This document shows, piece after piece, positions 1 to 50,676 of a stretch of DNA of 50,676 nt. Position 1 is the stretch's first letter. Every line of letters begins with the position of its first letter. Location: the NCBI GenBank assembly GCA_028282405.1, contig JANQIA010000254.1, positions 1-50,676 on the forward strand, in the 5' to 3' direction. This DNA comes from Rhodovibrionaceae bacterium (GTDB lineage: Bacteria; Pseudomonadota; Alphaproteobacteria; Kiloniellales; DSM-21159). The notes beneath the pieces are model-generated. The model was not told the origin of the DNA. It saw only the letters and a program-made list of their open reading frames with translations, and made no database searches. The translations under genes and the position numbers were made by a program.

Positions 1-230
1 CAAGATCGCGCCAGCCGTTTGCGTTTGCCGCGAGACCGCTGGGCGTTCCTCCTGCGCTGCAGATCGAGCGCAAGCCCAATCCCGGCCATGAACACGAGAT
101 TGAACGCAACCGCTACGGACACGGCGAGCGTCTGCATGTCACGCCCGAGCGGAAGCAGGAAAGTCCACTTGTGGAGATAGGAAAAGCTCCACTGTTCCGC
201 CTTCGCATGGTCCGGCGTGCGGTCGGCGAT
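1..230 (-). pseudogene. C-terminal fragment of a membrane protein, cut by the window edge
   Basis: On the minus strand a frame runs open from an in-frame TAG at 231-233 to the left edge. It encodes a Trp-Ser-Phe-x-Tyr-Leu-His-Lys-Trp segment, then one hydrophobic helix (reading MQTLAVSVAVAFNLVFMAGI) and a very basic tail. The style resembles the end of PepSY-associated or other iron-uptake membrane proteins, which would suit the neighbouring operon, but I cannot assign a family. The frame has no convincing start after the stop. It is therefore either the decayed 3' part of a gene or a short gene starting at the internal ATG. Low confidence. Confidence 0.3.
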
Positions 231-513
231 CTAAGCCACGCGGTCACCGATGCCGACAGTTTGGGTAAACTGGCTCTTCGTCTCGTCTTTCCGGCCTTTG
301 CACGTAACGCGTTTAAGAGCACCTGCGTCCCTATCATTCTCTTAATGCACTTGCCCGAAGGTTGCTCTCCGACGCATGACAGTCCGCCAACGAATAGCAT
401 CGCTCTTACATAAGACGTTTGTGACCCCGCGTTTGTCCCAAGCTTTTCTGCGAGTCGACCCGGCGGCGAGCAGAGTGGAAGCAGCGTTGCCAAATAGAAG
501 CTCTATCGCTATG

Positions 514-534
514 AATTGCGAATAGTTCGCAATT
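514..534. promoter_or_regulatory. Fur-box-like perfect palindrome upstream of the ECF sigma gene
   Basis: Two perfect 9-base arms, AATTGCGAA and TTCGCAATT, flank a TAG centre. The 7-1-7 arrangement (TGCGAAT-A-GTTCGCA) resembles Fur boxes, and the gene downstream is an iron-type ECF sigma factor. I infer Fur-family iron control of the fecI-fecR unit. The site lies about 250 bases before the likely sigma start. The rest of 231-787 shows no convincing gene, only short shadow frames. Confidence 0.5.
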
Positions 535-787
535 GCATCTTCTGTGCCTGTGGAATCATAAGTGCTTTTGGCATTGGGGCTGACAGAATGGCGGAGATGT
601 TCGGAACGAACGGATCTGGACATAGCCTACCGCGCAGCGGCGAGTCACAACCAATAGGAGATCTCGCAGATACCCATGGAAAACGCTCGGTGCCCCGATG
701 CACTGAGAGCGAGCCTGAACTTCGAGCTTCGCGTCGCGGGCAGCACGGCGTGTCTTGAGACAAAGACGATTGAGGGTCAGTCGAAAG

Positions 788-1300
788 TTGAGCGAAACCG
801 AAAAGCGATTGCGGATCTATATGGAAAACCGGCCGGCGCTTGTGGACTACGCCGCACCGATCGTCGGTTCGCGTTCGACCGCGGAGGACGCCGTGCAGGA
901 AGCCTATTTCCGCTTCGTGCCGCCGCCGGGACCTCCCGCACATGTTGGATCCCCGGCATCCTATCTCTTTCGCATCGTCCGCAACATCGCCATCGACATG
1001 ACCCGGCGCGTGTCGTCCGAGACGCGTCGCGACGCCCAACTCGCGCACGCGACAGACGGCGCGGCCTGCCCCCCCTCGCCGGAGGAAAAAACCCTCCATC
1101 GCGAAACGTTGGCCCTCGTGAAGACCGCGCTAGACGAGCTGCCGGCGGAAACCCGCAAGGCCTTTGAAATGAAGCGGCTTGACGGCGAAACCTATGATGA
1201 CATTGCGGCTCATCTGGGCATGTCTAAGTCCAGCGCGCACCGCCTGGTGCAAAACGCGCTCAGTCACGTCATGCGCCGCATGCACGAAAAAAACAGGTGA
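788..1300 (+). CDS. fecI: FecI-type ECF RNA polymerase sigma factor
   Basis: This is an ECF sigma-70 factor that would direct RNA polymerase to iron-transport promoters when released by its FecR partner. Region 2 is visible as VGSRSTAEDAVQEAYFRF followed by SYLFRIVRNIAIDMTRR. Region 4 is LDELPAETRKAFEMKRLDGETYDDIA, then the helix-turn-helix HLGMSKSSAHRLVQNAL. The length (about 170 residues) fits the FecI group. The start is uncertain: I chose TTG 788 because the protein then begins with SETEKRL, as in relatives; TTG 755 and ATG 821 are alternatives. FecR follows after about 95 bases and the receptor after that, the classic cell-surface signalling order. A Fur-like palindrome lies upstream at 514-534. 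Confidence 0.9.
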   Translation: MSETEKRLRIYMENRPALVDYAAPIVGSRSTAEDAVQEAYFRFVPPPGPPAHVGSPASYLFRIVRNIAIDMTRRVSSETRRDAQLAHATDGAACPPSPEEKTLHRETLALVKTALDELPAETRKAFEMKRLDGETYDDIAAHLGMSKSSAHRLVQNALSHVMRRMHEKNR

Positions 1301-1395
1301 GTTTTGTTCAAAAGATCTGAGACAGATCGGTCCGGCCTTCGTCTTATGCATAGCTGGGGCATGACTCTCTTGCCGAAGACGGAAGGCGCCCGGAC

Positions 1396-2463
1396 ATGAC
1401 CTTGGGAGAAGACGACAAGATTCCGGCCGATGTGATGGAGGCGGCCTCGGCCTGGTTCCTGCGTTTTGACGAAAACGAAGTACCGGATGCAGAAGAGCAC
1501 GACCGTCTCAGAGCCGAACTCGACATGTGGCTTGCCGCGGACGAGGCGCATCGGCGCGCCTGGGAGTTGGCGCAGCGCGCCTGGTCTCTTGCCGGAGAAG
1601 CCCCCGCCGAGACCGAAGCGGTCAGTACGCCGGCGACGGAGGAAAGGCGCGGGAAAACAAACGCTCCGCCGCCACTAAAGACACCATTGAGAGCCCGTCA
1701 GTCCGCAGCCTCCCACCCCCCAGCCGCACGGATGAGGCAAGCGGCCAGGCCAAAATTCGCCATACCGGCCGCCACCGCAGTGCTCTTGCTCTTCATGCTG
1801 GCGCCCACGCTCTCACTTTGGATGCGGTCCGACTTTCAAACCGCCACCGCCGAAAACCGCAACCTATCCCTCGACGATGGATCGCAGATTGTGATGGGCG
1901 CCGAAACCGCGGTGGCGCGCGACTTTGCCGGCAACCGTCGCGAGATCACCCTACTGCACGGCGAAGCCTGGTTCGAGGTCGCCCATGAGGAGGCACGGCC
2001 TTTCATCGTCACTGCGGGCGAAGTAACGATCACCGTGACCGGCACCGCCTTCGATGTGGCGATGACGGACCGCACCGTCGCAATCGCCCTTGCACGCGGC
2101 TCGGTCGAGGTTGAGCGGCCGGGCGAAACGCCGCTGAAAAAAATACTGGAGCCCGGCCAACGTCTCGCCATCGACCGGAAGGACGGCACCGTCCTCATAA
2201 CGGATGTCGATCCCGCCCTCATGGGCGGCTGGCGCAGCGGGCGGCTCATCGTTCACGGCGCACGCTTGGCCGATGTAGTGGACACAGTTGACCGCTATCA
2301 TCCCGGAACGATCACGCTCATCGGCCGATCGGTCGCGGAGCGGCGCGTGACCGGGGTCTTCGATCTTGAAGACCCTCAAAAAGCGCTGAGATCGCTTGTC
2401 AGCCCCTACGGTGTTTCGGTCCGCAAATTGACGCCCTGGCACACCATCGTTTCGGGCGAATAA
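1396..2463 (+). CDS. fecR: FecR-family transmembrane anti-sigma factor
   Basis: FecR proteins hold the FecI sigma factor at the inner membrane and relay a signal from the outer-membrane receptor. Residues 10-65 form the cytoplasmic DUF4880-type domain (ASAWFLRFDE, then DEAHRRAWELAQRAW). A Pro/Ala-rich linker follows, and then one membrane helix near 121-143. The periplasmic FecR domain includes DDGSQIVMGAETAV and GEAWFEVAHEEARPFIV. The C-terminus (about 275-355) resembles an STN or secretin short domain, the part thought to contact the receptor N-terminus. The protein is 355 residues, slightly longer than many relatives because of the linker. It pairs with the sigma gene before it and the receptor after it. 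Confidence 0.9.
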   Translation: MTLGEDDKIPADVMEAASAWFLRFDENEVPDAEEHDRLRAELDMWLAADEAHRRAWELAQRAWSLAGEAPAETEAVSTPATEERRGKTNAPPPLKTPLRARQSAASHPPAARMRQAARPKFAIPAATAVLLLFMLAPTLSLWMRSDFQTATAENRNLSLDDGSQIVMGAETAVARDFAGNRREITLLHGEAWFEVAHEEARPFIVTAGEVTITVTGTAFDVAMTDRTVAIALARGSVEVERPGETPLKKILEPGQRLAIDRKDGTVLITDVDPALMGGWRSGRLIVHGARLADVVDTVDRYHPGTITLIGRSVAERRVTGVFDLEDPQKALRSLVSPYGVSVRKLTPWHTIVSGE

Positions 2464-2544
2464 GGCTACCGCCAAAAAAGTTTGCCCTTTTCCTGGGACA
2501 GCCAACGCCGAGCTTCGTCTCTCTTCTGAAAGCGAATGAGACGC

Positions 2545-2563
2545 AATCGCATTCTATGCGATT
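2545..2563. promoter_or_regulatory. Palindromic operator upstream of the TonB-dependent receptor
   Basis: Arms AATCGCAT and ATGCGATT are perfectly inverted around TCT. A second, overlapping imperfect inverted repeat runs from GAATGAGA near 2534 to TCGCATTC ending at 2554. Overlapping palindromes of this sort, 27 bases before the receptor start, are what a Fur-family binding site would look like. The receptor promoter would also be the expected target of the FecI-like sigma factor. Assignment is by position and symmetry only. Confidence 0.45.
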
Positions 2564-2589
2564 AAGCTTGCATCAGAACTGGGGCGATC

Positions 2590-5064
2590 ATGACGATCCA
2601 AATCGAGGGAAAACACACAAACGGACAAGGGCTTAGCAAGTACACAAGCGAACGTCGACTGAAACTGCTCTTGATCGGGGTCAGCGTGGCGACCGTTCTC
2701 ATCAGCGCGGCACCGGCCCCGGCTCAACAGAGCGAACCACCAGCACAGACCGCGACCGAGGAGACCCGGTTCGCCTTCGACATTCCCGCGCAGCCCTTGC
2801 AAAACGCCGTCACCGCCTTCGGTTTTCAATCGGGCTATCAAGTCGCCGTCGACCAGACGACACTCACCGGCCTTACGGGCAAAGAAGTGCGGGGTAACTT
2901 CACGCCTGCCGAAGCGCTCAGCCGTCTCCTGGCCGGAACCGGCGTCACCTATCGCCTGATCGATGAAAACAGCGTCACCTTGATGGCGGCGTCGCCAGGC
3001 GCGACCAACGGCAGCGCGACGGTGCTCAGTCCGATCACAATCGAAGGTCAGTTCGAGTCAGCCGACGGACCGGTTGACGGTTATGTAGCAACGCGCAGCG
3101 CCGCCGGCACGAAGACGGATACGGCCCTCATCGAAACGCCGCAATCCATTTCTGTGATCACAGCCGATGAACTCAAGTCCCGGAATGTCAACAAGTTCAG
3201 TGACGCGCTGCGCTATACGCCGGGCGTTGAGTCGGAGTTGTACGGCCTCGAGCCGCGCTTCTCGCACCTCAGCATGCGCGGTCTCAATTCATCGACGACG
3301 GGGTTGTTCAAAGACGGCATGGGGCTGGTGAACCCCGGCTACATCGTCAGTTACAATCCCGAACCTTGGGGCGCTGAGCGTATCGAGGTGCCGCGCGGCC
3401 CCGCATCGGTTTTGTACGGGCAGGGAAGTCCCGGCGGATTAGTCAACTACGTCACCAAGCGGCCCACCACCGAAGCATTTGGCATCGTGCACCTGGAAGC
3501 CGGCAGCCACAAACGCAAGCAGATCAAGTTCGACATCGGCGGTGCCGTCGACGAGAAAGAGACTCTGGCGTTGCGGCTGGCAGGGCTGTTTCGCCGCAGC
3601 GACACGCAGTTCGATTTTCTGGACGACAACCGGTTGTGGATTGCGCCATCCCTGTCCTGGCAGCCGGTCGACAGCACAAAGATCACCTTGTTCGGCATGC
3701 ATCAGCAAGACGACACCGGAACCTCGCAGGCGCTGCCGGGCATAGGAACGCTTTTCGACAACCCGAACGGATCGGTGCCGCACTCCCGATTTACCGGTGA
3801 GCCGGATATCGACCAATACGACCGGACCGAGTACGCCGCCGGCTATGAGGTGGAGCACGAAGCGAATCCTGTCCTGACCATGCGGCATAAGGTTCGCTAT
3901 CACGCTGTCGATCTGAACGACGACGTCGTCTTCGGTTCCGGATTCGACGGGAACCGGACACTCAGTCGCTCATTCTATTCCAACCACGGCAACGTGAAGT
4001 CGCTGACAGCCGACACGAATGCGGAACTGAAGACATCATTTGCCGGATCGAAGCACACGCTTCTCGGAGGAATCGACATACAATACGCCGACATGAAAAC
4101 CGCGCAGAATAGCGGTACGGTCGGATCCCTCGACATCTTCACGCCAACATACGGCGCCTCTGTTACCGGACTGACGCCGACAGTCCTTAAGGATTTCATC
4201 AAAACACAGTACGGAGTGTACGCACAAAACCAGATCGAACTGGGCGATCACTGGCGGTTCGTGCTGGGCGGGCGCTACGACTGGGCGATCACTGAAACCG
4301 ACAACCGCCTCAACAACACGCAGTCGACGCAGCGCGACGAAGCATTCACGGGGCGCGCCGGCGTGGTCTACCTATTCGACAACGGCATTGCGCCCTATGC
4401 CAGCTATTCGGAATCCTTCCTTCCCATTACCGACAGCACCAACGCCGACGGGGATTTTTTCGAACCGGAAACCGGGCAGCAATACGAGATCGGCGTCAAA
4501 TATCAGCCGAGCGGATCCAACAGCTTCATTACGGCTTCGGCATTCGACCTGCGCCGCCAGAACTACACCGAATACGACCCCGGCCTCTTGGCGACCGTGC
4601 AGACCGGCGAAGTCCGTTCCCGGGGCATCGAGGTCGAGGCCCTGGCTAGTTTCGATTTCGGCCTCGATATCAAGGCCGGGTACACGCACCTGCAAACGGA
4701 GGTGCTCAACAGCAACAGTGCGTCGGAAGTTGGCAAACGGCTGATCCTGATACCAGAACACAAGGCAACGTTGTGGGCCGACTACACGGTCCAATACGGC
4801 ACGTTCAAAGGACTCGGACTAGGTGCCGGCGTCCGTTATCAGGACGGACATTACGGCGATGCAGAGAACACACTGTCAGTCCCAGGATACGCTTTGGTCG
4901 ATGCGGCCGTGCACTATGAAGTCGGCAATCTTCGTTTCGGCCTGAACGCGCAGAACCTGTTCGACAAAGAGCATCTAGGCTCATGCTATTATCGAGGCCC
5001 GTCGGTGCTCTGTACGGCCGGCGAAGGGCTGATGGTGACCGCAAATGTTTCATATTCGTGGTAG
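2590..5064 (+). CDS. TonB-dependent ferric-siderophore receptor with signalling domain
   Basis: This outer-membrane receptor imports a ferric siderophore using TonB energy and, through its N-terminal domain, signals to FecR. A hydrophobic export signal ends near Ala-Gln-Gln at about 46. An STN signalling domain spans about 61-133 (FAFDIPAQPLQNAVTAFG onward). A TonB-box-like stretch near 144-153 and the plug domain (TALIETPQSISVITADEL, then VPRGPASVLYGQGSPGGLVNY) follow. The rest is the beta barrel, ending in the aromatic YSW typical of outer-membrane barrels. At 824 residues it has the usual size of the FhuA/FpvA-like transducers. The ligand cannot be told from sequence. The following small membrane gene overlaps its 3' end by 20 bases. 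Confidence 0.93.
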   Translation: MTIQIEGKHTNGQGLSKYTSERRLKLLLIGVSVATVLISAAPAPAQQSEPPAQTATEETRFAFDIPAQPLQNAVTAFGFQSGYQVAVDQTTLTGLTGKEVRGNFTPAEALSRLLAGTGVTYRLIDENSVTLMAASPGATNGSATVLSPITIEGQFESADGPVDGYVATRSAAGTKTDTALIETPQSISVITADELKSRNVNKFSDALRYTPGVESELYGLEPRFSHLSMRGLNSSTTGLFKDGMGLVNPGYIVSYNPEPWGAERIEVPRGPASVLYGQGSPGGLVNYVTKRPTTEAFGIVHLEAGSHKRKQIKFDIGGAVDEKETLALRLAGLFRRSDTQFDFLDDNRLWIAPSLSWQPVDSTKITLFGMHQQDDTGTSQALPGIGTLFDNPNGSVPHSRFTGEPDIDQYDRTEYAAGYEVEHEANPVLTMRHKVRYHAVDLNDDVVFGSGFDGNRTLSRSFYSNHGNVKSLTADTNAELKTSFAGSKHTLLGGIDIQYADMKTAQNSGTVGSLDIFTPTYGASVTGLTPTVLKDFIKTQYGVYAQNQIELGDHWRFVLGGRYDWAITETDNRLNNTQSTQRDEAFTGRAGVVYLFDNGIAPYASYSESFLPITDSTNADGDFFEPETGQQYEIGVKYQPSGSNSFITASAFDLRRQNYTEYDPGLLATVQTGEVRSRGIEVEALASFDFGLDIKAGYTHLQTEVLNSNSASEVGKRLILIPEHKATLWADYTVQYGTFKGLGLGAGVRYQDGHYGDAENTLSVPGYALVDAAVHYEVGNLRFGLNAQNLFDKEHLGSCYYRGPSVLCTAGEGLMVTANVSYSW

Positions 5065-5404
5065 CGGCCGTACAGCGCGCGGAATCCATCGGGTCGTGTT
5101 CGGCCCGGTGTTTGCGCGTTTGGCCAGGATGACGCGGGAGCGTCCGGTCTTGATGCGGTGGGTGTTAGGCGGGCCAGTCGTCCTCGCCGTATCATTGCTT
5201 TTCACGATGGCCTTGGCCGTGGTGCTGCCGACTGGATCGGCCGGTGTCGATAACATTGTCTGGCCACTCGTTCTTGCGCCGGTCTTCTGGGCGCTGCTGT
5301 TCATCTATGTGTGTCTCGAAGAAAGTTTGAAACGGGGGGTCGCGATACTGGTCGCGATCGGAGCCTTGAGCAGCATATTGGTTGCTGCGGGCCTTGCCGG
5401 ATAG
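5045..5404 (+). CDS. Small integral membrane protein of the siderophore-uptake operon
   Basis: A 119-residue protein with about three hydrophobic helices (WVLGGPVVLAVSLLFTMALA; IVWPLVLAPVFWALLFIYVC; GVAILVAIGALSSILVAAGL). Its place between the receptor and the PepSY protein is where DUF3649-type iron-uptake membrane proteins are usually found, and its size and topology agree. I am not certain of the family. The ATG at 5045 overlaps the receptor gene by 20 bases; the ATG at 5129 (MTRERPVLMRW) is an equally plausible start. It probably acts in the inner membrane together with the next gene. Confidence 0.7.
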   Translation: MFHIRGSGRTARGIHRVVFGPVFARLARMTRERPVLMRWVLGGPVVLAVSLLFTMALAVVLPTGSAGVDNIVWPLVLAPVFWALLFIYVCLEESLKRGVAILVAIGALSSILVAAGLAG

Positions 5405-5425
5405 TTCGAAAGCCAGCGTGGGCAT

Positions 5426-7003
5426 ATGAAACGACTGTCGCAAAATCAGATCAAACGACTGACCGCCGTGCATGGCTGGTCAGGGATGCTCCTCGGCACC
5501 CTGTTGTACGCGGTAATCGTCACCGGGACGGTAGCGGTTTTTGCGCATGAAATTGCCGAATGGTCGGTTGGCGGCAAGCAGGCGACGGATCCGCTGGCGA
5601 CCTCCGTCGACAGGAACGTGCGGCTTGTCGTCGAGCCGCTGCCAAAGGGATATCGGCAGAGTATAGGAATATGGGGAACCGCGCGCGGCGACCTGATGGT
5701 GTTTCCTCATGTCCACGCCCGAAACCCCGAAACCGGAGAGATGTCCGACTATGGGCCGATGTTTCGGATGGCGCCGTCGAGCGGAGAAGTCCTGTTCCGG
5801 GATGAAGGCTTCGCATTTTCCCAACCGGAATGGTACGAAGCCAGTGCGCTCGAGGACTTCCTAATCGACTTGCATGTACAGCTTTACATGCCGACCCCGT
5901 GGGGGCTGATCGTAACGGGAATTCTCGGGTTGACCATGATGGCCGCCGGTGTCAGCGGAATTGTCATACATCGGCATCTCATTCGCGATCTGTTCGTCGG
6001 GCATCGCGAGGGACAGCGTCTGGTATCTGCACGTGACCGGCATGTCCTGGCGGCGAGTTGGGGATTGGTGTTTACGTTTCTGCTCGGTTTTACCGGGTCG
6101 TTTTTCAGTCTCGCGCCCACAGTTACCTTTCCGTTGCTGGCAAATGTCGCGTTCGGAGGGGACCAAGAAGCGATGGCGGATGTGCTGTTCGAACCGCAGG
6201 CGGCATTGGACCCTCGCCCGGTGCCGATGGCCGACCTCGACCGCATAATCGCAGAATCCGGAACACGCGCGGGATCAGCGGCCGGGTACATCGAAGTATC
6301 AAACTACGGCCGCGCAGATTCCAGGATCGGTATCTGGCATGAGCCTCCCCCTGGCCAACTGGCATGGGTGCATAACGTTTTCGACGGCTCAACCGGTGAA
6401 TTTCTGGGCGTGCGCCCCGTGGTCGGGCAAAGCCCTTCAACCGGCGCACTCCTTTATGACCTGATGTGGCCGATGCACACGGGCGACTTCGCGGGCATCG
6501 CGTCGAAATCGATCTGGGTCGGCCTCGGCTCGGCAATGGCATTCGTGGTGATTTCAGGGATGCGGCTTTGGGCCAGGCGGCGCGAAGATCAGATTTTATG
6601 GCGGCGCTTCAACCGAGCCGTGACCATCGTTGGCTACGGTCTGCCGGTGGCGATGCTCAGTTCTGCCTATGCCTATTTCCTGGCGCTGGGCGCCGGAGCA
6701 AACGAGTTCTGGTGGACGCCGGCCGGGTTCCTGATCGGCATTGCGCTGGGTATGTTTCCGGGATTCGTGGCGCGGGACGAGAACAACCTCAAGCGGTTTT
6801 ATCGCCTTCTTCTAGGTGTCGGCCTGATCTTACTGCCGTTCGTCCGCATGGCCACCGGCGGCCTCGGCTGGGCGGCGGCGGCTGAGGGGCAAGGCACGGT
6901 GCTGTCGGTCGATCTGACACTGATCCTCCTGGGGGCCTCTCTGATGTGGTGGGCACGCCGAACGGGCGCGCTTCAGGCGCCCGAGCCGGCACCGGCGGAA
7001 TGA
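5426..7003 (+). CDS. PepSY-associated transmembrane protein (putative siderophore-iron reductase)
   Basis: The N-terminus (VHGWSGMLLGTLLYAVIVTGTVAVFAHEI, written here in part) is the first helix of the PepSY_TM family, with the His common to the group. Further helices lie near 160-180, 208-235, 365-385 and several at the C-terminus. The large loops before and after the second helix pair are periplasmic and contain the PepSY-like folds. Members next to TonB receptors are thought to reduce ferric siderophores in the periplasm, in some cases using haem; here this is inference from family and context. At 525 residues the length is normal. It lies 21 bases after the small membrane gene and 10 bases before the next. 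Confidence 0.87.
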   Translation: MKRLSQNQIKRLTAVHGWSGMLLGTLLYAVIVTGTVAVFAHEIAEWSVGGKQATDPLATSVDRNVRLVVEPLPKGYRQSIGIWGTARGDLMVFPHVHARNPETGEMSDYGPMFRMAPSSGEVLFRDEGFAFSQPEWYEASALEDFLIDLHVQLYMPTPWGLIVTGILGLTMMAAGVSGIVIHRHLIRDLFVGHREGQRLVSARDRHVLAASWGLVFTFLLGFTGSFFSLAPTVTFPLLANVAFGGDQEAMADVLFEPQAALDPRPVPMADLDRIIAESGTRAGSAAGYIEVSNYGRADSRIGIWHEPPPGQLAWVHNVFDGSTGEFLGVRPVVGQSPSTGALLYDLMWPMHTGDFAGIASKSIWVGLGSAMAFVVISGMRLWARRREDQILWRRFNRAVTIVGYGLPVAMLSSAYAYFLALGAGANEFWWTPAGFLIGIALGMFPGFVARDENNLKRFYRLLLGVGLILLPFVRMATGGLGWAAAAEGQGTVLSVDLTLILLGASLMWWARRTGALQAPEPAPAE

Positions 7004-7013
7004 CGGAGAGTAC

Positions 7014-7550
7014 ATGGATATCCTCACCGTCATCGCCGGGCTTTGTATCAGCACAGCCGCCCTCGCCTATCTCGCCCATACGGATCCGAAACGCAGGCGC
7101 GTGTTCGGCCAACCCGGATACCAGAAGCCTAGACGGGTTTGGTCGTCCCTCCTCGTCTTGTCAGCACCAGGCGTATGGCTCCTGATATCGGAGAACGGCG
7201 CTGGATTCACGATTTGGCTCGGCGCGCTCACGGTCATCGGCTGGGGCGTCGCCACAACGAACCCGGCACGCGCCGAAGCATGGCGCGAGACAGCCCGGGC
7301 CTCCTTGAACATAATAGGTCGCGTCGTGATTCTTGGCTGGTCGAGCCTGGTCTCAGGTGTTCGGAGTGTTCGTGCAGGCATGAAGCTCGTTCGCGACGGC
7401 ACCGAACGCATTGCCCTGCTGGAAGCACGGGTGGATCAACTGGAGGCTGAGCTCCAGAGACTCAGACCCGCGCTGCAACGCTTCCAAGCCATCGACGTCG
7501 ACGGTTCATGGCCGGAACACAAAAGATCAAAAACAATCGTCCGGTCATGA
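7014..7550 (+). CDS. Small membrane protein with C-terminal coiled coil (DUF3325-like N-terminus)
   Basis: The N-terminal 85 residues carry three hydrophobic segments and the sequence AYLAHTDPKRRRVFG, similar to small DUF3325-type proteins that end PepSY iron-uptake operons. Unlike those, the protein continues to 178 residues with an amphipathic, heptad-rich tail (IALLEARVDQLEAELQRLRP) that should form a coiled coil. A GGAGAG stretch precedes the ATG by a few bases, supporting the start. It is the last gene of the iron-uptake run. The function is unknown; a role in anchoring or assembling the PepSY partner is only a guess. Confidence 0.7.
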   Translation: MDILTVIAGLCISTAALAYLAHTDPKRRRVFGQPGYQKPRRVWSSLLVLSAPGVWLLISENGAGFTIWLGALTVIGWGVATTNPARAEAWRETARASLNIIGRVVILGWSSLVSGVRSVRAGMKLVRDGTERIALLEARVDQLEAELQRLRPALQRFQAIDVDGSWPEHKRSKTIVRS

Positions 7551-7654
7551 GGCAGCGAGACGATGAGCTGTTTCCTCCGGCGGTCATCCATTTCCCACCG
7601 TCTGCCTACGGATCGGAGCAAACGGATACCGATCAAGAGTTGTGACATCTCGCT

Positions 7655-7870
7655 ACGGTCGGCCTTTACGCCAAGCGGGCGAAACTGAAGAAAGTCGAAC
7701 GATAGATCCGGACCATGATCGAAGCCATTAAGGACGGGCCTTACCGCTCATCCATGAAAGCGGAAATGGATCTGCTGGAAGGCCGCAAGGAATAGCTCCT
7801 GCGCGAGCTTGAACATGTCGAGGAACCGCGTCACTCCCACTCCATTGTTTTCGAGCTCTGTAAGAGACTG
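7655..7870 (+). pseudogene. Remnant of a large serine recombinase (C-terminal part)
   Basis: Translated in one frame, this strip reads like the C-terminal coiled-coil segment of a large serine recombinase: KLKKVER, stop, IRTMIEAIKDG, then MKAEMDLLEGRKE, stop, LLRELE. The pattern MIEAIKDG...MKAEMD.LE.RK is characteristic of that family. Two in-frame TAG codons (7703-7705 and 7793-7795) and the lack of any N-terminal catalytic domain show that it is dead. It points to a former mobile element between the iron operon and the amidase operon. Confidence 0.6.
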
Positions 7871-8183
7871 AAAACGCTCTGTTTTAGCATGCGTCAATTC
7901 GCGCGTACCGTCAGCAGTGCCGTCAGAAATGTAAGGTGTTGAGAAATCGAGCATATTTTTAGTGAACTGCGGCATGAACAGCGGTGCATGTCTCATCAAC
8001 TTGGATCGCTCCTCCCGTCCTTTGATATGGCGGCGCAAACGCCTCTCAGTGCGTACGGTGAGAGGATCTGTCCCTTGAGTAATTGCAGGCTCTAACCTGT
8101 ATTCGGATTTCGAGGAGCGGCTATCATCTCAGCAACCAATTCGCCTTCGCGCTACTGCGCCGTCCTAAATCTGGGATCAAGTT

Positions 8184-8212
8184 GGTTGACGGGGCAGGAT
8201 TTGAACCTGGCT
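8184..8212 (-). other. Fragment matching a tRNA 3' end (T-arm and acceptor)
   Basis: On the minus strand the bases read as a T-arm (CAGGTTCAAATCCTG) followed by CCCCGTCAACCA, very like the last third of an initiator or elongator methionine tRNA including an encoded CCA. The rest of a cloverleaf is absent: the upstream bases do not supply anticodon or D arms. Integrative elements often use tRNA 3' ends as attachment sites, so this is likely an att-type remnant. Confidence 0.45.
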
Positions 8213-8423
8213 TAGCCATATCCTTCGTCGGTGATGCTTGACGCTCGGGCCGTTTGGCGTTCTGGCAGCGTCAGACCTGCTGGCGGAGCCGAAGCAGCAA
8301 CATGCCCGCCTTCGCGTCTTTGATGCTGCGGCGTGACAGCCTTTTCGCTGACTTCGCTTCGCTCGATAAGCTGTGAAAGCTGGCGGTGCAGGCAGTCTCC
8401 TACGAACCCGTCTCTGATACCCG

Positions 8424-8594
8424 TTCCCTGCTTCGCAGGGAAAATACATGGAGCCCGACTAACCTCAGGGCTCTACGCGCAGTATGTCGATGAAATAATC
8501 ACGAATTGTCAGTTCGTTAGACAGAGCTTCCCTGAACCGTCGAACAGGGAATTTGGCCGCGCGGAACAGGGAATCTATATCGAGATGCAGGGAA
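8424..8594. repeat. Cluster of CAGGGAA / TTCCCTG motifs
   Basis: TTCCCTGC and GCAGGGAA form a perfect 8-base hairpin with a TTC loop at 8424-8442. TTCCCTG recurs at 8528-8534. Three forward copies start at 8545, 8567 and 8588, spaced 22 and 21 bases apart, two being the longer GAACAGGGAAT. The regular two-turn spacing suggests former protein binding sites or iteron-like repeats of a lost element. Confidence 0.4.
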
Positions 8595-8741
8595 ACTCAT
8601 CTCATGAGCAAGGGGCCAGGCACGGGAACCGATAGCACTGCTCCGCGCTCGGCCACGCAGCTTGTTGGGCGCTGCGCGTCAAACCCTCGGACAGACTGAC
8701 ATGCTATCGACGCGATTGACGACTGCGGCACTAAGCGGCCG

Positions 8742-10046
8742 CTAGCTGGAGACGCAATCGATAGATTTGTCACCTGCCAACAGCCTACCGATGCGAAGCA
8801 GCGTACGGTCTTGGTTTCGGCGCCCAATGACCTGGATGCCAATCGGTCGGCCCCGGGGGTCCGCAAGTAGGGGTAGGGAAAGAGTCGGCAGGCCCATAAA
8901 GGTCCAGGGCATGGAGAAGGTCCCGTCGCCGATGCCCTCGGTCATCCGCGGCGGCGGCCCCGGCGTCGAGAGGGTCACGAGTGCATCGCAGGTGCCCATC
9001 GCGGCTTCCAGCTCGGCGGCGAGGTGGCCGCGCAGCCGCATCGCCTTGACGTAGCGGGTCGCCGGAAGCGCCCGTCCGGCTTCGATGAAGCTGACCGCCT
9101 CCTCGGGCAATTGGGAGCGATGTTGGGCGAACTCTTCCACCAAAGTCACCGCCATGTCGGCTGCGATCAGGTCGCGATGGGCAGCAAGCGCCTGCTCGAA
9201 TTGCGCCCCCAAAGGAATGTCTCTTTCGATGCCGACGCGCCCAAGGAAGCCGTCGAAAGCCCGCGCGGCCTCCGGCTCGGCCAGGCCCCACCAGGGCCCG
9301 CGCACGGCCGCGATACGAGCCAAGTCGATGGCATCCTCGCCTGGCTCGGGCCACTTCAGTTCCAGCGCCTCGGCCAGCAGCGCGAAGTCCTCGACGGCCC
9401 TCGCCATGAAAGCGACGGTTGCCGTCGGCGGACAGAGCTGCAAACAGCCGTCGAGCGGGAGGAGATCATGTGTCGGCTTCCAGGCGGGAACACCGGCGTA
9501 GGCGGCCGGGCGTGTGGTCGAGGACGTGTTCTGCGTGTTGACCGTGATTGGCACCATGCCCGAAGCCACGGCCGCGGCCGAGCCCACCGAGGAGGCACCG
9601 AGCGTCAGACTCGGGTCGAGCGGATTGCGCGTCGGCGCGGGCGCGTTCATGCCGAAGGGCGTGGTGACCGTCTTGCCGAGCGGTACCATACCCAGGCCGC
9701 GCAGTGCCGAAACAATCCAGGCGTCCGCATCGGGCCGGCGGCCTTGGTGGATCGGCGAGCCCATCTCGGTCGGAAAGTCCTCCGTATCGATATTGTCCTT
9801 GATGCCGAAGGGCACGCCGTCCAGCCGGCTCAACCGCTTCCCAGCGGCTTGCCGTGCATCCGCTTCGCGCACCTGTGCCAACGCGAATTCGCGGTCGAGA
9901 TGGGCCCAAGCATGCAGCTCTGCGTTTCGCTCCTCGACGTGGTCGAGGCAAGCATGCGCGATCTCAGAGGGCGAAAGCCTGCCGTCAGCGAGACGCTCGC
10001 AAAGCATCGTCAGCGGCAGCTCATTGATGTCGGTCATGTCCGGCAT
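8742..10046 (-). CDS. Amidase-signature-family hydrolase
   Basis: A 434-residue enzyme of the amidase signature family, which hydrolyses amide bonds with a Ser-cisSer-Lys triad. Lys83 (PFGIKDN), Ser152 (GASSVGSAAA) and Ser176 (TQNTSSTTRPAA) match these positions, and the two serines are 24 residues apart, as expected. The usual GG or AG just before the nucleophile is Thr-Ser here, which is unusual and could alter the oxyanion hole or the substrate. The long open frame extends upstream to 10277 but would overlap the transporter gene; the ATG at 10046, just after the dctM stop, is the sensible start. It is the last gene of the phosphonoacetate/TRAP operon, so the substrate may be an amide of the transported acid. 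That link is inference. Confidence 0.87.
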   Translation of the reverse strand: MPDMTDINELPLTMLCERLADGRLSPSEIAHACLDHVEERNAELHAWAHLDREFALAQVREADARQAAGKRLSRLDGVPFGIKDNIDTEDFPTEMGSPIHQGRRPDADAWIVSALRGLGMVPLGKTVTTPFGMNAPAPTRNPLDPSLTLGASSVGSAAAVASGMVPITVNTQNTSSTTRPAAYAGVPAWKPTHDLLPLDGCLQLCPPTATVAFMARAVEDFALLAEALELKWPEPGEDAIDLARIAAVRGPWWGLAEPEAARAFDGFLGRVGIERDIPLGAQFEQALAAHRDLIAADMAVTLVEEFAQHRSQLPEEAVSFIEAGRALPATRYVKAMRLRGHLAAELEAAMGTCDALVTLSTPGPPPRMTEGIGDGTFSMPWTFMGLPTLSLPLLADPRGRPIGIQVIGRRNQDRTLLRIGRLLAGDKSIDCVSS

Positions 10047-10054
10047 GGCCTTCG

Positions 10055-11599
10055 CTAGCGGTTGAGGTAGGACGGTAGCGCCGTGACCAACTGGGGCTGG
10101 GCGATGAGCAGCCCCAGCACCAAAAGCTGCAGTATGACGAACGGCACCGCCCCCAGATAGATATCCGAGGTCGCGACCGACGGCGGCGCGACCTTGCGCA
10201 GATAAAAGAGAGAGAAGCCGAAGGGTGGCGTCAGGTAGGAGGTCTGCAGATTGACCGCCACCAGCACTCCGAACCACAGCGGATCCACCGTCTTCAGGAG
10301 AGAAAGGGCGAGGATGGGAATGACCAAAGTGATGATCTCGACCACGTCGAGGAAGAAACCAAGCAGGAAGATGACGGCCATGACGAAGGCGATGGCGCCG
10401 AGCTCGCCGCCGGGCAGAGTCTCCAGGAAGTCCTGCACGATCACGTCACCCTCCAACCCGCGGAAGACCAGCGCGAAGCAGGTGGCTCCGATCAGGATGG
10501 CGTAGACCATGACCGTTATGTCGAGGGTTTGCCGCAGTGCACCGACAAGCACTTCGGCGCGTTGCAAGGTAACGACGGCAGCGCCCAGGCCGACGGCGAA
10601 GAGGGCGATACCCACGAGCGACAGCCCTGCGGTGATCAGCCCCGGGCCGCTCATCCCCTCGCGCATCGCCAGGGACAGTAGGAAAGCACCGAGCCCGCTA
10701 GCCAACCCAACCGCGATCAGGCCCCGCCATTTTCCGCCGAGACGGATTCCGGCGAGGAAACTGGCCCCGCAAGCGCCAAGCCCGGCGGCCTCCGTCGGCG
10801 TTGCGATGCCGCCCAGGATCGAGCCAAGCACGGCAACCAGCAGAAACCAGGGCGCGATCAGAGCGGTCAGTAGCTGCGTTGCGCTGCGGCTCGTCCGTGC
10901 CTCACTGGCTTCGACGGGCTGGTCGGTCTTGCTGCGCCAGGCTGCGAGCGAAGCATAAGCCGCATAGGCCCCCATCAGCAGAATGCCCGGCAGCAGCGCA
11001 CCGGCAAAGAGATCGGCGATGGTGACCGGGCGCGCCGTCCAGTTGCCGACGGCCCGCTGTGCTTCGCCGTAGACAGCGCCCAGTTGATCGCCCAGCAGAA
11101 CCAGAACGATGGAGGGCGGGATGATCTGCCCGAGCGAGCCGGAGGCGCAGATCACGCCGGAAGAAAGCCGGGGCGAATAGCCGCGCGCCAACAGGGTGGG
11201 AAAGGCGATCAGGCCCATGGTCACCACCGTGGCACCGACGATGCCGGTGGAAGCTGCGAGCAGACCGCCGACGAGACAGAGCGAGACCGCAAGACCGCCC
11301 GGAACAGCACGAAAGAGATCGCCCATGGCGACGATCAAGTCGGCGGCGACCTTGGAGCGATCGAGAATGGTCCCCATCAGGACGAAGAGGGGAATGGCGA
11401 TCAGCAGCTCGTTGGTCAGGATGCCGTAGAGGCGGGAGGGCAGCGCCGACAGCAAACCAAGATCGAAGAACCCGGCGAAACCGGTCAGGCAGGCGAACAG
11501 CAGAGGCACGCCGGTCAGAACCAGGGCCACCGGATAGCCGCTGAGCAACAGCGCGAAGGTCAATGCCAGCAAGGTCAGCGGCAGGAGTTCCACCGGCAT
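10055..11599 (-). CDS. dctM: TRAP transporter large permease (DctM)
   Basis: This is the large, ion-coupled membrane subunit of a tripartite ATP-independent periplasmic transporter. The protein is 514 residues with many hydrophobic helices, beginning LLPLTLLALTFALLLSGYPV. Family signatures include PLFVLMGTILDRS, SLGQIIPPSIVLVLLGDQ and GGIATPTEAAGLGACGA. At 514 residues it is longer than the usual 425-440, mainly through extra sequence after GGIATPTEAA. Its start codon overlaps the small-permease stop as TGATG, which implies translational coupling. It belongs to an operon beginning with phosphonoacetate hydrolase. Confidence 0.93.
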   Translation of the reverse strand: MPVELLPLTLLALTFALLLSGYPVALVLTGVPLLFACLTGFAGFFDLGLLSALPSRLYGILTNELLIAIPLFVLMGTILDRSKVAADLIVAMGDLFRAVPGGLAVSLCLVGGLLAASTGIVGATVVTMGLIAFPTLLARGYSPRLSSGVICASGSLGQIIPPSIVLVLLGDQLGAVYGEAQRAVGNWTARPVTIADLFAGALLPGILLMGAYAAYASLAAWRSKTDQPVEASEARTSRSATQLLTALIAPWFLLVAVLGSILGGIATPTEAAGLGACGASFLAGIRLGGKWRGLIAVGLASGLGAFLLSLAMREGMSGPGLITAGLSLVGIALFAVGLGAAVVTLQRAEVLVGALRQTLDITVMVYAILIGATCFALVFRGLEGDVIVQDFLETLPGGELGAIAFVMAVIFLLGFFLDVVEIITLVIPILALSLLKTVDPLWFGVLVAVNLQTSYLTPPFGFSLFYLRKVAPPSVATSDIYLGAVPFVILQLLVLGLLIAQPQLVTALPSYLNR

Positions 11600-12204
11600 C
11601 AGGGCGCTTCTCCGCGGGCTTCCTGAACGTCATCCGTTTCGTCGTCCTCCCGAGCCAGCGTCCGCGCCCCGAGCAGCACGGCAAAGGCCTGCAACAGCAG
11701 AAGCACACCGATGACGAGCGGCAGCGACTTGATGATGAAGAAGCCCGGCAGGCCGCCGACGTTGCGCGAGCCTTCCAGGGTCTGCCAGGCGCTGATGGCG
11801 TAGGGCAGCGAGACCCAGATCAGCCAAGCCGCCGCCGGCAGCAGCAAAAGCGCCGTGCACCAACGGTCGGTATGGCGGCGCGCCAAAGGCGACTGGCGCT
11901 CGCGCAGCACGTCGATGCGGGTATGGCCATCGACCGCCCAGGTGCTGGCGATGGCCGCCGCGATCATGATGGCGTTGGCGAAGACGATAAGCTCGGTCAG
12001 CCAGATGGAGCCGATCGAGAAGACCGAGCGCAAGACCACCAGCGCGACCTGCAACAGCATCATGGCCAGCGCCAGCCAAGCCACCCAGTTCCCCAGCCGG
12101 CGATTGGCCGCGGCGATCAAAGCTCCGGCCCGCAAGACAGCCTCCCCAATCATCGAGACGAGCCCGCCGCCCTCCGCCGGCAGCGGGCCCCCATCAAGAG
12201 CCAA
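11599..12204 (-). CDS. dctQ: TRAP transporter small permease (DctQ)
   Basis: Four-helix small membrane subunit of the TRAP transporter, which pairs with DctM. Hydrophobic segments include WVAWLALAMMLLQVALVVLR, then LTELIVFANAIMIAAAIAST, and TWAVDGHTRIDVLRE, the usual DctQ stretch. The open frame starts at TTG 12204 with a GAGG-type site about ten bases upstream; an internal ATG at 12153 (MIGEAVLRAG) is a good alternative. It lies 12 bases after the binding-protein gene. Confidence 0.88.
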   Translation of the reverse strand: MALDGGPLPAEGGGLVSMIGEAVLRAGALIAAANRRLGNWVAWLALAMMLLQVALVVLRSVFSIGSIWLTELIVFANAIMIAAAIASTWAVDGHTRIDVLRERQSPLARRHTDRWCTALLLLPAAAWLIWVSLPYAISAWQTLEGSRNVGGLPGFFIIKSLPLVIGVLLLLQAFAVLLGARTLAREDDETDDVQEARGEAP

Positions 12205-12216
12205 CCAAGCCCCGCC

Positions 12217-13335
12217 TCAACCCTCGAACACCAGCGAGCGGGCGCGGGCGAAAGGCTGGTCCGAGCTTTCCGTCACCCGGCGCGCTTCGGCATGGAACGC
12301 CATGTAGCTGTCGTAGACTTTCTGGGTAAAGGTATCCTCGGTCGCAGCCTCGGCCACCACCTCCCGTGCCGTCTTGCCGAGCGCCAGCAGGACATCGTCG
12401 CTGTACGGCCGCAGCTGCACGCCGTCCCGAGTGACCAAGTTTTCGAGCGCGGCGCCGTTGTTGAAGTGGAACTCAGCCTGCATCTCGTCGTTCTCCGCCT
12501 GACAGGCGGAGACGATGATCGCCCGCTCCGAAGCGCTGAGATCGTTCCAGAGGTCAAGGTTGACGCCGGTCGAGACGTTCGAGGAGGGCTCGTGCCAGCC
12601 GGGGTAGTAGTAGTACTTGGCGACCTGCTGGAAGCCCTTCGCCATGTCATTCCAAGGGCCGACCCATTCGGTGGCATCGATGGTTCCCGATTGCAGTGCT
12701 TGGAAAACCTCGGTGCCGGGAATGGAAACCGCAGTGGCCCCGACCCGCTCGATCACCGCGCCACCGAAGCCCCCCATGCGCATCTTGACACCCTGGAAGT
12801 CGGCCAGCGAGTCGATCTCCTTGCGGAACCAGCCGCCCATCTGGACGCCGGGATTGCCGACCAGGAAGGACTTGACGTTGTAACGCGCGGCCAACTCGTC
12901 CCACAGCACCTGACCGCCGCCGTAGTAGACCCAAGATTTCATCTCGGTCGGCGTCAGGCCGAAGGGCGTGGTGGTGAAGAAGTTGAAGGCTTTGGACTTG
13001 CCCTGCCACCAGAATTCGACGCCGTGATAGAGATCGGCGGTGCCGGAGGACACGGCATCGAAAACCTCGAAGGGCGGCACCAACTCGCCGGCGGCGAAGA
13101 CCTTCACGCTCATCCTGCCATCGCTCATCTCGGTGATGCGCTTGGCCAGGCGCTCGGCGGCCGTGCCGAAGCCGGGGAAGTTCTTGACCCAGGCGCTGGC
13201 CATCTTCAGCTCGCGCCGCTGCTCGGCGATGGCCGGGGCCGGGAAGGCCGCTGCCGCGGTGCCGGCGGCAAGCGCACCCATGCCGGCGGTGCGCAGGAAG
13301 CGCTTGCGGGAAATGCTCGACGTCATGGTGCTCAC
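12217..13335 (-). CDS. dctP: TRAP transporter periplasmic solute-binding protein (DctP/TakP-like)
   Basis: The protein begins with a Tat-like signal, SRKRFLRTAGMGALAAG, cleaved near AIA-EQ. It lacks a strict twin arginine, so either export route is possible. The mature protein has DctP-family features: GQVLWDELAARYNVKSF, the GVKMRMGG motif, and GTIDATEWVGPWND. The last feature is typical of the TakP-like branch, whose known ligands are 2-oxo acids and other small carboxylates. Its placement five bases downstream of the two hydrolase genes suggests the ligand is the substrate of one of them, with phosphonoacetate an attractive candidate. The protein has 372 residues, normal for the family. Confidence 0.93.
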   Translation of the reverse strand: MSTMTSSISRKRFLRTAGMGALAAGTAAAAFPAPAIAEQRRELKMASAWVKNFPGFGTAAERLAKRITEMSDGRMSVKVFAAGELVPPFEVFDAVSSGTADLYHGVEFWWQGKSKAFNFFTTTPFGLTPTEMKSWVYYGGGQVLWDELAARYNVKSFLVGNPGVQMGGWFRKEIDSLADFQGVKMRMGGFGGAVIERVGATAVSIPGTEVFQALQSGTIDATEWVGPWNDMAKGFQQVAKYYYYPGWHEPSSNVSTGVNLDLWNDLSASERAIIVSACQAENDEMQAEFHFNNGAALENLVTRDGVQLRPYSDDVLLALGKTAREVVAEAATEDTFTQKVYDSYMAFHAEARRVTESSDQPFARARSLVFEG

Positions 13336-13340
13336 TCCTT

Positions 13341-14657
13341 TCAGGTTGCGTTCTTAATCTTTGAGGTGTCCAGTTGGGCCGCTTGGGCTATCGGCTGCAG
13401 CGCCTGCCCTTGCAGGTCTTCGGCGGAAAGGCCGAGGTGCCGGAGAACCGTCGGGGCGATGTCGACCAGGGAGGTTTCGCTGCGCACCCTACGGTCGGGG
13501 GCGAAGTCGCTGCCCATGGCGATGAGGAAGGGGTTGCTTTCGAAGGCGCCGGTGCCGCCGTGTTGACCGAGGCCCGGAGGCTGCTCTGCCTCATCGAAGC
13601 GCACGGCCGCATCCGAGAGACCGGCGATGCCGTGGCAGTTGGTCTCGTCCGACTTGGCCATCGAGAAGGCGAGGCGGAGGCCGTCACGCTCAGCCAGGCC
13701 GACCTCGGACAGCGCCTCGCCGACCCAGAGCGTACCGCACCAGTCCTGCCCAGCGAGCCAATCGGCCAGCGAGTCGACACGCTCTTCGGGCACCGCCTCG
13801 GCGGCATAGACCAGCGCACTGGTGCCTTGCGGCGCGACAACCAGATGGGCCGGGTCCAGCCCGTCTTTGAAACCGGCCTCGGTCATCAGGCGTTCGACGG
13901 GAATAACCCGCCGCACCGTTTCTTGCCCGTGGTCCGAGCCGAGCAGGAAGAGCACCTCCTCGCCGGCGTCGCGCAGCTTGGCGACCGCCTCGGCGACCTG
14001 ACGGACACAGGCCTCCACCGCCGCAAGTGCCTGGCGATGGGTCGGCGAGCCGAGCGCGCAGCCATGCATGGTCTTGTCGGGGTTGGCCAGCCAGAGCGCG
14101 GCGAGCGGCGGCGCGGCCTCCTGCCCGGGCGACAGCGCCTCGGCACAGAAGCGGGCCGTCATCGCCAGGTCTCCGGCGGTATCGTGGCTGACCGCGAGCG
14201 GGTTGCTCACCGCCTGCCGGCCGGGTCCATAGGAGCCGGCCCGGTGATAGACGTAGCCGCCGCCTTCGGGGTCGAAGAAGTAGGCTGCGCCGGGCGAGAC
14301 GTTGGAATAGAGCACGGCATCGCCCAAGGCCTTGACCCGCTCGGCCAGCACCGAGACGCGGAGCGTGCGGCCGAGCGCCTGGCGCATGGCCGAGACAAAC
14401 TCCGGCGGGCCGACATCGTGGACCGCAAAGCCCGCTCCCTCGGGCAAAGCCATGGTATTGCCGTGCAGCCCGTGCCCACCGGGATGACAGCCCGTGGCGA
14501 TGCTGGCTGCGGAGGTGCGGGTAACCGACGGGAAGATCGCCCGATGCCGGAGGAAACTGGTGCCCTCTACCTGCAGCGCCGAGATGAGCGGACAGAACTC
14601 GGGCTGCACTAGGTCCGCACGCAGGCCGTCACAGATCATCAGCACCGCGCGGCGCAT
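13341..14657 (-). CDS. Alkaline-phosphatase-superfamily phosphodiesterase/phosphonate hydrolase
   Basis: A 438-residue metal-dependent hydrolase of the nucleotide pyrophosphatase/phosphonoacetate hydrolase branch. Two-metal ligands are visible: Asp10 (ICDGLRAD), nucleophile Thr46 (FPSVTRTSAASIATG), Asp194 and His198 (NPDKTMHG), Asp242 and His243 (GSDHGQ), and His366 (GQHGGTG). It has no export signal, so it is cytoplasmic. It sits three bases after phosphonoacetate hydrolase and five bases before dctP, so the two enzymes and the transporter are co-expressed. It could cleave a related C-P or P-O bond, for example an ester that yields phosphonoacetate. The substrate is unknown. Confidence 0.85.
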   Translation of the reverse strand: MRRAVLMICDGLRADLVQPEFCPLISALQVEGTSFLRHRAIFPSVTRTSAASIATGCHPGGHGLHGNTMALPEGAGFAVHDVGPPEFVSAMRQALGRTLRVSVLAERVKALGDAVLYSNVSPGAAYFFDPEGGGYVYHRAGSYGPGRQAVSNPLAVSHDTAGDLAMTARFCAEALSPGQEAAPPLAALWLANPDKTMHGCALGSPTHRQALAAVEACVRQVAEAVAKLRDAGEEVLFLLGSDHGQETVRRVIPVERLMTEAGFKDGLDPAHLVVAPQGTSALVYAAEAVPEERVDSLADWLAGQDWCGTLWVGEALSEVGLAERDGLRLAFSMAKSDETNCHGIAGLSDAAVRFDEAEQPPGLGQHGGTGAFESNPFLIAMGSDFAPDRRVRSETSLVDIAPTVLRHLGLSAEDLQGQALQPIAQAAQLDTSKIKNAT

Positions 14658-14660
14658 GAC

Positions 14661-15917
14661 TCAAACTCCGTTCAGCAGGCAGTCGAAGACATCGTAGTTG
14701 CGCAGTGTTGCGCCTTTTGTCTTGCGGTAGGCGGCGGAGAGAGGCTGCGAGAGGATGAAGGGCACGCGCTGTTCCGCCAGCCCGCCGTGGGAGCGCAGAC
14801 GCTGGCCGGCGAGCTGCGAGAGGTCGTGCTCCGCTGCGCGCGCGCCGAGTGCCACGCCTTGGGCAGCCACCACGGCGATATCCCCCTCGCGGTCGGCCGG
14901 CAGCTCGAAACGGGCGCAGGCTTCCTCCCTTGGCAGGGCGAGCCCGATGCCATCCAAGGTCCGCACGAAGGCCAACACAGCCTCGATATCGGCGGTCCCG
15001 TTTTGAAGATGCAGGCGGACGAAGCCGCCGAGCGCACCGTGGTGCCGCACGAAAGGATCGGTGATCGGGCAGATCACCCGCACCGCCCCCGGGCCGAATT
15101 CCACATCCAGCAGGTCGCCGAGGAACAGCACATTCGGGCGGCCGTCGGGATGGGCCATGTCGTTCATGCCGTGATCGGCCACAATGCCGACCGCGGCACC
15201 CAGCGCGATCAGCCGGCCCAGGCGTTCGTCCACCGCAGCCATGAAGGCGTTGGCCTCCGGCGTGCCCGGCGCATGCTTGTGCTGTACATAGTCGGACAGC
15301 GAAAGATAGATGAGATCGAAGCGCTGACGCTCCAGCAGGCGCACGCCGGCGTCGAGCACGAAAAGCGAGAGATCCGCCGAATAGGGGTTTGGCGCAGGCC
15401 GCCCGACCAAACCGACGACGTCGGCGATGCCGTGCTCGGCCTCCGTACAGCGCTCTGCCGCTTCCGCCGAGAAGGAAATGCCCGTGAGGCCCTGCCCCAG
15501 GCCCTTGCGCAGCTTGTCTTTCGCGGTGACGGCCGCCACCTTGGCACCGGCTGCGGCGAAGGCGGCGAGCAGTGTCGGCGCCCGCAAAGAAGCGCCGTCG
15601 GTCACCATCACCTCCTGCCCCGTCTCCCGATCCAGGTAGAAGTTGCCGGAGACGCCGTGCATGGCCGGCGCAACGCCGGTGACGATGGACATGTTGTTGG
15701 GGTTGGTGAAGGTCGGCATCGCCGCGAGACAGGTGGTCGCGAAACCTTCCCGCGTCATGCGGTCCGTCACGGGAATGACGCCGGCTTCGCGCCCCGCGTC
15801 GATGTAGGCAGGGTCGCAGCCGTCGTAGCAGATCACGACGACGGGCTGTCGCGGCCAGCGGTAGCTGCGTCCGTTGACCTGTTGCGGTTCGTGGGAGGCA
15901 GGGTGGTTCAGATTCAT
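14661..15917 (-). CDS. phnA: Phosphonoacetate hydrolase
   Basis: PhnA cleaves the C-P bond of phosphonoacetate to acetate and phosphate with two zinc ions. The sequence (418 residues) keeps the expected residues: Asp32 (CYDGCDPAY), nucleophile Thr71 (PTFTNPNNMSIVTG), Lys133 and Lys135 (TAKDKL) for phosphonate binding, Asp209 and His213 (SDYVQHKH), Asp248 and His249 (ADHGMND), and His377 (RSHGGL). There is no signal peptide, so it acts in the cytoplasm. It is the first gene of its operon and diverges from a LysR gene, as phnA genes often do. The co-transcribed TRAP transporter, instead of a phosphonate ABC transporter, is the odd part. Confidence 0.93.
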   Translation of the reverse strand: MNLNHPASHEPQQVNGRSYRWPRQPVVVICYDGCDPAYIDAGREAGVIPVTDRMTREGFATTCLAAMPTFTNPNNMSIVTGVAPAMHGVSGNFYLDRETGQEVMVTDGASLRAPTLLAAFAAAGAKVAAVTAKDKLRKGLGQGLTGISFSAEAAERCTEAEHGIADVVGLVGRPAPNPYSADLSLFVLDAGVRLLERQRFDLIYLSLSDYVQHKHAPGTPEANAFMAAVDERLGRLIALGAAVGIVADHGMNDMAHPDGRPNVLFLGDLLDVEFGPGAVRVICPITDPFVRHHGALGGFVRLHLQNGTADIEAVLAFVRTLDGIGLALPREEACARFELPADREGDIAVVAAQGVALGARAAEHDLSQLAGQRLRSHGGLAEQRVPFILSQPLSAAYRKTKGATLRNYDVFDCLLNGV

Positions 15918-15936
15918 GAGCGTAGCTTCAACTAGT

Positions 15937-15967
15937 CGTCACAGAGGTCTGTTACCTTGATGTGACG
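15937..15967. promoter_or_regulatory. Inverted repeat between phnA and the divergent LysR gene
   Basis: CGTCACA and TGTGACG are perfectly inverted with 17 bases between them, located 20 bases upstream of the phnA start. A further GTGTCACATGAC occurs at the LysR start (about 16066). A divergent intergenic dyad is the usual place for LysR-type binding, so this is a candidate operator. No binding evidence can be had from sequence. Confidence 0.4.
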
Positions 15968-16072
15968 GGATGAGAGCGTTGCACCGTCGGCCCAAGGAAT
16001 GGCGCCGATCTCGCCGCGCTCTACGCCCGAAGTAAATGGAGTTCGCTTCCTTGCAGTGTGAGCAGGTGTCAC

Positions 16073-17080
16073 ATGACCACGAGACGGCCCGTCCCTCCCC
16101 TCAAAGCCCTGGTAGCGCTCGAGTGTGTCGTGCGGCACGGCAGCGTCAGCCTTGCCGCCGACGAGCTCTGCGTGACCCATGGCGCGGTCAGCAAGCAGCT
16201 GACCAGCCTGTCGGCTTGGGTCGGGCAACCACTCTTCGCCGATAATCGGCGCCGCATGGTGCCGACTCCTGAGGCATTGCGCCTGGCCCACGGGGTCAAC
16301 CTCGGCCTGCGCGAGATCTATGACGTGATCGACGAGGTCTGCGGCACGCCGCCCGAAGAACCTCTCTTGCGTGTGATCGCGCCCGCGACTCTCGCGATGT
16401 ACTGGCTGATTCCGCGGCTGCCGGCGCTACAGCATTCGGCGCTCCGCGTCAGGGCCGACGTACGCTATACGCATACGCAGGATGCTTGGCAGGAGCTCGC
16501 CTTCGATGTGGCGATCCGGGCCGGCCAGGACGTGCCGGCAGCCTACGAGCAGGCTACCGTCATGCAGGACAGGCTTGGCCTAGTTGCCTCGCCTGAATAC
16601 GCACAAGAAAGTCGTCTCCGGTGTGGCCGAGCGACAGACCTTCCCTTGTTCGAAAGCTCGACGCGCCCTGGCGAACTCGACAAGTGGCTTGCCGCGGCAG
16701 GCTTGGCACGAAACGACTTCGACCGCGTCGAAACCTTCGACCATAACTACGTGGCAATCGAAGCGGCCCTCTCCGGGCAAGGCGCTGTGGTCGCGCCACT
16801 GGCCGTGGTCGCCAACCTCCTGAAGCGCGGCTCACTGGTGCAGATCATGCCTGACACGACGGCACCCGGCCCCCGGTTCACGGCCGTGTACGATTCCCAT
16901 GCGGTCAATGGCCGCCATGCCCGCGCCTTCATAGCTTGGCTGGTTGCGCAGGCAAGCGAGGAGGATACGCCCGGCCACCTCTTGGGCGACGGTGATGCGA
17001 TGACCGCAGAGCGGCGCACGCTCGCCGCGCTATCCGACAGAGCGCAGCATCATGCAACTGTCGGTGCCACAGATCTCTGA
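16073..17080 (+). CDS. LysR-family transcriptional regulator
   Basis: The N-terminal winged helix-turn-helix is clear (LKALVALECVVRHGSVSLAA, then CVTHGAVSKQLTSL). An effector-binding domain follows (LLRVIAPATLAMYWLIPRLP), in the GcvA/PhnR-like style. The protein would have 335 residues from ATG 16073; a GTG at 16058 is possible. It diverges from phnA over about 155 bases, so it most likely activates the phnA operon when phosphonoacetate or a related acid is present. It converges on the hydantoinase B gene 67 bases further on. Function is inferred from position. Confidence 0.88.
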   Translation: MTTRRPVPPLKALVALECVVRHGSVSLAADELCVTHGAVSKQLTSLSAWVGQPLFADNRRRMVPTPEALRLAHGVNLGLREIYDVIDEVCGTPPEEPLLRVIAPATLAMYWLIPRLPALQHSALRVRADVRYTHTQDAWQELAFDVAIRAGQDVPAAYEQATVMQDRLGLVASPEYAQESRLRCGRATDLPLFESSTRPGELDKWLAAAGLARNDFDRVETFDHNYVAIEAALSGQGAVVAPLAVVANLLKRGSLVQIMPDTTAPGPRFTAVYDSHAVNGRHARAFIAWLVAQASEEDTPGHLLGDGDAMTAERRTLAALSDRAQHHATVGATDL

Positions 17081-17147
17081 GTATTGGTTCATCACAGGCC
17101 GGCAACGGCAGCGAAGTACAGTCGTGCCACGGCAAGCAACTGCGCGT

Positions 17148-19154
17148 TCAGCCGCTTACGCTCAAGAGCTTCTCCACTTCGGCGACCACAGCGCGCTCGA
17201 CGCCGGCGATCTGCAAACGGGGCAGGTCACTTGCGCTCCAATTGGGATTTGATGCGCCGTTCAAAGCCGCCCCGAAGACTTGGCGCTTGGCCGTGCTTCG
17301 CTGTGGAATGGCGACGGCCTGCCACAAGCGGGTCAGGGCATCACCCGCTTCGCCTTCCAGCAAACTGTCCCAAGCCGAGCGGACCGGGTCGCGGCCATCT
17401 CCGTTGGGCTCGTCTCCGCACGGCAGCGAATTGCGCAGGGCCTCCGATGCCGCACGATCGATTTGTCCAGAGTCCAGCACCACGGCGTAGACGCTCGCCG
17501 CCTGTTCCTGCGACACTAGGCCCTTGTCGATGTCCCGCTCGATGAGGTCATAGCATCGGGCCCACGGGTCGCCGTAGCCGCCACCGCCAGGCGTCCGAAT
17601 TGTCATGATGTCCCCCTTCGACAAAGGTACCATGTCGATCTTTCCGATGTGCCGCTCGCCCGCTCGGCCGCGGTTTATGATCGTCTCGGCCAAGGCGCCG
17701 GGATGGCCGCCATGGCGGCCCCAAGGGGCAAAGCAGAAGCGATCCATTCCGCGACCGAGGATGGAGCAGCCATCCTTCAGCACCTCGAACTCGAGTTCGA
17801 GCCCAACGCCACCGCGCCACTGACCCGGACCGCCGGAATCGGCGCGCAGGCCATAGCGGATGACCCGGACCGCCGCGCTCGCTTCGAGCGACTCCAGTGG
17901 ATTGTTGGCAAGGTTGGCGATGCTGCAATCGCGGCCATCCACACCATCGGCACCGAGGCGGCCGCCCATTCCGCCGACCACCGGCTCAACGATGACGACG
18001 TTGCGACTGCCATCGGCCGCTTGCGGCTCGGCCAGGACAACCGGGATCAAGACACCGCCGTTGCAGGCCGGCATGACCTCAGGGAGAGCCTGAGACATGG
18101 CGCCGTTCAGCGTTTCGTAGACCCTTTGCGCGGTGACGTGCCGGATGCCCACCGGTGCAGGATACTGCGGACTGACGATTGTCCCGCTCGGCGCTTTGAT
18201 GGTGATGCTGTCGAAGAGGCCCGTGTTGAGCGGTATCGTCGGGTCGAGGGTATAGGCGAAGGCGGCGAGCCGCAGGGTCAGCCAAGGGTGGCGCCTGCCT
18301 TCAGCGGCAATGTTGTAGGGCGAATCGCTTTGCGGGTCGGTTGCGGAGAAGTCGAGCTCGATCTCGCCGTCCCGCACCGTCATGGCGATGTGCAGGCGAA
18401 TGGGGACGCGGCTTACGCCGTCATCGTCCAGATAGTCCGCGAAGCTGTATGTCCCATCGGGGATCTTGCGGAACACTGCTCGTGCTTTCGACCGGGCATA
18501 GGCGATGATCTCCCGCTGTCCGGCCAGGAAGCTGTCGACACCGAACTTCTCGATGATTTCCGCCACACGCCGCCTGCCGATCGAGAGGGCCGCGCGCATC
18601 GCATTGATGTCGCCTTCAACGTCTTCCGGCGTTCTTGTGTTCGCCAGGATCACGGAGAGGATCTCCGGCACAGTCCGATATTGGCTGACGAGACGTATGG
18701 GCGGGAGCAGCAGACCTTCTTGGATGAGCTCTGTGCTGGACGGCGAGATGCTCGAGGGCACCCGTCCGCCGATGTCCGAGCTGTGGACGAAGGTCCAGCC
18801 GTAAGCGACGATCCGTCCGTTGTGAAAGTAGGGCTCGATCAGGGTCAGATCCGGCGTATGGGTCACGGCCCCGCCGGACTCATAGGGATGGTTGGAAACG
18901 ATCACGTCCCCTGGCTGAAGATCGGGCACGGCCTCGATGATGCGGCGGCAGTCCAGATCGATGAAGCTGCAAACGCCGACGCCGTTGGGATAGGCGAAGA
19001 AGCGGCCATCCAATCCGGCAAGGGCTGTTCCGAAGTCAGCCGCTTCCTTGACGTAGAGCGTGCGCGCCGTCCGTTGCAGAGACAGCCCCATCTCTTCCAC
19101 CGTGGAGCTGAATCGCGTCCCGAGAATTTCGAGGGTAACCGGGTCGAGCGTCAT
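17148..19154 (-). CDS. hyuB: Hydantoinase B / oxoprolinase-type subunit
   Basis: HyuB works with HyuA in ATP-dependent opening of cyclic imides such as N-methylhydantoin or 5-oxoproline, or in related carboxylase complexes. The family start MTLDPVTLEILGTRFSSTVEEMG is present in part at 19154, and motifs PYESGGAVTHTPDLTLI and RTPGGGGYGDPW are seen. I set the start at ATG 19154 because the frame upstream (to 19337) is only the shadow of hyuA; the ATG overlaps the hyuA stop as ATGA. After GGYGDPW, where many family members are near their end, about 125 further residues follow, so the protein (668) carries a C-terminal extension of unknown role. Confidence 0.92.
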   Translation of the reverse strand: MTLDPVTLEILGTRFSSTVEEMGLSLQRTARTLYVKEAADFGTALAGLDGRFFAYPNGVGVCSFIDLDCRRIIEAVPDLQPGDVIVSNHPYESGGAVTHTPDLTLIEPYFHNGRIVAYGWTFVHSSDIGGRVPSSISPSSTELIQEGLLLPPIRLVSQYRTVPEILSVILANTRTPEDVEGDINAMRAALSIGRRRVAEIIEKFGVDSFLAGQREIIAYARSKARAVFRKIPDGTYSFADYLDDDGVSRVPIRLHIAMTVRDGEIELDFSATDPQSDSPYNIAAEGRRHPWLTLRLAAFAYTLDPTIPLNTGLFDSITIKAPSGTIVSPQYPAPVGIRHVTAQRVYETLNGAMSQALPEVMPACNGGVLIPVVLAEPQAADGSRNVVIVEPVVGGMGGRLGADGVDGRDCSIANLANNPLESLEASAAVRVIRYGLRADSGGPGQWRGGVGLELEFEVLKDGCSILGRGMDRFCFAPWGRHGGHPGALAETIINRGRAGERHIGKIDMVPLSKGDIMTIRTPGGGGYGDPWARCYDLIERDIDKGLVSQEQAASVYAVVLDSGQIDRAASEALRNSLPCGDEPNGDGRDPVRSAWDSLLEGEAGDALTRLWQAVAIPQRSTAKRQVFGAALNGASNPNWSASDLPRLQIAGVERAVVAEVEKLLSVSG

Positions 19155-21232
19155 GAAGAGCCTTTCCTGACGATGTCGAGGTGTCCTTGCTCCGCCACCT
19201 CCACCTGCCAGCCGGGCGGTACGACGACCGTGGTGTCGTCCTGCTCCAGAACGGCAGGGCCTTGGACCACGCGACCGGTCGCCAGGTCGGCGCGCTGGTG
19301 CACGATCGCTTCCGTCCAGCCATCCGCCAGATAGCACGGCCGCCGGATAGGCTCCGGGGGGCTGTCCACCGCCGCGGCCCGGCTTGCCGGCGGCTTGTCC
19401 GTGTGCCCGACAGCGACGACCCGCAGATTGCGGAACTCGGTCGGCGCAGAGCGGTCGGCGAAGCCATGCACGCTAAGATGCTCGTCGTGAAACTGCTCCA
19501 AGATTCGAGCGACGTCGCCGGACAGCGCGACCTCTTGAGGCGCCACGACCTCGATGTCGTAAGCTTGGCCGCGGTAGCGCATATCCAGCGAGAAGCGCAG
19601 CGTGCGATCCGCATCGGCTATTCTCTCCTGCGAAAGCCAGTCGGACCCAGAGGCGGCAAGCTCGGCAAAGATCTCGGCAATCGGCTTGCCGAGATTGTCC
19701 GAAAGCCGCTTCGGCAGCGAGCGGACGAAGTCCCGCCGAAGGTCGGAGGTCAGGGCACCCAAGGCGCAGAACAACCCAGGAGCTTGCGGGACGGCAATTC
19801 GTCGGATCCGGGCCTCTTCGGCAAGAAAGGCTGCATTGGTCGGGCCTGCGCCCCCATAGGGCACCAGGACGTAATCCCTGGGGTCGGCGCCTTGCCGTGC
19901 CAATCCCTTCAGAAGCTCGCCGGCCATCTTGGCCGTTGCAATCCGAACGCCGGCGGAAGCAGCGCGCTCGGAAGCGTCTGGTCCCGAAAAACCCAGTCGC
20001 TGCCCAATGTCGCGCAGGGCATCATGCGCCGCATCGCGATCCAAAGGCATACGGCCGCCCAGAAAGTGGTCTGGATCGATGAAGCCCAGCGCAAGGTAGC
20101 AATCGGTCAAGGTAGGCCTATCGCCGCCACGCCCGAAGCAGACCGGGCCAGGGTCCGCGCCTGCGCTTTCCGGCCCGACCTTCAGCAGTCCTTCCGAGTC
20201 GACCCAAAGGATGGAGCCCCCGCCCGCTCCGATCGCCGAGACGCCGACCACCGGGGTCACCAAGGGAAACTCGCCGATATGGGTCGCGGTCGTCGTATGC
20301 GGCCGTCCGTCCTCACAGACGGACATATCGGCGCTGGTTCCACCCATATCGACCGTAACGGCATTGCGATTGGGCAGCGTGAGCGCCAACCCGGATGCGG
20401 CAACGACGCCCGAGGCCGGGCCCGACAGTATGGTCTCGATCGGTCTGTCTCGGGCGGCGGCCACGCTGATGCATCCGCCGTTCGAGGTAGAGACGAGTAT
20501 CGGGCTGTCGATCCCGAGCGATCGCAAGCCGGATTCCAGTCGCTCGAAGTAGCGACGCTTCAACGGCACGATGAAGGCGTTCAGACAGGCGACCAATGCG
20601 CGTTCGTACTCCCGCATCTCGGGCCAAACGTCGGACGATGCGGTGAACTCCAGCTCTGGCAGGCGCGCCGAAAGTGCGCCAATGAGCTCGCGCTCGAGAG
20701 TTCTGTTCGCGTAGCTGTGCAGAATGGCGACCGCAACAGACTCGACCTCGGCGTCTCGCAGCCGGGCAGCCAGCGCTTCGATCTCGTCGGCTTCGGGAAA
20801 GGCTACGGTCGAGCCGTCAGGGCCGCCTCGGGCGCTGCACTCGAAGACCAGATTGCGGGGGACCAGGGGAACATCCTTCTGCGCGTACATGTCGTAGGGC
20901 GATGGCATGCTGCCGCGTGCGATCTCCAGAATGTCGCGATTTCCCTTGGAGACCACGAGCGCCAGCTTGGCCCCTTTGCGTTGCAGCACGGCGTTCAGCC
21001 CGATGGTCGTGCCATGGACGATGGCCAGCACCGCCGATGGCGCGATCTCGAAATGCTCCATCGCCGCGCGCAAGCCGGACATCACGCCGCGCGAGGGATC
21101 GTCGGGCGTGCTGGGTTCCTTGTAGTTGAACAGCGTGCCCGTTTTCAGATCGCCGAACACGATATCGGTGAAGGTTCCGCCAACGTCGATCCCAACGCGG
21201 AAACCTTGCTGCTGCGCGACTGACATCACCAT
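19151..21232 (-). CDS. hyuA: Hydantoinase A / oxoprolinase-type ATP-binding subunit
   Basis: The N-terminal domain GIDVGGTFTDIVFGD and the later TVDMGGTSADMSV are the two actin-like ATP-binding phosphate loops of the HyuA family. The linker ETILSGPASGVVAA and the AGADPGPVCFGRGG motif are also classic. Length is 693 residues, normal. The protein would pair with HyuB in a cytoplasmic complex that hydrolyses or carboxylates a cyclic or aryl substrate; the exact substrate is not readable. The start is ATG 21232 or ATG 21226. A TetR gene lies 67 bases upstream in the same direction. Confidence 0.93.
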   Translation of the reverse strand: MVMSVAQQQGFRVGIDVGGTFTDIVFGDLKTGTLFNYKEPSTPDDPSRGVMSGLRAAMEHFEIAPSAVLAIVHGTTIGLNAVLQRKGAKLALVVSKGNRDILEIARGSMPSPYDMYAQKDVPLVPRNLVFECSARGGPDGSTVAFPEADEIEALAARLRDAEVESVAVAILHSYANRTLERELIGALSARLPELEFTASSDVWPEMREYERALVACLNAFIVPLKRRYFERLESGLRSLGIDSPILVSTSNGGCISVAAARDRPIETILSGPASGVVAASGLALTLPNRNAVTVDMGGTSADMSVCEDGRPHTTTATHIGEFPLVTPVVGVSAIGAGGGSILWVDSEGLLKVGPESAGADPGPVCFGRGGDRPTLTDCYLALGFIDPDHFLGGRMPLDRDAAHDALRDIGQRLGFSGPDASERAASAGVRIATAKMAGELLKGLARQGADPRDYVLVPYGGAGPTNAAFLAEEARIRRIAVPQAPGLFCALGALTSDLRRDFVRSLPKRLSDNLGKPIAEIFAELAASGSDWLSQERIADADRTLRFSLDMRYRGQAYDIEVVAPQEVALSGDVARILEQFHDEHLSVHGFADRSAPTEFRNLRVVAVGHTDKPPASRAAAVDSPPEPIRRPCYLADGWTEAIVHQRADLATGRVVQGPAVLEQDDTTVVVPPGWQVEVAEQGHLDIVRKGSS

Positions 21233-21299
21233 TTAGAAGCCAATCCTCGGCCAAATCGCTGGTTCATCTCGCGGTCATCGAGCCGCTTAATCGGGTGCT

Positions 21300-21965
21300 T
21301 CATTTGCCGCCGGCAACAAGTTCGCTGAACTCGGCGACAAGCGTCTTCTCCAGCAGTCGGATCTGCCGTTCGTAGTCCTTCAGTGCCACGGCACGATCGG
21401 TCGAGGTGTGCAGCACAAAGCCGCGCAGAATGGTCAGGGAGAAGTGCAGTAGATCGGACAGCCGCTCTTCGTTCGAGGAGATATCCGCGAAGGCGCTATG
21501 CCAGGCCTGCTCGAAGATGGCGAAGGTGTGAGCCCGGTGACTGCGCACGACTTCGTGCAGCCTGGGCTCTCCGCGCGTACCGATCGCAAGCTCCCACATC
21601 GCGGTATAGCGCGGGCTGCCATACATCTCCCACAGCGTGTTCAAGATGGAGCGGCAGCGATCGGGTAGCGGCGTCCGCAAGCCGGCAACCGCCTCGTACT
21701 TCGCGCGGTACTCGTCCAAGAGCCGGTCGAGCACGGCAAGTAGCAGGTCTTCTTTCGCGCCGAAGTGATGCTGTAGCGAGCCGGTCGTATAGCCCGCGCG
21801 CCGAACGATCTCGGTCGTGGTCGTTCGGGCATAGCCGACCTCGCAGAGGGCCGCGATCGTCGCTTCGATCAGCGCCGATCTGCCCACCTCCCTGCGTTCC
21901 TGCTGGCTCCGCCGGCGTCTCGGTTTCGCTTCGGCGACGGCATTTTGAGCATCTGTTTGAGGCAT
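21300..21965 (-). CDS. TetR-family transcriptional regulator
   Basis: The DNA-binding domain is plain: RSALIEATIAALCEVGYART, then TTEIVRRAGYTTGSLQHHFG and KEDLLLAVLDRL. The C-terminal ligand domain is all-helical. I chose ATG 21965 over TTG 21998; both keep the helix-turn-helix. It precedes hyuA in the same orientation and diverges from the TRAP operon at 22101. The palindrome at 22002-22029 lies in the gap. It probably represses both directions until the transported substrate appears; this is inference from arrangement. Confidence 0.9.
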   Translation of the reverse strand: MPQTDAQNAVAEAKPRRRRSQQERREVGRSALIEATIAALCEVGYARTTTTEIVRRAGYTTGSLQHHFGAKEDLLLAVLDRLLDEYRAKYEAVAGLRTPLPDRCRSILNTLWEMYGSPRYTAMWELAIGTRGEPRLHEVVRSHRAHTFAIFEQAWHSAFADISSNEERLSDLLHFSLTILRGFVLHTSTDRAVALKDYERQIRLLEKTLVAEFSELVAGGK

Positions 21966-22001
21966 TTGAATAGGGCGAAATTCCGATGTTGCAAACAAGA
22001 T

Positions 22002-22029
22002 ACATTAAGCATAGTATGTATGTTAATGT
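22002..22029. promoter_or_regulatory. Nested palindrome, likely TetR operator
   Basis: Outer arms ACATTAA and TTAATGT are perfectly inverted with 14 bases between, and CATA-G-TATG forms an inner palindrome. The strip is much richer in A and T than its surroundings and lies between the divergent TetR and TRAP binding-protein genes. This fits an operator overlapping the promoters. Confidence 0.55.
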
Positions 22030-22100
22030 CAAGCGCTTCACGCCTAGCGACTTGACGGCACTGAAGAACACAAGCGCCAACGAACAGGGAGAAGAGTGAG

Positions 22101-23249
22101 ATGACGCGCTTTTGCACCTCACAATTCGTACGGGGAGCGGTCGCCGGGCTGGTGACGCTTGTCGCCGCCAGCACAGCCAGCGCCGAGACAAAGGAGTTCA
22201 ACGCCAGCAATTGGCTGCCGGACAGCACGGCGTTGGTCAGTCACGGCTATCTGGAATGGGCCAAGCTGCTGGAAGAAGCCTCCGGCGGCGAACTCAAAGC
22301 CAAGGTGTTTACCGGGCCCGTGCTGCTGCCGCCGGCCGCGCACTTGAGCGGACTGCGCGACGGCGTTGCCCAGGTGACCTATCACGCTGGCACTTACACG
22401 CCGGCGGACTTGCCTCTCGACAATATTCTGGCACACCTCAGCATCGGGATCACCGACCCCTTTGTCGCCGCCTTCGCCATGACCGACTTCAACATGACGG
22501 ATCCCGAGATGATTGCCATGTGGGCGTCGCACAACGTGGTCTATGGCGGCGGCTACTCGACCATCTCCTACCATCTGTTCTGCACCGAGGCGATCGCCAC
22601 GCCTGCCGACATCAGAGGCAAGAAGATCCGCACGCTCGGCGCCATGATGTCCGACTGGGCGGAAAGCGTCGGTGCCGTCCCGGTGAACGTTCCTTCGACG
22701 GAGATGTACTCGGGTCTGGAGAAGGGCCAGCTCGACTGCGCGGCGAACACCTTGGAGCAGCTCAAGAGCAGCTCGCTGTGGGACGTCGCCAAGCACACCA
22801 GCCTGGTTGACCTCGGAATCTACTACGCCGGCTTTCTTTACGGCATCAATCAGGACTTCTGGCAGTCGTTGACGCCGGCCGAACGGCGCACTCTTCTCGA
22901 CACCATGGCCACGAGCATCGTCCGCACTCAGATCCGCTACGACAAGGCCGGCGAGGAAGCGGCGGCCGAGGCGGCGAGCCACGGTGTCGTCATGCATCAG
23001 CCGGATGCGGCGCTCGTCAAATCGATCACCGATTTTCGGGCCGTCGCGCGGCAGTCCGCGATTGAGCTTGGCGTCGAGACGTTCGGTATCGCCGACGCCG
23101 AAACGCTTGTCGCGCGGTTCGAAGCGACGATCGCCAAGTGGGAGAAGCTGCTCGACGGCATTGACCGAACGGACCAAGCCGCTCTGACCGCCGTGCTCAA
23201 GAGCGAGCTTTATGATCAGATCGACACCGAGAACTACGGCGTAAACTGA
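22101..23249 (+). CDS. dctP: TRAP transporter periplasmic solute-binding protein
   Basis: A signal peptide (FVRGAVAGLVTLVAASTASA, cut before ETKEF) leads a DctP-family binding protein. Family landmarks are NWLPDSTALVSHGYLEWAK, DIRGKKIRTLG, and STEMYSGLEKGQLDCAANTLEQ. The protein has 382 residues. It belongs to the branch with FNASNWLP-type starts found with varied carboxylate and aromatic acid systems, and the ligand is unknown. Neighbouring hyuAB and the shared TetR operator suggest the ligand is the hydantoinase substrate or a relative. A GGGAGAAGAG stretch ends just before the ATG. Confidence 0.92.
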   Translation: MTRFCTSQFVRGAVAGLVTLVAASTASAETKEFNASNWLPDSTALVSHGYLEWAKLLEEASGGELKAKVFTGPVLLPPAAHLSGLRDGVAQVTYHAGTYTPADLPLDNILAHLSIGITDPFVAAFAMTDFNMTDPEMIAMWASHNVVYGGGYSTISYHLFCTEAIATPADIRGKKIRTLGAMMSDWAESVGAVPVNVPSTEMYSGLEKGQLDCAANTLEQLKSSSLWDVAKHTSLVDLGIYYAGFLYGINQDFWQSLTPAERRTLLDTMATSIVRTQIRYDKAGEEAAAEAASHGVVMHQPDAALVKSITDFRAVARQSAIELGVETFGIADAETLVARFEATIAKWEKLLDGIDRTDQAALTAVLKSELYDQIDTENYGVN

Positions 23250-23259
23250 CGCAGCGAGC

Positions 23260-23292
23260 GCTCACCCGCCTGGACGTCTTGGGCGGGTGAGC
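23260..23292 (+). terminator. Strong intercistronic hairpin between dctP and dctQ
   Basis: GCTCACCCGCC pairs with GGCGGGTGAGC as an 11-base perfect stem with an 11-base loop. There is no T-run after it, so it is more likely a partial terminator or an mRNA stabiliser. Such a hairpin would give more binding protein than permease, a common need in binding-protein transporters. Confidence 0.6.
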
Positions 23293-23328
23293 CGCTTGTC
23301 CCTCTCCGGAGGACACGCGGTCCATGCC

Positions 23329-23859
23329 ATGATTCGAAAAGCGATCGAAAAGGCCGCCAACGGCCTCGCCGTCGTCGCGGCCATCTGCCTTGTGCTGATG
23401 ATGAGTCAGATCGTTGCCGACGTCGTTCTGAAGTTCGTCTTCAACGCGCCGATACAAGGCAACCTGGAGATCGTCTCCTTCTACTACATGGTGGGCGTCG
23501 TCTTCCTGCCGCTGGCGATGGTCGAGCTGCGGCATGAGCACATCAATGTCGACGTCTTCTTCATGATGTTTCCTCGCATCCTGCAACGGCTCGTCTACGC
23601 CTTGACGTCGCTGGTGGCGGCCGCCCTCTTCGCGCTCTTCGCCTATCAGACCTTCTTCGACGCCGTGAACGCCACACGCACGGGCGAGGTCATGATGGGG
23701 ACGAACCTGGTCCCCACCTGGCCAAGCCGCTGGGCCTTGCCGGCGGGCTTCGTGGTGATCTCCCTCACCTGCATCATGCATGCCTGGCGCGCATTCGCCG
23801 AAGCCGATCGCTTCGAGCCCTCGCCGGCGCCACCGGACGTCGGCGACGAGCCGCGGTGA
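23329..23859 (+). CDS. dctQ: TRAP transporter small permease (DctQ)
   Basis: A four-helix protein (LAVVAAICLVLMMSQIVADVVLKF, quoted only in part; ISFYYMVGV-type second helix; HEHINVDVFFMMFPR) that fits the DctQ family. The frame opens at GTG 23287, inside the hairpin, but ATG 23329 gives a usual N-terminus of 176 residues; a GGAGGA site lies rather far upstream. Its stop overlaps the next gene as GTGA, showing coupling to DctM. Confidence 0.85.
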   Translation: MIRKAIEKAANGLAVVAAICLVLMMSQIVADVVLKFVFNAPIQGNLEIVSFYYMVGVVFLPLAMVELRHEHINVDVFFMMFPRILQRLVYALTSLVAAALFALFAYQTFFDAVNATRTGEVMMGTNLVPTWPSRWALPAGFVVISLTCIMHAWRAFAEADRFEPSPAPPDVGDEPR

Positions 23860-25178
23860 CGGGTCCGGCAATGAGCGACATTACGATCGGGCTTGCCGGA
23901 CTGGCTCTGGGCTTCGTTCTCATCGCGCTGCGCATGCAGATCGGCGCGGCCTTGGCGCTCATCTCTTTCCTCGGGATCGCGATGATCCTCAACTTCCAGG
24001 CCGCCTGGGGGATCGTCACGGCCGTTCCCTACAACTTCGTCGGTGACTGGAATCTGTCGGCGGCGCCGATGTTCCTGCTGATGGGCTACGTCGCCTCCTC
24101 GGCCGGGCTGACGTCGGGCCTGTTCAAGGCAATGCGTTTGTTCTTGTCGCGCTTGCCGGGAGGCCTGGGCGTGGCCAGCGTCGGCGCCTGCGCCCTCTTT
24201 GCCGCCGCCTCCGGCTCGAGTGTCGCAACGGCGGCGGCCATGGCGCGCATCGCAACGCCGGAGATGCTGCGCTATCGCTACGATCCGGGGCTTGCCAGCG
24301 GCGTGGTCGCCGCGTCCGGAACACTCGGTTCGCTCATTCCTCCAAGCGTCCTGATGGTTCTCTTCGGCTATTTCGCTGAAGTCTCGATCGGCCAGCTGTT
24401 CATAGCCGGCGTGCTGCCAGGCCTGCTCTCCGCCTTGATCTACATGGCGATGATCGTCGGCCGCGCCATGGCAAATCCGGAGATTGCACCGCGGGTCGAC
24501 GAGCACCCGACCTTGCAGGAGAAGATGCATGCCCTCAGAGAGATCTGGCCGCTTCCGCTTCTGATCGGCGGGGTCTTGACCGGCATTTTTCTAGGCGTGT
24601 TCACGCCGACCGAGGCCGGGGCGGTCGGTGCGTTTCTCGCCATGGTCATCGCCGCGTCCCAAGGGCGCCTTACCTGGCCAGTTCTAAAGAGAGCGATTGT
24701 TCAGACCTTGAGCGGCACTGCCGGCATTTTCATGGTGGTGATCGGCACCGTGCTGTTGACCCGCTTCATGGCACTCTCGGGCCTTCCGACATTCCTGGCC
24801 GACAGCCTGATCGCATGGGGCAGCGACGAGCTCATGATCATCCTGATGATCGCTGTGCTCTACATCGTGCTCGGCATGTTCGTCGACTCGATCGGCCTGA
24901 TGCTCTTGACCCTTCCCATCATCCTGCCTGTCGTCCGCGAGACGGGGATGGACCTGGTCTGGTTCGGCATCGTCGTCATCAAGCTCCTCGAGATCGGTCT
25001 GATCACGCCGCCTGTGGGACTGAACGTCTATGTCATCAAGGGCGCCCTCGGAAACCTCGTGACCCTGCAGAACATCTTCCGCGGGGTGTTGTGGTTCATC
25101 GCCATGGATATCGTCGCGCTTGCCATCATCGTGCTCTATCCGCCGCTGTCGCTCTGGCTGCCGGGGCTGATGCGGTAG
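23856..25178 (+). CDS. dctM: TRAP transporter large permease (DctM)
   Basis: A 440-residue, twelve-helix-type permease. Signatures include PMFLLMGYVASSAGLT, SGTLGSLIPPSVLMVLFG and LGVFTPTEAGAVGAFLAM. The GTG at 23856 overlaps the dctQ stop; an ATG at 23871 (MSDITIGLAG) is the other option. The 3' end overlaps by 43 bases with the convergent oxidase gene on the other strand, a tight packing that lets transcription from one side interfere with the other. Confidence 0.92.
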   Translation: MTGPAMSDITIGLAGLALGFVLIALRMQIGAALALISFLGIAMILNFQAAWGIVTAVPYNFVGDWNLSAAPMFLLMGYVASSAGLTSGLFKAMRLFLSRLPGGLGVASVGACALFAAASGSSVATAAAMARIATPEMLRYRYDPGLASGVVAASGTLGSLIPPSVLMVLFGYFAEVSIGQLFIAGVLPGLLSALIYMAMIVGRAMANPEIAPRVDEHPTLQEKMHALREIWPLPLLIGGVLTGIFLGVFTPTEAGAVGAFLAMVIAASQGRLTWPVLKRAIVQTLSGTAGIFMVVIGTVLLTRFMALSGLPTFLADSLIAWGSDELMIILMIAVLYIVLGMFVDSIGLMLLTLPIILPVVRETGMDLVWFGIVVIKLLEIGLITPPVGLNVYVIKGALGNLVTLQNIFRGVLWFIAMDIVALAIIVLYPPLSLWLPGLMR

Positions 25179-26335
25179 TCGGACGGGCCGCGGTCGAGCC
25201 CGGCGATATCCGAAAGGTCACTGCAGCCGAGCTGCGTCATGGCGTTGTTCAGATCGACGAAGAAGAGGTCGGCGACGTGGGCCGCGCCCGCTTCGCCTAG
25301 GGCGCTGACACCATAAAGGAAAGGGCGGCCGGCAAAGACGAAGTCAGCGCCCCCGTGGAGCGCGCGAACGATGTCGAGGCCGCTGCGCACACCGCTGTCG
25401 AACAGCAGCTTGGTCTTGTCGCCGACGGTATCCGCGACCCTGCCCAAGCAGTCGATCGCCGCCGGTGCGCCGTCAAACTGGCGCCCGCCGTGATTGGACA
25501 CCCAAATCCCATCGGCGCCCCGTTCAACGGCCTGGCGCGCATCCTCGGGCCCGAGGATGCCTTTGACGACCAGCGGGCCATCCCAGGCCCGGCGCACCTC
25601 ACCGAGATAGTCCCAATCCAGGCTGCCGCCGAGCGCTTCGCCGAAAAAGCGGGACTGCTCCCGCATCTCCTCTGTGGTGACGTACTTCTCCAAGGCGAGG
25701 AAACGCGGCTCGCCGCGCCGCAGAGTGGCCAATGTCCAGGCAGGGCGCCTTAGTATGCGCCACCAGAACAGAAGGTCCTTTCTAGGCGGCACCGTCAGGT
25801 CGGCCCGCTTCTGGCGCTCGCGGACGCTGGGTGCCGGAACGTCCGCGGTCAGGACCAGAACGGAAAAGCCGCTGTCCCTGGCGCGCGCGATCAAGTCGTC
25901 ACGGATCGCCTTGCGTCGGGCCGGGTAGAGCTGAAACCAGCCGTTGCCCCTGGCCAGGGAGCCGACGATCTCCGGCGTTTCGGCGGCCACGGTGCTCAGG
26001 CAAAAGGGAATGGCGCGACTGCCGGCCATGTTGGCCAGCATGGCCTCCGCGCCGGGCCAGACCAGGCCTGCCATGCCGATGGGTGCGACGCCGATCGGCA
26101 TGGCATAGCGTCGGCCGAAAAGCTCCGTTTCGATCCGCGGCACCACCTCGCCGCGGAAGAAGCGCGGCACGAGAGAGCGCCGCGAGAGCGCAGCCTCGTT
26201 GCGGGCGAGCGCCTCTTCGCGCCCGGTCCCGCACTCCAGGTACTCCCAAGCGAAATAGGGAACGCGCCGCTGCGCCAGCTCTTGGAGGTCGCCGATCGCG
26301 GGATAGCGGCCTAGGCGCCGGGCCGAGGTTCTCAT
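25136..26335 (-). CDS. FMN-dependent alpha-hydroxy-acid oxidase/dehydrogenase (LldD-like)
   Basis: The enzyme oxidises an L-2-hydroxy acid to the 2-oxo acid with FMN. The TIM-barrel motifs are visible: PIGVAPIGMAGLVWPGAE, WFQLYPAR, LVVKGIL with Lys258, and the catalytic stretch WVSNHGGRQFDGAP with His282 and Arg285. FMN-phosphate motifs DSGVRSGLDIVRAL and GADFVFAGRPFLYG follow. No membrane anchor is seen. It closes the GntR/TRAP/dehydrogenase/DapA operon, suggesting oxidation of a hydroxy acid in that pathway. The 3' end overlaps dctM of the neighbouring TRAP set by 43 bases. Confidence 0.92.
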   Translation of the reverse strand: MRTSARRLGRYPAIGDLQELAQRRVPYFAWEYLECGTGREEALARNEAALSRRSLVPRFFRGEVVPRIETELFGRRYAMPIGVAPIGMAGLVWPGAEAMLANMAGSRAIPFCLSTVAAETPEIVGSLARGNGWFQLYPARRKAIRDDLIARARDSGFSVLVLTADVPAPSVRERQKRADLTVPPRKDLLFWWRILRRPAWTLATLRRGEPRFLALEKYVTTEEMREQSRFFGEALGGSLDWDYLGEVRRAWDGPLVVKGILGPEDARQAVERGADGIWVSNHGGRQFDGAPAAIDCLGRVADTVGDKTKLLFDSGVRSGLDIVRALHGGADFVFAGRPFLYGVSALGEAGAAHVADLFFVDLNNAMTQLGCSDLSDIAGLDRGPSDYRISPGSQSDSGG

Positions 26336-26370
26336 GCTGCCGTCATTGCGGCGCGGCCGCCACGACGGCT

Positions 26371-27264
26371 CTAGGCGGCGTCCGAGACTCCCAGAAGCTC
26401 CTGCAGGCGCGAAACGGTGGCTTGGGAAGGTTGCTTGAGCGGCGGAAGCACCGCGCCGACCGGAATGCCGCGCATCGCCAGCGCCGTCTTCAAGGGACCC
26501 GGGTTGAGTTCCGAAAAGATCGCATCGATCAAAGGGAATATCTCGGCGTGGCGCTGCAGCCCCGCCGCCGTCTCGCCCTTGCGGAACAGCGCCAGGATCT
26601 CGGCCCAGACCTCGGGCATCAGGTTGGACGTCGCGAGCACGGCGCCGGGCGACCCCAGCGCAGCATGGGCGGGGAAGAGGTTCTCCTCCCCCGAGAGCAC
26701 GGCCATCTTGTCGCCCGCCATCTGCATCACGCGGATGAACTGGTCGAAATCCGGGTTGCAGTGCTTCATGCCGATGATGGTGCCGTCCTCCGCCAATCCG
26801 GCGATGGTCTCGGCGGTGAGCACCACGTTGGTCCGCCGCGGAATTTCGTAGAGCATGATGGGCAGCGGAACCGCATCGCGATAGGCGCGGACGTAGTCGC
26901 GCATCCCCTCCTGGGTGCCGATGGTATAGAAGGGCGTCAGCAGCATGATGGCGGCGGCGCCTGCAGCCTGGGCGTCTTGACCGGCTGCCACCGCTTCCCG
27001 AAAGCCCATGGCCAAGACGCCGGCCACCACCGGCACCCGCCCGGCCGCGGCATCGACCGTCGCTTGCACCATGCGCGCCCGCTCGCCCGCGGTCATGGCG
27101 GCGTACTCGCCGGTGCCGCCGTTAGGCACCAGACCAGCGGTGCCGTTGACGACGCAATGCTCGACCAGCCGCTTGGCGGCGGCGGCATCGACAGCACCGG
27201 CTTGGTCGAATGGCGTGACCAGCGCGGTGTAGATGCCGGTCAGGTCGTCTTTGGTCAGGGTCAT
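26371..27264 (-). CDS. DapA-family lyase/synthase (dihydrodipicolinate synthase-like)
   Basis: A class I aldolase-type TIM barrel of 297 residues. The pyruvate-binding GGTGEY motif (49-54), Tyr139 (YEIPRRT) and Schiff-base Lys167 (GMKHCN) are all present. Lysine biosynthesis is unlikely here because the gene lies in a catabolic operon with a TRAP transporter, a 2-hydroxyacid dehydrogenase and an FMN oxidase. Relatives in such operons cleave 2-keto-3-deoxy sugar acids, 4-hydroxy-2-oxo acids or similar compounds to pyruvate. The exact reaction is not readable. Confidence 0.9.
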   Translation of the reverse strand: MTLTKDDLTGIYTALVTPFDQAGAVDAAAAKRLVEHCVVNGTAGLVPNGGTGEYAAMTAGERARMVQATVDAAAGRVPVVAGVLAMGFREAVAAGQDAQAAGAAAIMLLTPFYTIGTQEGMRDYVRAYRDAVPLPIMLYEIPRRTNVVLTAETIAGLAEDGTIIGMKHCNPDFDQFIRVMQMAGDKMAVLSGEENLFPAHAALGSPGAVLATSNLMPEVWAEILALFRKGETAAGLQRHAEIFPLIDAIFSELNPGPLKTALAMRGIPVGAVLPPLKQPSQATVSRLQELLGVSDAA

Positions 27265-27289
27265 GGCTCTCTCCTTCAGATCAATGGTG

Positions 27290-28285
27290 TCAAATATTGG
27301 ATGCTGGGGCTTTGAGGCGCGCGGCGACCAGCGCGCGGTTGACGATGTGCTCCGGCAGCCCGCCGCTCAGCGCGGCCAACACCTGGCGGACGATGAGCTG
27401 CGAGCAGCGGTCTTTGGCTTCTAGAGTGTCGCCGGCGAAGTGTGGGCTGACGATCACATTGGGCAGCTTGAGCAGGGGGTCGTCCGGGCTCGGTGGCTCG
27501 GGGTCGAAGACATCGAGCCCGGCACCGGCGATCCCCCCGCTTTCCAGCGCGGCGACGAGTGCGGCCTGGTCGATCACCGGCCCGCGGGCGGTGTTGACCA
27601 GATAGGCACTGGGCTTCATGGCCCCGAGCAGCTCGGTCGAGACCAGGCCGGTGGTCTCCGGCAAATGCGGCAGATGCAGGCTCACCACGTCGGCGGCGGC
27701 GAAGCCCTCCTGCAGCGAAACCGGTTCCGCTCCCTCCCCCCGGATGACGTCTTCGGGCAGAGCCGGGTCGAAGGCCAATACCCGCATATTGAAGGCGAGG
27801 CGCAGGCGGCGCGCTGTCTCCCGCCCTGCCCGGCCGAAACCGACCACGAAGACGCTCTTGCCGTTGAGCTCGATAGGCAGATGCCGGTCGCGATGCTGGA
27901 AGTCGCCGGCGCGCACGGCCTTATCCGCCTCCACCAAATGGCGGCTGAGCGCCAGGATCAGCAACACCGCATGCTCGGCCACAGAGACGGCATTGGCGGT
28001 CGGCGCGTTGAGCACCAGAACGCCCTGCTCGCTGGCCGCGGGAACGTCGATGTTGTCGACCCCGACGCCGTGCTGGCCGACTACCTTGAGGCCGACCGCG
28101 GCCTCGAGTACGCGGCGGGTGATTTTCTCCACCCGGGTGATCATGGCGTCGTGCCGGCCGGTCGAAAGATGTTCGATCAGCGTTTCCTCCCGCCCGTTCG
28201 GGGCGAAGACGACCTCGGCTTCCGCCTGGAGCATCTCGACGCCGAGCGGTCGGATGGTCGGCTCGATCAGAAGCACGCGTGGCAT
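27290..28285 (-). CDS. NAD-dependent D-2-hydroxyacid dehydrogenase
   Basis: A 331-residue enzyme of the D-isomer 2-hydroxyacid dehydrogenase family (phosphoglycerate dehydrogenase/glyoxylate reductase group). The NAD loop GFGRAG is at 149-154. The catalytic trio is Arg234 (NTARGPVID), Glu263 (DPEPP) and His282 (SPHFAGDT). The start ATG 28285 has an AAGGAAGG site ten bases upstream. Another ATG at 28309 would overlap the dctM stop as ATGA and add eight residues. The much longer open frame to 29647 is a shadow of dctM. It probably interconverts a 2-oxo and 2-hydroxy acid in this operon. Confidence 0.92.
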   Translation of the reverse strand: MPRVLLIEPTIRPLGVEMLQAEAEVVFAPNGREETLIEHLSTGRHDAMITRVEKITRRVLEAAVGLKVVGQHGVGVDNIDVPAASEQGVLVLNAPTANAVSVAEHAVLLILALSRHLVEADKAVRAGDFQHRDRHLPIELNGKSVFVVGFGRAGRETARRLRLAFNMRVLAFDPALPEDVIRGEGAEPVSLQEGFAAADVVSLHLPHLPETTGLVSTELLGAMKPSAYLVNTARGPVIDQAALVAALESGGIAGAGLDVFDPEPPSPDDPLLKLPNVIVSPHFAGDTLEAKDRCSQLIVRQVLAALSGGLPEHIVNRALVAARLKAPASNI

Positions 28286-28305
28286 TGCAGGGGGGCCTTC
28301 CTTGA

Positions 28306-29613
28306 TCATTCGATGAAGCCGAAGAAGCGCGGCAAGGTGAGTGACAGCGCCGGCACCAAGGTCACCAGCACGAGGACCGTCAGGCTGGAGACCAGGAACG
28401 GCCACGTCTGCCGCACCAGGGCACCGAGCGTGACGCCGCCGACGGCGGAGCCCAGATAGAGCGCAAGTCCGTAGGGCGGCGTGATCAGGCTGATCATGAC
28501 GTTGACCACCATGATGACGCCGAACTGCACCGGGTGGACGCCGAGCTCGGCAACGATGGGGGTGAACAGCGGCGCGAAGAGCAGGAGCTGGACCGAGTCC
28601 GATATCCAGAGGCCGTTGAACAGAAAGAAGAGGTTGAGCAGTAACAGCACCACCAGCACGGAGACGTCGATGTGCGCGATGAAGTCGCTCAGCAGACTCG
28701 GCACCCGCTCGGCCGCGAAGATCCAGGAGATGATGCTGGCGAAACCGATGATCAGGTAGACCGCCGCCGTGGTCCGGGCCGAGCGGTCGAGCACCCCCCA
28801 AAGCTGCTTCAGCGAAAGGTTGCGGTAGACCAGGAAGCCGATCAGCACGGCGTAAGCGACGGCGACGGCCGCCGCCTCGGTGGCGGTGAAGACCCCAAAG
28901 ACAATGCCGCCCAGAATGATCGCCGGCATGAAGAGGGCCCAGAAGGCCTCCAGCACGATGCGGGCAGCCAGGGCAGCGGTCAGTCCCTCGATCGGCCGGC
29001 GACCGAAACCGTGGCGCCGCACCATAATCGCAACCACAAGGAAGAGCCCGAGGCCGATCATGATCCCGGGCACGATGCCAGCCAGGAACAACGCCCCGAT
29101 GGAGGTGTTGGTCAGGCTGGCGAAGATGATGAGCGGGATGCTCGGCGGGATGACGGGCCCTTGGATGGCGGAGCTGACGGTGAGCGCGGTGGCGAAGTCG
29201 GCGCGGTAGCCGTCCTGCTTCATCATGCGCACCTCGACCGGGCCGAGGGCGGAGATGTCGGCCAGGGCAGAGCCGGACACGCCGCCGAACAGCATGGAGG
29301 CCATGATGTTCATGTAGGCGAGGCCGCCACGGAAGCGCCCGACCAGAAGGCGCGAGAACTGCAGCAAGCGGTCGGTCATGCCGATCTGCGCCATCACCTC
29401 GCCGGCCACCACGAAGAGCGGAATGGATAGCCAGATGAAGACGTCCATGCCGGTGAAAAACTTGTGGGCGTAGACCGAGACGGCCGGCCACATGCCGGGC
29501 TCGACCACGAAGTAGGTTAGGGCCGCGGCCCCGATGGCGAAGATCACAGGGCTGCCGAAGATCAGCAGGACGAAGAGCGTGCCGATGCAGATCAGCAGCG
29601 AGTAGTCGGTCAT
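28306..29613 (-). CDS. dctM: TRAP transporter large permease (DctM)
   Basis: 435 residues, the usual size. Motifs include IPLFVVAGEVMAQIGMTDRL, SAIQGPVIPPSIPLIIFA and FGVFTATEAAAVAVAYAVL. It overlaps the small permease gene by four bases (ATGA) and lies just before the hydroxyacid dehydrogenase. It forms the third TRAP system of the window. Confidence 0.93.
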   Translation of the reverse strand: MTDYSLLICIGTLFVLLIFGSPVIFAIGAAALTYFVVEPGMWPAVSVYAHKFFTGMDVFIWLSIPLFVVAGEVMAQIGMTDRLLQFSRLLVGRFRGGLAYMNIMASMLFGGVSGSALADISALGPVEVRMMKQDGYRADFATALTVSSAIQGPVIPPSIPLIIFASLTNTSIGALFLAGIVPGIMIGLGLFLVVAIMVRRHGFGRRPIEGLTAALAARIVLEAFWALFMPAIILGGIVFGVFTATEAAAVAVAYAVLIGFLVYRNLSLKQLWGVLDRSARTTAAVYLIIGFASIISWIFAAERVPSLLSDFIAHIDVSVLVVLLLLNLFFLFNGLWISDSVQLLLFAPLFTPIVAELGVHPVQFGVIMVVNVMISLITPPYGLALYLGSAVGGVTLGALVRQTWPFLVSSLTVLVLVTLVPALSLTLPRFFGFIE

Positions 29614-30104
29614 CGCGCCGCGCCCCTCGCCAAGACGCGGGACACATCTCGGACCACCAGGAAGACCATCTGGAAGAGCATGAGCCCGGCCCCCAGCGGT
29701 ACGGCGAGATAGGGCCAGAACCAGGAGATCTGCGTTGCTGCCGTGGTGCGGGGCCAGGCCGTGACGGCCTGCTTCCAGCCTTCCACCATCAGCACCGCCA
29801 GGACGGCAAACAGCAGGACGCGGTAGAGGACGTTGCGCGCTACGATCACGCGGCGCGGCCAGAAGCGGTCGAAGAAGTCGACCGCGATCAGCTGCTCATC
29901 ACGCACCAGCACGCTGCCGACCAGCATGACCACCCAGATCATGGCATAGCGCGAGGCCTCCTCCGGCCACGGCAGCGCCGCGTTGAAGCCGAAACGCAGC
30001 ACCACCTGCAGAAAGAGGATGCAGACGACAAACAGCAGCAGCAGCCTGGCCAGCGTGCCCGCGGCCTGGGCCAACGCGGCGCTGACGCGCTCAAGCGCCT
30101 TCAT
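29610..30104 (-). CDS. dctQ: TRAP transporter small permease (DctQ)
   Basis: 164 residues with four hydrophobic helices (LLLLFVVCILFLQVVLRFGF; EEASRYAMIWVVMLVGSVLV; and two more). The EEASRYAMIW stretch and the DEQLIAVDFF sequence are DctQ family features. It lies between the binding-protein gene (about 100 bases upstream) and dctM, with which it overlaps. Confidence 0.9.
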   Translation of the reverse strand: MKALERVSAALAQAAGTLARLLLLFVVCILFLQVVLRFGFNAALPWPEEASRYAMIWVVMLVGSVLVRDEQLIAVDFFDRFWPRRVIVARNVLYRVLLFAVLAVLMVEGWKQAVTAWPRTTAATQISWFWPYLAVPLGAGLMLFQMVFLVVRDVSRVLARGAAR

Positions 30105-30207
30105 GGATGGGTCTCATGGCGATAGGCGGGAGTGAACGTGCAGGGCCGAGCGCAAGCGGTATCGGGGCGGGCATGCATGCACCCCACCCCGGACACCACG
30201 GCAAGTG

Positions 30208-31278
30208 TCAGCGTTGCGCCTCTTCGATGGCGGCCAGCAGCTTGTCGATCCAAGCCGGATCCACTTTCTGCTGCATGATCTCGAGGATCGGCGCACGGGT
30301 GGCATCGACGAAGGTCTGCATCTCGGCCGGCGAAGGCTGATAGATCTCGGTGTCTGCCTTGCGGATGGTCGCCAGGTCCTGCGACTCCTTGGCCTTGATG
30401 ATGCCGAGCATGGCGAAGGCCGCATCGTCCGCCGCTTTCTGAAAGACCGCCCGGTCGGCCTCAGAGAGGCCCTGGTAGAAGTCCTCGTTCATGGCGATCA
30501 GCGGCATGTTCAGCAGGTGATTGTCCAGGGTGTAGTACTTCTGGACCTCATGCAGGTTGGCCAGCAGCATGGTGTAGGGCGCGTTCTCCTGCCCGTCGAC
30601 AACACCGGTCTGCAGGGCGTTGTAAAGCTCGGCCCAGGCGATCGGCGTTGCCGAGGCGCCCAGCGCCTCGACCATCTCCACGTGGATGGGGATGTTCTGC
30701 ACCCGGATCTTCATGCCCTGCATGTCCTCGGCGGTCCTAATCGGCCGCTCGTTGTTCGAGAAGTTGCGGAAGGCAGAGGGCAGGTAGCTCAGGATGCGCA
30801 GGTTGCTTTTCTCGGCCACCGAGTCCGCAAGAGCCTTGCCGAAAGCACCGTTCATCACCTCACGCCCCACCGTGGTGGAGGGGAAGGTGTAGGGCATCTC
30901 CAGCACCTGGACGTTGGGGTCGAAGCTGGAGAGATGACCGGCGCTGATGCCGCCGACGATATGCACCACGCCGCGGGAGGTCTGCTCCATCATGGACTCG
31001 AGATCGCCGAGCTGCTTGTTGGGGAAGACCTGAATCTCGTAGCGGCCGTCGGTGCCGGCGGAGACGGCTTGGGAGAAGACCTCCGTATAGGCCCAATAGG
31101 GATGATCGAGCAGGTCGCCCTCACCCTCCGAGTGGGCAAACTTGACCACCGTCTGCGCCGAGACCGCCTGAGCGCCAGCGAAGCAAAGAGCGGCGGCCGC
31201 CGCGGCGGCAATCGTCGCGGCCCGGACCCCATTGCCCGGCCGGCGGCTTATACGGAACAGTGATTCTGACGTTCTCAT
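30208..31278 (-). CDS. dctP: TRAP transporter solute-binding protein (DctP family)
   Basis: A signal peptide rich in Ala (AATIAAAAAAALCFAGAQAV, cleaved near VSA-Q) leads a 356-residue binding protein. DctP features include ADSVAEKSNLRILSY, the DMQGMKIRVQNIPIHVEMVE stretch with the carboxylate-binding Arg, and YNALQTGVVDGQENAP. The latter is typical of the C4-dicarboxylate/sugar-acid branch. The ATG 31278 has a GGGAGAA site a few bases upstream. The ligand is likely an organic acid processed by the downstream enzymes. Confidence 0.93.
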   Translation of the reverse strand: MRTSESLFRISRRPGNGVRAATIAAAAAAALCFAGAQAVSAQTVVKFAHSEGEGDLLDHPYWAYTEVFSQAVSAGTDGRYEIQVFPNKQLGDLESMMEQTSRGVVHIVGGISAGHLSSFDPNVQVLEMPYTFPSTTVGREVMNGAFGKALADSVAEKSNLRILSYLPSAFRNFSNNERPIRTAEDMQGMKIRVQNIPIHVEMVEALGASATPIAWAELYNALQTGVVDGQENAPYTMLLANLHEVQKYYTLDNHLLNMPLIAMNEDFYQGLSEADRAVFQKAADDAAFAMLGIIKAKESQDLATIRKADTEIYQPSPAEMQTFVDATRAPILEIMQQKVDPAWIDKLLAAIEEAQR

Positions 31279-31300
31279 TGTTCGTTCTCCCTGTTGTGTT

Positions 31301-32101
31301 TCACCAGTCTTCGTATTGCTTCTTCGCCAACTGATCGGGCGAGAGCGCGCCTGGCAGGCTCTTCTCGACGCGCGGCTCGAGCTCCGTTGCGATGGAGATG
31401 TCGCCGGCCAGGTTTTCGTTCAGGTACTCGGCCAGCTGGTGGCGGTCGTGCAGCGCATGCTGGCGCGCGATCTGCTCGGCCAGCTCCGGTTCCCGCTGCT
31501 CGATAGCGAGAATGAGGTTCCGGTGGTCGGACTGCGTTTCCTGGATCTTCTCGGCGATGCTGCGTCCGGGCGTCGATGCATAAGAGTAGGGAATCGCCAT
31601 CATGCGCTGGCCGCGCAGTAAGAGCTGCTCGTAGGCCTCTGTCAGGTAGGCGTTGCGCCCGGCCTTGGCGACGGCGACGTGAAAGGCGGTATTGGCCGTG
31701 CCCAGCACCATGGGGTGGGGATCCGTGTCCGCGGCCTGGTCGAAAACGGCCTGCGCCTGCTTGATGTTCTGCAGATCCTTTTCCGTGCGGCGCTTGGCAG
31801 CCAGGCTGCTGGCGGCACGTTGCAGAAGGTCCAGGGATTCCATGAAGCGTGGAAAGTCGCTGATGATCAGCGCCGTGACCCGGGCCCGGCGATTGCGCCC
31901 GATGTCGACCAGCCCCTCCTTGGAAAGATGGATCAGCGCTTCGCGGATGGGCGTGCGGGAGACCTCGTAGCGCTGCGCCAAGCCCTCCTCGTCGATGTCC
32001 TCGCCCGGCTTCAAGGCGAGCGACAGGATGTCGTGCTTCAAGGCCTGATAGATATGGACCTTGCGCGGCTGTTGCTTTTGCTCCCGAGCTTTGTCCCCCA
32101 C
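31301..32101 (-). CDS. GntR/FCD-family transcriptional regulator
   Basis: A winged helix-turn-helix (YQALKHDILSLALKPGEDID, then EEGLAQRYEVSRTPIREALI) is followed by an all-helical FCD ligand domain. The GTG at 32101 is the preferred start, with an AGAAAGG site eight bases upstream, giving 266 residues; the longer frame to 32230 lies over an operator-like region. The gene heads the TRAP/hydroxyacid operon and most likely represses it until the substrate is bound. Confidence 0.9.
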   Translation of the reverse strand: MGDKAREQKQQPRKVHIYQALKHDILSLALKPGEDIDEEGLAQRYEVSRTPIREALIHLSKEGLVDIGRNRRARVTALIISDFPRFMESLDLLQRAASSLAAKRRTEKDLQNIKQAQAVFDQAADTDPHPMVLGTANTAFHVAVAKAGRNAYLTEAYEQLLLRGQRMMAIPYSYASTPGRSIAEKIQETQSDHRNLILAIEQREPELAEQIARQHALHDRHQLAEYLNENLAGDISIATELEPRVEKSLPGALSPDQLAKKQYEDW

Positions 32102-32120
32102 CCCGCGTGCCTTTCTTATT

Positions 32121-32140
32121 TTGTACAATTTCCGTATACG
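32121..32140. promoter_or_regulatory. Two adjacent palindromes, probable GntR operators
   Basis: TTGTACAA and CGTATACG are perfect 8-base palindromes whose centres are 12 bases apart. They lie 20-40 bases before the GntR start in an AT-rich strip that is unusual here. FCD-type GntR factors bind short palindromes with a central GTNNAC-like core, so autoregulation is plausible. Confidence 0.5.
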
Positions 32141-32165
32141 ATAAAAAATACCGATAATATACAGA

Positions 32166-32485
32166 ACTTCAGCCGTCAAGCATCGCCCAGTATGGCGCGC
32201 GACCTGTATCGCCTGATGCCGGGCAATCATGACGATCGGAGCGCGCTACGGGCCGCCTTTCCAGACATTGAGCCTGCAGTCGCGGTTGGACACGCCCGCC
32301 GGCGTGCTTCTGTTTCTCGACACGGTGGAAGCCGGCATCCATTCCGGCGTCTATTGCAAGCAACATTGCCATTGGCTGGAGCGCGCCCTGACCGAAGCCG
32401 AGGACGAGCCCGTCTATCTCTTTCTCCATCACCCGCCGATGGAGATCGGCATGCCGCGCCTCGACCAGTACCGAATCCTGCGGCT
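32166..32485 (+). pseudogene. Fragment of a CpdA-like metallophosphoesterase, frameshifted
   Basis: Two frames joined give the middle of a cyclic-AMP phosphodiesterase: RLMPGNHDDRSALRAAFPDI in one frame, then GVLLFLDTVEAGIHSG and EPVYLFLHHPPMEIGMPRLD in another. The GNHD and HHPP metal motifs are plain, but the N-terminus and the C-terminal GHxH motif are missing. The fragment ends where the IS630 fragment starts, so it was broken by insertion and deletion. Confidence 0.7.
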
Positions 32486-33153
32486 CGGGGGCTCTTGTGG
32501 GTCGAGAGGTGGTCGAGAATGACGACGGTTGCCGGCTTCAGGCGGGGCGCGAGTTGGGTCTCGACATAAGCGTCGAAGGTCGGTCCGTTCATGGCGCGGT
32601 CGACCACCCAGGGCGCGATCAGCCCGTTGCACGCCAGACCTGCGATGAAGGTTTGGGTGCGCCGCTTGCCGAAGGGCACGGGTCCGTAGAGGCGCTCGCC
32701 TATGGGCGCGCGACCGCGCAGTCGGGTCAAGTTGGTCTTGATGGAGGTCTCGTCGATAAAGACCAGGCGACGGGGTTCGCGACGCATGCGGGGCTGTCGG
32801 TGGCGTATCCAGCGCTGGCGCGCCTTGGCCACGTCGGGACGCTCATCCTCGGCGGCGATCAAGTCTTTTTATATGACTGCCCGACCCGAGCGAGCGCGCG
32901 GTTTACCGAGGAACGATGCGCCGCCACGCCACGCTCCACCTCAAGAGCCGCGGTCAGTTCATGCAAGGTCATGTCCGGTTGGGCGCGAACCTTCTCCAGC
33001 AGGAAGTCTATATGCGCCACCAGCTTGCCGAACTTCCCCGCCGGCCGGCCCTGAGGCTTCGCCGAGCACCCGCCCCGCTGATCGCGCCGAATCGCCCTCC
33101 CGGACGTAGGCGGCCAGACGCTCTCGAAGATCATTCGAGTAGGGTTTGCCCAT
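32486..33153 (-). mobile_element. Degraded IS630-family transposase
   Basis: On the minus strand the start MGKPYSNDLRERLAAYVREG is typical of IS630 transposases. The helix-turn-helix middle is deleted, and the sequence resumes in another frame at GRPAGKFGKLVAHIDFLLEK. Between SYKKT and IAAEDERPDVAKAR lies an A-run (TAAAAAG) and a frame change, as in the ORFA/ORFB frameshift of some IS630 elements. The DDE domain (VFIDETSIKTN, then VVILDHLSTHKS) stops at HKSP, before the last acidic residue. The element cannot be active. Confidence 0.8.
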
Positions 33154-33338
33154 GACACACCTCCATACACGGTGGATCACAAAGCGCCCCCCGTGGGAAT
33201 CCTCAACGATTCACATCAAAAGTGAAACGCTTTAGAAAAAACATAAATTTCTCGGGCAACACCCCAAGTGCTCTGAAGGCCACCGCTTCCTGCAGTACTT
33301 CACTCTTAATCGTCAACGTCATAGCCGCGGCATCCAGA

Positions 33339-33761
33339 TCAACTTTGTAAGCCGTTCTTACCCGGACCATCGTCAGCCAACACAGCCACCAGATCTCGCG
33401 CCGCCCCCAAGTGAAGCGCCAAGTCGTCGGCCGCAATACCGAAATGCGTTCTCAATTCGCTCATCCGTTCCTCCAACCGCATCAGGGCCAGGCCAAGCCG
33501 TTCGATTTCATCGTCTGACAATTTACCGCTCTCAACTCTGCGGATGGCCTGCCGCTCCACGAGTTGCCGCACCGTTTCGACCACGGCCAGGACGAGCCTC
33601 ACAAGATCATCCTCCGCGCCTTCTTCGGCTTTTGTCTCGAGGCCTTCGGGCCGCGGCAAGAGGTCGGCCCGATCAGGCACTTCCTTGGCATCCGCCCCGC
33701 TTCCGTCGTCGAGCAAGACCTTTCTTGTCATATCGCCGCTAATGCCCGCCCGGTCGATCAT
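33339..33761 (-). CDS. gvpK: Gas vesicle protein GvpK
   Basis: GvpK is a helical accessory protein needed for vesicle assembly in most clusters. The core LVRLVLAVVETVRQLVERQA, then IERLGLALMRLEERMSELRT and ADDLALHLG matches the family. The start is ATG 33761, overlapping the stop of the preceding gvpF/L gene as ATGA; the frame further upstream is a shadow. The first 45 residues are poorly conserved and acidic. It is the last recognisable gene of the gas-vesicle cluster and has 140 residues. No clear gene follows before the IS remnant: 33154-33338 holds only a short frame I do not trust. Confidence 0.92.
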   Translation of the reverse strand: MIDRAGISGDMTRKVLLDDGSGADAKEVPDRADLLPRPEGLETKAEEGAEDDLVRLVLAVVETVRQLVERQAIRRVESGKLSDDEIERLGLALMRLEERMSELRTHFGIAADDLALHLGAARDLVAVLADDGPGKNGLQS

Positions 33762-34477
33762 GCCTGCTCCTCTTTTCCGATGCCGGTCACGAAAGAGTAT
33801 GGAGCCCACGGGCCGGTGCAGCGCACCACGACTTCACCATGGCGCAATGCCAAGGCCTCGGCCGTATCGACGAATTCGCGCACTCCCTCACTCGCGATCA
33901 GAAAGGATGCTTTGAACAGCAACGGCAACTCATGCCCGCGATCCCAGGTGGCCTCCGCAGACAACGTCTCCAGCCGGCTAAGAACTGACATGGCGACCGC
34001 CTCACGCAGTTCGCAATGCGGCGCGCTTTGCCGGCGATCTGCCATTCGCGACCGCAGATATGCCGTCCCTGACGACCGGGCGCCATCTTTCTCGTATGGA
34101 TGGTGGCGGATTGGCACAGCGACCGCCGGGAGATTCGTGAGCACCCGAACGGCAATCTCGACCATACCGCTCACGCGCTGAAGCGCGCAGCACAATGCAA
34201 GCTGGCGCATCTCCAAGGCGGTGGTAAGCCGCCCGCGATGCGCAGTCGTGCCAAAACGCATCGGCAGCACCGCATGCCGCTCCATCAACGCGTCAAGAAC
34301 CTGGTCATGGCGGCAGACGTTGTCGGCCGTCGGCGCCACCATATCCGACTGAGCAACATCGCTGACGGCGGCAGCGAGACCGCCCACCGGCAGTGCCGCC
34401 ACACTCGACCGGTGGTGACCGCGGGGGATGGTCGTGCGGATCTCGCTACCATCTATGATTCCATAGACGTAGAGCAT
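33758..34477 (-). CDS. Gas vesicle GvpF/GvpL-family protein (fourth copy)
   Basis: GvpF/L proteins are assembly factors that bind GvpA. This one, 239 residues, starts MLYVYGIIDGSE and has the family features HAVLPMRFGT (end of the first domain) and CTGPWAPYSFV near the C-terminus. The central region is diverged. It starts two bases after the short GvpA paralogue and overlaps gvpK. Four family members in one cluster is a high number, and they probably have divided roles. Confidence 0.9.
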   Translation of the reverse strand: MLYVYGIIDGSEIRTTIPRGHHRSSVAALPVGGLAAAVSDVAQSDMVAPTADNVCRHDQVLDALMERHAVLPMRFGTTAHRGRLTTALEMRQLALCCALQRVSGMVEIAVRVLTNLPAVAVPIRHHPYEKDGARSSGTAYLRSRMADRRQSAPHCELREAVAMSVLSRLETLSAEATWDRGHELPLLFKASFLIASEGVREFVDTAEALALRHGEVVVRCTGPWAPYSFVTGIGKEEQA

Positions 34478-34479
34478 CG

Positions 34480-34704
34480 CTATGCCGGTCCTTCGACCCC
34501 CGTCGACAGCGGTTCTTGCACCGCCGTGCGCATGCGCTGGACGGCGTCGACCGAGCCCACCAGGACCTTAACGCCGACATAAATGAGATCGACGCCAGCC
34601 AACGAAATCGTCGCCTCTCCCCAGATCACCACCCCCTTGTTGAGGGCTCGGTCCAGGAGATCGGAGATCGCCAGTTCCTGCCGATCGGGAGAGTCAAGCG
34701 GCAT
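34480..34704 (-). CDS. Short GvpA-family paralogue (GvpS/GvpM-like)
   Basis: This 74-residue protein repeats the GvpA fold: ISDLLDRALNKGVVIWGEAT, then ISLAGVDLIYVGVKVLVGSV. Paralogues of this kind (GvpJ, M, S) are minor parts that help start or shape the vesicle. The C-terminal tail differs from GvpA. I set the start at ATG 34704, as the frame beyond is the shadow of the neighbouring gvpF/L; it overlaps that gene by 11 bases. Which of S or M it is cannot be settled by eye. Confidence 0.87.
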   Translation of the reverse strand: MPLDSPDRQELAISDLLDRALNKGVVIWGEATISLAGVDLIYVGVKVLVGSVDAVQRMRTAVQEPLSTGVEGPA

Positions 34705-35527
34705 GCTCGTCGTCGCCCAGTTGGTACTCGGCAAAACTATAAGGAGGCCAAGGACCGGTAATCTCGTGACTAAACCCGCATTCCGAGTAAGCGCCACGCA
34801 AATCCTCAACCAGTTCGAAGAACGCCCGCTTCCGCCCTCGGCCAACCAAACATGCGCCGTTGAAAACCATCTGGCCTTCGCGCCCATGCTCCTCGGCCCG
34901 ATGAAGCCGGCCGAAGGCGAACGAGCGGACGACACTCTCCAGTTGCTCGCCCGTATGCTTCAGGCACTGTATGATCGCCCGCTCGTTCGCCTCTTCCACG
35001 ACCCGCTCGTAGCGACGTAGCAGAAAGAATGCCCTACCCTCCGCCGCAGCATCGATCTCGGCTTTGAGCGCGACAATCTCCGGGGTCTCGTCAGCCAGCA
35101 GCCGGGCGAGTCGATCACGGACGCAGTATATCTTGAGGCCCCACTCGACAGCGCCGTAAATCTGTTCCATCACCTCGCGCAGCGCGTTACGGTTTCGTGC
35201 CAGCGCACCCAGCACGCCCTGATCATCGTTGAACATGACACCGAGGCGGAACGGCAGCACCGACTCCTTGTCGGACAGCCCCTGCAGAACCCGGTGGTGC
35301 TGCAGGACTAGGCTTTCAGCATTGCCACGGTTCTCCAAGAGTGCACTGAGCGATGCACCGTGATGCAAGGTCAGGTCGCTAACGACTGCCGTGAAGTGGC
35401 CGAAAGACAGGAAGCGGGGCGGCGCAAAGGTCACGCCGGACAGGACAATTGGCTCCTCGACACACCCGCCATCGGGAACAGTCGTTACGACCCCGTAAAC
35501 ATATACGACGGAACGTTGTGCCGACAT
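34694..35527 (-). CDS. Gas vesicle GvpF/GvpL-family protein (third copy)
   Basis: 277 residues starting MSAQRSVVYVYGVVTT. Family features are FTAVVSDLTLHHG, KESVLPFRLGVMF and the end GPWPPYSFAEY. ATG 35527 has AGGGA seven bases upstream; ATG 35545 and TTG 35557 are alternatives and would overlap the J-domain gene slightly. It lies between the GvpF/L-J fusion and the short GvpA paralogue. Confidence 0.9.
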   Translation of the reverse strand: MSAQRSVVYVYGVVTTVPDGGCVEEPIVLSGVTFAPPRFLSFGHFTAVVSDLTLHHGASLSALLENRGNAESLVLQHHRVLQGLSDKESVLPFRLGVMFNDDQGVLGALARNRNALREVMEQIYGAVEWGLKIYCVRDRLARLLADETPEIVALKAEIDAAAEGRAFFLLRRYERVVEEANERAIIQCLKHTGEQLESVVRSFAFGRLHRAEEHGREGQMVFNGACLVGRGRKRAFFELVEDLRGAYSECGFSHEITGPWPPYSFAEYQLGDDEHAA

Positions 35528-35537
35528 GATGGTGTCC

Positions 35538-36554
35538 CTATCCATCGCCGATGGCAAATGCCGGCTCAGTCCGGTTCACCGCGATTAGGACTGGTCCGCG
35601 GGCATCAACATATGAGGAGAGTGTCGTGAACGCATCATTCAGTTCGGCGATTCGTTCGCCTACGTCGGTACCGCCCGAGGTGTCCGGGTGTACCAGCTTG
35701 GCGAGCCGCCGGTACGCCGCTTGCACTGTCTTGGCGTCTTGAATGACATCCAGTTCCAGTAGCCGCCGAGCTCGAGCGATTTTATCTGCGTCAAGGAACG
35801 ATAATTCGACAGTTGCGAAACTGTACGACGGCAAAGGGCCGATGCAGCGGAATGTCAACTTACCATCATATGACGCATCGAGTGTTTCGAGGCTGTCATC
35901 AAGCGCGGCGGCCTTCTGGTCATCGATCAGCAGTGCGATGTTCAACACCATTCGGTCGTCCATAAGCGCATTGGTGACGGCGTCCTCTGCTATCTTCCGC
36001 AAGACCTCCGCAATAACGTCACTCACTTCCTCACGGCGCCGGTCAAAAAACTGCTTGGCGAGCACACCAAGTCGCGCCACAGCGACGGGATCGGGCGCGC
36101 CAGCACTCGTCATCAACTGCTGCTTCAGCTCGACGATCTTAGGGTTGGCGGCGATGGCGGCGAAAACGGGCTCCGGATCCCAAGTTACCAGAATCTCGAA
36201 CTGCGTTCTTCCTTTCATCCGTTGGAGTGCATCGGCGAACGCTGCGGCACCATTTGTGAGACAGCGCACGACACTTCCTCCATCAGGGGCCACAGTGCCG
36301 AACTTGACCGGAAGGACTGGTGTCCATGCCATGACGCGCTCGATGACTTCCTGGTGCGCCAGCAGCATCCGAGCCAACTCCTGGCGATCGCCAGTGACAG
36401 GCGAAGACGTAGCCGCGTTCTTTACGACGGCAGCGAAGTGTCTGCCCTTGATCAGATAGATCTCGTCGTCAAGCCTTTCGGGAAGCCATCCCCCTTCGGG
36501 ATTCGGCACGATCGCATAGAGATAGCGCGCGGTGTCGCGATGGTTGCTTGACAT
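35538..36554 (-). CDS. GvpF/GvpL protein fused to a C-terminal J-domain
   Basis: Residues 10-250 are a GvpF/L protein (YLYAIVPNPEGG; TPVLPVKFGTVAP; DRMVLNIALLIDDQ; CIGPLPSYSFATVEL). About 75 further residues then form a J-domain-like unit at about 263-316: ARRLLELDVIQDA, TVQAAYRRLAKLVHPDTSGG with the His289-Pro290-Asp291 triad, and RIAELNDAFTTLSSY. J-domains recruit and stimulate Hsp70 (DnaK). This protein could bring DnaK to GvpA during vesicle assembly. The start is ATG 36554, five bases after gvpJ; the frame to 36686 is a shadow. The assignment rests on the HPD triad and its flanking helices, which I consider good. Confidence 0.85.
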   Translation of the reverse strand: MSSNHRDTARYLYAIVPNPEGGWLPERLDDEIYLIKGRHFAAVVKNAATSSPVTGDRQELARMLLAHQEVIERVMAWTPVLPVKFGTVAPDGGSVVRCLTNGAAAFADALQRMKGRTQFEILVTWDPEPVFAAIAANPKIVELKQQLMTSAGAPDPVAVARLGVLAKQFFDRRREEVSDVIAEVLRKIAEDAVTNALMDDRMVLNIALLIDDQKAAALDDSLETLDASYDGKLTFRCIGPLPSYSFATVELSFLDADKIARARRLLELDVIQDAKTVQAAYRRLAKLVHPDTSGGTDVGERIAELNDAFTTLSSYVDARGPVLIAVNRTEPAFAIGDG

Positions 36555-36559
36555 GACGT

Positions 36560-36877
36560 TTACCCCGGCTCCTGTTCGGACGATTGCGCCAGCAACGTCT
36601 CGAGACGGGCGATACGCTCCTGCAAAGCGGCATTCTGCTCGTCTGACTTTGCGATCGACGTAGCCAGAAAGGGATCGTTCTGCCACCAGTCGATACCCAT
36701 CTCCATCGCCTTGTCGACCGACGCGATCAGCAAACGCAGCCGAATGTTGAGGAGCTCCACACCGACCAGGGAGATTGTCACGTCGCCAGCGATGACGACG
36801 CCCTTGTCGAGGACCCGATCGAGCACATCCGCCAGCCCGACGGATTGGATGGAGTGCTCCATGCTACCGTTGCGCAT
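36560..36877 (-). CDS. gvpJ: GvpA-family paralogue GvpJ
   Basis: The 105-residue protein has a GvpA core (LADVLDRVLDKGVVIAGDVT, then ISLVGVELLNIRLRLLIASV) followed by a longer C-terminal tail with DKAMEMGIDWW and a heptad-like helix (LQERIARLETLLAQ). This extended form is typical of GvpJ, a minor component active early in vesicle formation. ATG 36877 has GGAGG five bases upstream; ATG 36862 is possible. Confidence 0.87.
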   Translation of the reverse strand: MRNGSMEHSIQSVGLADVLDRVLDKGVVIAGDVTISLVGVELLNIRLRLLIASVDKAMEMGIDWWQNDPFLATSIAKSDEQNAALQERIARLETLLAQSSEQEPG

Positions 36878-36904
36878 TCTTGCCTCCTTGACCTGCCCAA
36901 GCGC

Positions 36905-37186
36905 TCAGCGAACAAGACCTGCGGCCCGCTCAACCAGAACCGCCGTCCTGTCCCGCAGCCGTGACACCTCTTGGCACAAGCGGCAGTTCGAGTTGTCGAC
37001 ATCATAGGCTGTGCAGCTCAGCAACTTGCCGACAGTGCATCGCAGCTCGCTCGCCAGCAGCGCCTTCGCTGCCGGGCTTTGAGCCTGGTTGATGGAGACC
37101 GTGATCTGCTCGATCTCACGTTCAGTAGGAGCGAACAGGTCGATGGGACAGTCGATACCAACTTTCCCGGAAGCGCCGCGTCTCAC
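36905..37186 (-). CDS. Unrecognised small protein with five Cys, within the gvp cluster
   Basis: A 93-residue protein whose start codon overlaps the gvpO stop as ATGA, so it is surely translated with it. It has five cysteines (CPIDLF, LRCTV, SCTAYD, and CRLC in NSNCRLCQEV), the last two as C-x-x-C, and is otherwise helical with an amphipathic C-terminus (VSRLRDRTAVLVERAAG). I do not recognise a named Gvp family. The CxxC pair may bind a metal or be redox-active; that is a guess. Confidence 0.7.
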   Translation of the reverse strand: MRRGASGKVGIDCPIDLFAPTEREIEQITVSINQAQSPAAKALLASELRCTVGKLLSCTAYDVDNSNCRLCQEVSRLRDRTAVLVERAAGLVR

Positions 37187-37593
37187 ATCGACTCTCCCAC
37201 CTGATCGCGGAAATAGCGGCGACCACGGCGATAGTCGATGATGTCGCCCGTCTTATCCAAGCCCACGACGTACTCGGCCAAAACATCCGTGGCCGGCGGG
37301 ATCCGACTGAGCTCGACCACCGTGATCGTCATTCGCCAGCCATCTTCCACACGACCGAATTCGGATACGCTGTCGATCGGGTAGCCGGTGAGCTCCTTCA
37401 ATTGTCCTTTGGCCTTCTCGATCAAGTCGACCGGCCGCAGTCGAGGCGTCATGGGCGTCTTGCTCTCCGGTGCGGCACTCTCTCCCGTTCCGCTCGCCCG
37501 ACCGGCGGCCGCCTTGGGCGTCTTCGCCCCACTTGGAGCCGTCTCCGGCCTAACAGCTTCACGCGGCCCGGAAGGCGAATTTGGCTTAGCCAT
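37183..37593 (-). CDS. gvpO: Gas vesicle protein GvpO
   Basis: The C-terminal 90 residues match GvpO: LIEKAKGQLKELTGYPIDSV, then DGWRMTITVVELSRIPPATD, LAEYVVGLD and YRRGRRYFR. The first 45 residues are a Pro/Ala/Ser/Lys-rich flexible tail, as in many GvpO proteins. GvpO is essential for vesicles in haloarchaea and common in bacterial clusters. The gene overlaps gvpG by eight bases. Confidence 0.9.
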   Translation of the reverse strand: MAKPNSPSGPREAVRPETAPSGAKTPKAAAGRASGTGESAAPESKTPMTPRLRPVDLIEKAKGQLKELTGYPIDSVSEFGRVEDGWRMTITVVELSRIPPATDVLAEYVVGLDKTGDIIDYRRGRRYFRDQVGESM

Positions 37594-37828
37594 CGTCCCT
37601 GACCTCTCTTGCCGTTTTCAGGCGCTGCAAAAGCACCTCTTCCTGCGCTTCGAAATCGGTGAGTTCGATCTCGCCAAGATCGAGTTGCAACTCCAGCTCC
37701 GCTAAGTCGCCGCGTATCTTGTCTTCGTCATAGAGTTCAGCTCTGGCCTGGTCGTCGATCGTTCGGGCCAGCCACAGCACCCCTCGAAGTGGTCCCAACA
37801 CCGGTGCGGTAAGAATTCGCCCGAGCAT
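37586..37828 (-). CDS. gvpG: Gas vesicle protein GvpG
   Basis: 80 residues from ATG 37828, two bases after the gvpF stop. The N-terminus MLGRILTAPVLGPLRGVLWL is hydrophobic and typical of GvpG; the rest is an acidic helical coiled coil (LAELELQLDLGEIELTDFEA). GvpG is a small assembly factor nearly always next to gvpF, as here. Confidence 0.88.
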   Translation of the reverse strand: MLGRILTAPVLGPLRGVLWLARTIDDQARAELYDEDKIRGDLAELELQLDLGEIELTDFEAQEEVLLQRLKTAREVRDDG

Positions 37829-37830
37829 GT

Positions 37831-38610
37831 TCAGACCACCACCTCGGCGTCCCAATCGACAACGATATTGATGAAATTGTAAGGCGGCACAGGGCCGACA
37901 TACTTGAACATCAGCCGGTCACGGAACTTCTCGTCCAGCGCCTGCACTGCGGCGTCGACGTCTGGCTCCTTCGCCGCATCGACCAGCAACGCGGCGTTCA
38001 GCACCATGCGGTCGCTGGTGATCTTGTTGGTGCGTGTCTTGTACACATGCGGCCGGATGCAGGAGAGGATGGCCTCCTCTTCGCGTACACGCTTCTGGCT
38101 CAGCGCCTTTTCCACCGCCTCGCCAAGCCAAATCCGCTCATAGTAGGTCTCGGCCAACGAACGCCCCTCAAGAGCATCGCGCATTTTTCGGATGGCTTCG
38201 TTTTCATGCACCACCTCTTCGACGGCGACACCTTCGTACCAGAATGCTTTCAAACCGAGCTCGACACGGCCTTCCATGCCGCCAAGAAGCTGCGTGAATT
38301 CGTCGTAGCGGGGCGCCAGGAGCTTCGTTCTGATTGCCGCGGGGTCCGGCGAGATGGTGCCGAAACGAACAGGCAGGAGATCGAACTCCTCCATCACATC
38401 GTCAAGCACCAGCATGTGCGCCATCAAATTGCGCCGGCTGTTGTCATATTCCATCACGGGAGAGTCGCTGACCACGGCCGCCAATCTTCTGTGATTGATG
38501 GTATGAACCAAGTCTCCACGTTCGCCGATGCCGCGCACACGGAACTCGCGCGGCTCCGAGCACTCGACAATCGCATAGAGGTATTTGCCTTCGGCCACCT
38601 CCGGCTCCAT
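37831..38610 (-). CDS. gvpF: Gas vesicle protein GvpF (GvpF/GvpL family, first copy)
   Basis: A 259-residue protein with all family landmarks: KYLYAIVECSEPREF, RRLAAVVSDSPV, FDLLPVRFGTISPD, SDRMVLNAALLVD and FKYVGPVPPYNFINIVV. It is the most canonical of the four copies. Its start overlaps the gvpH stop by one base (TAATG) and gvpG follows, the usual F-G order. GvpF binds GvpA and is found on the inner face of the vesicle in some systems. Confidence 0.92.
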   Translation of the reverse strand: MEPEVAEGKYLYAIVECSEPREFRVRGIGERGDLVHTINHRRLAAVVSDSPVMEYDNSRRNLMAHMLVLDDVMEEFDLLPVRFGTISPDPAAIRTKLLAPRYDEFTQLLGGMEGRVELGLKAFWYEGVAVEEVVHENEAIRKMRDALEGRSLAETYYERIWLGEAVEKALSQKRVREEEAILSCIRPHVYKTRTNKITSDRMVLNAALLVDAAKEPDVDAAVQALDEKFRDRLMFKYVGPVPPYNFINIVVDWDAEVVV

Positions 38611-39158
38611 TAGGGCGCCATCCTTTTCCCGGCTCGGACTTCAAGCAAACCGTTGCTGTAGCTCATTCCGAGACTGTCTTCCGCGACTGGCACCGACAGC
38701 CACAGTTCTTTGGCATACTGCCGTTCACCGATCGTCTTGATTGTCAGCCTCTCGCCGTCCACCCGGACCAGGATTTCATCCTCGAAGACGCCCGGAAGCT
38801 CGACTCTCACGACGATCTCGTCGCCTTGATCAAGCACATCGACCAGGGGCTCGTGGACATCTCCGACGATGAACCCGTCCGCGCGCGGGTGCAGGTTGCC
38901 GAAGGTCTCGATGCGCGGCTCTCCACCGACGAGTCCGCTGCGGATGCTGAGGCCGTAAACCCCGCGCGCCTGGTCACCCAAGCCCCAGATACGAAACTCG
39001 CCGCGGCGTTCGATATGAGCTTCTCCCGCGTCGGCTAGTTTGCGGAGCAGATCAGCGAAGTTGCCGAGCCGCCGAAACAGCACTCCGAAGTCGAGCGTGA
39101 CGTCATTCAAGCTGCCGCTACGCTCTGGCGAGTCCTCTCCGTTCCGTTCATCGGTCAT
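38610..39158 (-). CDS. gvpH: Gas vesicle protein GvpH (Hsp20/alpha-crystallin-like)
   Basis: The last 80 residues form an Hsp20-like beta sandwich: EPLVDVLDQGDEIVVRVELP, then GERLTIKTIG and the NG-L motif MSYSNGLLEV. The first part (LDFGVLFRRLGNFADLL) matches the N-terminus of GvpH. ATG 39158 is the likely start, giving 182 residues; the frame extends to 39182. GvpH is thought to act as a chaperone for vesicle proteins. Together with the J-domain protein in the cluster, two chaperone-like parts are present. Confidence 0.88.
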   Translation of the reverse strand: MTDERNGEDSPERSGSLNDVTLDFGVLFRRLGNFADLLRKLADAGEAHIERRGEFRIWGLGDQARGVYGLSIRSGLVGGEPRIETFGNLHPRADGFIVGDVHEPLVDVLDQGDEIVVRVELPGVFEDEILVRVDGERLTIKTIGERQYAKELWLSVPVAEDSLGMSYSNGLLEVRAGKRMAP

Positions 39159-39208
39159 GGCTGATCCTGGCTTTAGCGGCAAAGGCAGAAAATCACATTG
39201 GCCGCCTT

Positions 39209-39568
39209 CTAGTAGTCGATCGAAATGGTCCGCCTTTCCGACGCAGCGCTCGCGCGCAACTCCGCCCGCGCGGGCTGCCGCCTCCCGAAGACTGCTCGAT
39301 GCTCTTGGGGGCGTGGAGGCCGATCGGCGAGCAGCAGTGAGCGTATGGCATCGATCTGTCGACAGATGCCACCCAACCTATCTTCGATCGCCGCCTTCCG
39401 CTGTTCCCACATGCCAAGCTCTCGCTCCAGCCGCGCGCGTTCGTTCTCCAAACGGGCAAACCGAGTGACCTGCTGATGCCGCTCACGCGGCAGTTTCGCT
39501 TGAACAAGAGTCTGCATGGTCACCACTTCGCCAACGCTTCTGGCTCCACCCTTCGGTCGATCAACCAT
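39209..39568 (-). CDS. Small coiled-coil Gvp accessory protein (GvpV-like?)
   Basis: 119 residues from ATG 39568, overlapping the gvpN stop by eight bases. A long charged helix (FARLENERARLERELGMWEQ, then RKAAIEDRLGGICRQIDAIR) forms a coiled coil; the C-terminus is basic. Its place right after gvpN is where gvpV is found in Gram-negative clusters, and the size agrees, so I suggest a GvpV-like role. The match is by context and style, not by a firm motif. Confidence 0.6.
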   Translation of the reverse strand: MVDRPKGGARSVGEVVTMQTLVQAKLPRERHQQVTRFARLENERARLERELGMWEQRKAAIEDRLGGICRQIDAIRSLLLADRPPRPQEHRAVFGRRQPARAELRASAASERRTISIDY

Positions 39569-40583
39569 GCCCACCCCCTGTTTGAATGGAAGCGACCCTG
39601 TCTTGTTCCGTCCTCTGCCTGTCGGCCTTGGCGGCGGGAGGACGCGGGGAGCAATGATGCTCAATCAGACTCAACAGCATTTTCTGCTGCTGAGCACGCA
39701 TGTTTGCCGACTTGCCAGCGAATGCCGATTTGGAACCGAGCACGTCGAGGCAAACCTGAACAAAGTAAGCATCCTCGATCGATGGTTTCAGCTTCTGCTG
39801 AGCGACGACCCGTGAGATCATGACGCTGGTCCGCAAGGTCGGCACCTGATCGTATTCGCCTGTGTCGCGGAACTCGCGCACCAGATCAACTATTGGCCCG
39901 ACCTGATGGTGGGGCAGACCGGACCTGGCCGTCGCAACAGCGACTTCCAGTTCGCGGTCGGCTCGATCGACATCAATCGTCACGATACGGTCGCCAAGCG
40001 CATCCTGAGCCTCATGCACACCGGCATATTCCTGCGGGTTACTGGTAAAGATCACCCGGAAGTCGGGATGCACTTTGATGTAGGGCTCATCCTGGTTCTG
40101 TGCTGGCAGGACCAGCAGCCCCTCTTCAAGCACGCTAAGCAGGACATTGTTTGCCTCAGCACGCGAACGGGTAAACTCGTCATAGATGAGCGTGAAACCT
40201 TCTCGGCAAGCCGTGGTCAGGCGGTGATCCGCCCAGCGCTTGTCGGCACTTTCCTCGACTTTCGTAACGGTATGTATGAACTTGTCGACGACCCGGCGGT
40301 AGTTGTAGCCATGCTGGGTACCGACCAGGTTCGAGGTCACCATTTCCTCGTCGCCGGTAATCATCACCGTCGGCCGGTTGAGTTGCGCTGCCGTATGCAG
40401 GGCAAGCGTGGTCTTGCCTGTTCCAGCCGGCCCGCGGAAGTGCACCGAGAAGCCTGCATTTAGATAGGCCAGCGCGCGCTTGGCGATTGATTTGACGCTG
40501 TCAGTCTGCACGAAGTCACCACGTGCCCGCGGCGTCAACGTCGTGACTCCATCCGAATACTCAGCGGTAGCCGCAGCTGGCAT
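39561..40583 (-). CDS. gvpN: Gas vesicle AAA+ ATPase GvpN
   Basis: A MoxR-type AAA+ ATPase. Counted from ATG 40583, Walker A is GPAGTGKT at 51-58 and Walker B is LIYDE at 132-136, with sensor Asn in FTSNPQEYAG. Family signatures include YLNAGFSVHFRGPAG and SNLVGTQHGYNYRRVVDKFI. ATG 40583 follows an AAGGGGTGGG stretch; a GTG at 40607 would add eight residues. GvpN uses ATP for vesicle growth and shape, probably acting on GvpC or GvpA. Confidence 0.93.
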   Translation of the reverse strand: MPAAATAEYSDGVTTLTPRARGDFVQTDSVKSIAKRALAYLNAGFSVHFRGPAGTGKTTLALHTAAQLNRPTVMITGDEEMVTSNLVGTQHGYNYRRVVDKFIHTVTKVEESADKRWADHRLTTACREGFTLIYDEFTRSRAEANNVLLSVLEEGLLVLPAQNQDEPYIKVHPDFRVIFTSNPQEYAGVHEAQDALGDRIVTIDVDRADRELEVAVATARSGLPHHQVGPIVDLVREFRDTGEYDQVPTLRTSVMISRVVAQQKLKPSIEDAYFVQVCLDVLGSKSAFAGKSANMRAQQQKMLLSLIEHHCSPRPPAAKADRQRTEQDRVASIQTGGGHG

Positions 40584-40657
40584 TCTATTCACCCACCCCT
40601 TAGACACATCATCGACATCTTGCGCACCGTGCTACCTGCAGACTTTCGGCTGCATCG

Positions 40658-41338
40658 TCAGCCGGCAGTCTGATCGCCATCCGATTTCGGCGCTTTGCCC
40701 GAAGGTTTCGACGCCCCACTTTCGGACTTCGCTTCCGTACCTGCCGACTTGAGCGCAGTATTGGCGGGCTTCGATGAAGCACTTGCGGGCTTCGCGGCCT
40801 TCGGATTTGGTGATGCCTTGGAGTGGAAAGCAGGAGCTTTCGAAGACCTCGCGTCTCCTCCGCGCTTGCTTTGCCTACGCGCATGCTGTTGCCAAATGCG
40901 ATTTGCGCGAGAACGGTCCTCTCTCAACGCCCCGACAAAACTCTCGGCCTCGACGAGTGTCGCCTCGACCTTTGCACGAAGATCGGCCAGATAGGCCGCC
41001 CGGCTGGCCGCTTCACGCGCGCCCATCGCCTCTCTGTCACTTGCGTAGCCGTCCAGCAAATCGTCCACGAACGCACGCAGACCTGAAGCGAAGTCAGCCA
41101 GCTCGCCCCTCAATCGCAGACCGCCGCTGCGCCGCTCGGCGGCAAATCCATCGATAAGATCGTCAGCCCTGCCGCGAATGATCGCCGCCTGACTGAAAAT
41201 CCCCTTCAACTCAGAGTCGACCTTCCCCGCGTGGCTGGCCATTACCTCTGCCAAACCCTCATACACCGCGGAGAGTCGCTTTTCCTGAGCCGCTTCGAGC
41301 CTCTCCGTCAGTTGCGTCATGTTGCTCGCTAGACTCAT
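40658..41338 (-). CDS. GvpC-like outer gas vesicle protein with Ala/Lys/Ser-rich tail
   Basis: 226 residues from ATG 41338, with GGAGG nine bases upstream. Residues 7-150 are almost all amphipathic helix in loose repeats (ERLEAAQEKRLSAVYEGLAE; LRGELADFASGLRAFVDDLL; AYLADLRAKVEATLVEAESF), as expected of GvpC, which wraps and stiffens the vesicle. From about 155 on there is a low-complexity basic tail with repeated K-x-A/S and KP steps. Lying directly between gvpA and gvpN it is in the standard gvpC place. Sequence similarity between GvpC proteins is poor, so the call is by position and form. Confidence 0.7.
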   Translation of the reverse strand: MSLASNMTQLTERLEAAQEKRLSAVYEGLAEVMASHAGKVDSELKGIFSQAAIIRGRADDLIDGFAAERRSGGLRLRGELADFASGLRAFVDDLLDGYASDREAMGAREAASRAAYLADLRAKVEATLVEAESFVGALREDRSRANRIWQQHARRQSKRGGDARSSKAPAFHSKASPNPKAAKPASASSKPANTALKSAGTEAKSESGASKPSGKAPKSDGDQTAG

Positions 41339-41425
41339 TTTTTGCGCCCCTCCAACAATGCAGACTGTTTTCATCAACCGCAGGGGTCACGCCCATATAG
41401 GCCCGCCCCTGCGCATCGCGGTTCA

Positions 41426-41638
41426 CTAAGCTGCTTGGGCCCCGGCCGTTAGGCCGACTGCTTCGGCATACTTGAGGTAGGTGTCGACACCAGCGACGAC
41501 GACCCGGGCCTCAACCGCCAGCAGCTCAATGCCGACCAGCGAGACGCGTGCCCACGCATCGACGATAACCCCTTTGTCGAGGATGCGGTCGACTACCTCC
41601 GCAAGGCTGCTCGATGCGTTCACTTTTTCAATGGCCAT
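41426..41638 (-). CDS. gvpA: Major gas vesicle structural protein GvpA
   Basis: The 70-residue protein is a classic Gvp[21 protein letters not shown], then [20 protein letters not shown] and [13 protein letters not shown]. GvpA forms the ribbed protein wall of gas vesicles. The start ATG 41638 has a GAGGAG site nine bases upstream; the longer frame to 41842 runs through the operator and is not coding. It is the first gene of the cluster and is followed by an 87-base gap before the GvpC-like gene. The leader between the operator pair and the ATG is about 120 bases long. Confidence 0.95.
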
Positions 41639-41760
41639 TCTTATCTTCTCCTCACTGTAAGACGGCTCTGAAACTCTGAGAGCACGCGCATCCTTACAGA
41701 CGTGCGCCGGAGGTTCATCCGGGGAGATTCCGCAATCCATAAGGAAGATCGGACACTGGG

Positions 41761-41797
41761 TGCGGGATAACCCGCATGTGGTGCGGGTTATCCCGTG
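41761..41797. promoter_or_regulatory. Paired palindromes upstream of gvpA
   Basis: Two near-palindromes TGCGGG-N4-CCCGCA and TGCGGG-N4-CCCGTG have centres 21 bases apart, two turns of helix. Together they also form a perfect large inverted repeat (14-base arms, 41763-41776 and 41782-41795, with TGTGG between). They lie about 125 bases before gvpA and 86 bases after the response-regulator stop. A dimeric regulator bound on one face is the likely reading; a terminator hairpin is less likely, because no T-run follows in the minus direction. Confidence 0.6.
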
Positions 41798-41882
41798 TAT
41801 CGCCAGCCCGCATCGATACAGCAGCAATTCGACATACGGCATCGCGAGATCGACAGAATGCGCGTGAGCATTCTTCTACGGC

Positions 41883-42620
41883 CTACACGACGTATGTAGA
41901 CTTCAGAAGCTCGTCTGCCGGTCGTGGGCCGGCGGGTGCGGTGCACACTGGGTTGGTGGGTATTACGGCCGAGCGAGATAGCGGGCAGGGCTTGGTAGAG
42001 CAATTCAGTGGAGATGACTGCATCATCGGGCAACGCGAAACCGTCAGCAGCACCTCGTGCGCTGATCGACAGCCAAGCTTGGACACGATGTTCTGACGAT
42101 TGCGCTCGACTGCCTTGACGCTTTTGTCGAGCGAATTGGCAATGATCTTGTTTGGCTGCCCCTGCAGCATCAAGTTCAAGACCCGCCGCTCCGGCTCGGA
42201 CAGCATGGCAATCTTCTTCCTCACGGCACGGCACTCGTCACGCTTCTGAATGCGCATCCGGTCCTCAAAACAGAGGCGCTCAATGAAGCCCAAGAACTCG
42301 TTGTCATCTAGTGGCTTCTCGAAAACGGCTGCGGCGCCAGCCTGCATGGCTGCCACCGTCAGGCGGACATCCGCGTAGGCGCTTATGATTACGACTGGTA
42401 TCGACGAGTGGGCGCGCAGCGACTTCAGTACCTCTAGGCCGGAGAGCGCCGGAAGCCGATAGTCAATGACCGCGCAGCCGGGGCGCTTCAAGTCTTCAAG
42501 CGCCATGAAGCCCTCAGGGGAAGCCCACTCTTCATGCAAAAGACCAATTGAGTTGATGATCTCCGCCAAAGAACGACGGAAGCCGGCATCATCGTCGATC
42601 AAATAGACATGCCCAGCCAT
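41883..42620 (-). CDS. FixJ-like response regulator with LuxR-type DNA-binding domain
   Basis: From ATG 42620 the protein has 245 residues. The receiver has the acidic pocket Asp9-Asp11 (YLIDDDAGF), phospho-acceptor Asp53 (AVIDYRLPALSG), Ser80 and Lys102 (FEKPLDD). The LuxR-type helix-turn-helix is at about 141-193 (LSEPERRVLNLMLQGQPNKI, then SVKAVERNRQNIVSKLG). About 50 residues with four Cys follow, which FixJ proteins lack; this may be read-through past a lost stop or a real extension. The kinase gene ends five bases upstream. The closeness to gvpA suggests control of gas-vesicle genes. Confidence 0.9.
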   Translation of the reverse strand: MAGHVYLIDDDAGFRRSLAEIINSIGLLHEEWASPEGFMALEDLKRPGCAVIDYRLPALSGLEVLKSLRAHSSIPVVIISAYADVRLTVAAMQAGAAAVFEKPLDDNEFLGFIERLCFEDRMRIQKRDECRAVRKKIAMLSEPERRVLNLMLQGQPNKIIANSLDKSVKAVERNRQNIVSKLGCRSAHEVLLTVSRCPMMQSSPLNCSTKPCPLSRSAVIPTNPVCTAPAGPRPADELLKSTYVV

Positions 42621-42624
42621 CGCG

Positions 42625-43425
42625 TCACTCGTTTGGGAGCGCAATGCGGAAGCAACTGCCGCGGCGGGCCATCATGGTCTCGTATGATAGGATACCACCG
42701 TGCCATTCGACGACATCTCGGCAAATCGCCAAACCTAGACCGGAGCCTCCGGCGCGGTCCGAAACAAACGGCTCGAACATCTGACTCTTGATCGCATCGG
42801 CCACACCCGGCCCATTGTCGATCACGTCTATCACCACCTGGTCAACGGTGGTCCGTTTCGTCCGCAGCGTCAGCTTCGGCCTCTCGATGGATGCGGATTG
42901 CGCCGCTTCGACACCATTGAGCGAGAGATTGTAGAGTGCGATATGCAGCAACTCCGGAACGGCCTGCACGTTGAGCATACGGTCACGGCATTCCAGACGG
43001 ATCCGAACCGTCTCCTTTCCATACCTACGCCTGAACCGGCATATCGCTTCCCGCAGCAAGTCATGAACGTTCACCGTTTCGCGATGACCGTGCAAACCGC
43101 CGGCCAAAACCCGAAGGTTCTTGATCACGTCGGCTGCGCGCCTCGTTTCCAGCTTGATGGACTCGATCTGCGCAGCCAGCTCGCTTGGGCGGATGACGGG
43201 ATCGTTGATCCGTCGGCCTAGCAATGACGCCAAGTTGGCGATCGTGCCTAGTGGATGATTGATCTCATGCGCCACGTAGGCTGCGACGCTACGCAATGCC
43301 AAGCGATGGGCAAGATGATCCTCGTCTTCCGGCCGCTGCGTACCCCAGGTTACATCGTTGATGGACCGCAGGCGGCTTCGGCCAACGATTGCTTCGGAAT
43401 GACGTGAAGCTTCCATCCGCGCCAT
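42625..43425 (-). CDS. Soluble sensor histidine kinase, partner of the regulator
   Basis: 266 residues. The His box is AAYVAHEINHPLGTIANLAS with His53, of the FixL-like kind. The ATP domain has an N box (ALYNLSLNGVEAA), DNGPG at 203-207 and GGSGLGL at 226-232. There are only about 45 residues before the His box, with no PAS, GAF or membrane segment, so the signal must come from a partner protein or from its own dimer helix. It is encoded just before the response regulator, with a likely shared mRNA. Confidence 0.9.
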   Translation of the reverse strand: MARMEASRHSEAIVGRSRLRSINDVTWGTQRPEDEDHLAHRLALRSVAAYVAHEINHPLGTIANLASLLGRRINDPVIRPSELAAQIESIKLETRRAADVIKNLRVLAGGLHGHRETVNVHDLLREAICRFRRRYGKETVRIRLECRDRMLNVQAVPELLHIALYNLSLNGVEAAQSASIERPKLTLRTKRTTVDQVVIDVIDNGPGVADAIKSQMFEPFVSDRAGGSGLGLAICRDVVEWHGGILSYETMMARRGSCFRIALPNE

Positions 43426-43560
43426 TATGGAACACCTGGATCCGGATAACTGAAGCGGTTTCCGATTGTTGGCTTCGTCGCACGGGTGCGGCCAAGCGGG
43501 GAACTACGTCGCTCGATTGCGTCTCGGCTCATGTTCGGCAAACACCGGGGGCAACTTAGT

Positions 43561-44952
43561 TCACGGCACAATGCCGTTTTCAGCTCTCGCCAATTTGTCC
43601 AGACCGAGAAAAGGCAGCAAATCCCCAGTGACGGCCGCCATGCTGTATCGCGCAAGGTGAAGATCAACGATAGCATTCATCCACTGCAGCTCCGCCGTAA
43701 ACAGCTCACCCTGAAGATCCAGCATGTCCATGAAGCTCGTGCGTCCCAGCACGAACTGCTCCTCATAGGCCTGTCTGGCGGAAAGGTTGGCGGCAACGGT
43801 CAGGCCAAAGGCACGCTCACGCTCCTCGCGCGCCGCGAGATCAGCCAGACTGGATGTCACCAGCCGTTCGATGGTCAAGCGACGAGCGTCCTCGCGATAG
43901 CGAGCCTGCTGCAACTGCGCCGCCGCCCGCTCTCGGCGTCCCTGTTCGGCGCCGCCCGAGTATAGCTTGTAGCGCACGACGATACGGGCTCCAACATCGT
44001 AGCGCAGCTCGCCGAAGGACGTGACGTCGAACTGGCGCCCATTGAGCTCCAGGCTGACGCTTGGATAGGCGGCACGGCGTTCCGCCGTCAATTCATCGCG
44101 GGCAGCTTCGACCAGCATTCGGGCTGCTTCGACAGAGGCGTTCTGCGCCAAAGCCAGTTCGATGGCACGGGCCTCATCGAGTAAGATCGGGGGCAGCGGC
44201 AACGGCAACGGTAGGACTTCGGCGGGCAGCCCGAACATCTCCACGTAGGCAGCCTGCGACCGCTTGAGCTCGCTGACTGCCAGGATCAACTGCGCCTGGG
44301 CCTCGTTGGAACGGCTCGTCGCGCGGAGAACGTCGCTCTGAGATCCCGCCCTCATCTCCACACGTTCAACGACATAGCCGGTCAGCCGCTGATGCTCCTC
44401 GAGGTTCTCGGTTGCAAGCTCAACCGCCAACCGATAGCGCAGGACATCAAAGTAAGTCGCCAGCGCCCGCAGCGCGACATCGTTCAAGGCCTCGGCGGCA
44501 GCCGCTTGAGCGGCCTCGGTTCGGGCCGTGACAGCCGAAACCCGATGGTAGCTGCTGCCCGCATCGAAGATCAGCTGGCTGACGGAAACTACTGCATCCT
44601 GGCGCAGCACGGTCTGATTCGGAATGCGTTCCTCTTCGCCGCCAACCGACGTCCGATTGGTCAGAGAGCCGATTGAATCGAAGCCGGCTTCGATCTGCGG
44701 ATAGCGCACCGACCTGGTTTCGCGCAGAGTACCCTGGTTTTCCCCGACCCGCGCCAAGGCTTCTCCGAAGTCCGGATGCCTCCGGGCTGCCTCGATGATA
44801 AGCGACAGAAACCGCTGCGCCTCCGGACTATCGGGACCCGGAGCGACGGGAAACAGGTCGAGCGATTTGGAAAGGCCCTGAGCTTGCGCGGCCGCGGCGA
44901 AGAGTATGCCGATGCAGATGCATGCGGAAAGAACGGTTCTCTGTACGGACAA
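43561..44952 (-). CDS. TolC-family outer membrane efflux/secretion channel
   Basis: A signal peptide (LSACICIGILFAAAAQAQ, cleaved near AQA-Q) begins a 463-residue TolC-fold protein with two repeats of long helices (ALNDVALRALATYFDVLRYR; ERLVTSSLADLAAREERERA) and barrel strands. It is the last of three genes with two RTX proteins, so it is probably the outer-membrane channel of their type I secretion system. The start is TTG 44952, supported by GGAGG five bases upstream. The ABC exporter and the membrane fusion protein are not in the window. Confidence 0.9.
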   Translation of the reverse strand: MSVQRTVLSACICIGILFAAAAQAQGLSKSLDLFPVAPGPDSPEAQRFLSLIIEAARRHPDFGEALARVGENQGTLRETRSVRYPQIEAGFDSIGSLTNRTSVGGEEERIPNQTVLRQDAVVSVSQLIFDAGSSYHRVSAVTARTEAAQAAAAEALNDVALRALATYFDVLRYRLAVELATENLEEHQRLTGYVVERVEMRAGSQSDVLRATSRSNEAQAQLILAVSELKRSQAAYVEMFGLPAEVLPLPLPLPPILLDEARAIELALAQNASVEAARMLVEAARDELTAERRAAYPSVSLELNGRQFDVTSFGELRYDVGARIVVRYKLYSGGAEQGRRERAAAQLQQARYREDARRLTIERLVTSSLADLAAREERERAFGLTVAANLSARQAYEEQFVLGRTSFMDMLDLQGELFTAELQWMNAIVDLHLARYSMAAVTGDLLPFLGLDKLARAENGIVP

Positions 44953-44987
44953 ATGTACCTCCTACGAAAATAGCGAGTTGAGCCGCG

Positions 44988-47900
44988 TCAGCTTCCGATC
45001 ACCAGCGCTGCATGAGCTTCGATACTGGGATCCAGCGCCAACGCGCTTTCTGCCGCGGCAAAAACAAAGTCTTCCGTAGAAAGATCGGCTTCACTGGTTG
45101 GCGCCAGCTCGACCCGCAAGCTTCCATCGATCTGGTCTCCGGCTGCTGTGGTGAACTGTGCATCGGCAAAGTCGATCTGGAAAAAGCCTTGCGCTTCCAG
45201 TGCCGCCGACAAAGCGGCAAGATCGAGGTCGGCCGCTGTCAAGGCACGCGGCCCGCCACCGTCATCCAGGCGGAAGGCTGAGAGATCGATCAGATCCTCG
45301 CCGACGATAAAATCCGCGATCGTCACCTTGCGGGCGAAACCGTCGGACGGCGCAACAATGAACTCATCCTTCCCCGCTCCACCCTCGAGGACAACTGCGC
45401 TATCGGCTGCGGCTGCGTCCCCGAATACGACCAGTAAATCGTCTCCTGCCCCGCCCTTGAGAGCATCGCCGCCGCCCTGACTGATCAGCACATCGTCACC
45501 GTCGTTGCCGATCAGATTGTCATCGCCATCGCCGCCGAACAGGCGGTCGTCGCCGCTCCCACCGACAAGGTGTTCGCTGCCGACTCCGCCACTCAAGACG
45601 TTGCCGCCATCGTCGGCAACCACGCCATCTTCAGTGAGTCGCAGGATGGCGTCGGCGAGGGCGACTTCCTCCGCTTGAACGAAGAACTCGGCGCTCCCGC
45701 TCAGCTCCGATACCCGCCAGATGGGAAGGTTGACGTCTTGTGATGCCCCGGCCGCATTTAGGATTGTCTCCAGGGCATCACGGTTGCTCTCCGGAACCAG
45801 AGAAACCCTTACCTGGGAACTCGCAAGATCGGTCATTGACAGGCTGTCGTAACCGTCGCCGCCAAGGAAGAACGACTCGTTGGTGGCGTCGTCGGGCGCA
45901 AAGGCATCCCGTGCTTCGCTGCCCTCGATGACGACCCCAGTCGGCGTACCGCGGTGCATCGTCACCGGGTTTTCTTCACCGACGATGAGATCGAGAGTCG
46001 CGGCAGCGGATGGGTTGCCGGCCGCGTCCAGGCCGACGACGGACAGGAGGACGCCACCACTAAGCGATGGCGCAACTGCGCTAAGGTCGACTCGGGCGTG
46101 GAAGCGGCCGGCGGAATCCGTGCTGAATGCCAACATGATCGGATCGCCGCCGGCCCCCACCAACGTCACCTCGACCGAGGAGCTACCTGCAGCAGTGCCC
46201 ATTATTACGAAGGCTTCTGCTTCTTCGCCCGGAATGGTGCCGTCGACCTGGTCTAAAACCGGCTGATCAGGTGCTTGCGTATCCAACAGAACTTCGATGG
46301 AGGCGGAAACGGCTTCGCCGCCGCCCTCAGGATAGATCAGCTTGACGGACAGCTCCTTGGTGCCGTCCGTTGCGAGGCCGCCCGGCGGTATCGTTAGAAC
46401 GATCTCGCCAGCGGCAACGTCGTCGGCGGAAATCACTTCGGTGACAGGTGGAGAAAACGACGCTGCATCAAGCAGTAGCTCGACGCGGTCACCCGCGATG
46501 GCTGTACTGGTGGCGAGCGAGACGGTGACAGGAACACCCGCCGCGGCTTCAGCGGCGTTGATGCCGTCGGCGATGGCTTCTGAAACTGTCGGCGGTTCGA
46601 TGAACCGGAGATCAAACGACGTCACGACCGAGATCGTGTCCGCGCTATAGACGGTCTCCCCACCCACTGTTCCGGAATCGGAAAGGTCGACCACGGTACC
46701 GCTGGTGACATCGCCGCCGGAGTCGTCGACCAAGCGAACCGCCAAGGCACCGGGCTCACCAACTCTGAAGCCTTCGGACGGTGTGAAACGGATGCGGGCG
46801 TCAGGGGCCAGGACGAAGGCGGCGCCCTCAGAAACTGCCGGAAGGTCTTGCCACTGCCCGCCGCCGTCGGTCGAGTATTGCCACACGCCCTGGCTGACTG
46901 ACGCTGCATCGGCCACCACAGCCACGCCGGCCAGATCGTTGGCGCTGCTGCCGCCGGTCGATGAAACACTGTCACGCCCGTCGTCCAGCGCCGGACCGAA
47001 CAGCGTCCCCACCAGCACTCCCTCGGACACCAAAGTACCGTTCGAGGAACCGGCGAACGACTGTATCTCCTCACCGTCGGCGATATCCGGGGCATCGTTG
47101 ACCGGTGTGATTTCGATACGGAAGGTTTCCGGCGGCTCCTCCGCTATACCGTCGTAGGACAGGCCTATTTCGACCTGCAGTTCACCGTTGAAGTCCTGCG
47201 GCGGCGTGACTTCGACCTTGTCCAAATCATCATAGTCGATGCTGTAGATGCCGTTATCTGGAACGATCGTCTCGCGTGTCTCTCCGTCCGAGCTGACGGT
47301 CACCCGCTCGACGACGACACCGGCCTGGAGAAAACGAAAGGTGACGCTCTCCACATCGGCCAGTTCGCCGTCCACGAACTTCAGCGCCGGGCTCAGCGCA
47401 AGCGAAAAGGCCTCGTCTTCCTGGCGAACCTCGAAGGAAATTGTCGTCTCGCCTGACGTCTCGATGAGTGTCGCCGGGTCGTCGGCAGCCTGTTCCACAT
47501 CATCCTTCACGGTCTGATCGACAAGCGAGATGTCGAGGAACTGGTTTTCCGGGTCGGTCGCGTTCGTCTCGGCGCCTGCCCCGATCTGCTTCATCAGGTC
47601 CTGAAACTCCGACAAGGCATAGCGGGTGGCCAAGCGCGCGGCCTCGTCCAGGCCGGACTGGGAGGCCAGCTCACCGTTCGTCGCGGCGATCGCCTCCGCC
47701 AGCGCCGTCAGATCCGCAGAATCGGAAGCGCCAAGGCCGCTCTCGTCGAATGCCTGATCGAGGATGGCTTCTACGGTAGCGATGTCCGACAGGTCGGTTG
47801 ACGCGCCTCCGCCGATGGCAGTGGTAACGGCGGTCAGGGCTTTCTCGGCAGCCCCCTCGACCTGCGCGCCTTCCAAGATCGACTGCAGGGACAAGATAGT

Positions 47901-48476
47901 ATTGAGCGCGATCTCCGAGGCATCTTCCACCGCTGCTCCGGCGCCGTTCATGTCGGCCAAAGGATCGAAAGCGATCAGGCCAGTGCCGTCCGGCAGCGTC
48001 AGATTGAAAGCCTCGAGAACCCGGCTCTCAGCTTCGTCGATACTTATGCCGTCCAACTCCGCCAGCTCAGCGACAAGGGTGGTCAAGGGTGTCACCACCG
48101 TCGCCCCGGCTGGAGCCTTGAAGATCGTGTCGTCCAACGGCACGTTAGTCAGGGTGTCGACACCGCCGATTGCAATGATCGTACCCTCGGCTCCAGTCTC
48201 CGTCTGCAAGGTGTAGCGGCCTTCCGCGTCGGTAAAGACCGGCTCGTCGCCGGGGTCCGGCAAGCCGTCGCCGTCCCGGTCCAAGAAGACGGCGGCGCCC
48301 TCGACATAGCCCTTGACAACCTGCCCGCCCTGGGCGGTGACCACTGGCTGTGCGTCGCCGTCTCCACCGCCACCGCCCCCACATGCAGCCAGCAAAGAAA
48401 GGAGGGAAATGCTCGACAACGGGCCCAACTTTCCCGCCTTCCGCCGACTGCTTGTCTGTGATTCGGCTTGCTTCAT
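44988..48476 (-). CDS. Large RTX surface/secreted protein with lipobox-like N-terminus
   Basis: 1162 residues. It starts with a basic, then hydrophobic stretch ending LSLLAAC followed by six Gly, like a lipoprotein signal. Next come a carboxypeptidase-regulatory-like fold (GYVEGAAVFLDRDGDGLPDP), cadherin/Ig-like segments (FRIEITPVNDAPDI; APDQPVLDQVDGTIPGEEAE) and, near residues 955-1005, five RTX calcium repeats of GGxGxDxL type (LVGGSGDDRLFGGDGDDNLI). The C-terminus is acidic and Ala-rich, as in type I secretion signals. It is likely a cell-surface or extracellular calcium-binding protein. The start ATG 48476 has GGAGGTACATT before it. Confidence 0.88.
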   Translation of the reverse strand: MKQAESQTSSRRKAGKLGPLSSISLLSLLAACGGGGGGDGDAQPVVTAQGGQVVKGYVEGAAVFLDRDGDGLPDPGDEPVFTDAEGRYTLQTETGAEGTIIAIGGVDTLTNVPLDDTIFKAPAGATVVTPLTTLVAELAELDGISIDEAESRVLEAFNLTLPDGTGLIAFDPLADMNGAGAAVEDASEIALNTILSLQSILEGAQVEGAAEKALTAVTTAIGGGASTDLSDIATVEAILDQAFDESGLGASDSADLTALAEAIAATNGELASQSGLDEAARLATRYALSEFQDLMKQIGAGAETNATDPENQFLDISLVDQTVKDDVEQAADDPATLIETSGETTISFEVRQEDEAFSLALSPALKFVDGELADVESVTFRFLQAGVVVERVTVSSDGETRETIVPDNGIYSIDYDDLDKVEVTPPQDFNGELQVEIGLSYDGIAEEPPETFRIEITPVNDAPDIADGEEIQSFAGSSNGTLVSEGVLVGTLFGPALDDGRDSVSSTGGSSANDLAGVAVVADAASVSQGVWQYSTDGGGQWQDLPAVSEGAAFVLAPDARIRFTPSEGFRVGEPGALAVRLVDDSGGDVTSGTVVDLSDSGTVGGETVYSADTISVVTSFDLRFIEPPTVSEAIADGINAAEAAAGVPVTVSLATSTAIAGDRVELLLDAASFSPPVTEVISADDVAAGEIVLTIPPGGLATDGTKELSVKLIYPEGGGEAVSASIEVLLDTQAPDQPVLDQVDGTIPGEEAEAFVIMGTAAGSSSVEVTLVGAGGDPIMLAFSTDSAGRFHARVDLSAVAPSLSGGVLLSVVGLDAAGNPSAAATLDLIVGEENPVTMHRGTPTGVVIEGSEARDAFAPDDATNESFFLGGDGYDSLSMTDLASSQVRVSLVPESNRDALETILNAAGASQDVNLPIWRVSELSGSAEFFVQAEEVALADAILRLTEDGVVADDGGNVLSGGVGSEHLVGGSGDDRLFGGDGDDNLIGNDGDDVLISQGGGDALKGGAGDDLLVVFGDAAAADSAVVLEGGAGKDEFIVAPSDGFARKVTIADFIVGEDLIDLSAFRLDDGGGPRALTAADLDLAALSAALEAQGFFQIDFADAQFTTAAGDQIDGSLRVELAPTSEADLSTEDFVFAAAESALALDPSIEAHAALVIGS

Positions 48477-48494
48477 AATGTACCTCCACGACGC

Positions 48495-48533
48495 TCGCCT
48501 CAGCCGCCCCTAAAAGGCGGCGTCAGCGAGCAT
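48495..48533 (-). terminator. Imperfect hairpin between the two RTX genes
   Basis: GCTCGC and GCCGCC pair with GGCGGC and GCGAGC around a CCTAAAA loop, with an internal mismatch of four bases. It lies after the stop of the upstream RTX gene and just before the ribosome site of the next. It may reduce read-through. There is no T-run. Confidence 0.4.
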
Positions 48534-48564
48534 CCCCCGTCTTGCGTTCTTCTCTCTTCCTCCG

Positions 48565-50676
48565 TTACTCGGGCAGCGCAGCATTGAGGTCCTGCAGCCA
48601 ACTTCCAGCCGCGCTTTCGTCATGCACGAAGCTAAAGTCGTCGCCGACCAGACGGTTCTCGTTGACCATGTTCAGGTGAACGTCCCCGCTCACGGCGCCG
48701 CCGCCCTCGACTGTGAAGCCGTCGAGATCGATGTGGGCCCCCAGCTTGGGGTCCATGCCGAAGGCGGCCTGGATATCCTCCAGCGTCAGTGCGCCGCCGC
48801 TCTCCTCCAGGTTGCCGACGTTGAGAACGTCGACACCGCGATGGTAGTCGGCGATCACGGCGCTGATATCCAGACCGGGGGCCGGCTCGGTCAGACCGAC
48901 GATCAGCTCGTCGACCCCGCTGCCGAGCATTACGGTCACGTCGCCGTCATCTTCTCCGGCCACGTCCTTCGTGGCGAGCACGACCCGATCGTCGCCGGCG
49001 CCGGCGATGATGACATCATCGCCACCGTCGGTCGCGATCAAGTCGTCGCCGGAACCGCCCAGCAAAGTGTCGTCCCCGCCGCCGCCGAGAAGCGTATCGT
49101 TACCGGCACCGCCGTCGAAGCGATAGCTTGCCGTCGCGCCGGAGCCGATGATCACGTTGTCGGCGTTGTTGCCGGTGACGCTGGTGCTGATGCCATCCAG
49201 ATAGAGCGCGACGACATCCTGACCGCTGCCGGCGTTTTGGCCCATCGTCAGGCCCGCGATAGCGACCCCGGCACCGCCGGTGATCGTCAGGCCTTCCTGG
49301 GTGATGGTGATGACGCCTTCGTCGGAGAGGTTGGCACCGCTGTCGATAGTCAGCGTATCTCCCTCCGAGGCGGCGGCGATCGCATCCTCGAGAGTGTAGT
49401 AGCGCGCATTGGTACCGGTATTCAGCACCACGCGCCCGACCGTCGCTGCATCCTGGACCTCGACGAAGGTCGATAAGTCGTTCGGGTCGAAGCCAGTGGC
49501 GGGGTTGTCGCCCAGAAAAGCGACGTTCTCCGCCCCGTTGACATAGGTGACGGCGCCGGTCTCCCGGTGCGTCATCTCGATGCCGGTGAGCCCGGTCTCG
49601 GTGGTCCCGTCGCCGTCGACATCGACGTCGAACGTGCCTTCCCGGAACCGGTAATCGCCCAGCACGCCATCGAACAGCGCGTAGTCCTCGGTACCGGCGC
49701 CTCCCAGAAGGTAGCTCACCTCCGACGCGGCGTTCGGGCCTCCATACAGGTCGTCGTTGCCCTCGCCGCCTCGCAGGACGTCGCTCCCGGCACCGCCATA
49801 CATTGTGTCGTCGCCGGCCCCGGCCGTGACATCGTCGTCACCGGCTCCCAGCGTCAGCACATCCGCGCCGCTACCGGTCTTCAGCGTCTGACCTTCGGTG
49901 CCGATTGCGGTCGCCGTGATGTCCCCGGTCGTGCCGCCGGCCGCGAGGTCGCCTGCCAGATCGTTGACCACGAACTCCGACGCGCCTTGCAGCGTCAGCG
50001 TCTCCGACGCACCCAGCACCGCGGCGTTGACCGTCACGGTATCGTCGGCCGCCGTGCCGGTGATCTGAGCCGCCCCCGAACCGATCGCGATGTCAATGGC
50101 GTCGTCCGTCGCGTCGCCCGTCGTCACGGTCAGGTTGGTTTGGACGTAATACCCCCACAGATCGCCGACCACGTCGGTCACCTCGAACGCGCTGCGTCCC
50201 CTTACGGTCAGGGTCGCCTCCTCCGCCAGAGCGGCGGCGGCGACGGTCACCAAATCGTCGTCGCCATTGCCGACGATGTCGGTGTCCGCCGAGCCGGTGA
50301 TGACCTCAATGCCGTTATCGCCGGCATTGTTGGTGCTGATCTCCAAATCGCCGGCAAGCCCCGACGCATCGACGTCACCGGTCAGTGCCCTCACGTCCAA
50401 GGTGCTCGCCCCCGACAGGTTGAGCACCGCGTTCTCCGCCAACACAAAAGCGTTGACCGCCACGGTGTCGTCCGCCGCCGTGCCCTCGACAGACGTCGCC
50501 GCCCGACCCGTGGTGACGCGGATTTCGTTGTCCGTGGCGTCCGCCGTCGTCACCGTCAGCTCGCCGGCAAGGCGTAGCCCATCCACGTCTCCGGAGAGGT
50601 CGCCGACCAGTCCCGTCACCTCGAAGGCACTATCACCCCTGAGGTTCAGGGCCGTGTTCTCCGCCAGCACGGCGGC
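48565..50676 (-). CDS. RTX repeat protein, 5' end beyond the window
   Basis: The frame is open to the right edge, so the N-terminus is missing. The visible 703 residues begin with about four copies of a 71-75-residue repeat, then a first RTX block (GAGDDDVTAGAGDDTMYGGA and GSDVLRGGEGNDDLYGG), a middle region, a second RTX block (GGAGNDTLLGGGGDDTLLGG), and a C-terminus ending LNAALPE that suits type I secretion. It is probably a large adhesin-type protein. It precedes the second RTX gene and the TolC-type gene in one direction. Confidence 0.87.
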   Translation of the reverse strand, partial: AAVLAENTALNLRGDSAFEVTGLVGDLSGDVDGLRLAGELTVTTADATDNEIRVTTGRAATSVEGTAADDTVAVNAFVLAENAVLNLSGASTLDVRALTGDVDASGLAGDLEISTNNAGDNGIEVITGSADTDIVGNGDDDLVTVAAAALAEEATLTVRGRSAFEVTDVVGDLWGYYVQTNLTVTTGDATDDAIDIAIGSGAAQITGTAADDTVTVNAAVLGASETLTLQGASEFVVNDLAGDLAAGGTTGDITATAIGTEGQTLKTGSGADVLTLGAGDDDVTAGAGDDTMYGGAGSDVLRGGEGNDDLYGGPNAASEVSYLLGGAGTEDYALFDGVLGDYRFREGTFDVDVDGDGTTETGLTGIEMTHRETGAVTYVNGAENVAFLGDNPATGFDPNDLSTFVEVQDAATVGRVVLNTGTNARYYTLEDAIAAASEGDTLTIDSGANLSDEGVITITQEGLTITGGAGVAIAGLTMGQNAGSGQDVVALYLDGISTSVTGNNADNVIIGSGATASYRFDGGAGNDTLLGGGGDDTLLGGSGDDLIATDGGDDVIIAGAGDDRVVLATKDVAGEDDGDVTVMLGSGVDELIVGLTEPAPGLDISAVIADYHRGVDVLNVGNLEESGGALTLEDIQAAFGMDPKLGAHIDLDGFTVEGGGAVSGDVHLNMVNENRLVGDDFSFVHDESAAGSWLQDLNAALPE
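49875..50676 (-). repeat. Tandem 71-75-residue coding repeats
   Basis: Within the partial RTX gene, the unit VLAENTALNLRG...EVTGLVGDL...TTADATDNEI...GTAADDTVAVNA recurs four times. The Leu of VLAEN or its equivalent lies at residues 2, 77, 148 and 219 of the visible frame, so unit lengths are 75, 71 and 71 codons. The last copy is degenerate and runs into the RTX block. More copies may lie past the edge. Confidence 0.8.

Follow-up and report, generated by a model that had tools for sequence, protein, structure and literature searches.

A gas-vesicle cluster within 50,676 nucleotides of a Rhodovibrionaceae genome (contig JANQIA010000254.1; this whole stretch is referred to below as the window) raises the question of whether vesicle assembly has its own connection to the general DnaK chaperone of the cell. 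The shell protein of gas vesicles is very hydrophobic and must stay soluble before it is assembled, and GvpF, which is reported to be the main protein that binds the shell protein GvpA, is a proposed chaperone (PMC9501494; PMC11445434). In the literature searched we found no link to the general chaperone machinery.

We report a GvpF protein, GvpF-J, which carries a J-domain at its C-terminus. Both domains are well known singly, and Pfam would list both of them; it is their combination that appears to be new. No publication on a GvpF/J-domain fusion was found in the literature searched, which covered few subscription journals, so that a negative result there is no proof. The fusion is a widespread GvpF subfamily and not an oddity of the window cluster, and its properties suggest that vesicle assembly draws on DnaK.

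The gvpF-J gene and its cluster

The reading frame of gvpF-J runs from an ATG at 36554 to a stop at 35538 without an internal stop. Residues 9-247 of the encoded protein match the Pfam GvpL_GvpF model with 181.6 bits against a cut-off of 23.6 (E = 3.4e-53, profile positions 1-244 of 245), and residues 265-314 match the DnaJ model with 29.8 bits against a cut-off of 27.8 (E = 6.4e-7, profile positions 5-55 of 63), followed in the structural model by a predicted strand. The gene and its parts are as follows.

35538..36554, minus strand: gvpF-J, GvpL/GvpF domain and C-terminal J-domain, 338 amino acids; PF06386 and PF00226 above cut-off
35805..36530, minus strand: GvpL/GvpF domain, residues 9-250; Pfam match 9-247, GvpF crystal structures 6l5d and 4qsg matched
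35595..35789, minus strand: J-domain, residues 256-320; Pfam DnaJ match 265-314, Foldseek and dN/dS
35682..35690, minus strand: HPD motif, residues 289-291, between helices II and III; invariant in 43/43 fused proteins
35574..35591, minus strand: predicted C-terminal strand after the J-domain, residues 322-327 (VLIAVN); DSSP strand in the model

The fused architecture is real, and we class GvpF-J both as a member of a GvpF subfamily and as a class C J-protein. It resembles GvpF/GvpL (4qsg from Microcystis, 6l5d from Anabaena) in the full profile and predicted fold of residues 9-247 and in its place in a gas-vesicle operon, but the GvpF proteins known so far are about 250 residues long, to which GvpF-J adds about 85 residues with the J-domain, and it has its own branch in the tree. 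With DnaJ and CbpA it shares helices I-III, the HPD motif and a basic helix II, and with the class C (III) J-proteins a J-domain that comes without a G/F region or zinc finger; it differs from DnaJ and CbpA in that the J-domain is C-terminal, the client-binding part would be the GvpF domain and a clear fourth helix is not evident in either the Pfam match or the AlphaFold2 model. Many accepted J-domains likewise deviate at helix IV and the KRxxYD end. Most GvpF-J homologues have a similar tail, hydrophobic and then basic, behind the J-domain.

The cluster lies on one strand and encodes, in order, GvpA, a possible GvpC-like protein, GvpN, a 151-aa protein, an Hsp20-like protein, GvpF1, GvpG and GvpO, followed by a 93-aa protein, a second GvpA-like protein, GvpF-J, GvpF3, a third GvpA-like protein, GvpF4 and GvpK. 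Its principal features are listed here.

41492-41608, minus strand: GvpA
39561..40607, minus strand: GvpN-type AAA+ ATPase; Pfam AAA_5 E = 2.5e-19, position, and homology to the annotated Octadecabacter gvpN
38610..39182, minus strand: Hsp20-like protein; NCBIfam archaeal Hsp20 E = 5.6e-30, below cut-off
37831..38610, minus strand: plain GvpF F1; GvpL_GvpF 219.6 bits, without J-domain
37586..37855, minus strand: GvpG; Pfam GvpG E = 2e-22
37183..37593, minus strand: GvpO; Pfam GvpO E = 9e-25
36560..36877, minus strand: GvpA-family gene directly upstream of gvpF-J; Pfam Gas_vesicle 63.6 bits
34694..35557, minus strand: plain GvpL/GvpF F3, directly downstream and overlapping the end of gvpF-J; GvpL_GvpF 168.7 bits, without J-domain
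33758..34477, minus strand: plain GvpL/GvpF F4; GvpL_GvpF 149.1 bits, without J-domain
33339..33809, minus strand: GvpK; Pfam GvpK E = 3.4e-27

A GvpA-like gene also adjoins gvpF-J in the syntenic clusters of other Alphaproteobacteria. The gene at 38610..39182 had been read in an earlier note, made from the window alone, as an Hsp20-like GvpH: the protein does resemble Hsp20, though weakly (19.3 bits for Pfam Hsp20, cut-off 20.8; 104 for NCBIfam archaeal Hsp20, cut-off 140), while its score does not support membership of the GvpH family (13 against 22).

Several further genes of the window deserve mention. The 93-aa (36905-37186) and 151-aa (39209-39664) proteins match no Pfam family above cut-off and occupy the same cluster places in Alphaproteobacteria, Chloroflexota and others, and are likely unnamed Gvp parts. 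Between GvpA and GvpN lies a helical protein of 239 amino acids (40658-41377) which belongs to no Pfam family and which, judged by where it lies and by its composition, may be GvpC-like. Just downstream of gvpK, at the site where related clusters have a CDC48 gene, are transposase-like frames in two overlapping, IS630-like halves (32227-33180). Response-regulator and histidine-kinase genes (41883-43425) immediately precede gvpA in the same orientation and are possible regulators of the cluster; at 43561-48476 a TolC-like outer-membrane protein stands beside a 1162-aa repeat protein with an RTX-like C-terminus, an arrangement comparable to type I secretion loci.

Predicted fold and conservation of the J-domain

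The AlphaFold2 model of the full protein has a mean pLDDT of 87.2 and places the J helices at 256-265, 274-288 and 299-317, in agreement with the J-domain that had been proposed for residues 263-316 from its helix-HPD-helix pattern. Foldseek matches the model to 6l5d and 4qsg at E of about 1e-15 (GvpF TM 0.78) and, with a probability of 1.00, to the J-domains of CbpA (3ucs), DnaJ, Tid1, 4j7z and 5nro_B, the last being the DnaJ J-domain solved bound to DnaK. Superposition with VIA-align gives Z 20.9 to 6l5d_B (236 residues), Z 20.1 to 4qsg and Z 8.0 to 5nro_B (62 residues); a Z of 8 would be weak taken alone, yet it agrees with the sequence evidence for a J-domain. The predicted structure thus superposes on both kinds of domain, as had been suggested as a check. 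Modelled in isolation, the J part reaches a pLDDT of 66, as against about 76-93 per block inside the full-length model, and its closest structures are still J-domains.

The GvpL_GvpF and DnaJ models both match 18/18 homologues (DnaJ at E<=0.01), with the best DnaJ matches reaching E = 2.7e-13, and the HPD motif is intact in all 43 fused reading frames, near duplicates among them. In an alignment of 18 fused proteins only 17 columns are invariant and three of these are the HPD. Within helix II, numbered by E. coli DnaJ, the position of R22 is K or R in 40/43, that of Y25 is Y or F in 42/43 and that of K26 is R or H in 43/43. J-domains act on DnaK through residues such as these. Comparison of the window with its sister genome shows purifying selection, with a dN/dS of 0.08 for the J part and 0.21 for the GvpF part, a rough estimate from short sequence.

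Recurrence and distribution of the fusion

A Pfam score so near its cut-off, in an assembly fragmented into 536 contigs, might be taken to mean that a frameshift or misassembly had joined a GvpF gene to a dnaJ fragment, or that a random helical pattern had been mistaken for a domain. We give this reading a negligible chance. The sister genome, of the same genus, has a full-length copy at 90% identity, and the complete Octadecabacter arcticus plasmid pOA238_160 has the fusion in a syntenic cluster, where the protein (WP_015497776.1) is annotated as GvpL/GvpF family only. The species genomes (about 85,000) were scanned with a single peptide pattern of the GvpF domain, G[KRA]L[TRD][FM]R[CL][IVT]GP, which was derived from fused proteins and is thereby biased to the fused branch, and which contains no J-domain residues. 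The scan gave 17 confirmed loci, all 17 with a J-domain and HPD, from seven phyla (Pseudomonadota, Acidobacteriota, Chloroflexota, Actinomycetota, Armatimonadota, Rokuibacteriota and WOR-3). Most of the other carriers are known from metagenome bins, and their taxonomy is less certain than for named strains such as Aquabacter spiritensis DSM 9035 and 501b, both of the Xanthobacteraceae; the literature searched held nothing useful on the gas vacuoles of A. spiritensis. Since the sister copy is 90% identical and the 17/17 fused loci come from seven phyla, and with J matches down to E = 2.7e-13 among the homologues, chance and a frameshift confined to this assembly are excluded. A broken copy occurs in one genome only (G397), where the J part remains as a separate frame, and the IMG/VR viral collection yielded no relative.

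A tree built from the GvpF-domain columns only, by a quick method and with some long branches elsewhere, divides 40 fused from 119 plain proteins by one branch with an SH-aLRT of 100. Because all fused proteins lie on one side of this fully supported branch, they constitute a distinct GvpF paralogue; no member on that side has lost its J-domain, and the tree is consistent with a single origin of the fusion. Nearly every gvp-type locus retrieved has a single fused copy, accompanied by at most three plain GvpF. The architecture recurs and goes along with gas-vesicle clusters, a check that the earlier note had suggested, and GvpA is present in 30/31 of the gas-vesicle-type fused genomes tested; in the exception, G445, a contig of 6 kb has gvpN, F, G and O beside gvpF-J.

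Of 301 evenly sampled Chloroflexota genomes, 19 have an intact fusion and one has a fusion divided between contigs, whereas 20 have no GvpF but the plain kind, so that about half of the GvpF-bearing genomes have it; this tally was made by hand, with plain GvpF defined as at least 140 bits and six candidates scored per genome, so a distant copy could hide in a plain genome. The fusion occurs in 4/246 genomes of the phylum that holds the Thermoleophilia genome and is rare in Alphaproteobacteria and other Pseudomonadota, as are gas vesicles. It is absent from the gas-vesicle clusters of Nostoc, Streptomyces, Spartinivicinus and Methylosinus, and these clusters, together with half of the Chloroflexota, show that the fusion is not a universal need. 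A J-domain gene that might replace it was sought in the 20 plain Chloroflexota clusters and not found. The fusion could have gone unseen because the clusters seen here to be without it include one each from a cyanobacterium, Streptomyces and a gammaproteobacterium, the sources of most work on gas vesicles.

DnaK and CDC48-type neighbours

The window contig has no second J-domain and the other seven J-domains of the genome lie elsewhere; the DnaK gene is on contig C422, adjoining the gene with the highest-scoring J-domain, so the cluster indeed lacks a separate dnaJ or dnaK, as had been noted. A canonical DnaK is present in 12/12 genomes tested.

The place of gvpF-J in gas-vesicle operons recurs and is mostly fixed. 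In 22/43 fused loci (22/36 with the orphan genes described below left out) the gene for a CDC48-type double AAA+ ATPase ends less than 300 nt upstream of gvpF-J, which it often overlaps. Examples are given here.

L058, 7777-10032: CDC48-type double AAA+ ATPase upstream of gvpF-J
L064, 7764-9893: the same; others are similar

Two loci (L054 and L055) have their CDC48 gene at the cluster end. In the window cluster tblastn found no CDC48 gene or remnant, and the sister and Octadecabacter clusters have none. A CDC48 gene stands anywhere in the cluster in 6/20 plain Chloroflexota clusters, and one is also found in the Methylosinus sp. C49 plasmid cluster, which has the same Gvp parts and chaperone-like genes (an Hsp20-like GvpH and a CDC48-type ATPase) but differs in having a J-domain nowhere in the cluster.

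Proposed role of GvpF-J

GvpF-J probably serves gas-vesicle assembly as a J-protein of its own and brings DnaK to a bound client of the GvpA family. Its GvpF domain would bind the shell protein, either GvpA or the GvpA-like protein encoded next door, and its J-domain would dock on the general DnaK and stimulate the DnaK ATPase, such that DnaK would be loaded onto the hydrophobic, aggregation-prone client. The client would in this way be kept soluble or be rescued, and would then be handed to GvpG, to further GvpF/L proteins and to the shell as it grows. The CDC48-type AAA+ unfoldase that many lineages encode just upstream probably acts on the same client. We infer the binding and stimulation of DnaK, the identity of the client, the direction of the process (assembly and not disassembly) and the cooperation with CDC48. 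The plain F1 is closer than GvpF-J to cyanobacterial GvpF, so GvpF-J is not the protein closest to the GvpF with shown GvpA binding.

The main rival to this assembly reading takes the CDC48-type neighbour as its starting point, and has GvpF-J, the AAA+ protein and DnaK pull shell protein out of vesicles that have collapsed or been misassembled, or disaggregate it there. Proteins of the CDC48 type act as unfoldases or segregases, and disaggregation is an activity of DnaK/J systems, both of which would fit such recycling, and the CDC48-type gene is within 300 nt upstream in about half of the fused loci as compared with anywhere in fewer than a third of the plain Chloroflexota clusters. Against this, the clusters of the window, the sister genome and Octadecabacter have kept gvpF-J with no CDC48, Methylosinus has CDC48 with no gvpF-J, and nothing ties either gene to vesicle collapse; we regard recycling as rather unlikely. 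A different proposal, which we find improbable, is that the J fold is kept for another purpose than as a co-chaperone of DnaK, namely as a partner-binding or structural module packed on the GvpF domain. It is compatible with the predicted C-terminal strand, with the lack of a clear helix IV and with the better modelling of the J part within the full protein. Against it, basic or aromatic residues of helix II are conserved, and if the role were purely structural there would be no reason for H, P and D to stay invariant throughout in proteins that otherwise vary at most columns.

The proposed role in assembly has a practical side. With a J-domain conserved on one of the GvpF paralogues, the link to DnaK becomes testable by one point mutation (HPD to QPD). 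For gas vesicles used as imaging agents, an accessory protein able to bring in a chaperone of the host is a candidate aid to heterologous expression.

An orphan branch without gas vesicles

A divergent branch of the fusion lies outside gas-vesicle genomes. In six alphaproteobacterial genomes, five of them at least 98% complete, the fused gene is present and no GvpA-family gene was found; these are all five sampled members of one family (f167) and one further genome (G172). The orphan genes are located as follows.

L067, 6873-7934: orphan gvpF-J
L068, 6891-7952: orphan gvpF-J
L069, 9899-10993: orphan gvpF-J
L155-L158: orphan gvpF-J

Within the family the gene is in conserved synteny, with a hybrid histidine kinase and a HAMP coiled-coil protein of roughly 1000 amino acids on either side. 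The dN/dS of the orphan J part between two congeners is 0.010 and the domain is therefore under strong purifying selection without gas vesicles. As these genomes lack GvpA, the client of GvpF-J need not always be GvpA, and GvpF domains, to judge from this branch, may act on clients beyond shell proteins. We tentatively raise the possibility, which we hold to be less than even, that GvpF-J works as a DnaK adaptor in its own right, with a GvpF domain that recognises hydrophobic, self-assembling proteins more widely than GvpA, and that the orphan family has kept it for another client. In gas-vesicle cells it would then direct DnaK, and in many cases CDC48, to the shell protein. Two loci from related genomes (L037 and L039) have GvpF-like genes with neither a J-domain nor GvpA, and these lie between an RcpC/pilus-type gene, with a Flp-pilin-like reading frame nearby, and a ribonucleotide-reductase-like gene.
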